Shown here: positions 1 through 64,000 of the stretch, one piece after another
How the letters are laid out: each line of letters opens with the position of its first letter
How positions within the stretch are numbered: position 1 is the stretch's first letter
Assembly (NCBI RefSeq): GCF_900167415.1
Contig: NZ_FUWU01000007.1
Coordinates: 1 to 64,000, forward strand
DNA length: 64,000 nucleotides
Direction of reading: 5' to 3'
From: Fibrobacter intestinalis
Lineage (GTDB): Bacteria; Fibrobacterota; Fibrobacteria; Fibrobacterales; Fibrobacteraceae
Program-made: the position numbers and the translations under genes
The notes under the pieces: generated by a model
What the model saw: the letters and a program-made list of their open reading frames with translations, nothing else
The model's database searches: none
Told to the model about the DNA's origin: nothing

Positions 1-142
1 GAGCCTTCGCAAAAGCGTGCAAGGCGAATGTTGCGCCACAAGCTTGCTTGCAGGCATCATCTTCGAGGAGACTAGTAGTATTCGTCATTGCGTACCCACC
101 AAGGAGAAAATCAGTCATATTTGAAAGCGACCGTCACCCCGA

Positions 143-488
143 ACCCCGGAGGGGTTATACGACACTTGTCAATTTATTAACTTAATGGAGTTATCCTCTA
201 TGTGGATATACGACACTTGGTAACTTTGTTACCTTAGTGGAGTTATACTCGAAGTGTAGAAGCAATCCTTTCCCGCTGACAAGATTGCCACGTCGCTACG
301 CTCCTCGCAATGACGAGGTGCCAGCAAGAATTGCCACGGCGGCGCATCCCTGAAACTAGGAATCTCCGATTCCGTAGTTGAAGTATCCCTGCAAGGGACA
401 ATTCGCCTAAAGGAAGCAGAGCTTCCAAGGCTCATGGGGCCTTGCACAATTCGCCTAAGGGAACAAGTTCCCAAGGCTCATGGGTAAG
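143..488 (-). repeat. Interspersed repeat A, inverted copy
   Basis: Read on the minus strand, this stretch is a near-copy of 31555-31815 and shares a long core with 31008-31220. Common parts, in order, are a 'cttgggaacttgttccctta' segment, a segment around 'actacggaatcggagattcc', the 'cgtcattgcgaggagcgtag' segment, and a 'ggattgcttctacacttcga' segment. This copy also holds an internal duplication of the 'tacgacacttg...ggagttat' unit near 160-250 and of the 'cttggga...aattg' unit near 415-480. It contains no credible gene. Bases 1-142, before the block, show nothing I can assign. Confidence 0.8.
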
Positions 489-489
489 C

Positions 490-620
490 GAGCACCTCGC
501 AGTCTGCGAGAAGAAATTCCCCTTGTGAAAAGAAGTTCTTGTTTTAAAGAAGAGTTTACTTTGTGAAAAAAAGTCCCGTCTGAAAAAGAGTTCACCTTGT
601 GAAAAAGAAATTCCCGCTAG
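490..620 (-). repeat. Interspersed repeat B, diverged inverted copy
   Basis: On the minus strand this resembles the A/T-rich block at 30868-31012 and 32127-32272: alternating 'cacaag', 'aaatttcttctcgcag' and 'tttcac' segments next to a 'ctgcgag' motif. The copy is diverged and partly rearranged. No coding potential was seen. Confidence 0.55.
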
Positions 621-697
621 AATAAATGACCAGCCTTCGTCACGACGAGAAGAACGCAAAGCGGCTGGAAAGCTCTTCTCCCAACTTTCCACTTCCC

Positions 698-778
698 TCT
701 AACCACTAATCACTAGTCGCTAACCATGGTTCGACAAGCTCATCAACCGGTCCCTGAGCCTGCCGAAGGGTGCTAATC
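698..778. repeat. Interspersed repeat C (tcgacaagctc / gagcctg-cgaa) with CACTAA-like tandem words
   Basis: Near 700-725 there is a run of degenerate 8-9 bp words (ctaacc, cactaat, cactagt, cgctaacc). It is followed by 'ggttcgacaagctcatcaac' and 'cggtccctgagcctgccgaa', an imperfect inverted repeat. The same elements recur near 25140, 32341, 52362 and 55393, always between genes. Confidence 0.75.
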
Positions 779-779
779 T

Positions 780-1457
780 CTAACTTTTTTCCGCGCGGAT
801 GACGCCGAATTTCCCTTGAAAATAAATGCAGTCCACGATTTGAAATCCACTCTCTTTTATCCAGTTGATTTCCTGCGAAACGGAACATTCCCTGTCGAGT
901 TTTTTCCGTTCCATCCAGCGGCAAAATTCTTTTTCGGACAAGCCGGAAGCCCGGATTTGCTCCGTCCAATATTTATCCGTCTTTCTGTGGATTGCATCGT
1001 TTTCCGAGGAAAACTGGTCGTAATTTACAAAGACGCCTCCCGATGGAAGGGAGTCAAAAATCATTTTGAAAAGCGACTTTTTTTGAGCGTGTTCCAAATG
1101 GTGAATGGATAAAGCGGAAATGACCAAGTCGGGCGAACCCGATGGCAATTTTTCCGAGTAATCCGCAATTTCGTATTTCACATTCGGCATTCCGGCAAAA
1201 CGTTTTTTCGCCACATCCATCATCTCTTCGGCAAGATCAACTAGGACATACGACGATGTGGGAAAATGCGACATCCAAAAAGATGGTAAAATTCCCGTTC
1301 CGCTTCCCAAGTCAAAAATCAACGAAGGATTTTTATCCAAGGATTTCGCCACGAAGTCGGTGGATGCGATGTAATAATCGTCAAAACACGGGATGAATTT
1401 TCTGCGGTTTTCGTCGTATTCTTTGGCGATTAGATTAAACTGTTCCCGAATGTTCAT
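780..1457 (-). CDS. Class I SAM-dependent methyltransferase
   Basis: The 225-residue product has the Rossmann-like methyltransferase fold. Motif I (FDLGSGTG) lies near residues 48-55, and an acidic residue that would bind the SAM ribose follows (VLVDLAEEMM, near 72). A post-II motif, DLVISALSIHHLEH, lies around 108-121. The family contains methyltransferases for small molecules, quinones and tRNA; nothing here identifies the substrate. The gene stands alone between repeats on its downstream side and the glnN terminator upstream. The ATG at 1457 has no strong Shine-Dalgarno sequence. The fold assignment is secure, the function is not known. Confidence 0.85.
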   Translation of the reverse strand: MNIREQFNLIAKEYDENRRKFIPCFDDYYIASTDFVAKSLDKNPSLIFDLGSGTGILPSFWMSHFPTSSYVLVDLAEEMMDVAKKRFAGMPNVKYEIADYSEKLPSGSPDLVISALSIHHLEHAQKKSLFKMIFDSLPSGGVFVNYDQFSSENDAIHRKTDKYWTEQIRASGLSEKEFCRWMERKKLDRECSVSQEINWIKESGFQIVDCIYFQGKFGVIRAEKS

Positions 1458-1587
1458 TTAAAACCCATACAATGGCATTTTGAATTCGTGTAAAATATAT
1501 TCTTTGTGCATTATGCCGTCAATTCGCAGCATGCATCGGTCGATTACAGGGGCCTTTTTTGCCGCTATACTTATCGCTTGGATACAC

Positions 1588-1615
1588 AAAAACGCCCCGC
1601 AGATCGCGGGGCGTT
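1588..1615 (-). terminator. Rho-independent terminator of glnN
   Basis: A 10-bp perfect stem (AACGCCCCGC / GCGGGGCGTT, loop of five bases) is followed on the minus strand by a run of T. It lies 21 bases past the glutamine synthetase stop codon. Confidence 0.85.
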
Positions 1616-1635
1616 CCTATGCTCTTTAGAAAAGG

Positions 1636-3702
1636 CTATCCAATAAAGAACATTTCTCCGTAGCCCGGAACCGGCCACTGGGATTCGGGAACAATCCGTT
1701 CCAGAGCATCCACGTGCTTGCGCACGCTCAGCATCCCTTCCAGTTCTTTCGCCGTATCCGCATTGTCAATAGCGGCTTCCAACTTTTCGATTTCCGCCGT
1801 GAGAGCTTCTACTTCATCGGCAGCATTCTTTGCCAATTTGGAAACTCCCGAGTGCGCAAATTCCGAAAGAGAGGACGCCGATTCCGCAAGTTCCACAGCG
1901 TAGGAAATGCTTTCCGGAAGGAACATCGTCTTCGCCATCTGACAAGCGCAATTCGCTTCGAGAGCGACAACGGCTTCGTATTTTTCCTTTTCTATGACGT
2001 AACGGCTTTCCAGTTCCACTTCGGAAAGAACGCCGTAGTCCTTATACAACTTGACCACCTTCGGATCGCGATACGCTTCAATCGCGTCAAGCGTCGTCTT
2101 CAGGTTCGGAAGGCCTCGGCGGGCCGCTTCGGCTTTCCATTCTTCACTGTAACCGTTTCCGTCAAAGAGAACCCGCTTGTGTTCCTTGATTTCCTTTTGC
2201 AAGACGGATTGCAGGGCAGCATTAAATTCCGTACCCTTCGCCGTCAGGGATTCAATCTGGTTCATCACATCGTCCAAGGCCCAAGCGACAATCGCGTTCA
2301 ATGCCGTATTCGCCGTGGAGCAGCTCTGTTCACTGCCAACGGCGCGGAATTCAAACTTGTTGCCGGTAAAAGCAAATGGACTTGTGCGGTTGCGATCGGT
2401 CGCGTCCTGCGGCAGTTTCGGGAGAGTGGAAACGCCGATTTCGATTTCCCCGCCCTTTTTAGAAGACGAAGGCGTACCTTTTTCCAGCTGGTTGATGATG
2501 TCGGTCAGCTGATCGCCGAGGAAGATGGAAATAATCGCCGGAGGCGCTTCGTTCGCGCCGAGACGGTGATCGTTGCCGGCGCTTGCCACACTGGCCCGGA
2601 GAAGCGGAGCGAAAGTATCGACGCCCTTGATGATCGAAACGAGAACCATAAGGAACTTCGCGTTTTCGTGCGGAGTCTTGCCCGGAGAAAGCCAGTTCTT
2701 GCCGTCGGGCCCCGTAATGGACCAGTTGTTGTGCTTGCCGGAACCATTCACGCCATCGAAAGGCTTTTCGTGAGTCAGGCAGACCATGCCATAGCGTTCC
2801 GCCACATTCTGCAGCACTTCCATCGTCAGCATATTGTGGTCCGAGGACAAATTCTGCTCTTCAAAAACCGGAGCCAATTCGAACTGCGCCGGGCTGACTT
2901 CATTGTGGCGAGTCTTGGCGGGAACGCCGAGCTTCCAGAGTTCGCGATCGACTTCCGCCATAAACGAAAGGACGCGATTCTTGATTTTACCAAAATAGTG
3001 GTCTTCCAACTGCTGGTGGCGAGCTGGGCGAACGCCAAAAAGCGTGCGACCGGTCTGAATCAAATCCGGACGCTTGCTGTAAACTTCGGCATCGACCAGA
3101 AAATATTCCTGTTCCGGTCCGAGAGTGGCGAACGGGCGTTCCGAGCCTTCAATGCCAAAAAGCTTCGCCACGCGATGAATCTGCTTGACCAAAGCCGTCT
3201 GCGAGCGAAGAAGGGGCGTCTTCTTGTCAAGCGCTTCGCCATGATAGCCATAAAAGACGGTGGGAATGCAGAGAACGGCAACGCCGTCATTGTTCTTCTT
3301 GATAAAAGCGGGAGACGTCGGATCCCAAGCCGTATAGCCGCGAGCTTCAAATGTGGCGCGAAGTCCTCCCGACGGGAAGCTGGACGCATCCGGTTCGCCC
3401 TGAGTCAATTCCTTGCCCGAAAAGGAAGCGACAACGCCGCCCTCGCCATCGGGATTGAAAAAGGCATCGTGCTTTTCCGCAGTCGTGCCGGTCAGCGGCT
3501 GGAACCAATGCGTAAAATGCGTAGCACCATGATCCATCGCCCAGGTCTTCATGCCTGCCGCCACTTCATCCGCAATAGACGGATCGAGGGCGGAACCGTT
3601 CTTCATCGTGGCGAGAAGGCTTTCGTAGGTCTTGTGTGAAAGATACTTCCCCATCGTTTTCGCACTGAAGACGAGGCTGCCGAATTCATCTTGAATACTC
3701 AC
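1636..3702 (-). CDS. glnN: Glutamine synthetase, type III (GSIII)
   Basis: Makes glutamine from glutamate, ammonia and ATP in the cytoplasm. The length (688 residues), the FTHWFQPLTG block near residues 63-72, GPEQEYFLVD, and the NDHRLGANEAPPAI block are characteristic of the large dodecameric GSIII family found in Bacteroides, Fibrobacter and cyanobacteria. An in-frame ATG at 3747 is not the start. It overlaps a sigma-54 promoter (3736-3751), while the GTG at 3702 has AAGGAG six bases upstream. Transcription is therefore probably sigma-54 dependent, which fits nitrogen control. A strong terminator follows. Confidence 0.95.
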   Translation of the reverse strand: MSIQDEFGSLVFSAKTMGKYLSHKTYESLLATMKNGSALDPSIADEVAAGMKTWAMDHGATHFTHWFQPLTGTTAEKHDAFFNPDGEGGVVASFSGKELTQGEPDASSFPSGGLRATFEARGYTAWDPTSPAFIKKNNDGVAVLCIPTVFYGYHGEALDKKTPLLRSQTALVKQIHRVAKLFGIEGSERPFATLGPEQEYFLVDAEVYSKRPDLIQTGRTLFGVRPARHQQLEDHYFGKIKNRVLSFMAEVDRELWKLGVPAKTRHNEVSPAQFELAPVFEEQNLSSDHNMLTMEVLQNVAERYGMVCLTHEKPFDGVNGSGKHNNWSITGPDGKNWLSPGKTPHENAKFLMVLVSIIKGVDTFAPLLRASVASAGNDHRLGANEAPPAIISIFLGDQLTDIINQLEKGTPSSSKKGGEIEIGVSTLPKLPQDATDRNRTSPFAFTGNKFEFRAVGSEQSCSTANTALNAIVAWALDDVMNQIESLTAKGTEFNAALQSVLQKEIKEHKRVLFDGNGYSEEWKAEAARRGLPNLKTTLDAIEAYRDPKVVKLYKDYGVLSEVELESRYVIEKEKYEAVVALEANCACQMAKTMFLPESISYAVELAESASSLSEFAHSGVSKLAKNAADEVEALTAEIEKLEAAIDNADTAKELEGMLSVRKHVDALERIVPESQWPVPGYGEMFFIG

Positions 3703-3735
3703 TGTGTACTCCTTATGGTTGTTTGCCCGTTCTTT

Positions 3736-3751
3736 TGCAAGAACCATGCCA
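3736..3751 (-). promoter_or_regulatory. Sigma-54 promoter of glnN
   Basis: On the minus strand the site reads TGGCATGGTTCTTGCA, with GG and GC separated by exactly ten bases as in the -24/-12 consensus TGGCACG-N4-TTGC. The predicted transcript would start near 3725, about 20 bases before the Shine-Dalgarno sequence and GTG start. I saw no clear NtrC-type palindrome in 3752-3982. Confidence 0.8.
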
Positions 3752-3982
3752 ATTCATCAAATAGGCAAAATTTCAAAAATTTCACAAAAACAAGCAAACA
3801 AACCACACTTTTTTGTCTTTTTTGTAGATAGAATATAGCAAATCTGTCGCGTTCTTTTTGAAATTCTCCAAAATTCCCCAAGCTGGCTCGATAAACAAAG
3901 CTCCCGGTTTCTAAAAAATTGTCCAAGAGCTTTACAAAATTGCAACAAATCGTTTTCGCTCGCAAGTCTTCCTTGTCAAACG

Positions 3983-4675
3983 TCAATCTAAAGCGAAGTC
4001 GATTCTCGTTACAACACGGACTTTTTTTATCGTAGGAGTGTTGTCGTCCCTATCCTCTATGGAAAAAACGCCTTGAGACGCTTCTCGGATGTTGCCGATT
4101 TTGCTCTGCGAATCCTTGGCGAAATTCTCCGCCGCTTGGCGCGCGTTCCGGGTAGCCTCCCCTATCATTTCCGGCTTGATGTCATTTAAACCGGTAAATT
4201 CATAACGGGCAAATCCCGAATTGACAAGAATCTCTTTCCCTGCAAGGACGGCAACTTCCATTTGAAGGTTCCGCACCAGTTCCACTTTTGACGATGCGAC
4301 GGTAATCGTCGAGGTCATGGTGTAGCGAAATTCGGGACGTTTGCTCTGATCCCGATAGCGGTCCGCATAGGCATCTTCAATGCTTTGGGCGTCAACCGTA
4401 ATATCTTCCCGGGGAAGCCCCTTTTCCATAAAGAATTGGACGATGATGGAATCCTTTTCCCGTACTTTGTGGTAAAGAGGGACAATTTCATTGCCCAGTT
4501 CCGAAAAACTGACCGACCAGAAGACCTTGTCGGCAGGAACTTCCCGCTCCGCCAAGCCGCGCACCGTCACGGAACGATCTTTATTTATCATTCGACAAAA
4601 ACCGTTATAGGCAAGGATTCCCGAAAAAATCACCGCCACCGCAAGAATCAGGGTTTCTTTAATTCGACTATGCAT
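3983..4675 (-). CDS. SIMPL-domain (DUF541) envelope protein
   Basis: The 230-residue protein begins with a hydrophobic segment (residues 8-27, LILAVAVIFSGILAYNGF) that acts as signal or membrane anchor, so the rest is periplasmic. A SIMPL/DUF541 domain follows: 'SVTVRGLAEREVPADKVFWSV' near the start and 'AVLAGKEILVNSG', 'ARNARQAAENFAKDSQSKIGNI' later are typical of the family. Known members include E. coli YggE, linked to oxidative stress, but no reaction is known. It starts one base after the hpt stop codon, so it is the last gene of a leuA-hpt-SIMPL unit. Confidence 0.85.
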   Translation of the reverse strand: MHSRIKETLILAVAVIFSGILAYNGFCRMINKDRSVTVRGLAEREVPADKVFWSVSFSELGNEIVPLYHKVREKDSIIVQFFMEKGLPREDITVDAQSIEDAYADRYRDQSKRPEFRYTMTSTITVASSKVELVRNLQMEVAVLAGKEILVNSGFARYEFTGLNDIKPEMIGEATRNARQAAENFAKDSQSKIGNIREASQGVFSIEDRDDNTPTIKKVRVVTRIDFALD

Positions 4676-5209
4676 TTACTTCTCCTTTTTTGAGTTTTCA
4701 CCATCGCACAAACAGGCAATCTCCGGAAGCGCACGATATTTTCCGGCGTAATCCAGACCGTATCCGACCACAAACCGGTTTTCGATGGTAAAACCAGCGT
4801 AGTCCACGGCGAAACCGACTTCTCGACGGCTGGGCTTGTCCAGCAGGGCGCACGTCCGCACCGAAGCCGCTCCGCGGCGGGAAATTTCTTCCGCCAAATT
4901 TTTCAGGGTATGTCCCGTGTCGAAAATATCATCGACCAGCAAAACGTTTTTGCCCGCAATGTCCAAGTCTTCCAATCCGTTTACCGAAAAAGAAGAGTGT
5001 TCCGTCCCATTGCCATAACTGCTCGCCCGCACAAACTGAATCCGCAAATTCGCAAGACGCATCGCCCGAGCCAGATCCGCGACAAAAATAAAGGAACCGG
5101 TCAAAACGCCGACAAGCACTTCGACCTTTTCCTTTTCGAAAATTTCCTGCGCCAGTTCCGTGACTCGCGCCTGCAAGACTTCGCAGGAAATCAAGGTTTT
5201 CAACCGCAT
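4676..5209 (-). CDS. hpt: Hypoxanthine phosphoribosyltransferase
   Basis: Salvages hypoxanthine (and usually guanine) by transfer of phosphoribose from PRPP. At 177 residues it has the family's usual size. The PRPP-binding loop VLLVDDIFDTGHTL lies near residues 91-104, and the purine-contacting 'NRFVVGYGLDYAGKYRALP' block is near the C-terminus. The start ATG at 5209 is ten bases after the leuA stop codon, and the stop abuts the next gene, so the three are likely one transcript. Confidence 0.93.
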   Translation of the reverse strand: MRLKTLISCEVLQARVTELAQEIFEKEKVEVLVGVLTGSFIFVADLARAMRLANLRIQFVRASSYGNGTEHSSFSVNGLEDLDIAGKNVLLVDDIFDTGHTLKNLAEEISRRGAASVRTCALLDKPSRREVGFAVDYAGFTIENRFVVGYGLDYAGKYRALPEIACLCDGENSKKEK

Positions 5210-5219
5210 CGCGTTCCCA

Positions 5220-6779
5220 TTATTTATACAGCAAATTCACGCCGCAAAAAATCGCGCGCATATTCGCCTTGAGAGTATCGCTAGAAACACCGCGGCCTTC
5301 CACTTCCCTGTCCCCGACTTTCAGCACAATACGGCTGAGCCCGCGACCCGCCCACAGCTTGTCCTGTTCAGGAACGACCAGCTGACGATATTTGACAAGT
5401 TCCACCGGCATTCCGATTTCCCGCATCAGCATCATGGCCGCCTCAATAGGACCTTCCGCCATCACGGACTTGACCAGTGCTTCGCCATCTTTTTTGAGGC
5501 GGAAAATAAAGCGGTTTTCGTCCGGAATCACTTCGATGTTGTTGAAAATCAGACGACCGTTCACATTGACCATCCGTTCGCGGAAAATGTCAAGAACGCG
5601 ATCCGCCGGAAGTTCGCCTTCCTTTTCGCTGACGACCTTCAAGACTGGCTGCAAAGCCGCAGCCTCGGCGAGAGAAAGTTTATAACCGAATTTAGTGATA
5701 ATCTCGTACACGGCAGTCCGACCGCTCTGACTGGTAAAGCTCAACGAATCATTCTGCGTTCTGCCGATCATGGAATAATCGATAGGACGGTAAGCACCCT
5801 TCTTCATTCCTTTCGTCTTGCTTGCGCCATCCTGATGGATACCGCTACGATGAACTATAGCTTCCGCGCCAATCAACGGAGCCCGACTGTAGATGCCGAT
5901 TCCGGACCATTGCGAAATGAGAATCGCCGTTTCATAAATCCGTTCGAGATGAATGTCCACAGGCGTTCCCGAATTGGCCAGAGCGACCGCCACTTCATAA
6001 AAATTGGTATTACCACAGCGCTCGCCCAGTCCATTCAATGCGACTTCCAGCTGGGTCGCTCCCGCGTAGAAGCTTTCGACCGTCGCCGCCGTCGCCATGC
6101 CCAAATCATTATGACAATGTACGGAAATCGTCACGTCTTTCGGCAAGGCTTCGCAGACTTGCTTGACCTGATTGACATACAAAAACGGACGATAGCGTTC
6201 CACCGTATTAGGCAAATTGATTGTCGTCGCCCCGGCGTCCACGACGGCTTTCAATTCATCGATCACAAAATCCATATTTTCAAGACAATCCCCAAAATGC
6301 TCCACGCTGAATTCGACATCGCCCTTGTCGCCCACCAGAGACTTGGCGAGTTTCACGCAAGAGACCGCGCGCTCTTTCACCTGTTCCGGAGTCATGTGCA
6401 ACACATATTCCATAGAAAGCGGGCTTCCCGCCAAAAAGATGTGGATTCTGGGATGCGGAGCGTATTGGATGGCTTCCCAGCACCGCTGAATATCGCTGGG
6501 GATGCAACGTGCCAAGCCGGAAACCACAATTTTCTGCGCCTCTTCATTCCCTTCTTTCGCCATTTGCGCTGTCAGCATCGCAAGTTCCTTGCACGATTCA
6601 AAGTCCATTTCGGAAGATGCCGGAAATCCGACTTCGGCACCTTGGACGCCGAGTTTCAAAAGCTGCAAATACACGTCCTTTTTCTGGGCGTTGTTCCAGG
6701 GATTCGGAAGGGCCTGGTTGCCATCGCGCAGAGTCACGTCATAAATAAAAGGTTTTCTTTGATTTTGTTTCGATTCCAT
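5220..6779 (-). CDS. leuA: 2-isopropylmalate synthase
   Basis: First committed step of leucine synthesis: acetyl-CoA plus 2-oxoisovalerate to 2-isopropylmalate. The HMGL-like barrel begins with YDVTLRDGNQAL (residues 13-24, metal-binding Asp and catalytic Arg). Further metal ligands are in SVHCHNDLGMAT near 208, and NGLGERCGN follows. The C-terminal part (about 400-519) matches the LeuA allosteric dimerisation domain that binds leucine. The DGNQAL form is closer to the fungal/actinobacterial type than to E. coli LeuA. AAGGAG sits just before the ATG. Homocitrate or citramalate synthase is a less likely alternative. Confidence 0.88.
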   Translation of the reverse strand: MESKQNQRKPFIYDVTLRDGNQALPNPWNNAQKKDVYLQLLKLGVQGAEVGFPASSEMDFESCKELAMLTAQMAKEGNEEAQKIVVSGLARCIPSDIQRCWEAIQYAPHPRIHIFLAGSPLSMEYVLHMTPEQVKERAVSCVKLAKSLVGDKGDVEFSVEHFGDCLENMDFVIDELKAVVDAGATTINLPNTVERYRPFLYVNQVKQVCEALPKDVTISVHCHNDLGMATAATVESFYAGATQLEVALNGLGERCGNTNFYEVAVALANSGTPVDIHLERIYETAILISQWSGIGIYSRAPLIGAEAIVHRSGIHQDGASKTKGMKKGAYRPIDYSMIGRTQNDSLSFTSQSGRTAVYEIITKFGYKLSLAEAAALQPVLKVVSEKEGELPADRVLDIFRERMVNVNGRLIFNNIEVIPDENRFIFRLKKDGEALVKSVMAEGPIEAAMMLMREIGMPVELVKYRQLVVPEQDKLWAGRGLSRIVLKVGDREVEGRGVSSDTLKANMRAIFCGVNLLYK

Positions 6780-6944
6780 TTTGTTCTCCTTGCCCTTCGC
6801 ATTGACGAAAGCATGGCGTATTTTTATTCAAAAATAACAAAGCCCGCGTCAATGAGAAGCAGGCTGTCGTGTAAACAGATATGTAAAAAGCTCGCTTCAG
6901 TTAGAGCGTCCCAATAGAAGGCTAGAAAGTTGAAGTCGATTGCT

Positions 6945-6973
6945 TTTACAATTTTGCATGCCGCTAATATATA
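6945..6973 (+). promoter_or_regulatory. Possible sigma-70 promoter of the thiamine operon
   Basis: TTTACA and TATATA are separated by 17 bases and lie about 40 bases before the riboswitch. The spacing is right, but an A/T-rich region gives such matches by chance. The remaining bases of the 325-base leuA-thi gap hold only this, the riboswitch and the leuA leader. Confidence 0.4.
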
Positions 6974-7014
6974 AAAATTCATCCATAATGGCAACACTTT
7001 TTTTATAATTGTGT

Positions 7015-7100
7015 TCTCGGGGAGCTGGAACCATCCGGCTGAGAGGAAGGTAGCATCCTTCGACCCAAACACCTGATCTGGATAATGCCAGCGTAGGAGA
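7015..7100 (+). promoter_or_regulatory. TPP (THI-box) riboswitch
   Basis: The conserved parts of the thiamine pyrophosphate aptamer are present in order: CTCGGGG, GGCTGAGAGGAAGG, a variable P3a-side hairpin, CGACCC, ACCTGATCTGGATAATGCCA and GCGTAGGAGA. Stem P1 pairs TCTC (7015-7018) with GAGA (7097-7100). The AGGAG Shine-Dalgarno sequence (7095-7099) of the next gene lies in that 3' strand, five bases before the ATG at 7105. I see no terminator hairpin between aptamer and start codon, so control is probably of translation. Confidence 0.95.
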
Positions 7101-7104
7101 CATC

Positions 7105-8682
7105 ATGATCGGAAAAGTAAACGACGATTTTTTCACCCAATCCATTCTTTCCAAAACCGGCGCCAAAAACGCCAAAGTGCTCATCGGCCCCGCCATGGGC
7201 GTGGATTCGGCAATCCTTAAAGTGCCAAACGGCTATATGGCGATAGCGGAAGACCCTATATTCCCGTCGCTCCGGATGACGCCCAAGGATTTCGCCTACG
7301 TCACGGTCCACATCGGGGCAAGCGACGTCGCCGTCATGGGAATCAAGCCGCAACTGATGACGTATTCCCTACTTCTGCCGCCGGATACGGACCAAAAGTA
7401 CATCGCCGAATTGATTTCGGAAATCAGCGCGGAAGCCACCCGACTGGGCATTTCCATTGTGGGCGGACACACGGGATATTACGGAGCGGTAACGTGCCCC
7501 ACCATCGGCGGAATCACCGTCTGGGGAATCGGTAAAAAATTCGTCTCGCCGCGCGGTGCCAAAAAAGGCGACGACTTGATTATCACTAAAGGAATCGCCA
7601 TCGAAGCCGCCGCCCTGCTCGGTTTTGAACTCGGCGAAGCGCTTCGGGGAAAACTTGCCGAGCGCGAAATCCGGAAAGCCGCCAAGCGCATTCGTGAAAT
7701 TTCCGTTGTCAAAGACGCGGAGATTTCCTCGAAATTCAAAGGCGTCCACGCCATGCACGATGCGACGGAAGGCGGAGTCAAGCGCGGAATCTGGGAAGTC
7801 GCCGAAGCCAGCGGACTCGGAGTCGTCATCGATGCGGACAATTACAAAATCCCGGCGGACATTCAAAAAATCTGCGCCATATTCGGCCTGAATCCTTGGG
7901 AAATCATCAGCGAAGGCACCCTGGTCATCGCCGCAGATCCCAAAGATACGACAAAATTGCAAAGGGCTCTCGCCAAAGAAGGCATCCCCAGTGCCCGCAT
8001 CGGCAAATTCACCGCCAAAAAATGCGGGAGAAAATTCATTTGGAACGGCAAATCCGAAGACTTCGTTCCCCCATCCAAGGATTTTTTCTGGGACGTTTTT
8101 TTCCACACCAATGAGATTCTTTCCCAAGGCGACCTTCGGAACGGACTTTCCGAAAACGACAGGCTGTGCAGAAACTTGAACGCCACCATCGAATCTTTAA
8201 AAGCGGCGAACATCTACAAAATGCTTCCCGAAATTGGAACCAATATCGGCTACACCGTCCACGGAAATACCAACGAAGACGTCTGCGCGATTCCCGGTCG
8301 CCTTTTCCGGGTGGACAACGAAACCTGTTCCGTGCGCGAAGCCAAAATGGGAATCAGCCAATACATGGCGGGCACGCTTCTTGCCATTCGGAAAAAATTT
8401 CCCCAGGCCCAGTGCGTCGCCAACTTCCGCAGCAACGAAAAAATTCTGGCCGCCGTCAAAAGCAGCAAATTCCACACCGTCGCCATGCCCACTCCAAAGG
8501 ATTACTGGCAACGCGGAAACGACTACGACCGCGATCTAGAAAGCGTTCTGAACCAGACCGACAAAATGCCGGACGTCATCACCATTCCCGACCGGATCAA
8601 TCTGGAAAAATTGATTCTTGTGGTCGGCTCCTCCTTGGAAGACTTTGAAAAGAAAGTTCTGCAAATCCACAATCGCATTTAA
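7105..8682 (+). CDS. AIR-synthase-like (PurM/HypE/ThiL superfamily) domain fused to a ThiN domain; thiamine-regulated
   Basis: The 525-residue protein has two parts. Residues 1 to about 320 resemble archaeal AIR-synthase-family (COG1973-like) proteins: VLIGPAMGVDSAI, AEDPIF, GASDVAVMGIKPQ, SIVGGHTGYYG and MHDATEGGVKRGIWE. Residues from about 345 to 525 resemble ThiN, the archaeal-type thiamine-phosphate synthase: LPEIGTNIGYTVHG, EDVCAIPGRLFRV, ISQYMAGTLLAIRK and a C-terminal DVITIPDR segment. The riboswitch upstream and thiE 14 bases downstream place it in thiamine synthesis. The N-part belongs to the ThiL superfamily but shows GVDSA where ThiL and HypE have a GDDAA-like metal site. Whether it is a kinase, a synthase or a regulator cannot be decided here. 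Confidence 0.75.
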   Translation: MIGKVNDDFFTQSILSKTGAKNAKVLIGPAMGVDSAILKVPNGYMAIAEDPIFPSLRMTPKDFAYVTVHIGASDVAVMGIKPQLMTYSLLLPPDTDQKYIAELISEISAEATRLGISIVGGHTGYYGAVTCPTIGGITVWGIGKKFVSPRGAKKGDDLIITKGIAIEAAALLGFELGEALRGKLAEREIRKAAKRIREISVVKDAEISSKFKGVHAMHDATEGGVKRGIWEVAEASGLGVVIDADNYKIPADIQKICAIFGLNPWEIISEGTLVIAADPKDTTKLQRALAKEGIPSARIGKFTAKKCGRKFIWNGKSEDFVPPSKDFFWDVFFHTNEILSQGDLRNGLSENDRLCRNLNATIESLKAANIYKMLPEIGTNIGYTVHGNTNEDVCAIPGRLFRVDNETCSVREAKMGISQYMAGTLLAIRKKFPQAQCVANFRSNEKILAAVKSSKFHTVAMPTPKDYWQRGNDYDRDLESVLNQTDKMPDVITIPDRINLEKLILVVGSSLEDFEKKVLQIHNRI

Positions 8683-8696
8683 ACGGAGACGCTAAA

Positions 8697-9335
8697 ATGA
8701 AAAAATCCAACTATCTAAAATTATATCTGGTGACCGATTCCGGGCTGGCACTCGGCAGATCCGTCGAAAGCGTCGTCCATGAAGCGGTGCGCGGAGGCGT
8801 AACCGTAGTCCAACTGCGAGAAAAAGAAGCGTCCTCTCGGGATTTTTACAACACGGCGCTTCGGGTCAAGGAAATTCTGCGAGGCACGGGCATTCCCCTC
8901 ATCATCAATGACAGGCTGGATATCCTCTTGGCGGTCGATGCCGACGGCCTGCATATCGGGCAAAGCGACCTCCCTTACGAAGTCGCCCGTAGAATTCTGG
9001 GCCCGGATAAAATTATCGGACTTTCCTGCGACAACGACGAACAGCTTTTGAAAGCCAATCAATACGAAGATCTTGACTATGTGGCAGTGCAGGCCTACGG
9101 AACCCAGACAAAAGCCGAAGCCGACCACCCGCTTGGTCCCGAAGGCGTTCTCCGTTCCAAACAGCTGACCCGACATCCCCTAGTTGCCATCGGAGGCATC
9201 CACTTGGAAAACGCCGCAGCCATCAGCGCAGCCTATGCCGACGGTATCGCCGTCGTTTCCGAAATCATGAGCGCGGCTGATCCACAGAAAGCGGCAGCGA
9301 ATTTGCTCCAAGAATTCGAAAAAGGACGAAAATAA
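8697..9335 (+). CDS. thiE: Thiamine-phosphate synthase
   Basis: Joins HMP pyrophosphate and HET phosphate to thiamine monophosphate. The 212-residue TIM barrel shows LYLVTDSGLA at the start, VTVVQLREKEASSRDF (pyrophosphate-binding QLREK) near residues 37-52, LIINDRLDILLAVDADGLHIGQSDLP near 66-91, and VAIGGIHLENA near 162. The usual 'GxSxHT' loop is changed to GLSCDNDEQ, which is tolerated in the family. It is probably co-transcribed with the AIRS-ThiN gene, so two TMP-synthase-type domains sit in one operon. Confidence 0.9.
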   Translation: MKKSNYLKLYLVTDSGLALGRSVESVVHEAVRGGVTVVQLREKEASSRDFYNTALRVKEILRGTGIPLIINDRLDILLAVDADGLHIGQSDLPYEVARRILGPDKIIGLSCDNDEQLLKANQYEDLDYVAVQAYGTQTKAEADHPLGPEGVLRSKQLTRHPLVAIGGIHLENAAAISAAYADGIAVVSEIMSAADPQKAAANLLQEFEKGRK

Positions 9336-9368
9336 AAAACGCTTTCCAACTTTCTTCACCGCTCAACC

Positions 9369-9383
9369 GTTTCAAAATGAAAC
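9369..9383. promoter_or_regulatory. Palindrome GTTTCA-N3-TGAAAC upstream of groES
   Basis: GTTTCAAAATGAAAC is a perfect inverted repeat. The identical 15-mer lies before dnaK and close variants lie before grpE and clpB. Its centre is about 84 bp upstream of the -12 element at 9459-9460. A further TGAAAC half-site follows at 9390-9395. Proposed binding site for a sigma-54 activator. Confidence 0.8.
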
Positions 9384-9445
9384 GTTCGATGAAACGAATC
9401 GCCTTTTTACTTTCATTTTGCGCCGTTTTTAATGGAAAATCAAAT

Positions 9446-9461
9446 TGGCACGATTCTTGCA
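9446..9461 (+). promoter_or_regulatory. Sigma-54 promoter of groES-groEL
   Basis: TGGCACGATTCTTGCA is a complete match to the sigma-54 consensus TGGCACG-N4-TTGCA. The predicted start is near 9472, giving a leader of about 33 bases before the groES ATG. No CIRCE inverted repeat is present. Confidence 0.88.
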
Positions 9462-9504
9462 TACTTCCGAGCGGTTGAAAATTCAACAACGAGGTAACAA
9501 CTTT

Positions 9505-9786
9505 ATGATTAAGCCACTTGCAGACAGAGTTCTCATTGAACCGGCCCCGGCCGAAGAAAAGACCGTCAGCGGTCTCTATATTCCGGACAACGCCAAAGAA
9601 AAGCCCATGCAGGGCAAGGTGATTGCGGTTGGCCCCGGCAAAAAGGACGAAAACGGAAAATCCATTCCGATGGAAATCAAGGTCGGCGACCAAGTTCTTT
9701 ACGGCAAATACAGCGGAACGGAAGTTTCCGTCGAAGGCAAGGATTATCTGATTGTCCGTGAAAGCGATGTATTCGCGATTCTTTAA
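9505..9786 (+). CDS. groES: Co-chaperonin GroES
   Basis: The 93-residue lid subunit of the GroEL/GroES folding chamber. [20 protein letters not shown] at the N-terminus, and [16 protein letters not shown] and [15 protein letters not shown] further on are standard. An in-frame ATG at 9445 would begin inside the promoter; the ATG at 9505 has GAGGT upstream and matches the family start. groEL follows after 31 bases and is co-transcribed. Confidence 0.97.
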
Positions 9787-9793
9787 CAGGTAA

Positions 9794-11449
<1,656 letters not shown>

Positions 11450-11474
11450 TCCTTACGGATTCTGTCCGATTCTA

Positions 11475-11510
11475 GACAAGGCGTCGCTCAAGCGACGCCT
11501 TGTCGTTTTT
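11475..11510 (+). terminator. Terminator of groES-groEL
   Basis: A perfect 14-bp stem (GACAAGGCGTCGCT / AGCGACGCCTTGTC, two-base loop) is followed by GTTTTT. It separates the groESL unit from grpE. Confidence 0.93.
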
Positions 11511-11514
11511 AAAT

Positions 11515-11529
11515 GTTTCAAAATAGAAC
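11515..11529. promoter_or_regulatory. Palindrome GTTTCA-N3-TAGAAC upstream of grpE
   Basis: GTTTCAAAATAGAAC matches the groES/dnaK 15-mer at 13 of 15 positions; the right arm is imperfect. Its centre is about 63 bp upstream of the -12 element at 11584-11585. Confidence 0.65.
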
Positions 11530-11570
11530 GAATTTTTCGGGAAACGACGTTTTTTCAGCACAAATAGCAT

Positions 11571-11586
11571 TGGCATACATTTTGCT
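11571..11586 (+). promoter_or_regulatory. Sigma-54 promoter of grpE
   Basis: TGGCATACATTTTGCT has GG and GC ten bases apart and matches the -24/-12 consensus at the invariant positions. The ATG of grpE lies 47 bases further on. Confidence 0.8.
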
Positions 11587-11633
11587 TTTACTTATACACA
11601 TTCATACAAAACGCACCATTAAAAAGGCAAATC

Positions 11634-12287
11634 ATGTCCGAAGAAAACAAAACACAAGACCCTCAAAACGACGACATTATGAAAGAGGCCGAAGAAATTC
11701 TTTCTTCCGAACCCCAAGACGAAGTTTCCCAAACGACGCCCGAACCATCTGCTGCGGAATCCACAGCAGAAACTTCTCCAGAACAACCTGCGGAAGAAAA
11801 GGCTCCCGAATCTCAAGCGGAAGCCGAAATCGAAAGCCTAAAATCCCAGCTGAACGAAAGTAAAGATCGTTATGTGCGTTTAATGGCGGAATTTGACAAT
11901 TATCGCCGCAGGACGGCCAAAGAACAGCTCGACATCATTGAAACGGCAAATGCCAAGCTCCTTGAAAAGCTCTCCGAAGTCCTCGACAATTTCGAACGGG
12001 CGTCCCATCCGGATAACAACAAGCAGAAAGACTACGATTCCTTTGCCAAAGGAATCCAGATGATTCACGACCAGTTTGCAAAAATCCTTTCCGATGCAGG
12101 ACTAGAACAGCTTGATCCTGTTGGAGAGCCTTTTGACCCGAACATTCATGAAGCCCTGATGAACCAGCCGTCCGATACCGTGCCCGAATCCCATGTCGTG
12201 CAGGTTTTTCAAAAAGGCTACCGGCTGAAAAACAAGCTGCTCAAAACAGCCAAAGTCATCGTTTCTTCCGGCCCCGTTTCAAAATGA
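11634..12287 (+). CDS. grpE: Nucleotide exchange factor GrpE
   Basis: Releases ADP from DnaK. The 217-residue protein has a long acidic, disordered N-terminus (about residues 1-58, rich in Glu, Pro and Ser). The GrpE coiled coil follows (ESLKSQLNESKDRYVRLMAEFDNYRRRTAKE), then the four-helix/beta-wing part with GEPFDPNIHEALMNQPSD and HVVQVFQKGYRLKNKLLKTAKVIVS. Its stop codon lies inside the palindrome that serves dnaK, so grpE and dnaK probably have separate promoters under the same control. Confidence 0.95.
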   Translation: MSEENKTQDPQNDDIMKEAEEILSSEPQDEVSQTTPEPSAAESTAETSPEQPAEEKAPESQAEAEIESLKSQLNESKDRYVRLMAEFDNYRRRTAKEQLDIIETANAKLLEKLSEVLDNFERASHPDNNKQKDYDSFAKGIQMIHDQFAKILSDAGLEQLDPVGEPFDPNIHEALMNQPSDTVPESHVVQVFQKGYRLKNKLLKTAKVIVSSGPVSK

Positions 12288-12290
12288 AAC
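12276..12290. promoter_or_regulatory. Palindrome GTTTCA-N3-TGAAAC upstream of dnaK
   Basis: GTTTCAAAATGAAAC is identical to the groES site and overlaps the last codons and stop of grpE. Its centre is about 73 bp upstream of the -12 element at 12355-12356. Confidence 0.8.
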
Positions 12291-12341
12291 ATTTTCAAAC
12301 GAGTATGGCGAAAATGAATGAATTTCAACACTTTGAAAAAA

Positions 12342-12357
12342 TGGCACAATTTTTGCT
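12342..12357 (+). promoter_or_regulatory. Sigma-54 promoter of dnaK
   Basis: TGGCACAATTTTTGCT matches the sigma-54 consensus with the exact GG-N10-GC spacing. It lies 34 bases before the dnaK ATG, with AAAGGAG in between as ribosome binding site. Confidence 0.87.
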
Positions 12358-12391
12358 TTAATAGGCGCAGAAAATTAAAGGAGTATCTACA

Positions 12392-14311
12392 ATGAGTAAG
12401 ATTATCGGTATTGACCTCGGAACGACCAACAGCTGCGTTTCTGTCATGGAAGGCGGCAAGCCGGTCGTCATCGCCAATGCGGAAGGATTCCGCACCACCC
12501 CGTCCATTGTCGCTTTCGGCAAAAACGGCGAGCACCTGGTTGGCCACGTGGCAAAACGCCAAGCTATCACCAATCCGGAAAACACAGTCTATTCCATCAA
12601 ACGCTTTATGGGTCGCCATGCAGGCGAATGCAGCGAAGCCGAAAAACACATGCCCTACAAACTCGTCGGTTCGGGCAACGATCTGGTTCGCGTGAAAATC
12701 GGCGACAAGGAATTCGCTCCGCCAGAAATTTCCGCGATGGTTCTTCAGGCGATGAAGAAAACCGCCGAAGACTACTTGGGACAGCCGGTAACGCAGGCGG
12801 TTATCACGGTTCCCGCCTACTTTAGCGATTCGCAGCGCCAAGCGACGAAAGATGCCGGAAAAATTGCCGGCCTAGACGTTCTCCGTATTGTGAACGAACC
12901 GACAGCTGCCGCGCTCGCCTATGGACTGGATTCTAAAAAGAGCGAAAAGGTCGCCGTGTATGACTTGGGCGGCGGAACTTTCGATATTTCCATCTTGGAA
13001 ATCGACGACGGGATGTTCAGCGTGAAAGCGACAAACGGCGACACGATGCTCGGCGGCGACAACTTTGACGAAGTGATTATCGACTGGATCAACGAAGAGT
13101 TCAAAAAGGAAAATCCTGGCATTGATTTAAAGAAAGACAAGATGGCTCTGCAACGTTTGAAAGACGCCGCGGAAAAAGCCAAGATCGACCTGTCCGCAAC
13201 GACTTCGACCAATATCAACTTGCCGTTTATCACTGCGGACGCAACCGGCCCGAAGCACTTGGACTTGACCCTTACCCGCGCCAAATTCGACCAGATTACG
13301 GCTGACCTTGTAGAACGCACCATCGGTCCCTGCCGGAAATGCCTTGAAGATTCCGGTTTCAAGCTCTCCGACATCGACGAAGTGATTCTGGTCGGCGGAT
13401 CGACGCGTATTCCGGCTGTGCAGGCCAAAGTCAAGGAATTCTTTGGCAAGGATCCGAACAAGACCGTAAACCCGGACGAAGTCGTCGCCATCGGCGCAGC
13501 CGTTCAGGGAGCCGTCCTTTCGGGCGATTCTTCGGTCAAAGACGTTTTGCTCCTTGACGTCACCCCGCTTTCCCTGGGCATTGAAACCCTCGGCGGCGTG
13601 ATGACCAAACTCATCGAACGCAACACCACGATTCCGACCAAAAAGAGCCAGGTTTTTTCGACGGCAGAAGACAACCAGTCCGCTGTAACCATTCACGTGC
13701 TTCAAGGCGAACGTACCTATGCCCGCGACAACCGCACCCTCGGACACTTCGACTTGACAGGCATCAGCCCCAAGCCGCGTGGAGTGCCCCAAATCGAAGT
13801 CACATTCGATATCGATGCGAACGGCATTGTCCACGTTTCTGCAAAGGATAAGGAAACCGGAAAGGAACAATCCATCAAGATTACCTCTTCCAGCGGACTT
13901 TCCGAAGAAGATATTGAACGCATGAAGAAAGACGCCGAAGCCAATGCCGAAAAGGACAAGGCCGACCGCGAAAAAGAAGACGCCAAGAACAAGGCCGAAC
14001 AGATCGTCTATCAGGCGGAAAAACAGCTCAAGGAAGTCGGCGATAAAATTCCTGCCGACACCAAGAGCCAGCTTGAAGCCGCGATTCAAGAAATCAAGGA
14101 CAAAAAGGACAACGGTTCCAAGGCCGAAATCGATGCCGCAGTCGAAAAGCTGCAAAACATGCTCGGTTCCATGGCGGGAGCAGCACAAGGAGCTCCGAAT
14201 GCGGGAGCCAGTGCATCTTCCGCTCCGAACAGCGGCGCTCAGGCGGGTAAAAAAGACGACGGTCCTATTGACGCCGACTACACCGTTGTCGATGACGACA
14301 AGAAGAACTAA
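12392..14311 (+). CDS. dnaK: Chaperone DnaK (Hsp70)
   Basis: ATP-driven chaperone of 639 residues, standard for Dna[19 protein letters not shown] at the N-terminus, [15 protein letters not shown] (near residue 190) and [14 protein letters not shown] (near 330) are the Hsp70 signatures. The interdomain linker [18 protein letters not shown] lies near 385, and the C-terminal tail is Gly/Ala-rich and ends [15 protein letters not shown]. It works with GrpE upstream and DnaJ downstream. A terminator separates it from dnaJ. Confidence 0.98.
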
Positions 14312-14336
14312 TGTTTTTCATGACGTAAAAAACTAG

Positions 14337-14373
14337 AGGATTTTTCCTTCTTCGGGAGGGAAAATCCTTTTTT
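14337..14373 (+). terminator. Terminator of dnaK
   Basis: AGGATTTTTCC and GGGAAAATCCT form a stem around CTTCTTCGG and are followed by TTTTTT. dnaJ, 87 bases further on, therefore probably has its own promoter or depends on readthrough. Confidence 0.85.
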
Positions 14374-14393
14374 ACTCATTTCCATTTGTTTAT

Positions 14394-14412
14394 ATCACAT
14401 TATTAATGTGAT
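14394..14412. promoter_or_regulatory. Perfect 9-1-9 palindrome before dnaJ
   Basis: ATCACATTA-T-TAATGTGAT lies between the dnaK terminator and dnaJ, about 48 bases before the ATG. Its sequence differs from the GTTTCA-N3-TGAAAC sites, and no sigma-54 promoter was found here. It could be an operator or a small hairpin in the leader. Confidence 0.5.
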
Positions 14413-14459
14413 TTTCAAAATATTCATATTCCAAAGGCAAAAAAGAAGAGAGTTCCAAT

Positions 14460-15596
14460 ATGGCCGAGAAACGAGATTACTACGAAGTCCTAGGCGTTGC
14501 TAAGAACGCCAGTGCTGACGAAATCAAGCACGCATACAAAAAACTCGCCATCAAATACCATCCGGACAAAAATCCGGGAGATAAAGAAGCGGAAGAAAAA
14601 TTCAAAGAGGCTGCCGAAGCCTACGAAGTTCTTTCCGATTCAAAAAAACGCGCCCAATACGATCAGTTCGGACACGCCATGCCAGGTGCCGGCGGCGCTG
14701 GAGGATTCGGCGGTTTCGGCGGCTTTGAAGACATCTTCAGTCAGTTCGGCGATATTTTTGGTGGCGGATTCGGCGGATTCCGTTCCTCTCGAAGCGGCGG
14801 CAGGCAAGGTCCTCCACGCGGTCAGGATTTGCAAATCAAAATTGCGCTCTCTTACAAAGAAATTCTTTCCGGAGCCACTAAAAAGGTTCGCCTAAAAAGA
14901 TACGCCCCTTGTACGGAATGCGCGGGGAAAGGTGGAGAAGGGGTAAAAACCTGCCCCACCTGTCATGGTACAGGTACTATTCGCCATGTCACACGCTCCT
15001 TTTTCCAGATGGTAAGCGAAACGACCTGTTCCGATTGCGGCGGCACCGGTGAAGTCATCGCCAAACCTTGCGTGCATTGCCACGGAGAAGGGCGTATTCT
15101 CGAAGAAGAGACCATTTCGATTAAAATTCCTCTAGGCATTTCCGAAGGGCAGTATCTGAAACTTCGCGGCGAAGGACACTGCGGTCCGCGCGGTGGAGCT
15201 TCGGGGGATTTGCTCGTCATCATTGCAGAAAAAACAGACGATTTTTACACCCGCGAAGGGGACGATCTGCATTGCTCTATAGACATTCCCGTCTATAAGC
15301 TTGCGCTAGGTGGGACCCAACGGATTCCGACCCTAGACGGCAGCGAGGTTTCCATCAAAATCGCCGCCGGAACTCAGCCCGGAGCCATTTTCCGCCTGAA
15401 AGGGCAAGGACTTCCTCAATTAAATGGAGGCAGCAACAGTCGCGGCAATCTTTTTGTCGAGGCAAAAGCATTTATTCCAACAGACCTTTCGTCGAAAGAA
15501 AAAGATCTTTACAAGCAGCTTTCTGAAATCCGCAAGGACAAGGACACCGCCAAAGACGATTCCCTGCTCGAAAAGGTGAAAGGACTCTTCTCGTAA
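14460..15596 (+). CDS. dnaJ: Chaperone DnaJ (Hsp40)
   Basis: Stimulates the DnaK ATPase and delivers substrates. The 378-residue type A protein has the J domain (residues 1-70, YHPDKNPG with the HPD tripeptide). A Gly/Phe-rich linker (about 76-115) follows, then four zinc motifs ([32 protein letters not shown]), then the substrate-binding and dimerisation part with [17 protein letters not shown]. All zinc cysteines are present. Confidence 0.97.
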
Positions 15597-15661
15597 TATT
15601 TTTCTTTTCTTTCAGCCGCTTCAATTGGCTTTCTTTTTGACGAAAGAACAGTGAAGGCGTT

Positions 15662-16363
15662 ATGAAAGTTAAAATTTTACCTCAACCCGATGATGTTACG
15701 TGCGGACCGACTAGTCTGCATGCCATTTATCATCATTTTGGTTACAATATTCCCCTCCCCAAACTGATTTCCGAAATCGAAATGCTGGAAGGCGGCGGAA
15801 CCCTCGGCGTATTTTTGGGCTTGGACGCCTTGCGTCGCGGTTTCAACGCGACCATCCATTCGGTGAATTTGCAGATTTTCGATCCGACCTGGGTCGATTT
15901 GTCCATGGACGAACTGCATCAGAAATTGGAATTGGAATTTACCGCCAAAAAAAAGAACAAACTGCGAATCGCCATCAAAGCCTACTTGCGCTTTATCGAG
16001 GCGGGCGGCATCGTTTCCCTTAAAGATTTGAAGCCCGGGCTTCTGGACCGCTATTTCAAAAAAGACATTCCGGTCATCGCCGGCGTTTCGACGACATTCC
16101 TCTACCAGAGCAAGCGTGAATACACGAATGCGGAAAACATGTCCGTTTTCGACGACATTCACGGAGAGCCGATGGGCCACTTCATCGTCATCTACGGGGA
16201 AAACGAAGAGAAAAAATTCCTTGTCGCCGATCCCGACCACACGAATCCCATAGCCCACAACAATTATTACGCCGTAGAACGCAATCGCCTTGTGCACAGC
16301 ATTCTTTTAGGCATTCTCACTTACGACAGTTTAATCCTAGCCATCCAACCCAAGAAGATATGA
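15662..16363 (+). CDS. Peptidase C39-like family protein of an amide-ligase cluster
   Basis: The 233-residue protein begins VKILPQPDDVTCGPTSLHAIYHHFGY, which is the papain-like C39 start with catalytic Cys near residue 18 and the preceding Gln/Asp oxyanion region. GEPMGHFIVIYGE (His near 178) and FLVADPDHTNPI (Asp near 198) supply the rest of a Cys-His-Asp triad. It has no transporter or membrane part, so it is a free cytoplasmic peptidase or transferase. It overlaps the next gene by four bases (ATGA). C39-like proteins of this kind are known next to RimK-like ATP-grasp ligases, with unknown substrate. Confidence 0.75.
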   Translation: MKVKILPQPDDVTCGPTSLHAIYHHFGYNIPLPKLISEIEMLEGGGTLGVFLGLDALRRGFNATIHSVNLQIFDPTWVDLSMDELHQKLELEFTAKKKNKLRIAIKAYLRFIEAGGIVSLKDLKPGLLDRYFKKDIPVIAGVSTTFLYQSKREYTNAENMSVFDDIHGEPMGHFIVIYGENEEKKFLVADPDHTNPIAHNNYYAVERNRLVHSILLGILTYDSLILAIQPKKI

Positions 16364-17868
16364 AAAAAATTATCGTCGTCAATAATCCGAAAAACTGGAA
16401 GTTACACGTTCCCGAAGTGGAAATCGTTTCCGCCAAGGATTACTTGACAAATACCAACTACACGAAAATGCGCAACCTGCGCGTGTTCAACCTTTGCAAA
16501 GACTACAGCTACCAGAGCAAGGGCTACTACGTTTCTCTTTTGGCGGAAGCCCGCGGGCACAAAGTGATTCCCAATGTAAAAAGCATTCGGGATTTTCGGG
16601 CTCCGGCGGTCGTCAAAAATATCACCGATGAAATCGACGACCTGATTCAAAAAAGCTTGAAGAAACTTTCCGGCACAGAATTCTCGCTCTCCATCTATTT
16701 TGGCCAAAATGTCAGCCCGCAGTACCTGGAACTTTCGCAGGAACTGTATCGATTGTTCCAGGCTCCCCTGCTGCGCGCCCACTTCGTCTTTAAACAAAAA
16801 TGGTTCATCCAGAGCATTCGCCCGATTTGCGTAAACGAAATTCCCGATTCCCACTTGGCTATGGTGGACCAGTTTGCCAAAGAATATTTTGACAAAAGCC
16901 GCTTTGGAGCCGCGCACACGGATGAATATCTGTATGACCTGGCCATTCTGGTGAACCCCGAAGAAAAGGAACCGCCGTCCAATCCCAAAGCGATTCAAAA
17001 GTTCATCAATGCGGCCGAAAAAACGGGATTCCGAGTGGAGCTCATCACCAAAAAAGACTACCACCGCGTGGGGGAATTCGATGCGCTGTTCATTCGGGAA
17101 ACGACAAATGTCAATCACCACACTTACGCTTTCGCCAGACGCGCGCAATCCGAAGGCATCGCCGTGATCGACGATCCGGACAGCATTCTTCGCTGCTCCA
17201 ACAAAGTCTATTTGCAAGAACTGATGACCGTCGGAAAAATCCCTGCGCCGCATACCCTTATCGCCCACTCCGAAAATCGCAAGGAACTTTCCAAGGAAAT
17301 CGGCTTCCCCATGATTTTAAAAGCGCCGGACTCCAGTTTCTCCATGGGAGTCGTCAAGGTGAAAGACGAAAAAGAATTGCAGGAACAGCTGGATAAAATG
17401 TTCGAAGGCAGCGATTTGATTATCGCCCAGGAATTTACGCCCACGGATTTCGACTGGCGAATCGGCATTTTGGATGGACGTCCTTTTTACGCTTGCCGCT
17501 ATTATATGGCCAAAAACCATTGGCAAATCTACAACTGGAATTCGCAGAACAAAGACGACGTGTGCGGGCTTTACGACTGCGTCCCCTTGGACGAAGTGCC
17601 TCACGGCATCATCAAAGCGGCATTGCGAGTTGCCGCGCTTATCGGGAACGGGCTTTACGGCGTGGACCTGAAAGAAGTGAACGGTAAGCCTATGGTTATC
17701 GAGGTCAATGACAACCCGAGCATCGACGACGGCGTCGAAGACCAGCTCGGCGGCGAAAAGCTTTACCTGACCGTGATGCACTCTCTTCGTCGCCGCATCG
17801 AAGAACGGCTGAATCTGGCACAGCAACGACTGCTGCAACACCACGGTATCGATTCCTACATTCTGTAA
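16360..17868 (+). CDS. RimK-family ATP-grasp ligase with N-terminal extension
   Basis: The 502-residue protein has an N-terminal region of about 270 residues specific to the RimK-family proteins of these clusters. The ATP-grasp domain follows: KEIGFPMILKAPDSSFSMGVV (glycine-rich loop), LIIAQEFTPTDFDWRIGILDG, and the Mg-ATP-binding GLYGVDLKEVNGKPMVIEVNDNPSID (Glu and Asn). ATP-grasp enzymes of this group join a carboxylate to an amine through an acyl phosphate; RimK adds glutamate to ribosomal protein S6. The close packing with a C39-like peptidase and a GCS2-like ligase suggests synthesis of a small peptide or amidated compound, but the substrate is unknown. Confidence 0.82.
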   Translation: MKKIIVVNNPKNWKLHVPEVEIVSAKDYLTNTNYTKMRNLRVFNLCKDYSYQSKGYYVSLLAEARGHKVIPNVKSIRDFRAPAVVKNITDEIDDLIQKSLKKLSGTEFSLSIYFGQNVSPQYLELSQELYRLFQAPLLRAHFVFKQKWFIQSIRPICVNEIPDSHLAMVDQFAKEYFDKSRFGAAHTDEYLYDLAILVNPEEKEPPSNPKAIQKFINAAEKTGFRVELITKKDYHRVGEFDALFIRETTNVNHHTYAFARRAQSEGIAVIDDPDSILRCSNKVYLQELMTVGKIPAPHTLIAHSENRKELSKEIGFPMILKAPDSSFSMGVVKVKDEKELQEQLDKMFEGSDLIIAQEFTPTDFDWRIGILDGRPFYACRYYMAKNHWQIYNWNSQNKDDVCGLYDCVPLDEVPHGIIKAALRVAALIGNGLYGVDLKEVNGKPMVIEVNDNPSIDDGVEDQLGGEKLYLTVMHSLRRRIEERLNLAQQRLLQHHGIDSYIL

Positions 17869-17877
17869 GGAGGCTTT

Positions 17878-19110
17878 ATGAGCAATTCCCCTTGGCATAT
17901 TTTCGAACGGTTCGGCTTGGAACTGGAATACATGATCGTTTCCCGAGAAACGCAAAAAGTCATGCCCCGTGCGGACGCCGTTCTAGGCAAAGATGAAAAA
18001 GGCGAAAATCTTTCCGACGTAGAACACGGAGAGGTCGGGCTTTCCAACGAACTCGTTTCCCACGTTCTGGAAATGAAATGCGCGGAACCCGCCAGCTGCT
18101 TTTCGGGCTGGAGCGAATGCTTCCATCATGAAATTCTCGAAGCGAACAAAAAGCTTGAATCCATCGGGGCCGAATTGCTTCCGACGGCAGCGCACCCTTT
18201 TATGGATCCCTTGACCGAGACCCAAATCTGGCCGTATGAATGCAACGATATTTACGAAGCATACAATCGGATTTTCGACTGCCGGGGACATGGCTGGGCG
18301 AATTTGCAATCCACGCATCTGAATATTTCATTTCATGGCGACGAGGAATTCGGCATTCTTCACGCAGGCATCCGCCTTTTACTGCCTTTGATTCCTGCCA
18401 TTGCCGCATCCAGCCCCTATCTGGACTCCCACTTCACGGGTTACAAGGATGCGCGCATTGAAACCTACCGGCACAACCAGGAAAAAATTCCGAGCATCAC
18501 AGGCAAAGTCATCCCGGAAGCCGTATTCACCGAAGCGGACTACAATCGGCAAATCTTTGAAAGGATAAAAAAGGACATCGCACCGTTCGACAAAGAAAAA
18601 TTGCTGAATCATTTCTTTTTGAACAGTCGCGGAGCCATCGCTCGCTTTGACAGAGGTGCCATTGAAATTCGCCTGGTCGATATTCAGGAATGCCCCGCCG
18701 CGGACGTCGCCATTGCGGAATTTGAAATGGCGATTCTTAAATCGCTTGCCAAGGGCGTTTTTGCAAGTCAAATGGAACAGCGCGAAATCGGCACGGATGA
18801 ATTAGCCAAAATCTTGGAAGCGACAGTTCGCGAAGCCGAGGACGCCAACATCGACAATGCACGCTATCTGCGCCTCTTTGGAGTACAAGCCGAATCCATC
18901 CGGGCATCGGCATTGCTAGCTGAACTCTTTGAAAAAGTGCAATCCGAAATTTCTGCGGACTCGCAAAAAATTTTGTGCAAAATTTTAAACCGCGGAACCC
19001 TTGCCAGCACCATCTTGCGCAAACTCGGCGATTCGCCGCGCCACGAGGATTTTGTAACGGAATACGCCAGACTCGCCCACTGCCTTTCGGCAAATACACT
19101 TTATGAATAG
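17878..19110 (+). CDS. Glutamate-cysteine ligase family 2 (GCS2)-like carboxylate-amine ligase
   Basis: The 410-residue protein shows the GCS2 pattern: ERFGLELEYMIV near the start (metal-binding Glu residues), STHLNISFHGDEEF, PLIPAIAASSPYLDSHFTGYKDARIETYR and DRGAIEIRLVDIQECPAADVA. The fold is related to glutamine synthetase and forms amide bonds using ATP. In plants and proteobacteria relatives make gamma-glutamylcysteine, but free-standing members like this often have other partners. AAGGAGG lies just before the ATG, and the gene ends with an eight-base overlap with the next. Confidence 0.82.
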   Translation: MSNSPWHIFERFGLELEYMIVSRETQKVMPRADAVLGKDEKGENLSDVEHGEVGLSNELVSHVLEMKCAEPASCFSGWSECFHHEILEANKKLESIGAELLPTAAHPFMDPLTETQIWPYECNDIYEAYNRIFDCRGHGWANLQSTHLNISFHGDEEFGILHAGIRLLLPLIPAIAASSPYLDSHFTGYKDARIETYRHNQEKIPSITGKVIPEAVFTEADYNRQIFERIKKDIAPFDKEKLLNHFFLNSRGAIARFDRGAIEIRLVDIQECPAADVAIAEFEMAILKSLAKGVFASQMEQREIGTDELAKILEATVREAEDANIDNARYLRLFGVQAESIRASALLAELFEKVQSEISADSQKILCKILNRGTLASTILRKLGDSPRHEDFVTEYARLAHCLSANTLYE

Positions 19111-19807
19111 GCTCCTGTTCCTGAGTTGCGAGCACGCATCCCGAGCGATTCCCCGCAACTTGTCTTTTTATTTTCAAAATCCCGAAGCGCAAAGACTTTT
19201 GCCGACGCATCGCGGTTACGACATCGGAGCGGCGGAAGTTTTTCGGAGACTCGCCCAAATACTCCAACCGACATACGCCACCGAAGGAAGCTATTCCCGA
19301 CTAGCCATCGATTTAAATCGCAACAGCAATAAAAATCATCGCTACTCCGCATTCACCTCTTCGATTTCGCCTGAAGCCAAAAATTTTCTGGAAAACTATT
19401 TCGACAATTATCGAAACGCTTTCTGGGAAGCCGCTTCCCGCGAATTGCAAAAACAAAACGACACCCAGATTCTCCATCTTTCCATCCACAGCTTTACGCC
19501 CGTTTTGAATGGAGTCGAACGCAATGCGGATTTCGGGCTGCTTTATGACCCGTCCAGAAAAACGGAATCCGCATTCGCCGCCAGCATGAAAAATCATCTG
19601 CGGGAAAATCGCGCCGAATGGCGCATCCGATTCAACTATCCCTATCTCGGAAAAACGGACGGCCACACGACCGCCCTGCGGAAGTGCTTGCCTCCCGAAA
19701 AATACATCGGCATCGAATTGGAAATGAACCAAGCGCTTTTTCAACGTTTTGATTCCAGAGAAATCGCCGTCTTTTTAGCAGCCGCAATCCAAAAAAGCTA
19801 TTTTTAA
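19103..19807 (+). CDS. N-formylglutamate amidohydrolase-like enzyme
   Basis: The 234-residue protein has the family blocks in order: LSCEHASRAIP (residues 7-17), HRGYDIGA, RLAIDLNRN, ILHLSIHSFTP and NYPYLGKTDGHTTALRK, then IELEMNQ. His and Glu residues in these blocks are the expected zinc ligands. The classical enzyme releases formate from N-formylglutamate in histidine breakdown, but no hut gene is nearby. In this setting it more likely trims an acyl-glutamate or peptide product of the RimK-GCS2 ligases. It overlaps the GCS2-like gene. Confidence 0.82.
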   Translation: MNRLLFLSCEHASRAIPRNLSFYFQNPEAQRLLPTHRGYDIGAAEVFRRLAQILQPTYATEGSYSRLAIDLNRNSNKNHRYSAFTSSISPEAKNFLENYFDNYRNAFWEAASRELQKQNDTQILHLSIHSFTPVLNGVERNADFGLLYDPSRKTESAFAASMKNHLRENRAEWRIRFNYPYLGKTDGHTTALRKCLPPEKYIGIELEMNQALFQRFDSREIAVFLAAAIQKSYF

Positions 19808-19812
19808 GTTCT

Positions 19813-20478
19813 ATGAATTTTCAGAAATTTTCCGCCACCATTTTCCCGCTGCTCCTTGCACTTTTGCTGTTTGGCTGCGCCGCTTCCCAAAAAATGCAGG
19901 CTGCCAATATTTTGCGACAGTGCAAAGTGGAAATCATCGGTGCTTCGCTGGACTCCATCAACTTGGATTTGGAAAAAATTATCGGCAAAGACGAGAAGCC
20001 CCTCGGCGGCATCCTCCCCAATCCCAAACAGATTCTTCTGATTCAAAACATCGCCAAAGGAAACATCCCCGACAGTCTGGGCACTCTCCATTTTGCATTC
20101 AGAGCCAACGTGAAAAATCCCACGAGCGACACGATATGGCTGCGTGCAGCCCAGGGTTCCGCACAATTGGACTCTCTAGTAACCCTGCCTTTGAATTATG
20201 CGGATTCCGCCATCGCCTTGTCGCCGGGAGATTCCGAAATCCAAATGCACTCCCGCTTGCCCATCGACAAGAACATTTTGAAGATTTTCACCGCCGATAC
20301 TTTGAAAATCCAAGGCGAACTGACCTTTGCGCTATCTCCCGACGGCGACCCGATTTCTTTTTCCATCCATCAAAGGAAAATCATCCAGCCGGAAGAACGA
20401 ACCGAAATCATCGATCGGGTTAGAACCCAAATTCTTTCCACCCTGACCGATTCTTGGGCTTCCGCATTTCGCCCGTAA
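19813..20478 (+). CDS. Lipoprotein, possibly LEA14/WHy-like
   Basis: A 221-residue protein with a lipoprotein signal: hydrophobic core and lipobox LLFGC with Cys near residue 22. The mature part includes LGTLHFAFRANVKNPTSDTIWLRAAQGSAQL, which resembles the 'NPN' region of LEA14/WHy beta-sandwich domains; this likeness is weak. It begins five bases after the amidohydrolase stop codon, so it may belong to the same transcript. No function can be given. Confidence 0.6.
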   Translation: MNFQKFSATIFPLLLALLLFGCAASQKMQAANILRQCKVEIIGASLDSINLDLEKIIGKDEKPLGGILPNPKQILLIQNIAKGNIPDSLGTLHFAFRANVKNPTSDTIWLRAAQGSAQLDSLVTLPLNYADSAIALSPGDSEIQMHSRLPIDKNILKIFTADTLKIQGELTFALSPDGDPISFSIHQRKIIQPEERTEIIDRVRTQILSTLTDSWASAFRP

Positions 20479-20495
20479 TTTTCTACTTTTCTTTC

Positions 20496-21203
20496 GTGAT
20501 CAAAATATTTCGACACATTCCATGGATTCTGCTGTTCGCTGTTTCGGCGTCCGCACTGGATCGCATTTGGGATACCCGCTACACATTCGGTCCGGAATTC
20601 ATGACCCAGGATCGCATTTCCTTGGGTGCTGGATTTTACACCAATTATCAAGAAGACGGCTATCTGCCGCTCAATGCGCAGCTCGCCATCAACGATTACA
20701 TAGAGATTGGCGGCAAGTTGCTGTTTGACACCGAAGACGACTTTGAATCAGTCCAGACTTATTTGGACGTGGGTGCCAAATACCGCATTTTCGAATATTC
20801 AACCATCGAAATGGATTTTCTGATTGGCATCGGTAACAGCCGCGGTCCCGGACTCGCTTTTTCCTACGCCAAATTGCAACCGCTATCCCGCATTTTTTCA
20901 ACGCTTTACGAAGTCCGCTTGGGCTTTTTTGACCGTATCGTCAGCGACGACGGCATCGCCGAATTCGCCTTTGGTGCAACACCCCAGTTCAAATTTACCG
21001 AAGCGGTTCTTGCCATGATGGGAATCGAAACTTCGGGAAGCCTGGGAAATATGAAAGACGATTTTATGGTGGATATCGTCCCTAGAATCCAGCTGGGAAT
21101 ACTTCCCAATATGCACATCATGCTGGAAATGGCCATCGGGATCTTGCAGGAAAAGAACAACGACCGAATCCGTTTGGGTACTTACAGCGTTCTCGGATTT
21201 TAA
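20496..21203 (+). CDS. Predicted outer-membrane beta-barrel protein
   Basis: Beginning at the GTG at 20496, the 235-residue product has a clean signal peptide (VIKIFRHIPWILLFAVSASA, then LDRIW). Alternating aromatic/polar strands follow, such as RISLGAGFYTNYQEDG and YIEIGGKLLFDTEDD, and it ends with an aromatic residue (SVLGF), as barrels do. A TTG at 20454 would overlap the preceding gene and place extra hydrophobic residues before the signal, so GTG is preferred, although no Shine-Dalgarno sequence is visible. The family is not recognised. Confidence 0.6.
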   Translation: MIKIFRHIPWILLFAVSASALDRIWDTRYTFGPEFMTQDRISLGAGFYTNYQEDGYLPLNAQLAINDYIEIGGKLLFDTEDDFESVQTYLDVGAKYRIFEYSTIEMDFLIGIGNSRGPGLAFSYAKLQPLSRIFSTLYEVRLGFFDRIVSDDGIAEFAFGATPQFKFTEAVLAMMGIETSGSLGNMKDDFMVDIVPRIQLGILPNMHIMLEMAIGILQEKNNDRIRLGTYSVLGF

Positions 21204-21255
21204 AGCACAAAAAATCCGACCCGGAAAACTCCGAATCGGAAATGCATTTTCCCCT

Positions 21256-23802
21256 CTATCCTATAATTTGGAATTCACCGTCGCTGAAATCCATCGTACA
21301 GGGCTTTTCCGGTTGCACGTCACCGGCGAGAATCGCGTGGGAAAGTTTCCGTTCCACTTCCCTGTCCAAAAATCTCTGGATGGGACGCGCTCCAAATTCC
21401 GGGCTATACGACTTGTCGGCAATTTCCTGCAACGCGGCATCTGTCGCCGACACGATATAGCCTTCGCGAGCGGCCCGTTCGGCAAGATTCTTGAACTTGA
21501 GAGCGACAATCCGGCGAATTTCCTCTTTGCTCAGCGCCTTGAAAAGCAGAACTTCATCCAGACGGTTCAAAAATTCCGGGCGGAAGAATCCTTTCAGGCG
21601 AGGCATTACGTCGTCCATGGAGACCTCTCCGCTCTTGCCGAACAAGTCGGAACCCAGATTGGAAGTCATCAGGATTATCGTATTTTTGAAATTCACCGTG
21701 CGACCTTTGCCGTCCGTCAAGCGACCATCATCTAGCACCTGCAACAAAGCGTTGAATACATCCGGATGCGCCTTTTCCACTTCGTCGAGAAGCACCACGG
21801 AATACGGTTTCGTGCGAACCGCTTCGGTAAGCTGCCCACCTTCTTCGTAGCCGACATATCCCGGAGGCGCGCCTATCAAGCGGGAAACGGAATGCTTCTC
21901 CATGTATTCGCTCATGTCGATGCGGATAACGGCGCTTTCGCTGTCAAAAAGTTCTTCGGCAAGAGCTTTCGCCAGTTCCGTTTTACCGACGCCCGTAGGT
22001 CCCAGAAAGAGGAAGCTGCCCACCGGTGCATTCTCCCGAGAAAGTCCGCTACGGTTCCGCAAAATCGCTTCGGACACCGCAGACACAGCAGAATCCTGCC
22101 CGATGACTCGTTCATGCAGTCGTTTTTCCAAGTGGAGGAGCTTCGCCCTTTCCGTTTCGCGCAGACGCGTCACAGGGATTCCCGTCCAACGGCTGACCAC
22201 CTGCGAAACCGTTTCTTCCGTCACTTCCTGCGTCAATTCACCATTTTCGGAATCCTGACGTGCCAACTTTTCCAATTCGCCGACGCGCTTTTCCAAATTC
22301 ACAATCGTATTGTATTTGAGTTCCGCAGCACGCGCCAGATCGTAGCGGGATTCCGCCTGTTCCATTTCTTCGCGCGCCTTGTGCAATGCTTCCTTGGCAT
22401 CTTTCAGTTCGTTGAACTTGGAGCGGCGTTCCTGCCATCTCGCCTGCATCGCCGAAACTGCGGCTGAGGTCGTTTTCAATTCCTCCCTCAACTCGGCCAG
22501 ACGCTTTTTGCTTTTTTCGTCGCTTTCCTTGGCCAGAGCCTGTTCTTCGATTTTCAGCTGCAATTCCTTGCGTTGCAGGTTGTCCAAATCTTCCGGCACC
22601 GTATCCAGCTGCGTTTTCAGCATACTCGCGGCTTCGTCTATCAAGTCGATGGCCTTGTCCGGCAAAAATCGGTCGGCAATATAGCGTCCCGAAAGTTTTA
22701 CCGCAGCAACCAAAGCGTCGTCATGGATTCGCACGCCGTGATGCGATTCAAAGCTTTCCTTGACACCGCGCAAAATCGAAATCGCTTCATCCTGAGTCGG
22801 CTCGAAAACGGACACCGGCTGGAAACGCCGTTCCAGAGCTGCATCCTTTTCAATGTAACGCCGATATTCCTGCGTCGTCGTCGCTCCAATGCAATGCAGT
22901 TCCCCACGAGCCAATTTGGGCTTGAGCATATTTCCCAAATCCATGCTGCCCTCGGTTTTTCCCGCCCCCACAATCGTGTGCAATTCGTCGATAAAGAGCA
23001 GCGTATTGCCATCTTCGTCCAAGGCGTTCAACACGCTTTTCAGGCGTTCTTCAAAATCGCCACGGTATTTGGCGCCTGCCATCAACGCAGACAAGTCCAA
23101 AGAAAAGAGCTTTTTGCCCTTGAGCGCATCGGGAACGTCGCCCTTGTGGATACGCATCGCCAATCCTTCGACAATCGCCGTTTTGCCGACGCCAGGTTCT
23201 CCGACAAGCACCGGATTATTTTTCGTCTTTCGAGAAAGAATCAAAATGACCCGACGGATTTCTTCTTCACGACCAATCACCGGATCGAGCTTGCCCTCTT
23301 CGGCGAGGGCGACCAGCTCCCTGCCGTACAATTTGAGCGGCGATTCCTCTTCGGCGACGGCGGCGGCACTCATCGGATCCGAAAGCCAGGTTTCCACCAC
23401 TTCCGCACTGCCCAGCGCATCTTCAAAAATTTTCACCATGCGGCGATCTTGCGCAAAACGCATCAAGGCGATCAGCATATCGCTGGGGCTTGCGGGCTGC
23501 GAGTTCTTGCGACCTTCCTGAATGGCGGCACGAAGCACCCGAGAAAGATCGGCATCCGGCGTTCCCGCATCCGGATTGACTTCCACCAATTTCGGTACGG
23601 CATCCAAAAAAGAAGCGAGCTTTCCCCGCATTTCCTTGGTGTCCGCTTTTTTCGCTCGAAAAAGATTTTTCAGCCGGGCATCGGGGGACTCCAAAAGGCC
23701 GAACGCCAAATGGACCGTTCCCAAATACGAATGCGATTTCTTGTCCATCAGTTCCTGCGCTTTCGCCAGAATCTTTTTCGCATCGCTTGTAAATTCTTCC
23801 AT
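21256..23802 (-). CDS. clpB: Disaggregase ClpB (AAA+ chaperone)
   Basis: The 848-residue protein has a Clp N-domain (about residues 1-145) and a first AAA+ module with Walker A GEPGVGKTAIVEG. A long coiled-coil M domain (about 385-510) marks ClpB rather than ClpA or ClpC. The second AAA+ module has GPTGVGKTELAKALAEELF and VVLLDEVEKAHPDVFN, and GARPIQRFLDREVERKL near the end is the C-terminal signature. It works with DnaK-DnaJ-GrpE on aggregated proteins. A canonical sigma-54 promoter and the GTTTCA-N3-TGAAAC palindrome lie upstream, as for the other chaperone genes. Confidence 0.95.
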   Translation of the reverse strand: MEEFTSDAKKILAKAQELMDKKSHSYLGTVHLAFGLLESPDARLKNLFRAKKADTKEMRGKLASFLDAVPKLVEVNPDAGTPDADLSRVLRAAIQEGRKNSQPASPSDMLIALMRFAQDRRMVKIFEDALGSAEVVETWLSDPMSAAAVAEEESPLKLYGRELVALAEEGKLDPVIGREEEIRRVILILSRKTKNNPVLVGEPGVGKTAIVEGLAMRIHKGDVPDALKGKKLFSLDLSALMAGAKYRGDFEERLKSVLNALDEDGNTLLFIDELHTIVGAGKTEGSMDLGNMLKPKLARGELHCIGATTTQEYRRYIEKDAALERRFQPVSVFEPTQDEAISILRGVKESFESHHGVRIHDDALVAAVKLSGRYIADRFLPDKAIDLIDEAASMLKTQLDTVPEDLDNLQRKELQLKIEEQALAKESDEKSKKRLAELREELKTTSAAVSAMQARWQERRSKFNELKDAKEALHKAREEMEQAESRYDLARAAELKYNTIVNLEKRVGELEKLARQDSENGELTQEVTEETVSQVVSRWTGIPVTRLRETERAKLLHLEKRLHERVIGQDSAVSAVSEAILRNRSGLSRENAPVGSFLFLGPTGVGKTELAKALAEELFDSESAVIRIDMSEYMEKHSVSRLIGAPPGYVGYEEGGQLTEAVRTKPYSVVLLDEVEKAHPDVFNALLQVLDDGRLTDGKGRTVNFKNTIILMTSNLGSDLFGKSGEVSMDDVMPRLKGFFRPEFLNRLDEVLLFKALSKEEIRRIVALKFKNLAERAAREGYIVSATDAALQEIADKSYSPEFGARPIQRFLDREVERKLSHAILAGDVQPEKPCTMDFSDGEFQIIG

Positions 23803-23851
23803 ATAAACCTCCCGGATCCTTGCGGATCCATTCTATTTTCTGCCGCCATTA

Positions 23852-23867
23852 TGCAAAAGCCGTGCCA
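23852..23867 (-). promoter_or_regulatory. Sigma-54 promoter of clpB
   Basis: On the minus strand the site reads TGGCACGGCTTTTGCA, a complete match to the sigma-54 consensus with GG-N10-GC spacing. It lies 49 bases before the clpB ATG at 23802. Confidence 0.88.
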
Positions 23868-23917
23868 CTTTGAAATCCGCACGAAAATGCGAAAATCCGG
23901 AGTCCGACGATTCCAAC

Positions 23918-23932
23918 GTTTCATTCTGAAAC
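23918..23932. promoter_or_regulatory. Palindrome GTTTCA-N3-TGAAAC upstream of clpB
   Basis: GTTTCATTCTGAAAC has both 6-bp arms identical to the groES and dnaK sites and a different three-base spacer. Its centre is about 72 bp upstream of the -12 element (23853-23854 on the minus strand). Confidence 0.82.
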
Positions 23933-24075
23933 ATTTCTTTTCTTCTCTTGCGACTTTCATCGAAACGCAAGCACTTTTTATGGCAAAAAGACATTGCAGC
24001 CAGAGGAAATTTTCTAAATTGAAGCCGTCTAACTAACGGCGGATAAAAACGCCACAACTAAAACGAGGTAAAACA

Positions 24076-25074
24076 ATGGCTGTTTCTTACAAGGAACTTG
24101 GTCTTGTCAATACGAAGGAAATGTTTGCGAAAGCCGTCAAGGGCGGCTACGCCATTCCGGCATTCAACTTCAACACGATGGAACAGATGCAGGCTATCGT
24201 TCAGGCCGCAGTCGAAACGAAGTCTCCCGTGATTATGCAGGTTTCCAAAGGCGCACGCAACTACGCCAACGGCACCATTCTCCGCTATATGGCTCAGGGT
24301 GCTGTCGAATACGCCAAGGAACTGGGCTGCGCCAATCCGCAAATCGTTCTTCACCTCGACCACGGTGATTCTTTCGAACTCTGCAAGGACTGCATCGACA
24401 ACGGTTTCTCCTCTGTCATGATCGACGGTTCCGCTCTTCCGTACGAAGAAAACATCGCCCTCACCAAGAAGGTTGTGGAATACGCTCACGCTCATGACGT
24501 AACCGTCGAAGCGGAACTCGGCGTTCTCGCCGGTGTGGAAGACGAAGTCGCTTCCGAAGTTTCCCACTACACCAAGCCCGAAGAAGTGATTGACTTTGCA
24601 ACCCGTACAGGCTGCGACTCTCTCGCTATCTCTATCGGAACTTCTCACGGTGCTTACAAGTTCAAGCCGGAACAGTGCACCCGCAACGCTCAGGGTAAGC
24701 TGGTTCCGCCACCTCTGGCTTTCGACGTGCTCCACGCTATTGAAAAGAAGCTTCCGGGCTTCCCGATCGTTCTCCACGGTTCTTCTTCCGTTCCGCAGGA
24801 CGAAGTGGACACCATCAACGCTCACGGCGGTAAGCTCCCCGATGCCGTCGGCATTCCCGAAGAACAGCTCCGCGAAGCTTCCAAGTCCGCTGTTTGCAAA
24901 ATCAACATCGACTCGGACAGCCGCCTTGCCATGACCGCCGCCATCCGCAAGTACTTCGACGAACATCCGGAACACTTCGATCCGCGTCAGTACCTGAAGC
25001 CGGCTCGCGAAAACATGAAGAAGATGTACATGCACAAGATTGTGGATGTGCTCGGTTCGAACAACCAGCTCTAA
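24076..25074 (+). CDS. fba: Class II fructose-bisphosphate aldolase
   Basis: Zinc-dependent cleavage of fructose 1,6-bisphosphate in glycolysis. The 332-residue protein has YAIPAFNFNTMEQMQAI near residue 24, the zinc/catalytic block VLHLDHGDSFELC near 95, GFSSVMIDGSALPYEENI, VEAELGVLAG (zinc Glu), and AISIGTSHGAYKFKP (zinc His). Codons are strongly biased to a small set (gaa, aag, ttc, ctc), as expected for a highly expressed gene. AACGAGGT precedes the ATG, and a terminator follows. Confidence 0.96.
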   Translation: MAVSYKELGLVNTKEMFAKAVKGGYAIPAFNFNTMEQMQAIVQAAVETKSPVIMQVSKGARNYANGTILRYMAQGAVEYAKELGCANPQIVLHLDHGDSFELCKDCIDNGFSSVMIDGSALPYEENIALTKKVVEYAHAHDVTVEAELGVLAGVEDEVASEVSHYTKPEEVIDFATRTGCDSLAISIGTSHGAYKFKPEQCTRNAQGKLVPPPLAFDVLHAIEKKLPGFPIVLHGSSSVPQDEVDTINAHGGKLPDAVGIPEEQLREASKSAVCKINIDSDSRLAMTAAIRKYFDEHPEHFDPRQYLKPARENMKKMYMHKIVDVLGSNNQL

Positions 25075-25092
25075 TCTTCGCTCTTTAAAGAA

Positions 25093-25125
25093 AAGACCTG
25101 CCTTAGACAAGGTGGGTCTTTTTTT
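25093..25125 (+). terminator. Terminator of fba
   Basis: AAGACC-TG-CCTT and AAGG-TG-GGTCTT form a stem around AGAC and are followed by a run of T. Confidence 0.88.
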
Positions 25126-25138
25126 AAGGGAATATGGA

Positions 25139-25240
25139 GTTGGTGAGCCTGTCGAAGGGCACTCGCCGCTAGCCGCTAATCACTAATGGATCGAAAGCAC
25201 ACCAACCAAGCAAATCGAGTGAAATTTTATGTATAAGCTC
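25139..25240. repeat. Interspersed repeats C and D
   Basis: 'gagcctgtcgaagggcac' and CACTAAT-like words are followed by a block (25197 to about 25236) that recurs almost unchanged at 32376-32416. That block begins GCACACCAACCAAGCAAATC and runs into 'ttttat-tataa'. Confidence 0.75.
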
Positions 25241-25246
25241 CAAATA

Positions 25247-25717
25247 ATGTTCCTTTCCTTCTTATTGTCCTGTCTGATTTTTCCAACATATTTTTTTATC
25301 TCCTGTTCGGATCCCGTCAATTCGGAAGAATCCGTCCAGTTTATCCAAAAGAATCTGAAAATTTCAATCGGAGAATGCCAAGAGACCCCTGTTGCAGAAA
25401 AAAGTTTCCTCACAGAAAATACTCAATCGGCTACCCGTTGCGTGTCCGTTGAGGCCTTTTGCGGCAAATGCAATGAAAAAACGTCCTGTACGATCACTCT
25501 TCCGCAAGTCTATGATGATTGCGATGTCACCGCCGATGTGCTTTATAAAATAGACGGAGATTCTCTAACCATTTCCTATGACAAAATCTATGGAGCAACA
25601 AATTGCGTTTGCGCATCGGATCATCGTTTTCAAATCCCTAGGGAATTCTTGGCAAAATATGTACACTTTCAAAATCGCTGCTATGTGATTAGCGGGATTT
25701 CTTGTTCTTCCATCTAA
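25247..25717 (+). CDS. Cys-rich hypothetical lipoprotein
   Basis: From the ATG at 25247 the 156-residue product starts MFLSFLLSCLIFPTYFFISC, with lipobox-like FISC and Cys near residue 20. The mature part has about ten more cysteines (CVSVEAFCGKCNEKTSC, CDVTAD, NCVCASD, CYVISGISC), suggesting disulfides in the periplasm or on the surface. An ATG six codons earlier (25229) falls inside a repeat shared with 32376-32416, so the later start is preferred; neither has a clear Shine-Dalgarno sequence. No family is recognised. Confidence 0.6.
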   Translation: MFLSFLLSCLIFPTYFFISCSDPVNSEESVQFIQKNLKISIGECQETPVAEKSFLTENTQSATRCVSVEAFCGKCNEKTSCTITLPQVYDDCDVTADVLYKIDGDSLTISYDKIYGATNCVCASDHRFQIPREFLAKYVHFQNRCYVISGISCSSI

Positions 25718-25739
25718 AAATTTCCTCCAACGGCCAGAA

Positions 25740-27704
25740 TTACAAAGGCAGCAACGCATCCATATTATTTTGGCTGCGAATAAATTCCAGGAACGCTTCT
25801 TCGTTCAAAGGCTTTGAAAAATAAAATCCCTGGATTTTATTTGCTCCAGCTTCCAAAGCCCGCTCCAGCTGCTCGTGAGATTCGACACGTTTTAGCACCA
25901 CATCGAATTGGAATTTGCGCATCAGCTGCATCCATTCGCTTGAGAAATTTTTCATATCCTTGCGCGTTTTTTTTTTTAAGATGGCGGCATCCAGTTTGAA
26001 GGTTTTAAAATCCTGATAAAGCATCTGAACCATATTCACGCCGCCTACGCCGGAATCGTCCAGAGAAAACGAAAAACCTTGCCGACAAAGCCTTTCATAA
26101 TGCCTTTGCAGTTTTTCTTTTTCACGGAAAAGAAAAGCCGATTGGACTTCCAGATTGATCCTTTCCGCCGAAACTTCATTTTTTTCCAAAATGCGTTCAA
26201 AATTTTCCGCCATATCGTCCGCATAAAACTGGGACATGCACAAATTGACGTCTATTTTATGCAGTCCGAATTTTTGGGGTTGCGCCGAACGCCATAAACG
26301 ACACACTTGATCCAGAACTATACATCCCATTTCATGAATCATGCCGTTCCGCTCTGCAACGGGAATGAACTCCGTCGGAGAAATGCTGCCGTAATTCGGA
26401 TTGGACAAGCGAAGAAGTGCCTCGGCGCTATCAAACATTTCTGTTTTGGCATTCCATATCGGCTGATAGTAAACTTCAAAAGCTTTTTGGCGAATCGCCC
26501 AGTGCAAGATGCGCTCGATTTCCGTTTGTCGCTTGAATTTTTCCACATCTTCCGCATGATGCAAAGCAAAACCCGATTGGAAGGAATTGCAATCATCATC
26601 GCCAAGTTCCGCCAGCAATTCCGAACTCTGCATTTCATCGGGAACGCTCACGATATCGACACTCGTGGACATGGGCACGGAACTGGTTTCTAAAAAAGCG
26701 GAAGACTGGACGATTTCTTTGAAACAATCAGCAAAAGCAGCACACGCCTCTCGGCTCTCCATGGTAATAATCCCAATTTTATCCTGCCCAATACTATAAA
26801 CCGTCCCCTGGATATTTTTATTGAGCCAAAGGACAATCGACCTGGTCGCTTTTTCCATTTCTTCATGCCCGATCATGCGCAAGAGCATCTTGTAATTCCG
26901 CAGCGTAATGACCATGACCCTATATTGGCGCTGCGTCCGGATGAGGCGTTCATTGTCCACAATAAATATGTGGCTGTTATAGCCCCCCGTAATCACGTCC
27001 GTCCGTGAACCCTCCATTTCTATCAACAGCATAATACCCAACAGGGCTAGCGATTCGCCGAAAAGTTCCACCTGAAGCCATGGGAAAAGAAGCTGCACGA
27101 AGGAACCGCCAAGAATGCAGGCGATGACAAAGCTGAGCGCAACCATATTGCTCTTGACCAAAATAAAGCGATAAATCCAGATTTCCCGGATGGCAAAAAT
27201 GAAATAGCCGATTTCCAGCGCATAGATGAGAAGTTCCAAGGGGCCGCGGGTGTAAAGGATGTCGTCCTGGTAGAAAAAAATGAGCCCCGTCAGCGGATTT
27301 GTTAAAATAAAAAGTTCGACGAGCAGCGCCGGAGAAAGGAAAAGGACGATTTTTTTCAACGTCCGCATTTTGCCGCTATTATTGATTAAAACAACATAGA
27401 GAGCAAAAAGAGAAGCCAAAATGGAATGGAAAGCGAAGTAACTGGTCTGAAAAAATTCCTGCACGAGATGGGGAAAATTTTTCCCAGGCAAATTGAACGG
27501 TTTCAAGACGCTCGCCGCAGTAATCGAAAAGGAAGAGAACAGCAGACAGAAAAGCAGACATTCGAATACGCAACTGTGATCCCTTTGAGGAGTCTTGTTG
27601 CTATAGTAATAGACGAGACAATAGAGAAGAACCGCTATCGAGCAGATATAAAAGCAAAAATCCGGAGTCAGCATTTCCATAGAGTTCATTTCAAGAAGCC
27701 CCAA
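25740..27704 (-). CDS. Membrane-bound EAL-domain protein, probably catalytically degenerate
   Basis: The 654-residue protein has about seven hydrophobic segments (residues 15-230), a middle region that looks like a decayed GGDEF domain (no GGDEF motif), and a C-terminal EAL domain (about 395-645). EAL domains hydrolyse cyclic-di-GMP. SAEALLRL, VNLCMSQF, LDDSGVGG, FKLD and KIQGFYFSKPL retain most metal-ligand positions. The usual AEGVE block reads LKRVE, replacing the first Glu (general base in RocR-type enzymes) with Lys, and EITE reads EVQS. It may therefore bind rather than cleave c-di-GMP. The start is a TTG at 27704 with AGGA upstream; ATG at 27689 is an alternative. Confidence 0.82.
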   Translation of the reverse strand: MGLLEMNSMEMLTPDFCFYICSIAVLLYCLVYYYSNKTPQRDHSCVFECLLFCLLFSSFSITAASVLKPFNLPGKNFPHLVQEFFQTSYFAFHSILASLFALYVVLINNSGKMRTLKKIVLFLSPALLVELFILTNPLTGLIFFYQDDILYTRGPLELLIYALEIGYFIFAIREIWIYRFILVKSNMVALSFVIACILGGSFVQLLFPWLQVELFGESLALLGIMLLIEMEGSRTDVITGGYNSHIFIVDNERLIRTQRQYRVMVITLRNYKMLLRMIGHEEMEKATRSIVLWLNKNIQGTVYSIGQDKIGIITMESREACAAFADCFKEIVQSSAFLETSSVPMSTSVDIVSVPDEMQSSELLAELGDDDCNSFQSGFALHHAEDVEKFKRQTEIERILHWAIRQKAFEVYYQPIWNAKTEMFDSAEALLRLSNPNYGSISPTEFIPVAERNGMIHEMGCIVLDQVCRLWRSAQPQKFGLHKIDVNLCMSQFYADDMAENFERILEKNEVSAERINLEVQSAFLFREKEKLQRHYERLCRQGFSFSLDDSGVGGVNMVQMLYQDFKTFKLDAAILKKKTRKDMKNFSSEWMQLMRKFQFDVVLKRVESHEQLERALEAGANKIQGFYFSKPLNEEAFLEFIRSQNNMDALLPL

Positions 27705-27830
27705 AAAGTCCTGTTTTCTGAAAAAATAATATAGATAAAAAACATTCCTCTGCGGAAATTGTATTTTTTCAAGCGGTTTGTCGCCATTCCGCCAAATGAA
27801 AATGGGCTTATCGCCTTAAAGGTATCCGTC

Positions 27831-28868
27831 ATGAGAATTTCTAAAGAAGATGCATTGGACTTGTTCAAAAACGCGCCGCTCCCCCTCCTTTGCCAAAAAG
27901 CGAATGAAGAAAAAGAGAAACGCCACGGGAAAAACGTATTCTGGGTGAATAACCGCCAAATCAACTACACCAACGTCTGCGTTCTCCATTGTTCGTTCTG
28001 CTCTTTTTCCAAAATCAAAAAAAGCGATGCAAACGCCTACGACTGGAATCTTCAGGAAATCACGGAAAAAGCGCGGGATGCCGTGCGGGGAGGTGCCCGA
28101 GAGCTGCATATCGTAGGCGGTCTCCATCCCGACCATCCCTTTGAATACTACATCGAAATGCTCTCGTCCCTGCGAAAGGATTTTCCCGGCGTAAACCTGA
28201 AAGCCTTTACCGCCGTTGAAATCTGCCACTTCGCCAAACTTTCCGGGCGGCATGTCCGAGAGGTTCTCGCCGACTTGAAAAATGCCGGACTGGACGCCCT
28301 TCCCGGCGGCGGTGCCGAACTTTTGAGCGAAGAAATCCGGCACCGGATTTGCGGAAAAAAGGAAAGCGGCGCAGAATGGCTAGAAGTCCATCGGGAAGCG
28401 CACAAAATGGGCATTCCGACCAATGCGACTATGCTTTTCGGGCATATTGAAAGCATTGAAGACCGACTGGAGCACTTGGAATTGCTCCGAAACCTGCAAG
28501 ACGAAGCCCCCGGATTTTTTGCGTTCATCCCCCTGGTCTATCATCCCGAAAAAAATGCACTTGGCATTCGGGTAAAAGAAAAAACTTCCGAAGAAGATAT
28601 TTTGCGTACGATTGCCGTTTCGAGACTCTATCTGGACAATTTTCCCCATATCAAAGCGTATTGGATTCAAACCGGCATTTCGACGGCGATGAAAGCGCTA
28701 CACGCCGGCGCTTCGGATTTGGACGGCACCATTATGGAAGAAAAAATCACCCATGCGGCGGGAGCGGAAACCGCTATCGGCATGAGTCCGGAAAGAATGC
28801 GCTCGCTGATTCGAGAAGAAGGGCTTGTTCCTGTGGAACGCGACGCCCTCTACGACGTCATTCAGTGA
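27831..28868 (+). CDS. mqnE: Aminodeoxyfutalosine synthase (radical SAM)
   Basis: Radical SAM enzyme of the futalosine route to menaquinone. The ATG at 27831 has AAAGG upstream; the open frame extends further but without a site. The 345-residue product has the cluster motif CVLHCSFCSF (CX3CX2C) near residues 49-58. It also has ELHIVGGLHPDHPFEYY, LKAFTAVEICHFAKLSG, PGGGAELLSEEIR, TNATMLFGHIES, and NFPHIKAYWIQTG, which match MqnE better than MqnC or CofH. No other menaquinone gene is adjacent. Confidence 0.9.
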   Translation: MRISKEDALDLFKNAPLPLLCQKANEEKEKRHGKNVFWVNNRQINYTNVCVLHCSFCSFSKIKKSDANAYDWNLQEITEKARDAVRGGARELHIVGGLHPDHPFEYYIEMLSSLRKDFPGVNLKAFTAVEICHFAKLSGRHVREVLADLKNAGLDALPGGGAELLSEEIRHRICGKKESGAEWLEVHREAHKMGIPTNATMLFGHIESIEDRLEHLELLRNLQDEAPGFFAFIPLVYHPEKNALGIRVKEKTSEEDILRTIAVSRLYLDNFPHIKAYWIQTGISTAMKALHAGASDLDGTIMEEKITHAAGAETAIGMSPERMRSLIREEGLVPVERDALYDVIQ

Positions 28869-28950
28869 TTCCGGAATTACAGGGAATAGCGAGAGGGGGC
28901 GTTCACCTTGATACGCCAAAGGAAAGCATCAAATAGCTATAAGCCATAAA

Positions 28951-28985
28951 AAAAACCGATCGAAGATTGCTCAATCGACCGGTTT
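28951..28985 (-). terminator. Terminator downstream of tRNA-Lys
   Basis: AAACCG-A-TCGA and TCGA-C-CGGTTT pair around an eleven-base loop. On the minus strand the stem is followed by a run of at least eight T, so it ends the tRNA transcript. It may also act on mqnE from the other side. Confidence 0.75.
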
Positions 28986-28988
28986 CGT

Positions 28989-29060
28989 GAACTAAGAAGG
29001 GCTCGAACCTTCGACCCACGCCTTAAAAGGGCGTTGCTCTACCAACTGAGCTATTAGTCC
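28989..29060 (-). tRNA. tRNA-Lys (anticodon TTT)
   Basis: Read on the minus strand, GGACTAA pairs with TTAGTTC in the acceptor stem. The D arm AGCTCAGTTGGTAGAGC, the anticodon loop CTTTTAA on stem ACGCC/GGCGT, and the T arm with GGTTCGAGCCC are all present. CCA is not encoded. Confidence 0.96.
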
Positions 29061-29106
29061 AACGACCCAAATGTAATAAACATTTTGAATTTTGTAAATT
29101 ATAACC

Positions 29107-30117
29107 ATGTTTTTTTTTAAAAAAAGTTGGATTTTTTTTCTTTCTCTGCTCGTTTTGGCAGCAAATAGCACCGCCTACTTCAAAAAAAATGATTCCGGCG
29201 AAGAAGTTTTCTCCTTTTTGGGTTCTTTTAGCAGCGCCAGAAGTGCCGCTTTAGAAAATGCGAACGCAGCGATGCCATCTTCCAACCCCGGCGACGTTCT
29301 GCAAAATCCCGCACTCATCCTGCTATCACCGAATCAAAAAAACGCCGTGAGCTTTGCCTGGCAGACCGGAGAATTTGCAGACAATCAAGGATATCTCGCC
29401 TACGCCCGCCAAATCGGTAAAATGGTGGCGCTCGTCAGCTACGGCTGGATCCGCTACGGAGAAATCGATGGCTACGACAATATGGGCAATCCCACAGACA
29501 AGTCCTACAAGCCCCAAAGCTCCGTCGCCAGTCTTTCCCTCTCCCTTCCTCTTCCCCACTTCCAGTTCGGTTCTACCGTAAAATTCGCCTCCGACCTTTT
29601 ATCCGACGAAGGAAACGACCAAACGGCGATGGCTTTTGCGTTCGACTGGGGCGTCCTGTGGCAGTCGTCCTCGCGAAAATTCGGTTTCGGACTGGCCGCC
29701 CGCAATTTCGGCAAGATGATTCGCGCCTATGTAGATGGCGGCGATACGGATTACGGGCTTGAAGAATCTTTCGACCTTTCAGCCTTTTACATTCCAGGGC
29801 TGCTTCCCCGTCTCTCACTGCACGCCAAAACGACATTTCCCCGCTATGCGGAACCCGCACTTTCCTTGGGTGGCGAATACGCTCTAGGTTCAAGCCTTTT
29901 TGTGCGGCTCGGATTTTCCCGCACCTGGCTGGATATTTCCCGCGATGTCAAAGAAATTTTTTCTTCGTCCGACCGCCCGGACGAGACCAACGATGCCAGA
30001 CTTTTCAGTGCCGGACTTGGCTATACCGGCAGCCGATTCTCCCTCGACTACGCCTTTTCCTATTTAGCCCAAGACCTCGGAACAGAACACCGAATCGGAC
30101 TCGGTTTAAAATTTTAA
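29107..30117 (+). CDS. PorV/PorQ-like outer-membrane protein
   Basis: The 336-residue protein starts with a signal peptide (SWIFFLSLLVLAANSTA). It then shows the PorV/PorQ pattern: 'SSARSAALENANAAMPSSNPGDVLQNPALI' is like the 'GARAAGMGGA...NPAAL' start of that family, followed by barrel strands and a C-terminal IGLGLKF. Relatives belong to the type IX secretion or FadL-like barrel families; no other secretion genes are near. It overlaps the next gene by one base (TAATG). Confidence 0.65.
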   Translation: MFFFKKSWIFFLSLLVLAANSTAYFKKNDSGEEVFSFLGSFSSARSAALENANAAMPSSNPGDVLQNPALILLSPNQKNAVSFAWQTGEFADNQGYLAYARQIGKMVALVSYGWIRYGEIDGYDNMGNPTDKSYKPQSSVASLSLSLPLPHFQFGSTVKFASDLLSDEGNDQTAMAFAFDWGVLWQSSSRKFGFGLAARNFGKMIRAYVDGGDTDYGLEESFDLSAFYIPGLLPRLSLHAKTTFPRYAEPALSLGGEYALGSSLFVRLGFSRTWLDISRDVKEIFSSSDRPDETNDARLFSAGLGYTGSRFSLDYAFSYLAQDLGTEHRIGLGLKF

Positions 30118-30848
30118 TGCAAAAGCAATTTGACATCATCGTCCTCTCTAAGGAAAATTTTCAGCCGCCCATCGAAGACGACGCCTTGGGCTGGTTCTTT
30201 GCAGAAAATTTTTCGGAATCGCTTGCAGCCATTGATGCAGAATGGATTATCCTATGTCATGCCGACACCTGTATCACACGAGAATTTTTGAATCGGACGG
30301 CGGATGTCTGCGCCGAGTTTCCCTTTGCCGACGCCATCGCCCCTAGAATCTGCACAGCCGGAAATCCGGAGCCTTTTTCGTCGGGTCTCCTCATCGACAA
30401 GAAATTCAATCTTCAAGAAGAGTTTCGTCAAAATCCGCGGGCGGAAATTCGCCAAGTGGCCAGTCTTTCCCCGTTTTGCGGCATCTACTCGGCACGCCTT
30501 CTCCAAGCTCTCGGCGGATTCGATACCGATATCCAAACAGATCTAAAATTTTTCGATCTTGGACTGCGGGCGCTGCATCTAGGAGCAAACCTATTCGCCA
30601 TGCCAAAGCTTTCCGTCGAAATTTCCCATCGCATCAATCCTGAGCCGACCGACAACAAAGAACTCGCCCGCATCTACTACAAAGATGCCGACATAATGCG
30701 CTTTCTCCGGTTCACCTTTTGGCACCCATCCACATTGAACGCCATCTGGGGAAAAAGAAAGGGACTCGACGAAAAATCTTTGAAAGTGACCGAGATTTCA
30801 AAACTTTCGTCCGAAAAATGGAAAAGCGTTTCCGCAGAACCACTTTGA
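30117..30848 (+). CDS. Glycosyltransferase family 2-like protein
   Basis: The 243-residue product resembles a short GT-A glycosyltransferase: 'EWIILCHADTCITREFLNRT' (nucleotide-sugar/metal region; HAD in place of the more usual DxD), 'CGIYSARLLQALGGFDTDI' (acceptor-side GGFD motif) and 'DLGLRALHLGANLF'. It lacks a typical N-terminal VVxxxN start (IIVLSKENFQ). Translation is probably coupled to the PorV-like gene. The substrate is unknown. Confidence 0.65.
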   Translation: MQKQFDIIVLSKENFQPPIEDDALGWFFAENFSESLAAIDAEWIILCHADTCITREFLNRTADVCAEFPFADAIAPRICTAGNPEPFSSGLLIDKKFNLQEEFRQNPRAEIRQVASLSPFCGIYSARLLQALGGFDTDIQTDLKFFDLGLRALHLGANLFAMPKLSVEISHRINPEPTDNKELARIYYKDADIMRFLRFTFWHPSTLNAIWGKRKGLDEKSLKVTEISKLSSEKWKSVSAEPL

Positions 30849-30867
30849 ACGAGCCCTATTTTTAAGG

Positions 30868-31012
30868 GAATTATATACGACCTTCCACCAAATGCGATCA
30901 ATTAAAAATTTTTCAAAGTGTGAACATCTTTTTCGCAAAGTGGAACTTTTTTTTCAATACAGGAATTTCTTTTTCACAAGGAAAATTTCTTCTCGCAGGT
31001 TGCGAGATGCTT
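30868..31012 (+). repeat. Interspersed repeat B, copy 1
   Basis: Closely matches 32127-32272 and, for its first part, 55282-55318. It begins with 'acgaccttccaccaaatg', continues with 'tttcaaagtgtgaacatc' and 'tttttcgcaaagtggaac', and ends in 'aatttcttctcgcag'. No gene is seen here. Confidence 0.82.
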
Positions 31013-31220
31013 GCTTTCCCACGAGTCTTGGGAACTGTTCCCTTAGACGAATTGTCCCTTTCAGGGATACTTCAACTACGGAATCGGAGATTCCTAGTTT
31101 CAGGGATGCAAAGCCGTGGCAATTCTTGCTGGCACCTCGTCATTGCGAGGCGCGATAACGCCGTGGCAATCCTATCTACAAAAAAAAGGATTGCTTCACC
31201 CCTGCGGGGTTCGCAATGAC
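31008..31220 (+). repeat. Interspersed repeat A, copy 2
   Basis: Shares with 31555-31815 and the inverted copy at 143-488 the segments 'cttgggaac', 'actacggaatcggagattcc', 'ggcaattcttgctggcacct' and 'cgtcattgcgagg'. Its middle is shorter, and it ends in 'cccctgcggggttcgcaatg'. Confidence 0.82.
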
Positions 31221-31221
31221 G

Positions 31222-31508
31222 TAAAATCCCCAGCGAGAGTTTGGGCAAATGAAAAAACGCCCAAAAATCTCTAGGCAGCTCGTGGGCAAACGTAAAAACG
31301 CTCAAAAATCTCTAGGCAGCTCGTGGGCGAACGTAAAAACGCCCAAAAATCTCTAGGCAGCTCGTGGGCGAACGTAAAAACGCCCGAAAATCTCCAGCGG
31401 GCTTGTGGGCGAACGTAAAAACGCCCGAAAATCTCCAGCGGGCTTGTGGGCAAGCGTAAAAACGCCCAAAAATTGTCAGCGAGGTCGTGGGAAACCGGAA
31501 AAACGCCA
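31222..31508 (+). repeat. Tandem array of a 41-bp unit, about seven copies
   Basis: Units begin at 31263, 31304, 31345, 31386, 31427 and 31468, exactly 41 bp apart, with a diverged unit before (31222). Each contains 'aaaatct', a variable 'ctaggcagctcg' or 'ccagcgggcttg' part, 'tgggcgaacgtaaaaacgcc'. Since 41 is not a multiple of three, no long repeat protein is encoded in one frame, and stop codons occur. One more copy lies at about 31825-31868. Confidence 0.93.
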
Positions 31509-31554
31509 AAACACAATGGCGGAGCAATCCTTGCCGGCATCCCGTCATTGCGAG

Positions 31555-31815
31555 ATGCTCGCTTTCCCATGAGTCTTGGGAACTTGTTCCCTTAGACGAA
31601 TTGTCCCTTCCAGGGATACTTCAACTACGGAATCGGAGATTCCTAGTTTCAGGGATGCAAAGCCGTGGCAATTCTTGCTGGCACCTCGTCATTGCGAGGA
31701 GCGTAGCGACGTGGCAATCTTGTCTGCGTGAAAAGGATTGCTTCTACACTTCGACTATAACTCCACTAAGTCAATAAATTGACAAGTTCGTATAACCCCT
31801 GCGGGGTTAGCAATG
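31555..31815 (+). repeat. Interspersed repeat A, copy 3 (most complete)
   Basis: Contains every segment of the inverted copy at 143-488, including 'gcgaggagcgtagcgacg', 'ggattgcttctacacttcg', 'taactccact', 'aaattgacaag' and 'cccctgcggggtt'. It follows the tandem array directly. A shortened copy follows at 31885-31968. Confidence 0.85.
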
Positions 31816-31884
31816 ACGAAAAAATCCCCAGCGAGTTCGTGGGCAATCGGAAAAAACGCTAGGCACAATAGCTAAGCAATCCAT

Positions 31885-31968
31885 GCGGTCCATTCGTCAT
31901 TGCGAGGAGCAGAGCGACGAAACAATTGAAAAGGATTACTTCATCCCTCCGGGGTTCGCAATGACGGA
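31885..31968 (+). repeat. Interspersed repeat A, partial copy
   Basis: Only the 'cgtcattgcgaggagc...gacg' segment, 'aaaaggattacttc' and 'ccctccggggttcgcaatga' remain. Bases 31969-32126 show no repeat or gene that I can name. Confidence 0.7.
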
Positions 31969-32126
31969 AAAACGTTCGGCATAACAACTGTAGCCGTTTT
32001 CACGTGCATACAAGCCGAAACTTTTTGCTGTGGTCAAATTTTCACATAAAAACGAGCCATTTGGGCTTGGATGCGGAGCTTTTATGGAAAATTGCCGTTT
32101 GCGTAAACTTGTTGAAAATTTTAGGG

Positions 32127-32272
32127 ATTTATATACGATCTTCCACCAAATACTCTCAATTAAAAATTTTTTCAAAGTGTGAACATCTTTTTCGCAAAGT
32201 GGAACGTTTTTTTTCAATACAGGAATTTCTTTTTCACAAGGAAAATTTCTTCTCGCAGACTGCGAGGTGTTT
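32127..32272 (+). repeat. Interspersed repeat B, copy 2
   Basis: Near-identical to 30868-31012 over its length ('gatcttccaccaaat', 'tttttcgcaaagtggaac', 'tttctttttcacaaggaaaa', 'ttcttctcgcag'). Confidence 0.82.
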
Positions 32273-32304
32273 TGCATTCTGACTAGCCGTTTCTCCTATA
32301 TTTC

Positions 32305-32420
32305 CAACTCCCCACTACCTCCTGATCACTAGTCGCTAACCATGGTTCGACAACCGGTTGCTGAGCCTGTCGAAGCACACCAACCAAGCAAATCGAGGTG
32401 GAATTTTATATATAAATCCC
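32305..32420. repeat. Interspersed repeats C and D
   Basis: 'gatcactagtcgctaaccat' and 'gagcctgtcgaagcacacc' match 698-778. The part from 32376 matches 25197-25236. Confidence 0.75.
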
Positions 32421-32425
32421 AAATT

Positions 32426-33571
32426 TTAACGGTCCAGAATAGAATAGAGAAAAGCGCTTAATTTATCGGCAACCGTTTTAAGGCTGTATTTTTCCAATAA
32501 TTTCGCCACTTTCTCCCGGTCGTATTCGTACTTGCCCGAAAAGACTTCGTCCAAAACCGCCAAATAGCCATCCACGTTATCCGCCGGGGAGACCAGCGGG
32601 CAAACTCCTGCAAAAATTTCCTTTAATGCGGTCGTATCGGCGCAAACGACGGGCGTTCCGCAAGCAATCGCTTCCAAAGGAGGCAAACCAAAACCTTCAA
32701 AGAAAGAAGGCATGACAAATAAATCGGCATGGCGGTAGAATTCCCGAAGCATCGGTGCTGCCAGATTGGAAAAATGGAAAACATTATGCAAATCAAGCAC
32801 TTCCATTTCCCGACGGATTCGGGATGTCATCTTTCCAATTCGTACAAACGCCACATTGGGACGTTTTTCCGCCATTTTCAAAAAAGTTCCAATGTTCTTC
32901 CTCGATTCGGGAAGGCTGACATTCAGCACCAGAGCACGAAATCCCCGAATCCCCAAATCCGCGCAAAAAGATTCCCGCTTGGCGCGATATATCATTCGGT
33001 CCGGCTGCAGATTGTAAAAAAGAGAATTGAGCGGAAGCCCGACCACGGCGTTCGGGCGACCGGCGATTTTATAATATTTTTCCGCTTCGCCCTTGGAATA
33101 ATTGGAGTTGTAAACAAAGCCGTCCGCCTTTGCAGAAGGTGCGGCGTAAAGCCAGGAAATCAATTTATACTTGGGATTGAAAGGATAAAGAGTTTCGGCA
33201 AAAGTATCGTGAACGAGCACCACCGTCTTGGCGTTCGGGCAAGTTCTTTTGGCGACGGGAACCAAAAAACCGATCTCGGGGCGGATGAAAAAAACAATCG
33301 TCGGATTTGACTTTTGAAGAAACTCGGCAAAGGGCGCGCGAAATTTGTAGAATCCAGAAAGAAGGGAGTCCGCCCAAATCGATTCGCTTTTGATGCCGCG
33401 CTCTTCTGGAGAAATCCCGTTGTTTTCCGGAAAATACTTGGGCGTTTTAATCCATAAAATTAAAACATCAAAGTCGGCAAAGAGGGTTCGTTCCAAATCC
33501 AAAGCCAAACGCCCAAAACTGGTTCTCGTGTTTTTATCGCATACGATGACGATTTTCTTTTTTTGCACCAT
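32426..33571 (-). CDS. Glycosyltransferase family 4 (GT-B)
   Basis: The 381-residue protein has an N-terminal acceptor domain (VIVCDKNTRTSFGRLALDLER) and a C-terminal Glyco_transf_1 domain with LNVSLPESRKNIGTFLKMAEK near residue 215 and the nucleotide-sugar motif PSFFEGFGLPPLEAIACGTPVV near 292-313. No signal peptide or membrane segment was seen, so it is cytoplasmic or peripheral. It is the last of four minus-strand glycosyltransferase genes, 92 bases after the third. Sugar and linkage are unknown. Confidence 0.88.
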   Translation of the reverse strand: MVQKKKIVIVCDKNTRTSFGRLALDLERTLFADFDVLILWIKTPKYFPENNGISPEERGIKSESIWADSLLSGFYKFRAPFAEFLQKSNPTIVFFIRPEIGFLVPVAKRTCPNAKTVVLVHDTFAETLYPFNPKYKLISWLYAAPSAKADGFVYNSNYSKGEAEKYYKIAGRPNAVVGLPLNSLFYNLQPDRMIYRAKRESFCADLGIRGFRALVLNVSLPESRKNIGTFLKMAEKRPNVAFVRIGKMTSRIRREMEVLDLHNVFHFSNLAAPMLREFYRHADLFVMPSFFEGFGLPPLEAIACGTPVVCADTTALKEIFAGVCPLVSPADNVDGYLAVLDEVFSGKYEYDREKVAKLLEKYSLKTVADKLSAFLYSILDR

Positions 33572-33663
33572 ATAAGCAATTATACTATTTTCAAAAGCTT
33601 TTGCCCAACGGATTCTTCACACCGGCATTCCGTTTTCCCTAAGCCGACAGGCAAAAGAGAATT

Positions 33664-34599
33664 TTACTTTTTGGAAAAAGGAAAAAGTCCCAAGGCAAAA
33701 AGAAATAAGGTAAAATGGAGCTTCACGCGATTTCTTGCGTCCGCTGAAAACGGCACTCGAGGAAGCGAAAATAGCACACGAAGCGAACTGCGAACCGCGC
33801 GAAATGTTCGCGAAAGAACGACGCCTTTGAAGCCATAATGCTTGCGATAAAAATACAGTTGCGAGGAATCGTGTTGCAAACTGCGCGAAAGAACGTTTTT
33901 CGCAGAGCCTCCGCCCAGATGGATGATGGAAGTTTTAAAATCAATCAAAAAGCGGATTTGAAAACGGTGCGCCCGATACGCCCAGTCCACATCTTCGTAA
34001 TACATGAAAATATTTTCGTCAAAACCGCCCACCTTATTCCAGGTTTCCCTTGTCATCATCCAAGCCGCCGCATTAGTCCACTGGGCTTCATAAAAGGACG
34101 TGCCGGATATGGGTTTTATTTCTCCATTCACGTAACGCGACGCCGATTCCTCGGAACGGAAGGCATTGAAAAAAAATTGCACCGGCGGGATTTTGGAAAA
34201 CCAGTTTTTTTGAAGACTGCCATCCACATTCAAAAGCCGAGGGACCACGACATCATTTGGAAAAAGGGACAAATCTTTTTGCAAAGAAGGAATTGCATTC
34301 GGCGAAAGCCGCGTATCATTATTCAAAAATAAAATGGAATCAAATGAAAAATTTTCCGGTTGAGCTAAGGCAATTCCTGCATTGTTGGCGGCACCAAATC
34401 CCCGATTTTCCTTGGCGCAAAGCAAGCGGACTTCGGGATAATCCTGAGCAATACGCTCCGGCGTGCCATCTAGACTTCCGTTGTCCACCACAAAAATCTG
34501 GAACAATTCCTTGGGATTTTTTAGCAAGTCATCCAGACAATTTTTGGTTTGTTCCCAATGTCCGTAAGTAACGATAATGATGGCTGTTTTTTGAATCAT
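33664..34599 (-). CDS. Glycosyltransferase family 2 (GT-A), rhamnosyltransferase-like
   Basis: From the ATG at 34599, which overlaps the preceding stop codon (ATGA), the 311-residue product starts MIQKTAIIIVTYGHWEQ. It contains FVVDNGSLDGTPE, SILFLNNDTRLSPNAIPSL (DxD-type NND), WTNAAAWMMTRETWNKVGGFDENIFMYYEDVDWAYRAHR and a C-terminal region with basic and hydrophobic residues. This is the pattern of WbbL-like rhamnosyltransferases. An ATG nine codons earlier lies inside the upstream gene and is less likely. Confidence 0.88.
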   Translation of the reverse strand: MIQKTAIIIVTYGHWEQTKNCLDDLLKNPKELFQIFVVDNGSLDGTPERIAQDYPEVRLLCAKENRGFGAANNAGIALAQPENFSFDSILFLNNDTRLSPNAIPSLQKDLSLFPNDVVVPRLLNVDGSLQKNWFSKIPPVQFFFNAFRSEESASRYVNGEIKPISGTSFYEAQWTNAAAWMMTRETWNKVGGFDENIFMYYEDVDWAYRAHRFQIRFLIDFKTSIIHLGGGSAKNVLSRSLQHDSSQLYFYRKHYGFKGVVLSRTFRAVRSSLRVLFSLPRVPFSADARNRVKLHFTLFLFALGLFPFSKK

Positions 34600-35546
34600 G
34601 ATTTCTTCCAAAAAATTTTTGCCCAAGGAAGCCCGATTAAAGAAAATAAAATCTGTCGGATTCGCGTTTTTAAATTTCGGGGTAAAAAAAGTTCATTCTG
34701 ATTTTTTAAAATCCAAGGCAGAAAAAGGGGCAGAAATCCCTTTGTTTGTCTCCCTTGGTGAAGCTTCAGGAGTTTTTGAGCAAAACGGATTTCCCCTTCG
34801 GTCAGTGGAATCCTTTCGGCATTTTTCAAAAGGCACAAGACCCAGTTTTCCTGAATTTTCAAAGTCTGGCTCATGGGCGGAACCGGTTTTCCTCCCACCG
34901 CATTGGATTCATGCAAGCGATATTTTACAACGGCTTCGGAAAGACGGTAAATGCCGCCATGACGTTCTGCAAGCATGGCAATCCAGCGATCATGCACAGA
35001 AACGCCTTCGGGAATGGGCAAAGTTTTGGCCAGCAAAGAAGCTCTAAATAAAGAAAGGCAACCGGTGACATGATTGATTCCCGCAATCTGCGCTTTGATG
35101 GAAACCCTATCCGGAATTCCGTCATAGATTCTCCAGGAAGGCGCGATTTGTTTACCGAAAGCGTCTATTACCTGTGCATCGCCAAAAGCCAAAGCACTGG
35201 AAGGATTTTCAACAAGAGCTTTTTTCAAAAGAGTTAATTTGTTTGGAATCCATTCGTCGTCCTGATCAGCGAGGGCGATAAAATCGGAATCATCCACATA
35301 TTGCGAAGCAAAACTTAACGCCTGATGAAACGCGCCTCGGTGCCCCAGATTTTTTTCACCGCGAAAAATTTTAATAGGCAAAACTTCGGAAAATTTTTCC
35401 AAAACGGAAACCGAAGCATCTGTAGAAGCGTCGTCATAAGCCACAATCCATTTCGCTTTCTCCGTTTGATTGCAAAGGGATTGCAAAAAAAACGAAAGAA
35501 ATTTTTCGCCATTATAAGTACAGAGAACGATACAAATCTGATTCAT
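34596..35546 (-). CDS. Glycosyltransferase family 2 (GT-A)
   Basis: The 316-residue protein starts MNQICIVLCTYNGEKFL and continues with IVAYDDASTDASVSVLEKF, NLGHRGAFHQALSFA, DFIALADQDDEWIPNKL (DQDD metal/nucleotide motif) and a later VHDRWIAMLAERHGGIYRL acceptor-side motif. It resembles transferases of O-antigen or capsule clusters. It lies two bases from the upstream gene and overlaps the downstream one, so the cluster is co-transcribed. Confidence 0.88.
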   Translation of the reverse strand: MNQICIVLCTYNGEKFLSFFLQSLCNQTEKAKWIVAYDDASTDASVSVLEKFSEVLPIKIFRGEKNLGHRGAFHQALSFASQYVDDSDFIALADQDDEWIPNKLTLLKKALVENPSSALAFGDAQVIDAFGKQIAPSWRIYDGIPDRVSIKAQIAGINHVTGCLSLFRASLLAKTLPIPEGVSVHDRWIAMLAERHGGIYRLSEAVVKYRLHESNAVGGKPVPPMSQTLKIQENWVLCLLKNAERIPLTEGEIRFAQKLLKLHQGRQTKGFLPLFLPWILKNQNELFLPRNLKTRIRQILFSLIGLPWAKIFWKKS

Positions 35547-35548
35547 AA

Positions 35549-36670
35549 TTACTCTTGAAATATCTGGAGAAAAATTTCTTGTGTCCGTTTTTCAAATTCA
35601 TCTAGACGACGATTTTTAAACAAGCGTTCCCGGCAAACCATAAATTCATCTTCACGAAAACTTTCGGGCAAGTTCCTGATTTTTTGCAGGGCATCCTGAA
35701 TGTCTTGGGGATTATAAATCATCCAATCCGGCAATTCAAATTCTTTGACGTATTCAGAATCGGCAACCAAAACAGGAACGCCACAAGCGAAAGATTCAAA
35801 AAGAATCATGGGCGTCCCTTCAAAATGGGATGGGATAAAAACAAGGTGGATTTGATTTTTCAGAATTTCGTGCAATTCACTTTGAGGCATCCAAGAATAA
35901 ATTTGTACGGAATTTTCAACACCGTATTGATGAATCCGTTTTTCAAGGGTCTTCTTATTCGGGCCTTCGCCTATAATGCGAAAAGAACAGGGAAAACCCA
36001 TTCGGGAAAGTTCCCTTGCAAGGGGCGGAATGACATCTTGCCCTTTTTGCTTAAAATAAATCCGCCCGATAGTCGCTATGGAAAGGGGCTTTATGGGTAT
36101 CTTAGGCGGTAAAATGGCTTCCCAAGAAACGGGATTGGGAAGAATCCAGACTTGTTTTTTCGGACCAATAAAACGGCGCAAAAGTTTTTCTTGGGTTTTT
36201 GAAATCACAATCCACTTGAAAATTTTTGGATAAATGAAACGTGCCAGAAAATCACGAATAAGTCCCAAGGGAGCACCGGATTCCCGCTGCGTAAAAGCCA
36301 TAGGGAAATAGGATATCAATCGGATTCCCATTTTTTTCGCAACCAGAACGGCTGGCAAACAACGTTCGATATTCCCCGGACAAATCACCAGAACTTTCAC
36401 TTGAAATTTTTTAAAAAGTTCACGCAGAATTTTTTGTTTTTGATGGGAACGGTCTCGAAAAATCGGGAACGGCGTACTGGCAAAAAAAGGAAGCGGAACG
36501 CTGTGAATTTTTGGCGAAAGATTCTCTAAAAATTTTGCAGAAGAATGAAAAAAAATGACTTCTGGAAAAATGTCACGAACAAAATTTGCCATTTTAGCCG
36601 AAAGCATTTCCTGGCCGCCCCATTCTCTGGCGTCGCTATAAAAGCAAATTTTTGTATCCATTTTTTGCAT
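35549..36670 (-). CDS. Glycosyltransferase family 4 (GT-B)
   Basis: The 373-residue protein starts DTKICFYSDAREWGGQEM, with the glycine-rich loop of GT4 enzymes. IATIGRIYFKQKGQDVIPPLARELSR (near residue 197) begins the C-terminal domain, and the nucleotide-sugar motif is PSHFEGTPMILFESFACGVPVL. Two ATGs, at 36670 and 36661, are possible starts. It is the first gene of the minus-strand glycosyltransferase operon. The DNA of this gene and its neighbour is visibly richer in A/T than the housekeeping genes around it. Confidence 0.87.
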   Translation of the reverse strand: MQKMDTKICFYSDAREWGGQEMLSAKMANFVRDIFPEVIFFHSSAKFLENLSPKIHSVPLPFFASTPFPIFRDRSHQKQKILRELFKKFQVKVLVICPGNIERCLPAVLVAKKMGIRLISYFPMAFTQRESGAPLGLIRDFLARFIYPKIFKWIVISKTQEKLLRRFIGPKKQVWILPNPVSWEAILPPKIPIKPLSIATIGRIYFKQKGQDVIPPLARELSRMGFPCSFRIIGEGPNKKTLEKRIHQYGVENSVQIYSWMPQSELHEILKNQIHLVFIPSHFEGTPMILFESFACGVPVLVADSEYVKEFELPDWMIYNPQDIQDALQKIRNLPESFREDEFMVCRERLFKNRRLDEFEKRTQEIFLQIFQE

Positions 36671-36844
36671 TGCAGAAAATATAGGTTTTACAAATCCCTT
36701 CTGCGTATTCTTTCTTCATTCTTCGGGGGGCCGTCGCCTCTTCAAGCAAAAGAAACGCCCTTTTTTCAAATCGGCTCTTAAAATTACCGGATTTCATTTT
36801 TCATGACTTCTTTTCGCCCTTGAAATTCTAAAATTAAAGCCATC

Positions 36845-38254
36845 ATGAAATTGGCGAACTTCCTTTTGCTTTTTTTCGTCGGAACAGTTTTGGCGACTCT
36901 TCCCGGCCATATCGGCTTTGGCGACTCCTCCGCTTATTTCCGCATTCGAGGAACTCTCGGCGACTCCCTTTCGGTTTCCCGCTTTGACAACACACCGAAA
37001 ACCGACAAGCACACGGAAAACAGCCTATTCGTGGAGCTCTTTATCAACGGTGCGATTACAGACAAATTTACATTTCAAGCGAAGGCTCGCGTATCCAACG
37101 ACAAAACCTCCCGTAGCTACCAGGATCCGGGCTACAATCCCTACAACGGCATTCCCTTTAACGTTCAGAGCGACAATTCCCGAACCTGGGACTATTTTAC
37201 GGCAAGCAGCCAATTCCGTTTCAACCCATGGGTAAAGCTCATGGGCGGAGTCGATTATTTGGCATGGGGACCCGCTCGTCGTAATAAGCTGACTCTCAAA
37301 GGCGAGAACGTTCACTATCGTCCGTGGATGGATTCAACAGACCACATTATGCAGCCCGCGCCAACACCGTATTTGGGATATGAATTTACCATCGGACCTG
37401 TAACCTATACGCAATACGCCGGAAAACTTTATCACGACAAGCATAAAGACAAATTTTTCCATGCGCACCGCCTCGGCTTGAATCTGCCCGCCCGCATTGA
37501 ATTTGGGATTAGCGAGACGCTTCTTTATGGTTCTACAGTCGAAAGAGCCGGCTCGAACGCAAACGAAGATGCCGACAGCACGGACCGCAGTTTTGAATGG
37601 ATTTATGCGGCACCGTTTGTTCCCTATATTTTTGCACAGCACTACACGGGAGACTTAGAAAATACCGGCATCAGTTTTGACATGAGCGTCAAGACGATTC
37701 CGAACTGGGAAATCTATGCGGAAATGCTCTGGGACGACATGAAAAAACCGACCAGCATGTTCGACGATTCCTGGTGGGGAAACAAATGGGCGGCCAGCAT
37801 CGGCGTCGCGACAGACAACCGTCAAATCGGGCCAGTCCTCTTTTCGTTCAACTCCGAATTCACTTGGATTGAACCTTGGGTCTATACGCATCACAAGGGA
37901 GCAGGATATTCCTATACGCATTACGGCCAAAGTTTTGGTTCCGAACTTGGTCCCAATTCCCGCGAATTTTACACCGAAATCCGAGCTGCATACAAAGCGG
38001 TGGAGCTTTCCTTTTTTGCCTCGAATGTTGCCAAGGATTCCGCCTTTGGTGGCAACCTTTACGATATCCACACGCCCTACGACAGAACCGATCGTGAATT
38101 TTTAGCGAAAGCGAGTACTCTTCACTACCGGGAATTCGGCGTCGGCGTGCAATGCAAACCGACCGAGTGGCTGTGGCTTCATCTTTCGCAGAGCTTTTAC
38201 ACGGGCGACTATGAAGGCTATCGTTTAAGCGGAAGTGCAGGCATCACTTGGTAA
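36845..38254 (+). CDS. Wzi-like capsule assembly / outer-membrane barrel protein
   Basis: The 469-residue protein has a signal peptide (MKLANFLLLFFVGTVLA) and many barrel strands. DYLAWGPARRNKLTLKGENVHYRPWMD near residue 137 resembles the conserved 'WGPG' region of Wzi, a barrel that attaches capsular polysaccharide to the cell surface. The last residues (SGSAGITW) fit a barrel end. It is divergent from the glycosyltransferase operon, which supports a role in surface polysaccharide. Confidence 0.72.
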   Translation: MKLANFLLLFFVGTVLATLPGHIGFGDSSAYFRIRGTLGDSLSVSRFDNTPKTDKHTENSLFVELFINGAITDKFTFQAKARVSNDKTSRSYQDPGYNPYNGIPFNVQSDNSRTWDYFTASSQFRFNPWVKLMGGVDYLAWGPARRNKLTLKGENVHYRPWMDSTDHIMQPAPTPYLGYEFTIGPVTYTQYAGKLYHDKHKDKFFHAHRLGLNLPARIEFGISETLLYGSTVERAGSNANEDADSTDRSFEWIYAAPFVPYIFAQHYTGDLENTGISFDMSVKTIPNWEIYAEMLWDDMKKPTSMFDDSWWGNKWAASIGVATDNRQIGPVLFSFNSEFTWIEPWVYTHHKGAGYSYTHYGQSFGSELGPNSREFYTEIRAAYKAVELSFFASNVAKDSAFGGNLYDIHTPYDRTDREFLAKASTLHYREFGVGVQCKPTEWLWLHLSQSFYTGDYEGYRLSGSAGITW

Positions 38255-38399
38255 CTTGGAAAATTTTTCGCAAAACTCGAATAGACAACGGCATCATCGA
38301 ACTCCTTTGGAAAGCATTCCTTCGTCCATGAAGCATTCTCGTTCAGCCGTTCCATCCATTTACGTTGTAATTCATCTTTTGATTTTCTAGCTTTAGGAT

Positions 38400-39665
38400 A
38401 TGACACAAGACGAAATTCAAAAATATGCGGAAAGCCTGGCCCAAAAAGCCAGAAGCGCTTCCGCAAAAATTCGCACCATTCCAGCAACTCTCCGAAATCA
38501 GGCACTTTCCGAAGTTGCCAAAGCTCTTCGCGAAAACGAAAAAAAGATTCTTGAAGCCAACGCGCGGGATCTGGAAAATAGCCAAGACAAGCTCTCCCCC
38601 GCCAAGCTGGACAGATTGACTCTCAATCCCGAACGCATTGAAAACATGGCTCGCGGAGTCGAGGAAATCGCCGCTCTCCCCGATCCTTTGGACAAAGTTT
38701 TGGAAAAAAGAACGCTCCAGAACGGAGTGGATATTTCCCGAGTTACCGTGCCTCTGGGCTGCATTTTTTTCATTTATGAAAGCCGTCCGAATGTGACTAT
38801 CGACGGTGCTGCACTTTGTTTCAAGTCGGGAAATGCAGTCGTCTTGCGCGGAGGAAAAGAGTCCCTGCATTCCTCCCAAATTCTCGCCCAGATTTTTCGA
38901 GACGCGCTGACCAAAACCGGAATAGATTCCGACGCCGTCCAACTCGTCGAAGAGCCCGACCATGCCGTCGTCTCGGCTCTTTTAAAACAATCCGAATATC
39001 TGGACTTGGTGATTCCCCGAGGCGGCGAACGGTTGATTCGCGCCGTCGTCGAACAGAGTTCCATCCCTGTCATCAAGCATTTCAACGGCATTTGCCACAT
39101 CTATGTGGACAAATCTGCAAATCTGGAAATGGCCGCCAGAATTGTCGAAAACGCCAAAACGCAACGCCCCGGAACCTGCAATGCCATGGAGACGTTGCTC
39201 CTGGACTCCAGCCTTTCCGATAGCGATATGAAGGCGATTCTCGATCCGCTTCGCGCTAAAAAAGTGGAAATGTTCGGAGACGCCAAAACCCGAGAACGCA
39301 TTCCCGATATCAAAGACATCGACGAAAACGCCAATTACCATCATGAATATCTTGCGCTCCAGTGCAGCGTCCGCATTGTCGATGGCGTAAAAGAAGCCTG
39401 CAAACACATCGAAGAATTTTCGAGCCGCCACACGGAAGCACTCCTTGCCGAAGATACCGAAGTACAGCGTTATTTTCTCCGCAACGTCGATTCTTCCAGC
39501 GTGATGATCAACGCCAGCACGCGACTTGCCGACGGCGGAATTTACGGACTCGGTGCAGAAGTCGGCATTTCCACGGATAAAATTCACGCCCGTGGCCCCA
39601 TGGGAATCGAAAGCCTGTGCACTTACAAATGGATTTTGAACGGTAACGGTCAATTGAGAAATTAG
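38400..39665 (+). CDS. proA: Gamma-glutamyl phosphate reductase
   Basis: NADPH-dependent reduction of glutamyl phosphate to the semialdehyde in proline synthesis. The 421-residue protein has the family blocks FIYESRPNVTIDGAALCFKSGNAVVLRGG, LVIPRGGERLIRAV, HFNGICHIYVDKSAN, the catalytic Cys region RPGTCNAMETLL and GLGAEVGISTDKIHARGPMGIESL. proB is not adjacent. hisI follows after seven bases. Confidence 0.95.
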   Translation: MTQDEIQKYAESLAQKARSASAKIRTIPATLRNQALSEVAKALRENEKKILEANARDLENSQDKLSPAKLDRLTLNPERIENMARGVEEIAALPDPLDKVLEKRTLQNGVDISRVTVPLGCIFFIYESRPNVTIDGAALCFKSGNAVVLRGGKESLHSSQILAQIFRDALTKTGIDSDAVQLVEEPDHAVVSALLKQSEYLDLVIPRGGERLIRAVVEQSSIPVIKHFNGICHIYVDKSANLEMAARIVENAKTQRPGTCNAMETLLLDSSLSDSDMKAILDPLRAKKVEMFGDAKTRERIPDIKDIDENANYHHEYLALQCSVRIVDGVKEACKHIEEFSSRHTEALLAEDTEVQRYFLRNVDSSSVMINASTRLADGGIYGLGAEVGISTDKIHARGPMGIESLCTYKWILNGNGQLRN

Positions 39666-39672
39666 GCAAAAT

Positions 39673-40023
39673 ATGCAAACCGAAGAAATTTTAAAAGAAG
39701 TCAAATACGAAGTTCAATTCGGCGACAAGTTTTTGATTCCCGCCATCGTTCAGGACGCCGACAAGCACGACGTGCTCATGATGGCCTGGATGGACAAAGA
39801 GGCGCTCCGCCGAACCATCGAATGCGGAGAAATGGTTTTCTGGAGCCGCAGCCGCAAAGAATACTGGCACAAGGGCGATACCAGCGGCAACGTAATGACC
39901 GTGATCGATTGGGCTCTGGACTGCGACAGCGATGCGCTTCTTTTTCGCGTCCGCATGAAAGGTCCACAAGTCGCCTGCCATACCGGCTCCCGCACTTGTT
40001 TTTTTAAAAAAGCCGAAAATTAA
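39673..40023 (+). CDS. hisI: Phosphoribosyl-AMP cyclohydrolase
   Basis: Opens the purine ring of PR-AMP in histidine synthesis. The 116-residue protein is the stand-alone HisI form without the HisE pyrophosphatase. VLMMAWMDKEALRRTIE, FWSRSRKEYWHKGDTSGN, DCDSDALLFRVRMKGPQVACHTG and SRTCFF contain the zinc- and magnesium-binding Cys and Asp residues. It probably shares a transcript with proA. Confidence 0.94.
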   Translation: MQTEEILKEVKYEVQFGDKFLIPAIVQDADKHDVLMMAWMDKEALRRTIECGEMVFWSRSRKEYWHKGDTSGNVMTVIDWALDCDSDALLFRVRMKGPQVACHTGSRTCFFKKAEN

Positions 40024-40074
40024 TCCGCGGAGTCAAATCCGGCGGACGCCCCTAAACGACTCCTTCCCCAAGCG

Positions 40075-41238
40075 ATGCAGATATCCGATTTGCCAGATTC
40101 CAAACGCTTCAAACGTTTGCTTCTTGCGGTTTCCGGCGGATTGGATTCCATGTGCCTAGCGCATTACTTTGTACACAACCAACTCGCTTTGGGAATCGAA
40201 TGGTTGGGAATTGCACACGTCCATCACGGACTTCGTGGCAGCACCGCCGACCGAGACGCCGATTTTGTCGCCCGATTTGCTTTTCAATCCCGCCGGCCCT
40301 TCTACATCCGATATCTAAACGGAGCCGCTCTAAAACAAAAAGGTTCCATTGAAGAAAACGCTCGCCTTGCCCGCTACGCCGCCCTCAAAGAAATCGCAGC
40401 TCTTCCCGAAGTTCGCGCGGACTATATCCTTACGGCACACCATGCCAACGACCAGGCGGAAACCGTTTTGATGCGGATTTTACGCGGCTCTTCCTGGAAA
40501 GGACTTTGCAGCATTCAAACCGTGCGGGAAGACGGCGTTTTTCGTCCTTTGCTCCCATGCACGAAAGCCGATTTGAAAGAATACGCCGAAGAAAATCACA
40601 TTGAATATGTCGAAGACGAAACCAATGCCGACGAATCCTTCGCCCGAAATGCCATCCGTCACCGGCTTTTGCCCATTTTAAATGCCGAAATTTCTTCTTT
40701 GACAAATATCGCAAAATTGTCGACAAGCCTTTGCCAAAAAATCCGTCACCAATCCGAGACGGCCATCCGGCCTTTTGTTCTCCCCCCCAAGCTGTGGCCA
40801 TTCCCCAAAGAATCTTCCCCATACGAAACGGTCATTGCCATTCACCAACAAGTACTGGTGAATTTGTCTTTAAAAAGTCTCAATGGCGGTGCTGAAATTT
40901 TCCGCTTTTGGTTGCAAGAAAATGGATTTGCATTTCCTAGAAGCATCCAGTTCCTCTCTTCCTTTTCCTCCAGAGACGCCGAACTGATCTTTGAAAAATC
41001 CAAATCGATACTTTGGTTTTGCCAAAACAAAAAAAAGGAAGAGCCCGCAACGCCTGCCGGTTTTCGCAAACGAAAAAACGGAGACTTTTGCATTCCTGCC
41101 GGACGCCCACCCAAAAAATTGGGAAAATGGATGGAAGAAGAAGGCATTCCCGCATTTGTCCGGGACTTTATCCCTCTCTATGCCGAAGAAAACCGCATTT
41201 TTCAAATCGGCAAAATCCATCTCGGCGACAATCGCTGA
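40075..41238 (+). CDS. tilS: tRNA(Ile)-lysidine synthetase
   Basis: Adds lysine to C34 of tRNA-Ile(CAU) so that it reads AUA. The 387-residue protein has the PP-loop LAVSGGLDSMCLAHYF near residues 18-33, HVHHGLRGSTADRDADFV, the ENARLARYAAL block and LTAHHANDQAETVLMRILRGSS. The C-terminal part (about 300-387) matches the TilS substrate-binding region. It lies 51 bases after hisI. Confidence 0.93.
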   Translation: MQISDLPDSKRFKRLLLAVSGGLDSMCLAHYFVHNQLALGIEWLGIAHVHHGLRGSTADRDADFVARFAFQSRRPFYIRYLNGAALKQKGSIEENARLARYAALKEIAALPEVRADYILTAHHANDQAETVLMRILRGSSWKGLCSIQTVREDGVFRPLLPCTKADLKEYAEENHIEYVEDETNADESFARNAIRHRLLPILNAEISSLTNIAKLSTSLCQKIRHQSETAIRPFVLPPKLWPFPKESSPYETVIAIHQQVLVNLSLKSLNGGAEIFRFWLQENGFAFPRSIQFLSSFSSRDAELIFEKSKSILWFCQNKKKEEPATPAGFRKRKNGDFCIPAGRPPKKLGKWMEEEGIPAFVRDFIPLYAEENRIFQIGKIHLGDNR

Positions 41239-41340
41239 ATCCGGCTTGATTATTTGAAAATAACGCCTTTATCAAAAGGCTATCCCCAACCATTTCTTTT
41301 TGCAATTTGTATTTTTACATCGCATTTTTAAAGGATTAAA

Positions 41341-43431
41341 ATGACTAAAAAGCCTAAGACGCCTTCTGCATTTCAAAATCGGAATTTTTTCCTGATTGCA
41401 ACCATGCTTTTGATGGTTTTGTTCTTTATGCGCCTCTACGACGGCGAAGAAACCAAAGACCTGACCCGAACCGAATTCTTCGCCATGATGAACGATTCCA
41501 CGTCAGAAATCAAGAGCCTGAAATTGCAGCGCACCCTCGACGGCATCACCATCGAAGGAACACGGGCGATGACCTCCGAAGAAATCGCCGGAGAAAAGAA
41601 GCAAAACGGATTTCTCTCCCGTTTTGTCCGCAGCAATTCCACTCCCAACAACACGCAGGCGTTCACAAGCCATGTACTCAATCTGACCAGCGAGCAAATC
41701 GACACGTGGGAAAAGACGAAAAATCTGAAAGTCCGCGTCCTTCATGAAACGCGAAGCTGGATAGACCGCATTTTCGCGTTCCTTCCCGCCATTCTTCTCA
41801 TCGCTTTCTTCTGGTATATGATGGTTCGTCAAACCGGAGGAAAAGGCGGAGTCGGAATGTTCTCCTTTGGCAAGAGCAAAGCGAAACAGCTCAACGAAAA
41901 CGGAAAGAGCAAAACGACATTTAAAGATGTCGCCGGATGCGATGAAGCCAAAGCCGATTTGGTGGAAATCGTTCATTTTTTGAAAGACCCAAAAAAATAC
42001 GACGCTCTGGGCGGAAGAATTCCCAAAGGAGCCTTGCTTGTCGGCCCTCCGGGAACGGGAAAAACCTTGCTGGCCCGCGCAGTCGCTGGAGAAGCCGGAG
42101 TTCCTTTCTTCAGCATGTCCGGTTCGGATTTTGTAGAGATGTTTGTGGGCGTCGGTGCCGCACGCGTCCGCGACCTTTTTGATATGGGAAAAAAGAACGC
42201 CCCCTGTATCCTCTTTATTGACGAAATCGACGCGGTGGGACGCCAACGCGGCGCAGGTCTCGGCGGAGGGCATGATGAACGGGAACAGACTTTGAACCAG
42301 CTCCTCGTGGAAATGGACGGATTTGCCGCCAATGCCGGCGTCATTCTGATAGCTGCAACAAACCGCCCCGACGTGCTGGACAAAGCACTGCTGCGCCCCG
42401 GACGTTTTGATCGCCAGATTACCGTCGGCCTTCCCGATTTGATCGGTCGTGAAGCCATCCTGAACGTCCACTTGAAAAAACGGAAAGTTCCGCTGGCAGA
42501 CGACGTGAACGTGAAGGAAATCGCCAAGGGCACCCCCGGACTTGCAGGCGCGGATTTGGAAAATCTGATTAACGAAGCGGCTCTCCTGGCTGCCCGATTC
42601 AACAACAAAAAAGTAACCCGACAGGACTTTGAAGAAGCGCGGGACAAACTCGCGATGGGAGCCGAACATCGCACGCTTTTGATGTCCGACGAAGAAAAAC
42701 GGCACACGGCATTCCATGAAGCCGGACACGCCCTTATGACCCTTCTTTGCCCGCATTCCGATCCTCTGCACAAAATAACCATCATTCCGCGCGGACGCGC
42801 CCTCGGCGTCACCATGTCGCTTCCGGAAAACGACCGCGTATCCCTTTCCAAGGAAAGCGCCGAAGAGAACATCATGATTCTCATGTCTGGACGCCTCGCG
42901 GAATTGATCGTATTCAACCATCAGAGCACCGGAGCATCCAACGACATCGCGCGCGCAACGGATCTCGCCCGGAAAATGGTAACGGAATGGGGCTTTGACG
43001 ACAACATCGGGCCGCTCTGCTACAGCCGCAACGATGGCGAAATTTTCCTGGGTCGGGAAATCAGCAAGCCGAAAGAAATGTCCGAAAAAATGGCGGAAAC
43101 CATTGACGATGCGGTGAACGGACTTGTAAAACGCCTGACGGAAAAAGCCCAAAAACTGCTGACAGAAAATCGGGAAAAACTCGACACCCTGGGCAATGCG
43201 CTCTTTGAATACGAAGTTCTGGACAGGGACGAAGTGGAGCGGGTTCTTGCCGGTGAAAAACTGGAAGACTCCAAAAAGAGCCGCACCTATCTCTTCCAAG
43301 AAGAAATGCGAAAAAAACAGGAAGAGGAAAAGCAAAATGAAGAACCGCCGCCCGATCCGGGTCGTCCGGCTCCGCTCCCCACTGAACCGGAATCCGCACA
43401 AGACGCCGAAATCAAGGGAGAACACGCTTAA
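41341..43431 (+). CDS. ftsH: ATP-dependent zinc metalloprotease FtsH
   Basis: Inner-membrane quality-control protease of 696 residues. Two membrane segments (about residues 13-30 and 143-162) flank a periplasmic domain. The AAA+ module has Walker [19 protein letters not shown], Walker [17 protein letters not shown] and the [24 protein letters not shown]. The zinc site is FHEAGHALM, with a downstream Asp/Glu ligand. The tail is rich in Glu and Pro. The gene precedes folP by one base and so heads an ftsH-folP-cdaA unit. Confidence 0.97.
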
Positions 43432-43432
43432 C

Positions 43433-44320
43433 ATGCCTTTTTCCAGTTATATCAAAAATTCTTCGGCAAATCCGTGGACCGTCTGCGGCAACGTCATTTC
43501 GGGAAAACCGGTTCCCGCGGTCATGGGAATCGTGAATGTCACGCCGGACAGTTTTTTTGACGGGGGAAAGCACAACACTCTCGATGCCGCATTCGAACAC
43601 GCCCAAAAACTCTTAGACGAAGGCGCAAGCATCATCGACATCGGCGGAGAAAGTTCTCGCCCCGGAGCCGCACACGTTTCCGCCCAAGAAGAAATCGAGC
43701 GAGTCGTTCCCCTTATCCGCAAACTCGCGCCCCTGCTTTCGACCAGAAATTTCACCATTTCCGTCGATACCGTAAAATCCGAAGTCGCCTTGGAAAGCGT
43801 CAAAGCGGGCGCGCATATTATCAACGACATCAGCGCGCTGCAATTCGACCCGAACATGGCGCAGACCATCGCCGAAACCAAAGCGTCTTGCGTTTTGAAT
43901 CACATGCGCGGAAATTTCGGCACGATGCAACAAGACTTCGCCCCCTATCAAGATGTCGTCCGCGAAGTTCGGGAAAGCCTTCTCCAGGCAGCGCAAAAAC
44001 TCATCGATTTAGGGGTGGACGAAAAAACGATTTGTCTGGATCCGGGCATAGGCTTTGGCAAAGACTTGCAAAACAATCTGGATTTGATCGCCTATGCCGA
44101 AAAATTTGTCGATACCCGCTTTCCCGTTCTTTATGGAATGTCCCGCAAATCCTTTATCGGAAAAACGCCCGGACTTGAAAACAGCGACCGCCTCATTCCC
44201 ACGGTCGTTTCGGGGATTTTGGCAGCATTGGGCGGAGCAACCGTCATCCGAGTGCACGATGTCCGCGAAGCCGTCGAATCCTTTCAACTACTAAAGGCTT
44301 TCCGCCATGCACCTGTTTAA
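43433..44320 (+). CDS. folP: Dihydropteroate synthase
   Basis: Condenses p-aminobenzoate with the pterin pyrophosphate in folate synthesis. The ATG at 43433 follows AGGGAG and gives 295 residues; the open frame reaches further back into ftsH without reason. GIVNVTPDSFFDGG (near residue 32), IIDIGGESSRPGA, ISVDTVKSEVA, INDISALQFDPNM, CLDPGIGFGKDLQNN and YGMSRKSFIG are the signatures. It overlaps cdaA by fourteen bases. Confidence 0.95.
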   Translation: MPFSSYIKNSSANPWTVCGNVISGKPVPAVMGIVNVTPDSFFDGGKHNTLDAAFEHAQKLLDEGASIIDIGGESSRPGAAHVSAQEEIERVVPLIRKLAPLLSTRNFTISVDTVKSEVALESVKAGAHIINDISALQFDPNMAQTIAETKASCVLNHMRGNFGTMQQDFAPYQDVVREVRESLLQAAQKLIDLGVDEKTICLDPGIGFGKDLQNNLDLIAYAEKFVDTRFPVLYGMSRKSFIGKTPGLENSDRLIPTVVSGILAALGGATVIRVHDVREAVESFQLLKAFRHAPV

Positions 44321-45113
44321 ATTATTTGGCGTTATCGATGTCCGCTTTGCGGATATTCTCGACATCTTTCTGATATCGATTATCGCTTATTACGTCTTTC
44401 TGCTCTTTCGCGGAACGCGCGCCGTCCAGATGTTTGTCGGAGGCGGCCTTCTGCTTATCGGGTGGATTCTGGCGCAATGGTGGGAACTGCACACCCTGGT
44501 TTGGCTATTGAGCAATCTGGCGACTCTCGGCATTATCGCCATCGTCATCCTCTTCCAACCGGAAATTCGGGGAGCGCTCACCCGCATCGGCCAATCCGCC
44601 GCCAAAATGAATTTGAAAAATCTCTTTTTCCACCAGAGCGGACTGAACAAAATTGCCGAAGAAATCGGAGCCGCCGTTCAGGACTTGGCAAAAAATCAAT
44701 TCGGGGCATTGATTGTTTTGGAAAACCGCGTGGGACTCCGGAACTACGCCGACACTGGAGAAGCGCTGAACGCCCGAATCAGCTCTCGTCTGTTGCGCGC
44801 CCTCTTCTTCCCCAATTCGGCTCTCCATGATGGAGCAGTCATCTTGAACAGCCGCTGCATCGTCGCCGCGGGCTGCATTCTTCCGCTGCCAGCGATTACT
44901 TCGGAACAGGACACCAGTTACGGAATGCGCCATCGAGCCGCCAAAGCGCTCGCCGCAGAAAGCGACGCCATGGTCATCGTCGTTTCCGAAGAAACCGGTT
45001 ATATTTCCATCGCCTACCGCACCACCCTTCGGCGCAAGCTCAGCGTCAAAGAAGTCGAAGAAGAAATCAAGCGCCACTGGCGCGCTCTTTTTGACGACTC
45101 CGCATCCAAATAG
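44307..45113 (+). CDS. cdaA: Diadenylate cyclase (CdaA/DacA type)
   Basis: Makes the second messenger cyclic-di-AMP from two ATP. The 268-residue protein has three hydrophobic N-terminal helices (about residues 15-35, 39-57 and 63-80) and the DAC domain. FGALIVLENRVGLRNYADTG, NSALHDGAVIL with the DGA motif, and MRHRAAKALAAESDAMVIVVSEETG with the RHR motif are all intact, so it should be active. The fusion-like overlap with folP resembles the folP-dacA pairing seen in Bacteroidetes. No cdaR or phosphodiesterase gene is near. Confidence 0.94.
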   Translation: MHLFKLFGVIDVRFADILDIFLISIIAYYVFLLFRGTRAVQMFVGGGLLLIGWILAQWWELHTLVWLLSNLATLGIIAIVILFQPEIRGALTRIGQSAAKMNLKNLFFHQSGLNKIAEEIGAAVQDLAKNQFGALIVLENRVGLRNYADTGEALNARISSRLLRALFFPNSALHDGAVILNSRCIVAAGCILPLPAITSEQDTSYGMRHRAAKALAAESDAMVIVVSEETGYISIAYRTTLRRKLSVKEVEEEIKRHWRALFDDSASK

Positions 45114-45149
45114 CCTTTATCCATTCCTCTTTGCCATTGGGAATTTCTT

Positions 45150-46361
45150 ATGAAACCTGCACAAAAAAATTCTTCCGAACGCCAGCTTCAAAGAAAAAGA
45201 AAATACCACTTGACGATTCTCGTCCTGATGTTGCTGCTGCTCGCGGCCCTATTTGTCGTCCAATGCCAGCTTTCCCACATGAAAGCGGATATGCTTGCCG
45301 AACGGAAAACCGAAATCGACGACAAAGCCAAAGACAAGAAATTCCAGGAAGACAGCCTGCAACGCTACAAAGACAGCCTTGCAGCCGCACTTCTCGCCGA
45401 CAGCATCGCCCGCGCGGATAGCCTAGCCCGCATCCAAGACAGCATTGTCAAGGCGACGCCAAAGCCGCTTTCGCCCGAAGAAAAAGCCCGACAGGACAGC
45501 ATAGCCGCTCGGAAGCGTTTTGTCAGAGACAGCATCGCCCAAGCGAAAAAAGCCGAAGAAGACAGCCTGAATCGGCGGAGAAAGGAAATCGCGGACAGCA
45601 TCGAAGCTTACAACAATCGGGATTCCATTCCGCCTCAAGCCTTCATCTTGCCGCCCGAAGGAAGATATTACGATCCTATTCAAATCAAAGTAAAATGCGA
45701 CGAAATCCGCTGCAAAACATTTTACGCCGTCGGCGATACAAATCAAGCGCAAGAATTGACCGGAGCGGTGACTTACAACAAAACCGGCGACGTCTATTAC
45801 CAGGCCGAAGACTCCGCGGGCAATAGAACGCCTTGGCAAAAAGTCCGCTACGATATGGCGAGCGACAATCTTTGCGGCAAAAACGCCTACCCTGTTCCTG
45901 TAAACGGCAAGACCGTGTGCGTAGATGCCTATGAATATCCCAACATTCCCGGAGAAATCGCCAAAGACATGGTTTCCCATGAACAAGCAGTCGCCCTTTG
46001 CGAACAGGCGGGAAAACGCCTCTGCCGCTTTGATGAATGGAGCGCCGCTTGCCGGGGAAAAGACGGATTCCGCTATTCCTATGGAAACAGTTACCGTCCC
46101 TCGGTCTGCAATACCAATTCAAAATCCGCAAAACGCGCCGGCAGAAAAGAAGGATGCCGGAGCTGGTTCGGCATGTACGACATGAACGGCAATCTGTGGG
46201 AATGGACGGCGACCCCCGCCAATGCGCCCAACCGCTTCCTTGTCGCCGGAGGAGCCTGGGACACGCAAAACGAAAGCCACTGTTCCAGCACCAAATACAG
46301 CTTTTACCCGCAGAACCAGTACAACTTTGTCGGCTTCCGCTGCTGTGCAGACGCCAAATAA
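45150..46361 (+). CDS. Membrane-anchored SUMF1 (FGE-sulfatase)-domain protein
   Basis: The 403-residue protein has a membrane anchor near the N-terminus (about residues 22-42). A charged helical stalk (about 50-150) follows in which DS(I/L) recurs every six to nine residues. Then comes a beta domain like the chitobiase C-terminal (CHB_HEX_C) repeat: PPEGRYYDPIQIKVKCDEIRC to YYQAEDSAGN. The C-terminal domain (about 235-403) is SUMF1-like: KTVCVDAYEYPN, AVALCEQAGKRLCRFDEWSAACRG, MYDMNGNLWEWT, VAGGAWDT and FRCC. In such bacteria this fold is often a non-enzymatic surface domain. Confidence 0.85.
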   Translation: MKPAQKNSSERQLQRKRKYHLTILVLMLLLLAALFVVQCQLSHMKADMLAERKTEIDDKAKDKKFQEDSLQRYKDSLAAALLADSIARADSLARIQDSIVKATPKPLSPEEKARQDSIAARKRFVRDSIAQAKKAEEDSLNRRRKEIADSIEAYNNRDSIPPQAFILPPEGRYYDPIQIKVKCDEIRCKTFYAVGDTNQAQELTGAVTYNKTGDVYYQAEDSAGNRTPWQKVRYDMASDNLCGKNAYPVPVNGKTVCVDAYEYPNIPGEIAKDMVSHEQAVALCEQAGKRLCRFDEWSAACRGKDGFRYSYGNSYRPSVCNTNSKSAKRAGRKEGCRSWFGMYDMNGNLWEWTATPANAPNRFLVAGGAWDTQNESHCSSTKYSFYPQNQYNFVGFRCCADAK

Positions 46362-46366
46362 AGCGG

Positions 46367-46783
46367 CTATTCTTTAAGCTCGATATGCAAATGCTCGTTC
46401 GCCGTGTTCTTTTCTTCCCAAAAGACGTTGAAGCGTTTGCCTAAAGCTTGGCGAATCGACGCCACCAGCAGCGACCTTTTATTCCGCGGGACGTCGGAAA
46501 TCCGAAAATCCAGTGCCTTATTTTCATAATGTTTGGAACGGCGAGCGTGTTTTCCATAATCATTTGCGCTTGTAATCGTCGGGCGATAGGAATCCCCCAT
46601 CACTTTGTGATATTCTGCAACGACGACCAGACCGGCGGAATCCATGGCGGCATCCAATTTTCCCGTATAGACTCCCGTTTTTAGCTGAACCCTTTTAATC
46701 AGCAGATTATGCACTTCGGCGGGTCCCCACTCCGCGCAGCAGATTGCGCAAAAGAAAAGCAACATGGCAGAACAAGAACGCAT
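46367..46783 (-). CDS. M15-like zinc peptidase (DD-peptidase/hedgehog fold), secreted
   Basis: The 138-residue protein has a signal peptide (MRSCSAMLLFFCAICCA, then EWGP). Motifs SKHYENKALDFRISD (His and Asp, near residues 83-97) and NEHLHIEL (HxH near the C-terminus) match the zinc ligands of M15 peptidases that cut peptidoglycan peptides. The protein is short for the family, and the remaining fold is only loosely conserved. It is convergent with the SUMF1-like gene. Confidence 0.65.
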   Translation of the reverse strand: MRSCSAMLLFFCAICCAEWGPAEVHNLLIKRVQLKTGVYTGKLDAAMDSAGLVVVAEYHKVMGDSYRPTITSANDYGKHARRSKHYENKALDFRISDVPRNKRSLLVASIRQALGKRFNVFWEEKNTANEHLHIELKE

Positions 46784-46836
46784 ACAATTTCAAAAATAAC
46801 TATTTTAAAGAGGCACTCATTCCTTCGGAGAACAAG

Positions 46837-47199
46837 ATGAAAAAATTGTTTTGGATTGCCACTTTTGCCTCGCTCGCCATTTTGACTTCTTGCGGCAAAC
46901 AGGAAAAACCCGTTTTTACCGGTTATTGGCAAGGCGATGAAAACATGATTTTTGAAGTTTTTCAGCCGGATCCTTCCCAAAACAACTACACTATCCGCAA
47001 CATCAACGGCGATTTGCAAGCGCATGTCGAAGGCGATTCCCTGCTCACGGGAAAGAATTCTCTGGAAATGCCGTTCTATATGCGAGTTCGGGGCGATTCC
47101 GCATTTTACCAGTTCGGAACAATCATTTCCACATACGCCCGAATCGATTCAGCAACATACCATAAGCTATTCCAGACGCTGACCCCGGCAAATCCCTAA
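46837..47199 (+). CDS. Small hypothetical lipoprotein
   Basis: Starting at the ATG at 46837 (CGGAG upstream), the 120-residue product has a lipoprotein signal MKKLFWIATFASLAILTSC with lipobox ILTSC. The mature part (FTGYWQGDENMIFEVFQPDPSQNNYTIRNINGD) resembles a small beta-barrel or lipocalin-like sandwich of unknown role. The open frame extends upstream to 46744, but that part overlaps the divergent gene. Confidence 0.72.
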   Translation: MKKLFWIATFASLAILTSCGKQEKPVFTGYWQGDENMIFEVFQPDPSQNNYTIRNINGDLQAHVEGDSLLTGKNSLEMPFYMRVRGDSAFYQFGTIISTYARIDSATYHKLFQTLTPANP

Positions 47200-47484
47200 T
47201 TAAAGGACCATTGAAAACAAAGTTCCCAGCACGACAAGCGACAACGTAAAATTCAAAAAGAGCATTGTTCGCCGAAGTATTTTCAGAAAGGATTCCTGCC
47301 ATGCAGGGCCTTTTATTTTTTTCAATTCCTTGAAAGCGAGAAGCGTACTTAAAAATCCCGTGACAACCAGCATCAACGCTCCGGGAAAATAGCCGTCACG
47401 CCACACCAGAATAGAAATCCAGCACCCGAGAACAACGGCAATAACGCCGATGATAAATTCCACAACATAAAGTTTCCGGTTCAT
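47200..47484 (-). CDS. Small membrane protein of unknown function
   Basis: 94 residues with three hydrophobic segments (about 5-27, 33-50 and 71-92) separated by short charged loops. It lies seven bases after the barrel gene 47492-49243 and is probably in the same transcript. No family is recognised. Confidence 0.6.
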   Translation of the reverse strand: MNRKLYVVEFIIGVIAVVLGCWISILVWRDGYFPGALMLVVTGFLSTLLAFKELKKIKGPAWQESFLKILRRTMLFLNFTLSLVVLGTLFSMVL

Positions 47485-47491
47485 AAATCCT

Positions 47492-49243
47492 CTACAGGGA
47501 AAACAATCCGATCAGGCTGATTTTAGGAGATGCCGACTTGAGCGGACCGTTCAAAGGCCAACTAAAATTCAAATGGTTCACTAAATTAGAGACGGATTTG
47601 GTCATGGCGAATCGAATGCCAAAACCCGCGATGTATGTCAAATCCCGAGGTTCAAATTTGTGAATTGCCGACGATGTTTCTCCGAATTTGAAAAAGGCGG
47701 CAAAAACAGGCGAAACCGTCCCTATTTCGAAATGGGGAAAGAAGCGCTCTTCCAACTGCCCAAAGAAGCGCGCCTGCCCCGTATAAAGGTAGGTCGGAAA
47801 GCCATAGAATTCCTGATTGGAAAGCCCGCCCAAGGAAAGCTGTTTGCCGTAAGGCGCATCCTTGTAAGTATCGATATGCCCACGCAATTCCGTGGAAAAC
47901 CAATCGTTGCTTCTCCAAATATATTCCATCGAAATCCGTTCATAAACATCCCGACGGCGTTCCGAATTAAAATAAAAATACGACCAGGCGGAAAGCATCA
48001 GGTGATGCTGTTTCGATCCCAAAGCCAGCGAAATTTTGTAATCCAGACGGCTGTCGTTATCCATTGCCCCCAATGCTTCGAAATTTTTGGAATAGCCGAT
48101 TTTAACGGTATAGCCCTTTTCCACGTCTTCCGTCCACTTGGCGTGTTTAAAATTGATCAGGCGATCATAGCGGATGCGGGAAAAGTCCAAACTGAAGCCC
48201 AGACGGGAATCGAGCATTTCGGGAATCCAGTTTTCAACCTCCGAAGAATCCAACGCATAAGCCCGATCGTTTTCTAAAAACAACTGCCGTTTAGCATTTT
48301 TATAGGAACGTCCCAGCCTGTGATAATCATAACCCAGCGAGAAATGAATTTTAAACTCCTCATTGCCAAAAGAATGTCCCAAGCGGAATGACGCCGAATC
48401 TTCTTCCAGTTCATTCACCCGAAGAAGAACATTGCCATGCCTGTCATTGAAACTAGGCAAATCCTTTTTGACGGAATCGGCGACGGGAATTGCAACCTTC
48501 GAAGAAGGCAACTTTCCCGTCCAATAATACTTGACATCCCGCTTGTCCATATAGCCCGCTGCCGTATAAGCCCATTCATTTTTGCTGCGGGAAAGATAAG
48601 GCTTATACATGGTTGCATAATTTGTATAGCCATCGGTATTTTCCGAAATGGAAAGCTCAAATCGGTTATGGCGGAACAAGAAATTTGCGTTGTTATAAAG
48701 CGCCATATAGCGATCCCGGAATTCATCATGGGAATAGTACACGCCGATAGTCTGCCCGAATCCCAAGAAATTATTTTCCCAAAGCCCAATGCCAAAATAA
48801 ACCGGTCCATCGCTCGGACGCTCCAAGGAAAGCGGAATCGTCAGCGTCCAGGTATCGCTGGTTTTGACATACAAAATATTTTTTCCATCAGAGGAAATTT
48901 TCCGTGTAATATGCGCATCGGCGATATACGCCTGGCTTCGCAAATTTTTTTCACTTTCGATGAGTTCATATAAATTCACCGAATCGCCGACATCAAAAAG
49001 AACCAGTTTTTTTACAACAGATTCACGGGTTTCAATATGAATCGTATTTCCTATCCGATAAACCAGACTATCCGCCCAGGAATACGCTTTGGAATCGTCA
49101 AAAGCGTCTCCGTTTTGAACCACAATGGAATCCACCCGGAAAAAGACGAGCGAATCCGCCGAAGGACGCACAAAAAAAGACTTCGCCGGAACCGCGGCAA
49201 AAGCAGCGACGGCAGCAAAAAGAATGAAGACTCCCCGAATCAC
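47492..49243 (-). CDS. Omp85-like outer-membrane protein with POTRA-like domain
   Basis: The 583-residue protein has a signal peptide, then a POTRA-like region near residues 65-130 (ESVVKKLVLFDVGDSVNLYELIESEKNLRSQAYIADAHI). A barrel rich in alternating strands follows, ending GPLKSASPKISLIGLFSL. The layout recalls the surface-antigen/BamA family, with one POTRA rather than five. It starts with GTG that overlaps the DUF748 gene stop codon (GTGA), which suggests that the two act together in envelope assembly. Confidence 0.7.
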   Translation of the reverse strand: MIRGVFILFAAVAAFAAVPAKSFFVRPSADSLVFFRVDSIVVQNGDAFDDSKAYSWADSLVYRIGNTIHIETRESVVKKLVLFDVGDSVNLYELIESEKNLRSQAYIADAHITRKISSDGKNILYVKTSDTWTLTIPLSLERPSDGPVYFGIGLWENNFLGFGQTIGVYYSHDEFRDRYMALYNNANFLFRHNRFELSISENTDGYTNYATMYKPYLSRSKNEWAYTAAGYMDKRDVKYYWTGKLPSSKVAIPVADSVKKDLPSFNDRHGNVLLRVNELEEDSASFRLGHSFGNEEFKIHFSLGYDYHRLGRSYKNAKRQLFLENDRAYALDSSEVENWIPEMLDSRLGFSLDFSRIRYDRLINFKHAKWTEDVEKGYTVKIGYSKNFEALGAMDNDSRLDYKISLALGSKQHHLMLSAWSYFYFNSERRRDVYERISMEYIWRSNDWFSTELRGHIDTYKDAPYGKQLSLGGLSNQEFYGFPTYLYTGQARFFGQLEERFFPHFEIGTVSPVFAAFFKFGETSSAIHKFEPRDLTYIAGFGIRFAMTKSVSNLVNHLNFSWPLNGPLKSASPKISLIGLFSL

Positions 49244-51564
49244 GGCAACTGCACCGACATCCGGAATACGGATTTATTGCCGATGGAACGACGCTCTTCG
49301 GCAGTCGCCAAACGGACCTTCAAATTTTGCGCGGACACTCCATCCTGTGTCGCCAGAATTTTCTGCAATTTTTCATTTCGCTGTTGGGCGAGGCGATTCA
49401 ACATCTCCAGCAACTCCTTATCCGAAGGGCGTTTCCACGTCTCTTGAAATTGTTTAAACGCATCGTCGTCTTTGGCTTCTAATGCCGCCTTGCGTTCTAC
49501 CGGCGTCAAATTCGCTTTGCCCGTCTGCGCCCTGTAAAATTCGAGTTTTTCCATTTTGCGGAGAAAAGATTCCTGCTGTTTTTTGGGATTGTAAACCTGC
49601 ACAACCGTCAATTTGGAACCCGGCTTCAGGGAAAGAACCTTCGTCCATTCCTGTGCAATTCCATATTGTTCGCTGGTGAAGTCGTCGGCGGCAATATCAA
49701 ACGCAAAATCGCTCGGCGTCGAATTTCCGAATATCAACTTGGCCGGAGAAAGCGCAACCTTTACCAGCAAATTGACCAGCGTCTGCCAGACGATTTTCCC
49801 GTATGAAAATTCGGGATCCTGCAAATTGCCTTTCACCGGAATGTCAAAAGCAATTTTGCCATCCTTATCTTTAAGAATGTAGAGGGCGATTTTCATCGGA
49901 ACCGTATATTCGGGCTTGGCATCCGAAGGCTTGTCCCCGACAGTCAAATTGTAAATATCGATATTGTTGCGGCTGTCGATTTCATAATGGCGAATCACGT
50001 TGTCCGAAGCGAATCCAAGAGAACCGGCTTCCAGCGGATAGCCCGTATAATGTTCCGAATACTTGGAAAAGTCCGCCATATTCACATTTTTCACATCGAT
50101 ATTCGCTTGCAGGGACGTTCTGTCCGAAGGTTGCATTTTGGCGGAAACCTTCACTGAACCGCCATGCGGAAGCGCCGCGTGCACAAGCAAGGAAACCTGC
50201 TTATCAAGCGCGATATTCGACGCATCCAGAGCTATCCCCGAAACCGTATAAGAGAAGCCGCCGGGAATCGTATTGTCGTTAAAGGTGAATTTCGTTTCGG
50301 ATACGGAAAGTTTCGCGAGCGAAGCCTGCAAAGATGGCGTTTGGGAAATTTCATTTTTCAACGAATCGTTTGGGGATTTTTCCGAATTGGTGTCCAGCGT
50401 TTTGGCAGCCGTAGAATCCACGGAAGCCGCAAGCACGGAATCCCGAAATTCCTGCTCGCCAGACTCTCCAGAACTATTCTTCGGAGTCAAAAGAACCTGG
50501 ATATTGTTGGAATTTTTATACAGGTCGAAATGCGCAGACGCTCCACGCAAAGTGAGCGAATCCAGAACAAAACGATTCTTGCCCAAGTTCACGTCGCCAA
50601 TCCCCACGCCCAAATGTGCAACTTCCAAAGTCTTTCCCGAAGTTTCCGTCAAAACCACGTCATCCACAGAAACCGTACCTTTCACCGAAGCCGACAGAAC
50701 ATCTTTTACATTGCCCGTCGCCGAAATATCCACGCCTACTTTGCCCGACAAATCCTGAAACTGCAAAGCCGTTTTCAAATAAGGCTGCACGGCACCCATC
50801 GAAAAATCCGACAACTTTACCCGAACGCCAAAGTTTCCTTGCTGCATATTGTAATCGGCAAAAACCTTCAACGCGCCGCCGCTCGCAAACGAAAGCTCTA
50901 AACCCGCCGAAGTTTTTTTATCCGAAAAATAAACTTCGGGAACGCGCACCGAAAAATCCTTCAATTCCAAATGCGACTGCACTTCCCCGTCTTCAAAGAT
51001 GACGTTTCCAGAAAGAACGGCGATTTGCCGAATCGAAATTCCCAAAGGCAGCGCACTTCCCGCAGCATCCGATGAAGATTGCTCTTGAGGGGATTTTTCT
51101 CCTTGAGATTTTTGAGTTTGAACGCTATCCGTTTCCGAGGCTTCCGCCAGAGTTTCCAATTTGCTGGAAGACGAATCCGAAGCGGCAAAGCGATCGAGAA
51201 TATCGCTAAAATTAAAATGTTCCCCGTTTTTGAGCACGCGAGCAAAGGGCGAATCCACGCGAACTTCCGAAAGACAAATGTCCCCGACAAACAGACAGCT
51301 CGGATCCACATTGACAAAAAATTCCCGGAAAGAAACAAATTTTGTCGTATCGTCGTTTTCAAAAAGGTCAAAATTTTCAATCCGCACGGTAAAACGGAAC
51401 GGGTTGAAAGAAATGCCGCCGATTTGAATTTTTCTTCCTATCCATTCTCGGGAGTGTCCTTCTATGTAGCTGCCAGCGAATTTCGGAGCGATAAGACAAG
51501 CGGCGAAAAACAGCAAGAGCAGCGCCGCCAAAACAATTCCGATGATGCGAATCCCTTTTTTCAT
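49240..51564 (-). CDS. DUF748 / AsmA-like envelope protein
   Basis: The 774-residue protein has an N-terminal membrane anchor (about residues 6-26). Long repetitive beta segments follow, typical of AsmA/DUF748 bridge-like proteins: FNPFRFTVRIENFDLFENDD, LHAALPHGGSVKVSAKMQ-type blocks and 'AFDIPVKGNLQDPEFSYGKIVWQTLVNLL' near 610. Such proteins are thought to carry lipids between membranes. A Ser/Glu-rich linker and a basic C-terminus follow. It is the first gene of a DUF748-Omp85-small membrane protein unit. Confidence 0.82.
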   Translation of the reverse strand: MKKGIRIIGIVLAALLLLFFAACLIAPKFAGSYIEGHSREWIGRKIQIGGISFNPFRFTVRIENFDLFENDDTTKFVSFREFFVNVDPSCLFVGDICLSEVRVDSPFARVLKNGEHFNFSDILDRFAASDSSSSKLETLAEASETDSVQTQKSQGEKSPQEQSSSDAAGSALPLGISIRQIAVLSGNVIFEDGEVQSHLELKDFSVRVPEVYFSDKKTSAGLELSFASGGALKVFADYNMQQGNFGVRVKLSDFSMGAVQPYLKTALQFQDLSGKVGVDISATGNVKDVLSASVKGTVSVDDVVLTETSGKTLEVAHLGVGIGDVNLGKNRFVLDSLTLRGASAHFDLYKNSNNIQVLLTPKNSSGESGEQEFRDSVLAASVDSTAAKTLDTNSEKSPNDSLKNEISQTPSLQASLAKLSVSETKFTFNDNTIPGGFSYTVSGIALDASNIALDKQVSLLVHAALPHGGSVKVSAKMQPSDRTSLQANIDVKNVNMADFSKYSEHYTGYPLEAGSLGFASDNVIRHYEIDSRNNIDIYNLTVGDKPSDAKPEYTVPMKIALYILKDKDGKIAFDIPVKGNLQDPEFSYGKIVWQTLVNLLVKVALSPAKLIFGNSTPSDFAFDIAADDFTSEQYGIAQEWTKVLSLKPGSKLTVVQVYNPKKQQESFLRKMEKLEFYRAQTGKANLTPVERKAALEAKDDDAFKQFQETWKRPSDKELLEMLNRLAQQRNEKLQKILATQDGVSAQNLKVRLATAEERRSIGNKSVFRMSVQLP

Positions 51565-51871
51565 ACAGGAAACGATAGAAAAATAAAATGCCCCATAAAA
51601 TCAATTCCTTTGAAATCGCAAAGATTCCCTCGACGCGAAGAAAGGCCTTCCACCATTATTCGTAAAAGGCATTTTTCGCAACCACTGATAACTCTAATGC
51701 TGCCGATTTTTTTGAAAATGAATTTTTAGAGATGCCCCGAAGGTCCTATTTCACCATATTTAATTCTTTAGAGGATTTTACAAAATATGAATTCCAAAGG
51801 GAAAATCCGTCCGCCAGTGATGAAGTTTTCTTTTTTCCGACAAAAGGTTAAAATTTTTCTAAATTGATTGC

Positions 51872-52245
51872 GGGACAACGGATGGCCGCTCTTGCGAAAG
51901 CAAGGGAGGAAAGTCCGGGCACCGCAAGGCAGGATGCTGGATAACGTCCAGGCGCAGAAATGCGACGGAAAGCGCAGCAGAAAACAAACCGCCTTTTTGA
52001 AGTTCGCTTCAAAGGCAAGGGTGAAAAGGCGAGGTAAGAGCTCACCGCATTTCTGGCGACAGAAATGGCACGGCAAGCCCCATCCGGTGCAAGACCAAGC
52101 AGAATTCCGCTCCGATTACGGAGCCTGGGTAGCCTTTTCCAGTCGGAATTCGGGTAGGTTGCTCGAGGCCGTCAGCAATGGCGTGCCCAGATAGATGGTC
52201 ATCGCCGACTCTATGCCGGCACAGAACCCGGCTTATAGTTGTCCC
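51872..52245 (+). ncRNA. rnpB: RNase P RNA (class A)
   Basis: The catalytic RNA of RNase P, which cuts the 5' leader from tRNA precursors. Stem P1 is GGGACAAC (51872-51879) with GTTGTCCC (52238-52245). The conserved GGAGGAAAGTCCGGGC, AAGGGTGAAAAGG, GGTAAGAGCTCACCGC, CCCATCC..GCAAGACC, and the 3' AGATAGATGGTCATC and ACAGAACCCGGCTTATAG elements are all present. A terminator follows directly. Confidence 0.97.
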
Positions 52246-52251
52246 TATTAT

Positions 52252-52284
52252 GGGAGCTTCTCGAAAAGGGAAGCTCCCTCTTTT
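52252..52284 (+). terminator. Terminator of rnpB
   Basis: GGGAGCTTC and GAAGCTCCC form a 9-bp stem around TCGAAAAGG and are followed by TCTTTTATTTT. Confidence 0.9.
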
Positions 52285-52361
52285 ATTTTAATCGGACAAT
52301 CCGCTGCGACATTTTCGTGTTTAGGCAGCCTCTAAAAACGCTTGGGTAAGGTTGAAACCAA

Positions 52362-52435
52362 CCATGTTTCGACAGACGACAGCTGTGCTTCGACAATCGG
52401 TCCCTGAGCCTGTCGAAGGGCACTGACAACTAGCA
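52362..52435. repeat. Interspersed repeat C
   Basis: 'tttcgacagacgac', 'gtgcttcgacaatcggtccc' and 'tgagcctgtcgaagggcac' form an extended, interrupted inverted repeat. It lies between rnpB and rdgB, and the same words appear near 722, 25140, 32341 and 55393. Confidence 0.75.
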
Positions 52436-52505
52436 TTTTTCGCTTCCTGTTTACAGCAACACGTCCCATTCTCAGACACTTCACATTTTCTATAATTGCC
52501 GTCGT

Positions 52506-53147
52506 ATGAAACGCTTATTCGTCATCGCTACGGGAAACGCCGGAAAAATCCGGGATTTCGCCTTTATTTTAGGAACCGAACAGAACGATTTTAAAACCCT
52601 CCGGGAAATCGGTTTTGAAGAAGATATTCTAGAAAACGGAAACTCCTTTGAAGAAAACGCCATCATCAAATCGCAAACCGTTGCCAGATGGCTCGCCGAA
52701 AAAAATACGGAAGCGACCGTCCTCGCCGACGATTCGGGTTTGCAGGTTTTTGCTCTTGACGGTGAGCCCGGGATTTACAGTGCCCGCTATGCCGGAAAAC
52801 ACGGAGACGACAAGGCCAACAACGCCAAACTGCTCCAGAAACTCGAAGGAGTTAAAGATCGCAGCGCAAGATATTTTTGTGCCCTTTCCTACCAGACTGT
52901 CATCCGAGAAAGCAACGGAAAATTTTCGATTTCCGAACCCCGGATTTTCGAAGGCGAATGCCGTGGGCAGATCAACTTGGCTCCCGTAGGCGACAAAGGA
53001 TTCGGTTACGATCCGCTTTTTATTCCGAACGGATTTTCAAAGACTTTTGCCCAAATGGAACTCGCCGAAAAAAAGCCGATCAGCCATCGCGGAAACGCCA
53101 TTCGCGCCCTTCGCGACGCTTTGGAAAATGATTTAAGGCAAAATTAA
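52506..53147 (+). CDS. rdgB: Non-canonical purine NTP pyrophosphatase
   Basis: House-cleaning enzyme that hydrolyses dITP, ITP and XTP. The 213-residue protein has VIATGNAGKIRDF at the N-terminus, ENGNSFEENAIIKSQ, VLADDSGLQVFALDGEPGIYSARYAG and GFGYDPLFIPNGFSKTFAQMELAEKKPISHRG, the full HAM1/RdgB set. It is convergent with the DUF763 gene. Confidence 0.95.
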   Translation: MKRLFVIATGNAGKIRDFAFILGTEQNDFKTLREIGFEEDILENGNSFEENAIIKSQTVARWLAEKNTEATVLADDSGLQVFALDGEPGIYSARYAGKHGDDKANNAKLLQKLEGVKDRSARYFCALSYQTVIRESNGKFSISEPRIFEGECRGQINLAPVGDKGFGYDPLFIPNGFSKTFAQMELAEKKPISHRGNAIRALRDALENDLRQN

Positions 53148-53148
53148 A

Positions 53149-54405
53149 TTATCCCACCACTCTTCCGCCCCACTCCTCGGAATGCGCTTTCTCGTGAGCG
53201 AGCGTTTTTTGAAAATCCGCCGTCGGATGGCAATTTTTTTCCACAAAAAGCTGCGTCCGATGCAGGCGATTTAAGCATTCCAGCTTATCGCGTTCTCCGA
53301 GTTTTGCCCGTTCAATGGAAGCTCCCAGAATACGAATCGATTCGTCATAAATACGGCAAGGAACAGGAAAAGGATGACCGTCCTTTCCCCCGTGCGCAAA
53401 AGAATAACGCGCCGGATCGCTGAAACGAGAAGGCGTCCCGTTGATAACTTCACTGACAAGGGTCAGCGATTGCAATGTACGCGGCCCTAGTCCGGGGGTC
53501 AAAAGCAGACTTTCAAAATCGTTTGGATTGGATTCGTAAGCGGTCGCAAGAACGCCGCCTAAACGCTTGAGATTCACATCTTCCATTCGGACATCGTGAT
53601 GCGTGGGCATCCGCAAATCGCGGGAATGGCAAATTTCAATCGGTTCCGGCTTCGAATCAAACAAATCGAATTGCTCCGGCACGACAATCGACGTCGAAGG
53701 ATTTACCATCTGCGAAATTTCATGCAGGACTCGATCCGGATTTTCCCGAGAAAGGGAAAGAATGGAACTTCTCGTCGGAGCCGCGCCCAAGTCCGTCAGA
53801 TTTAAAATTTCGCCCCGATTTTCGCCGACCACTCCCGAATGCGGATTTTCCACGAAAGAACGCAAACGGGCAGAGCTCCAATGATAGCGTCTTGCCGCTC
53901 GCGCTGCCGGATTCATCCCCTGCTGCACGACAGCCCAATCCCCCTCGTCCGTAACAATAAAATTGTGCTGGTAAAGTTGGAATCCGTCTTGCACCGCCGT
54001 ATTATCCACCTTCGCACACAAGCGGCTCGCCCGTTCCAAATCCCATCCATTCAACCCCGTCTTGTCCGAGAAGGCCAAAAGTTCGGCAGGCGTTTCCCGG
54101 GAATACTTTCCCCGGCCTCCACAAATAAAAATGCCAAGCTCTTTGGCAATCGGATTCAATCCGCGCTTTAACGCATACATCACGCTGGTCGTAATTCCCG
54201 AAGAATGCCAATCCATTCCTAAAACCGCGCCCAAGGACTGAAACCAAAGAGGATCGCTCAATCGAACAAGAAATTCCCTTTTCCCGTAATTTTCAACAAT
54301 GCTCTCTGCAATCAGGCGTCCCAGATCGCGCATTCTGTCCGCAAGCCAGCGAGGAACCGTCCCCGTATGCAGCGGCAAGTCAGCAATTCCGGTTCGCTTG
54401 GGCAT
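53149..54405 (-). CDS. DUF763 protein of unknown function
   Basis: The 418-residue protein starts MPKRTGIADLPLHTGTVPRWL, the typical DUF763 N-terminus. GAVLGMDWHSSGITTSVMYALKRGLNP, FICGGRGKYSRETP, QLYQHNFIVTDEGDWAVVQQGMN and LLTPGLGPRTLQSLTLVSEVINGTPSRFSDPARYSFAHGGKDGHPFPVP are conserved family blocks. The GLGPRTLQSL part looks like a helix-hairpin-helix, which suggests nucleic-acid binding. The family is mostly archaeal and thermophilic, and the function is unknown. Confidence 0.88.
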   Translation of the reverse strand: MPKRTGIADLPLHTGTVPRWLADRMRDLGRLIAESIVENYGKREFLVRLSDPLWFQSLGAVLGMDWHSSGITTSVMYALKRGLNPIAKELGIFICGGRGKYSRETPAELLAFSDKTGLNGWDLERASRLCAKVDNTAVQDGFQLYQHNFIVTDEGDWAVVQQGMNPAARAARRYHWSSARLRSFVENPHSGVVGENRGEILNLTDLGAAPTRSSILSLSRENPDRVLHEISQMVNPSTSIVVPEQFDLFDSKPEPIEICHSRDLRMPTHHDVRMEDVNLKRLGGVLATAYESNPNDFESLLLTPGLGPRTLQSLTLVSEVINGTPSRFSDPARYSFAHGGKDGHPFPVPCRIYDESIRILGASIERAKLGERDKLECLNRLHRTQLFVEKNCHPTADFQKTLAHEKAHSEEWGGRVVG

Positions 54406-54411
54406 AAAACG

Positions 54412-55245
54412 CTACCGACGAATCGTCAGCAGAAAGGATCCATGTGAATTTGTCTGCATTTCCACAAAGCCTCCGCTAGAAAGCTTTTGAAAGAAAATGC
54501 GTACAAATTTACTTTGGTCCGGAGAAGAAAGGATTGCCGAAATTTCACGTTCGGAAATCATCGCCGATGAAATCCAATCCTTATTGTACCAATGCCAAAT
54601 TTGCCAGTTGAAAAGGCCTCGAGTACTGGCGATAAAAGCTTGCACCATCAACGCATATTCGTAAGCGTAAAAATCACGCCGTGTCTGGATTTCCAACAGT
54701 TTCTGCGTTTCCGAAAGCATCGCAAAGTGAGGAATGGGAGCAATGGGCTGCGCATCGGGTTTTAAATACGAAAACTGGATTTCGTTCTGACGGACGGCAA
54801 CCTGTAAATTCGTATCGTCGAGATGCACATAAAGCCCGGGAAGTTTTTCTCGATAATCCCGAAAAACCGTTTGGGCCTGAAGCGGTTCTTTAATATCCAA
54901 GGGAATTTTTTTCGTAGAAATTTTACCGATTTCAAAAAAAGAAAGTTTTTCTCCTTTTTCTTTTTTCTCCAAAAGGGCGAATAATTTTTTTCCGTTTGGT
55001 GAATTCAAAAGCCAACCGTGCTCCACTTTGCGGCAAATCTGCCCCTTTTCATCCATCACAATCGCTGCGATCGCCGAATCCAGCACGCCATCGGCATCCC
55101 ATTCCATCCAAGTGCCGCCACCGCCCTTTTCATCCAGTTTTTGAAACAGCTCCTCAGAACGGAACGGTTGTGCGGATTCAAAAATAACGGGCGGAGTTGC
55201 CAACGCGGCAACAGCAAGGAACAAAAGAGAGACAATTTTTTTCAT
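54412..55245 (-). CDS. Exported hypothetical protein
   Basis: 277 residues with a signal peptide (MKKIVSLLFLAVAALA, then TPPVIFES). The first half has a Gly-rich KGGGGTWMEWDADG stretch. The second half (about 175-277) is helical with several Trp (FNWQIWHWYNKDWISS) and resembles no family I can name. It lies six bases upstream of DUF763 and may be co-transcribed. Confidence 0.6.
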   Translation of the reverse strand: MKKIVSLLFLAVAALATPPVIFESAQPFRSEELFQKLDEKGGGGTWMEWDADGVLDSAIAAIVMDEKGQICRKVEHGWLLNSPNGKKLFALLEKKEKGEKLSFFEIGKISTKKIPLDIKEPLQAQTVFRDYREKLPGLYVHLDDTNLQVAVRQNEIQFSYLKPDAQPIAPIPHFAMLSETQKLLEIQTRRDFYAYEYALMVQAFIASTRGLFNWQIWHWYNKDWISSAMISEREISAILSSPDQSKFVRIFFQKLSSGGFVEMQTNSHGSFLLTIRR

Positions 55246-55281
55246 CGGTACTAAAATAGCAAAAGGCCAGCTCTAAAAATT

Positions 55282-55445
55282 GGGGAATTATGGACAATCT
55301 TCCACCAAATGCTCTCAATTATTCTCAGTTCTTAGTTCTTAGTTTCAATTCCCAACTCATAACTATTAACCGGTCCCTGAATTTTGGTTAGTGTGCTTCG
55401 ACAAGCTCAGCAACCGTTTGCCGAACTAATCGATAGGCTCTAATC
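55282..55445. repeat. Interspersed repeats B (partial) and C
   Basis: 'aatcttccaccaaatgctct' matches the start of repeat B at 30868 and 32127. A short tandem 'ttcttagtt' run near 55326-55345 and 'gtgcttcgacaagctcagca' (repeat C) follow. The rest of the 305-base gap before ligA shows nothing. Confidence 0.7.
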
Positions 55446-55547
55446 ACCAACTAGCGTCAAGGAAGCACTTCTACATTCCTTGGGCAAGCGAAACGGGACT
55501 TAATTTTTGAAAAGAAATTTCGCCTTTTCACCATTTTATATTTTTGA

Positions 55548-59236
<3,689 letters not shown>

Positions 59237-59243
59237 GCCTCCG

Positions 59244-60617
59244 TTAATGTTTGCCTGTGGTTAAAAAATATCCTCCGGTCTTTTTGGCCCCACGAAATTC
59301 AATCAATCCAAGTTCGATAAAACTCTTTAAGGTGCGAGATAATGTGGGAACGCTGACTTCTACTAACGAGGCCAACTTGTTGGTTTTTAGACCGGGGCTC
59401 TCGGACAAAAGTTGGAGTACTCTTTTTTCACGGGAATTTAATCTATCATTTAATCTATCATCCCGAATGCTATTCGTCTTGCCCCGCTTCATAAATGTCA
59501 CCGTAAAGAAGCCCTGGGTATCAAATTTCGGTTCTGGCAACCCTGCGTCTTGCATCAGTTTCCGCATTCGGGGAATGCCGGATCCAACTTTCTCGACAAC
59601 CTGCATTCTTGTAAAGAGTCCAAATATCAGCGGGTTGCGGCTCATACTTTTATGCCCGAATTCCGCAGCTACTATTGGAAGCAATCCACCGGGATTCGAT
59701 ATCTCAACCCGGTCATCATATACTTCTACCATAACTGTCGCACCTTCTTCATATAGGTCACGATGGCAAATGGCGTTCATAATCGCTTCCTTGAAAACAT
59801 CAAGAGGAATTTCCCATATTTCCTGGCGGGGTCCAGTCCCTTTGATGATATACTCCACTTCGAGTTTACTCTCAATCCATGAAAGCGCATCGAGATATTG
59901 CTGATACAATGGTCCTCCAAAAGTCTTGTCGTCGATAATATGGACCTTGTCCAATCCTTTGAAGCGGAGACACCTAATAACAGCATGGGGGAATTTACGT
60001 TCCGGGTCGCGACCAAAGAAGAGAACCGCAGCATTTTTGGCAACACCATCTTCTGTCAAAAGTTCAAGACTTTCAAATAAACTCCCGAGAGGTAAAGTAT
60101 CGGAAAGGTTTGCCATTTCCATAAAGGTCTTGTAATTACGCGGCTCTACTTCTCTATCAATATCAAACCAACGGCAAGGAATGGCATCGTAAAAAATCTT
60201 GGCGCACTCGGCAAAGAAAGCCCTAATCTCTTCGGCAGAACGGAGTTTTTGATAATTGGCCCCTTCTCTGACATAGACGACCCCTCCCGTAATATAAGGT
60301 TTGTCCTTGCCATTTGGAACATCAATGACCCATACTTTTTTGTCTCCCACATCGACGGAATAAAGCTCGCATTTCAGAGCCGGAGAAATTTCTCCAATTG
60401 TACCTTGAATGGCAAAGCGCTTGTTGTTATCAATTTCAGCACCGACAATGTGATTATCGTTATCAACTCCAATAAGAACATAACCGCCGGCGGCATTGGC
60501 AAAGTCGGCAACTTCATCGGAGATTTCCTTGACTTTGGAAGGTACGCTGCGTTTGAAATCCACATTGTAGCCTTCTCCGCCTTTCACTAATTCTTGTATT
60601 TGCGACGCTGTTAACAT
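59244..60617 (-). CDS. AlbA_2-HATPase_c_4-winged-helix protein (RecG-C/Schlafen-AlbA_2 family)
   Basis: From the ATG at 60617, 457 residues. The AlbA_2 domain (about 1-125) shows EGYNVDFKRSVPS, FANAAGGYVLIGVDNDN and GGVVYVREGANYQKL. The GHKL-type ATPase part shows FKEAIMNAICHRDLYEEG, VEVYDDRVEISNPGGLLP and VVEKVGSGIPRMRKLMQDAGL. The C-terminus (about 400-457) is a winged helix (LKTNKLASLVEVSVPTLSRTLKSFIELGLIEF). Members are transcription regulators or accessory genes of unclear role. A TTG at 60722 would require translation through a strong hairpin and is rejected. Confidence 0.85.
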   Translation of the reverse strand: MLTASQIQELVKGGEGYNVDFKRSVPSKVKEISDEVADFANAAGGYVLIGVDNDNHIVGAEIDNNKRFAIQGTIGEISPALKCELYSVDVGDKKVWVIDVPNGKDKPYITGGVVYVREGANYQKLRSAEEIRAFFAECAKIFYDAIPCRWFDIDREVEPRNYKTFMEMANLSDTLPLGSLFESLELLTEDGVAKNAAVLFFGRDPERKFPHAVIRCLRFKGLDKVHIIDDKTFGGPLYQQYLDALSWIESKLEVEYIIKGTGPRQEIWEIPLDVFKEAIMNAICHRDLYEEGATVMVEVYDDRVEISNPGGLLPIVAAEFGHKSMSRNPLIFGLFTRMQVVEKVGSGIPRMRKLMQDAGLPEPKFDTQGFFTVTFMKRGKTNSIRDDRLNDRLNSREKRVLQLLSESPGLKTNKLASLVEVSVPTLSRTLKSFIELGLIEFRGAKKTGGYFLTTGKH

Positions 60618-60670
60618 AGAGCAAAGTTGCAAATTTATACCGGTTCGAAAAGACGACTGCAAGCAAAACG

Positions 60671-60692
60671 AATCCCGAATTCCTTCGGGATT
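60671..60692 (+). terminator. Hairpin with T-run upstream of the AlbA_2 gene
   Basis: AATCCCGAA and TTCGGGATT form a 9-bp stem around TCC and are followed on the plus strand by TTTT. No plus-strand gene ends nearby, so it may instead lie in the minus-strand leader as an attenuator; see findings. Confidence 0.55.
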
Positions 60693-60796
60693 TTTTGTCG
60701 TTCCCATAAAAAGTCTTTTCAAACGAAAAATTTCGCCGAATTTTCCCTAAAACACAAAAAAAACAAGCCTTTTTTGCATTTTTTCCGACTTTTGCC

Positions 60797-60826
60797 TTGA
60801 CAAGACGCGCCGGTTTTTATTATCTT
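60797..60826 (+). promoter_or_regulatory. Sigma-70 promoter of tRNA-Ser and rpoZ
   Basis: TTGACA (60797-60802) and TATCTT (60821-60826) are 18 bases apart and lie 15 bases before the tRNA. Confidence 0.75.
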
Positions 60827-60840
60827 TGCGACGCATCCTT

Positions 60841-60925
60841 GGAGGGATGGCCGAGTGGTTGAAGGCGCACGCTTGGAAAGCGTGTTTACTTAACTGTAAC
60901 GAGGGTTCGAATCCCTCTCCCTCTT
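60841..60925 (+). tRNA. tRNA-Ser (anticodon GGA)
   Basis: The acceptor stem GGAGGGA pairs with TCCCTCT. The D arm, anticodon stem-loop ACGCTTGGAAAGCGT (GGA), long variable arm and T arm GAGGGTTCGAATCCCTC are all present; CCA is not encoded. rpoZ starts 22 bases after the tRNA, so the two are probably transcribed together. Confidence 0.96.
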
Positions 60926-60947
60926 CTAAAACTTTACAAGGTGGCTT

Positions 60948-61259
60948 ATGTCTAACAATCGCGTTTACCTTGACGACATCTACGCAAGCGAAGCCTGCAA
61001 GGGTTCCACCTTCCGTGCCGTGGTGATGATGGCACAAGAAGCTCGTTTCATCAACGAACAAGCAAACCGAGAGGGTTATGTGAATTTGACGATGAAACCG
61101 ACGACTATCGCGATGAACAAATTTAAAGCGAACAAGCTTTCCATCGCTTCCGCACAGGAAGCCGAAGAAGCTCCGCAAGCCAACGGCGCGCCTGTTTCCG
61201 CAAATCCTCAAGATGGTCAGAGCATGGCGGACTCGGCTAACGACGCTTTTGGAATCTAA
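60948..61259 (+). CDS. rpoZ: RNA polymerase omega subunit
   Basis: 103 residues. VYLDDIYASEACKGSTFRAVVMMAQEARFINEQ and LTMKPTTIAMNKFKANKLSI correspond to the conserved helices of omega ('A...R...A..RA' and 'KP...A..E'), which chaperone the beta-prime subunit. The last 30 residues are a low-complexity tail. AAGGTGG lies upstream of the ATG. The match is moderate because omega is short and variable. Confidence 0.78.
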   Translation: MSNNRVYLDDIYASEACKGSTFRAVVMMAQEARFINEQANREGYVNLTMKPTTIAMNKFKANKLSIASAQEAEEAPQANGAPVSANPQDGQSMADSANDAFGI

Positions 61260-61280
61260 CTTTTGAAACATAAAATTTCA

Positions 61281-61310
61281 AAGGCGACTCTTCGGGGTCG
61301 CTTTTCTTTT
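61281..61310 (+). terminator. Terminator of rpoZ
   Basis: AAGGCGAC and GTCGCTTT pair (with one G-T) around TCTTCGGG and are followed by TTCTTTTT. Confidence 0.75.
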
Positions 61311-61321
61311 TAGGAAAATAA

Positions 61322-62797
61322 ATGGCCCGGGATATTCTGAACGAAATCATCGAAAAAAGAAAAGCGGATATCGCCCGCTTGGGAATCTGCTTCGGATTTG
61401 AACGCCCCTCTCGAAAACGTCCACTGCACCCCTTTATCGAAAAAGCGGGAACCATTTTGGAAGTCAAGCGTTCCTCCCCATCCAAGGGAAATATCGCCAT
61501 GGGACTCGATCCTGCGGAAACCGCCCGAATTTACGCCCAAGCGGGAACCAGCGCCATTTCCGTTTTAACCGAAAGCCACTATTTTAACGGTTCCCTCGCC
61601 GACATTTTAAAAGTCGCAGAAGCCGCACCCGATTGCGCCATTTTGCGCAAAGATTTTCTGCTTTATCCCGAAGAAGTCGATGTCGCTTACGATTTTGGCG
61701 CGGACGCCGTCCTTCTCATCGCCCGGATTCTTTCGGACGAAACCCTTTTGCAAATGGCTACACGCACCGCCGCCTTGGGCATGACACCCTTTGTGGAAGT
61801 CCGCACGGAAGACGACCTGCGCAAACTGAAAAAAATCCGCGCCACAGTCGATTGCGTGGCCGGCGTCAATTCCCGAGACCTAAAAAACTTTCATATCGAC
61901 TCCCTGATCCCCGCCGAATTTATCGACGAACTCGGTGAACGCGCCGTTTTTGAAAGCGGCATCCAGACAGCAAAAGATGCGGCCTTCGCCCGTCGCCTCG
62001 GATTTGCCGGAGTCCTCATCGGTGAAGCCGCCGCCAAAAACCAACCCGCCGCACAAAAGCTCGTCGAAGGCTTCCTGCACGCCAAACCCGACGGCTTTGG
62101 AAAATTCTGGAAGCGTATCGCCCAAATGCGAAAATCCCTGCGCACAAGGAATCCCGGCCAGCCAATCGTCAAAATCTGCGGAATAACGAACGCGGACGAC
62201 GCCCTTCTTGCCGCAGAACTCGGCGCCAATCTGCTGGGCTTTGTATTCAGCGCACAAAGCCCCCGAAAAACAAATGCCACGGAAGCGCAAGATGTCATCG
62301 CCCAAGTGAAAAAGCAATTCGGAAAAGATGCCCCCCTTTGCGTGGGAGTCGTCACCGAACACGAAAGCCCCGAAGCAAACGAAGCGCTGGGGTTAGCGAA
62401 TGGCGGCATTCTGGACGCCATCCAATTCCACGGATGCGAAATACCCGCAGAACTGGAATCCGCCGATTTCGGATATTACAAAGCGGTGCGCTTGAAATCC
62501 AGCGACGAAGCGCAAGAACTCGCGAATCATTTTCAGCACGGCATCCCCCGCGCACTGGTGGACGCTTACAGCCCCGAAGCCCTTGGCGGCACAGGCAAAC
62601 GCATTGACGGAGAAACGCTGCAAACGCTTTCTTCCCAAACGGCGCTATGGATGGCCGGAGGCATTTCTGCGGACAACATCCAAGAAATCGTAAAAAGTTT
62701 TCACCCCGAACTGGTCGATCTTTCCAGTGCCCTGGAAAGTTTCCCCGGGAAAAAATCCGCCGAAAAAATGCGCGCGTTCTGCAGAGCCGTGCGTTGA
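61322..62797 (+). CDS. trpC-trpF: Bifunctional indole-3-glycerol phosphate synthase / phosphoribosylanthranilate isomerase
   Basis: Two consecutive tryptophan steps in one 491-residue chain. Residues 1 to about 255 are TrpC: ILEVKRSSPSKGNI, SAISVLTESHYFNGSLAD, CAILRKDFLLYPEEV, VAGVNSRDLKNFHID and FESGIQTAKDAAFARRLGFAGVLIGEA. From about 278 on it is TrpF: QPIVKICGITNADDALLAAELGANLLGFVFSAQSPR, DAIQFHG, ALVDAYSPEALGGTGK and WMAGGISADNI. This is the E. coli-like order. It follows the rpoZ terminator, and no other trp gene is adjacent. Confidence 0.95.
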   Translation: MARDILNEIIEKRKADIARLGICFGFERPSRKRPLHPFIEKAGTILEVKRSSPSKGNIAMGLDPAETARIYAQAGTSAISVLTESHYFNGSLADILKVAEAAPDCAILRKDFLLYPEEVDVAYDFGADAVLLIARILSDETLLQMATRTAALGMTPFVEVRTEDDLRKLKKIRATVDCVAGVNSRDLKNFHIDSLIPAEFIDELGERAVFESGIQTAKDAAFARRLGFAGVLIGEAAAKNQPAAQKLVEGFLHAKPDGFGKFWKRIAQMRKSLRTRNPGQPIVKICGITNADDALLAAELGANLLGFVFSAQSPRKTNATEAQDVIAQVKKQFGKDAPLCVGVVTEHESPEANEALGLANGGILDAIQFHGCEIPAELESADFGYYKAVRLKSSDEAQELANHFQHGIPRALVDAYSPEALGGTGKRIDGETLQTLSSQTALWMAGGISADNIQEIVKSFHPELVDLSSALESFPGKKSAEKMRAFCRAVR

Positions 62798-62799
62798 AA

Positions 62800-63075
62800 A
62801 TGCCTTTTGGAATCTTCACCAATAAAAATGGCAACACGCTGATGCGTGAATTCGAAGGAGTTCTTAGCAACAATCCTTCGATAAAGAACTTAGATGCCAT
62901 GGTAGGATTCCTCCGAGCATCAGGCTATTTTTCTTTGCGTCCATATAAGCGCAGTTTCGGAATATGGAACGAGGGCGAACATTCTGTTTCAATTTCAAAT
63001 TACACATTCACACCAGGAAGCTACCTTGTTCTTCGTCGCGGGAATGAGATTCTGTCCTGGAAAATCTTCAGATAG
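62800..63075 (+). CDS. Orphan small protein
   Basis: 91 residues from the ATG at 62800, whose first bases overlap the region just after the trpC-trpF stop codon. It has no signal peptide. The N-terminal half is helical (MREFEGVLSNNPSIKNLDAMVGFLRASGYF) and the C-terminal half beta-rich (HSVSISNYTFTPGSYLVLRRGNEILSWKIF). No family is recognised. Nine bases separate it from the FISUMP gene, so they may be co-transcribed. Confidence 0.5.
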   Translation: MPFGIFTNKNGNTLMREFEGVLSNNPSIKNLDAMVGFLRASGYFSLRPYKRSFGIWNEGEHSVSISNYTFTPGSYLVLRRGNEILSWKIFR

Positions 63076-63084
63076 GAGTTCGTT

Positions 63085-63783
63085 ATGAATTCGACAACAG
63101 TATCTAGGTTTCTCCTAGAAAATAAAACAATCATTGCCATGGCTATGATTTGCTCATTCGTTATTATTCTAAATGCCTGCACAACCGATGCGGATGAGGG
63201 CATTGATGCAGCCTCCGTCTGCCCTTCAGAAGGAACGAACATCTATGGCATGCCAAATCGAGGAACATTCGTGGATGAACGTGATGGTCAGGAATATCAA
63301 TATACGACCATCGGTGACCAGGTTTGGATGGCGCAAAGCTTAAGTTATGAAGCCGCAGGAAGTTTTTGCTATGATAGTTTACCTGAAAATTGTGAAAAAT
63401 ATGGAAGATTGTATGGTGGTGAGTATATAAAGCAGTTATGCCCAACCGGATGGAGGATGCCAATGGTAAGCGACTATAAAGAACTAATGGTTGATGTTGA
63501 TAATAAGAGAGATGTTCTTTACGCAGGATATTGGGAAAATATAAAAGATACAGTAAATCTCAATGAATGTGGGATGGCTTTAAGAGCAGGCGGATTTGCT
63601 TATTTGAATGAATTTCGCGAAAAAAATCAAACAGTATCCTTTTGGACAGGAGAAATTGACAGTAATTATGATAACAACGATTATTTTTTCACATTTTATG
63701 TTGAATATGGCGGATATATGCATGCGTCAAACTCACATTGGATAGAAACAATGAAGTATTATATTCGTTGTATAAAGGAATAG
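63085..63783 (+). CDS. FISUMP-domain lipoprotein
   Basis: The 232-residue protein has a lipoprotein signal (residues 17-32, lipobox IILNAC). It contains the Fibrobacter succinogenes major paralogous domain: GTFVDERDGQEYQYTTIGDQVWMAQSLSYEAAG, YGRLYGGEYIKQLCPTGWRMPMVSDYKELM and SFWTGEIDSNYDNNDYFFTFYVEYGGY. The domain is a paralogous surface family, abundant in Fibrobacter, of unknown role. The codons are A/T-rich (ata, aga, tta, agt) and unlike those of the genes around it. A shorter family member; complete. Confidence 0.92.
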   Translation: MNSTTVSRFLLENKTIIAMAMICSFVIILNACTTDADEGIDAASVCPSEGTNIYGMPNRGTFVDERDGQEYQYTTIGDQVWMAQSLSYEAAGSFCYDSLPENCEKYGRLYGGEYIKQLCPTGWRMPMVSDYKELMVDVDNKRDVLYAGYWENIKDTVNLNECGMALRAGGFAYLNEFREKNQTVSFWTGEIDSNYDNNDYFFTFYVEYGGYMHASNSHWIETMKYYIRCIKE

Positions 63784-63792
63784 ACTTGCCTA

Positions 63793-64000
63793 ATCGTGGA
63801 TTCCGGTTACTGGACTCTGTTGCGCTACAATCCGGCTCTCGCCGCCGAAGGCAAGGCTCCCCTTGTTCTCGACTCCAAGAAGCCGACGATCCCGGTTGCA
63901 GAATACATCTACACCGAAAACCGCTACAAGCAGCTCACCCGTAACAACCCGGAAGTTGCCAAGAAGTTGGCCGACGACCTCCAGAAGGAAGTGGACGCTC
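63793..64000 (+). pseudogene. nifJ: 3' fragment of pyruvate:ferredoxin oxidoreductase (nifJ), continuing past the window
   Basis: The frame IVDSGYWTLLRYNPALAAEGK, VLDSKKPTIPVAEYIYTENRYKQLTRNNPEVAKKLADDLQKEVDA is the C-terminal end of the roughly 1180-residue PFOR. The rest of the gene is missing. Homology starts directly after the FISUMP stop codon (TAG at 63781), in the same frame. There is no start codon except a GTG at 63796. Codon choice is that of a highly expressed gene. Either a truncated remnant or an assembly junction. Confidence 0.8.

Follow-up and report, generated by a model that had tools for sequence, protein, structure and literature searches.

Introduction

Control of bacterial chaperone genes usually falls to sigma-32 or to a repressor, HrcA being one example. 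For the activators NtrC and NifA, classical bench work has established that upstream sites depend on the face of the helix on which they lie. The promoters described here are similar in that the activator appears to be confined to a defined helix face, but differ in that natural promoters of a whole phylum supply the rule, over nine turns and with sites as near as 32 bp to the -12 element.

An NtrC-like activator of a heat-shock gene has been reported in Myxococcus xanthus, where HsfA is part of the HsfA/HsfB-lonD system (Ueki and Inouye 2002 in PMC9109919). As far as that description goes, HsfA is comparable to the candidate activator of this work, P0001, both being NtrC-like enhancer-binding proteins assigned to heat-shock genes. 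In the same description, a hybrid kinase phosphorylates the receiver of HsfA and one heat-shock target is known, whereas P0001 would serve the core chaperone set. Furthermore, and unlike HsfA, P0001 has a receiver that mostly lacks the phosphorylatable aspartate, and its gene is located behind dnaJ in several families. Sigma-54 promoters have also been predicted for groES, grpE and dnaK in Bacteroidota and Planctomycetota (PMC12316311), which are the same genes as in Fibrobacterota. Nonetheless, in the portion of that article that deals with them, these chaperone genes are given no operator, spacing or activator, in contrast with the present case, and the term Fibrobacter is absent from its text. 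A third comparison is with PrpR, given that the same TTTCA-N3-TGAAAC precedes prpB in Duganella, Massilia and Stenotrophomonas and that the recognition helix is nearly the same. PrpR, however, has a propionate sensor domain and activates prpBCDE, whereas P0001 has a receiver domain and chaperone targets. The PrpR of Xanthomonas citri has been reported to be a repressor that recognizes a different palindrome (PMC12153269).

No report of sigma-54 control of heat shock in Fibrobacter or Fibrobacterota was found in the open literature. That sigma-54 activators depend on helical phase is not new as a principle; the regulon, operator and activator discussed below, which together point to a stress-response circuit, appear to be undescribed. 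The analysis started from a stretch of 64,000 nucleotides of Fibrobacter intestinalis (contig NZ_FUWU01000007.1), which is referred to as the window.

Chaperone promoters in the window

Gene identities in the window were assigned with NCBIfam profiles, and distances were measured from the middle base of the palindrome to the midpoint of the GC in the -12 element. The groES, grpE, dnaK and clpB genes are each preceded by a palindrome and a sigma-54 box (Table 1). The operators are exact or near-exact at groES, dnaK and clpB. The imperfect palindrome of grpE may be inferred to act as an operator by analogy with relatives, where exact grpE operators exist. The GG and GC of TGGCAC-N5-TTGC are found 10 bp apart in all four promoters, with an exact box at groES, dnaK and clpB and one mismatch at grpE. 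The window contains three exact pairs of operator and box, while 100 shuffles gave none, which is far beyond chance. Exact 13-bp palindromes occur 26 times in the genome, most of them without a sigma-54 box and with a weaker flank.

Table 1. Operators, sigma-54 boxes and genes of the four chaperone promoters in the window.
Feature	Positions	Strand	Sequence or profile	Remarks
groES operator	9368-9384	+	CGTTTCAAAATGAAACG	arms CGTTTCA and TGAAACG around AAA; centre 9376; same operator 5' of groES in other Fibrobacterota
groES third half-site	9390-9395	+	TGAAAC	12 bp past the promoter-proximal arm
groES sigma-54 -24/-12 box	9446-9460	+	TGGCACGATTCTTGC	zero mismatches
groES	9505-9786	+	NF001531
groEL	9818-11449	+	TIGR02348
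grpE putative operator	11514-11530	+	TGTTTCAAAATAGAACG	imperfect, 3 mismatches of 14
grpE sigma-54 box	11571-11585	+	TGGCATACATTTTGC	one mismatch
grpE	11634-12287	+	NF010738
dnaK operator	12275-12291	+	CGTTTCAAAATGAAACA
dnaK sigma-54 box	12342-12356	+	TGGCACAATTTTTGC	zero mismatches
dnaK	12392-14311	+	TIGR02350
dnaJ	14460-15596	+	TIGR02349
clpB operator	23917-23933	-
clpB sigma-54 box	23853-23867	-	TGGCACGGCTTTTGC	zero mismatches
clpB	21256-23802	-	TIGR03346 (best match)	1126 bits, below the curated cut-off of 1232

The initial annotation of the window had estimated the distance from palindrome to -12 element at about 63 (grpE), 72 (clpB), 73 (dnaK) and 84 bp (groES), and the measured values of 62.5, 71.5, 72.5 and 83.5 bp agree with it. 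The TGAAAC half-site that it had pointed out behind the groES palindrome is also present, and the same 12-bp step is seen in congeneric groES promoters: in the genus, five groES promoters have the third half-site at equal spacing, and it is visible in the match of G140 too. The operator of dnaK overlaps the end of grpE, with the grpE stop codon TGA (12285-12287) forming part of it.

The predicted regulon in Fibrobacterota

Across Fibrobacterota, the main chaperone genes have predicted sigma-54 promoters and a common upstream operator that is almost always located whole helical turns away. Sites beyond the window were located by pattern searches in 168 Fibrobacterota genomes, using TTTCA-N3-TGAAA, a variable gap and TGGCAY-N5-TTGC, with three gap ranges. 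These strict scans gave matches in 32, 19 and 24 genomes, respectively, while the reversed control pattern gave none in any strict scan of the 168 genomes. The readable downstream genes are nearly all groES, dnaK, grpE, clpB and hsp20, plus secA in Fibrobacter; strict matches are few in many Fibrobacter genomes. The promoter-proximal arm reads TGAAAC, with the exception of a few matches that were set aside, and any base may precede the distal TTTCA. The matches set aside as chance are strict ones that end in TGAAAT or TGAAAA (e.g., L060, L079 and one in G163); those of L060 and L079 were treated in this way because their genes are not recognizable chaperones. Relaxing the box to TGG-N8-TTGC adds htpG and further groES genes with very few others, at the cost of one control match. 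RpoN itself is encoded in the genome of the window (PF04552, G000:C36) and is present in 21 of the 21 genomes examined.

Some of the sites deserve separate mention. In many Fibrobacter species (L081-L102 and others) the operator of secA is just 31.5-32.5 bp from the -12 element, and since secA carries the operator, the translocation motor would join the chaperone regulon. In the genome of the window, htpG, which codes for Hsp90 (L018, G000:C37:25200-28200), is provided with a sigma-54 box, TGGCACGGTTATTGC, and an operator, GTTTCATTTTGAAAC, both of them exact; the operator palindrome is at 26704-26716, 45.5 bp downstream of the -12 element and inside the 5' untranslated region. A gene for a sigma-70-type factor (L064, G038:C11) has operator and sigma-54 box at a distance of 112.5 bp, a spacing that shares the phase of those at chaperone genes.

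Helical phase of the operator

It had been proposed from the window that the palindrome faces the same side of the helix at each promoter. The four spacings of the window taken alone give R=0.93, with p=0.015 at a fixed period of 10.5 bp and p=0.047 when the period is left free between 10 and 11 bp, and are only weak, marginally non-random evidence of periodicity. For this reason, the spacing test was extended to the Fibrobacterota genomes, where the distances from operator to -12 element cluster at 32, 42, 53, 63, 72, 83, 93, 103, 113 and 124 bp. Counting one value per gene, genus and turn gives 33 states. These fit a period of 10.20 bp best, and their R of 0.69 was reached by none of 200,000 random sets when the period is free between 8 and 14 bp (p<5e-6). 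The bootstrap 95% interval of the period is about 10.1-10.4 bp, with limits of about 10.0-10.4 bp also obtained. Within 1.75 bp of the lattice are 29 of the 33 states, the four out of phase being clpB in G030 (76.5 bp), groES in G096 (97.5 bp), htpG in G089 (57.5 bp) and dnaK in G166 (78.5 bp). Secondary operators with one mismatch are found at 53.5 bp in Fibrobacter dnaK and at 103.5-105.5 bp in groES of genus g4. No periodicity is seen for dnaK, groES and secA when the palindrome is measured to the start codon (R=0.28, versus 0.69 to the -12 element).

The placement on one helix face was borne out by sites outside the genus of the window, given that the 28 gene-by-genus states that are left without it match the phase set by grpE, clpB, dnaK and groES of the window (p=6e-7 at 10.2 bp and 7e-6 at 10.5 bp in the V-test). 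The many-genome test for a 10.5-bp periodicity, which the initial annotation had put forward, has therefore shown the spacings to be periodic, with a best period of 10.2 bp. Its further proposal, that groups of TGAAA/TTTCA half-sites nearby are extra protomer sites, agrees with their enrichment in the spacers (18 full half-sites versus 2.2 in shuffles), but is weakened because these come from only about seven independent groups.

The candidate activator

The genome of the window encodes only five enhancer-binding proteins, all of them with AAA+ domains and GAFTGA-like loops. One of these, P0001 (L003, contig C82), has 469 residues and consists of an atypical receiver, an AAA+ domain with a GAFTGA loop and a Fis-type HTH, matching PF00158 (6.9e-67) and PF02954 (8.3e-15). 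The loop is GAFTGA in P0001 of this genome, with conservative variants in other orthologues. P0001 is the sole one of the five with the helix GISRATLWRKLK. This recognition helix, GISR[AST]TLWRK, is nearly invariant in 58 aligned orthologues and did not appear in any of the other enhancer-binding proteins that 13 Fibrobacterota genomes yielded. In other phyla, most enhancer-binding proteins whose genes lie close to this operator have the SR-x-T-L-W-R-K helix as well. A single orthologue of P0001 is present in 153 of 168 Fibrobacterota genomes and in 85 of the 89 good ones. Two genomes under the orthologue cut-off carry a shorter form without the receiver; in G029 the receiver is lacking. P0001 scored 351 bits against the NtrC equivalog and 259 bits against the PrpR equivalog, under the respective NCBIfam cut-offs of 558.6 and 499.2.

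In seven genomes of other families (G041, G153, G157, G160, G163, G165 and G166), the activator gene is directly 3' of dnaJ, mostly with hrcA, grpE or dnaK ahead. The linkage to dnaJ hints at a possible feedback from the chaperones. Among these genomes, a clean operator with sigma-54 box is found in the gene cluster only at dnaK of G166, where it is out of phase; in G153 such a pair precedes hsp20, away from the cluster of dnaJ and activator.

The receiver of P0001 matches PF00072. Its acceptor position is Asp in 17 of the 58 aligned orthologues, those from the genus of the window among them, and E, S, N, G, H or A in the other 41. None of the 58 retains the second acidic residue, and further residues of the active site have disappeared. 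For most of the phylum, such a degenerate receiver makes control by an ordinary phosphorelay less likely. Given that the residues for phosphorylation are lost in most orthologues, control through titration by a chaperone, or by a partner protein, would be at least as likely as phosphorylation. In Fibrobacteraceae (L313, L314, L315, L329, L330) the activator gene follows that of a PAS-domain membrane histidine kinase, and in several genomes of this family a separate single-domain receiver protein also precedes it; kinase and receiver are a possible set of signalling partners for the activator.

Synteny, distribution and recognition helix are all consistent with the single activator that had been suspected from the window, and indicate that P0001 probably binds the palindrome. 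The short enhancer-binding protein L005, which was the first candidate with a palindrome about 1.7 kb away, was rejected given that there is no box at that place and its recognition helix is different.

The operator outside the phylum

The scan outside Fibrobacterota used one genome per species with operator and box 42-72 bp apart, and its counts refer to the matches listed. Among these, prpB of Duganella, Massilia, Rugamonas and Stenotrophomonas, assigned by eye from the sequence and with PrpR-like genes adjoining, makes up the largest group; the others listed include genes for universal stress proteins and a mixture of further genes. After collapsing, the matches listed amount to 54 spacings, for which R is 0.42 at 10.2 bp and the phase is displaced by about 1.6 bp. 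The operator is also phased outside the phylum, more weakly than in Fibrobacterota, and this periodicity is taken as support rather than proof because the range spans three turns and some matches are due to chance.

Two sets of sites from other bacteria may be added. In three bacteria (L191, L192 and L109) dnaK likewise has this operator together with a sigma-54 box, the spacings being 72.5, 74.5 and 93.5 bp, and their genomes form a separate branch outside Fibrobacterota in the DnaK tree. Genes that resemble universal stress proteins by eye (L122, L142, L167, L214, L216) have operator and sigma-54 box in Nitrospirae, Desulfovibrio and other bacteria, several of them with an enhancer-binding protein gene nearby.

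HrcA and alternative readings

HrcA was found in none of the 15 genomes of families f1 and f2 (13 of the family of the window and two of its order), that of the window included, and no CIRCE was found within 5 mismatches in the window. All six genomes examined from families f4 and f5 have HrcA. The HrcA/CIRCE system is comparable to the present one in controlling chaperones through a palindrome, and HrcA persists beside the activator gene in sister families; it differs in being a repressor with another operator, and HrcA was not found in the Fibrobacteraceae genomes examined. Given that palindrome-binding repressors are the classical control of chaperones, the palindrome could belong to a repressor or another regulator, analogous to HrcA, HspR or CtsR, with a different activator serving the sigma-54 boxes. 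The location of the htpG operator in the 5' untranslated region fits with a repressor, and G166 retains both HrcA and an exact CIRCE before groES. Nonetheless, the palindrome is unlike CIRCE, and no HrcA was found in the 13 genomes from the family of the window. The operators are 32-124 bp upstream of the -12 element and phase-locked to it and not to the start codon, which speaks against a repressor because one that acts by blocking would not need phasing. Also, the gene that the operator most commonly precedes outside the phylum, among the matches listed, is prpB with an adjoining gene for a PrpR-like enhancer-binding protein. A repressor or other regulator of this kind is for these reasons considered unlikely.

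If an activator is accepted, it could still be one of the other four enhancer-binding proteins of the genome, which share with P0001 the AAA+ domain and GAFTGA-like loop. This is quite improbable, given that none of the four has the S-R-x-T-L-W-R helix, while P0001 has both the helix and the linkage to dnaJ. The spacing pattern might also reflect shared ancestry and chance with no mechanical meaning, because many matches are orthologues with inherited spacing, such as dnaK near 72 bp and Fibrobacter secA near 32 bp. However, when the data are collapsed to a single value for each gene and turn, 23 states remain, with a period of 10.15 bp, R=0.61 and p=0.002, or p=0.0004 under a null with an equal minimum separation, and 19 of the 23 states are within 1.75 bp of the lattice. 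Given, in addition, that the start-codon distances have no period and that the states from other phyla share the period of those of Fibrobacterota, ancestry and chance make a highly improbable explanation.

Proposed mechanism and significance

The reading in which we have good confidence is that TTTCA-N3-TGAAAC serves as operator for a single sigma-54 enhancer-binding protein, most likely P0001, which would activate the chaperone regulon of Fibrobacterota from helix-phased sites. From the sequences, we infer that P0001 is the activator of these promoters and that the signal would be heat or unfolded protein. A dimer of P0001 would bind the palindrome, with the extra half-sites recruiting further protomers, and the AAA+ ring would assemble on the side of the helix that faces the promoter and remodel the sigma-54 polymerase at -24/-12. 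Contact between ring and polymerase would have to be made from one side, and spacer insertions and deletions would for this reason survive mainly as whole helical turns. Operators 32-53 bp from the -12 element sit at about -44 to -65, beside the polymerase, and contact there is therefore probably direct. A loop is possible at 93 bp and more; a long one would hardly fit the sites of secA and grpE that are only 32 bp from the -12 element.

A more specific version is put forward tentatively, as one that falls somewhat short of being probable. According to it, the core chaperones of Fibrobacterota would depend on ATP-driven sigma-54 activation by a dnaJ-linked, phosphorylation-independent protein of the P0001 type, perhaps held inactive by DnaK/DnaJ, which would have replaced HrcA in Fibrobacteraceae and would act from a fixed face down to 32 bp, a distance too short for ordinary looping.

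The natural series of spacings from 32 to 124 bp allows the helical-face rule of an enhancer-binding protein to be read from evolution and not from constructs, and provides ready-made promoters for asking how near to the polymerase an activator can be placed. The correspondence of recognition helix and operator may allow activators to be matched to operators in unstudied bacteria. If true, an activator-driven sigma-54 chaperone regulon that extends across the phylum would represent a distinct solution to the control of chaperones.
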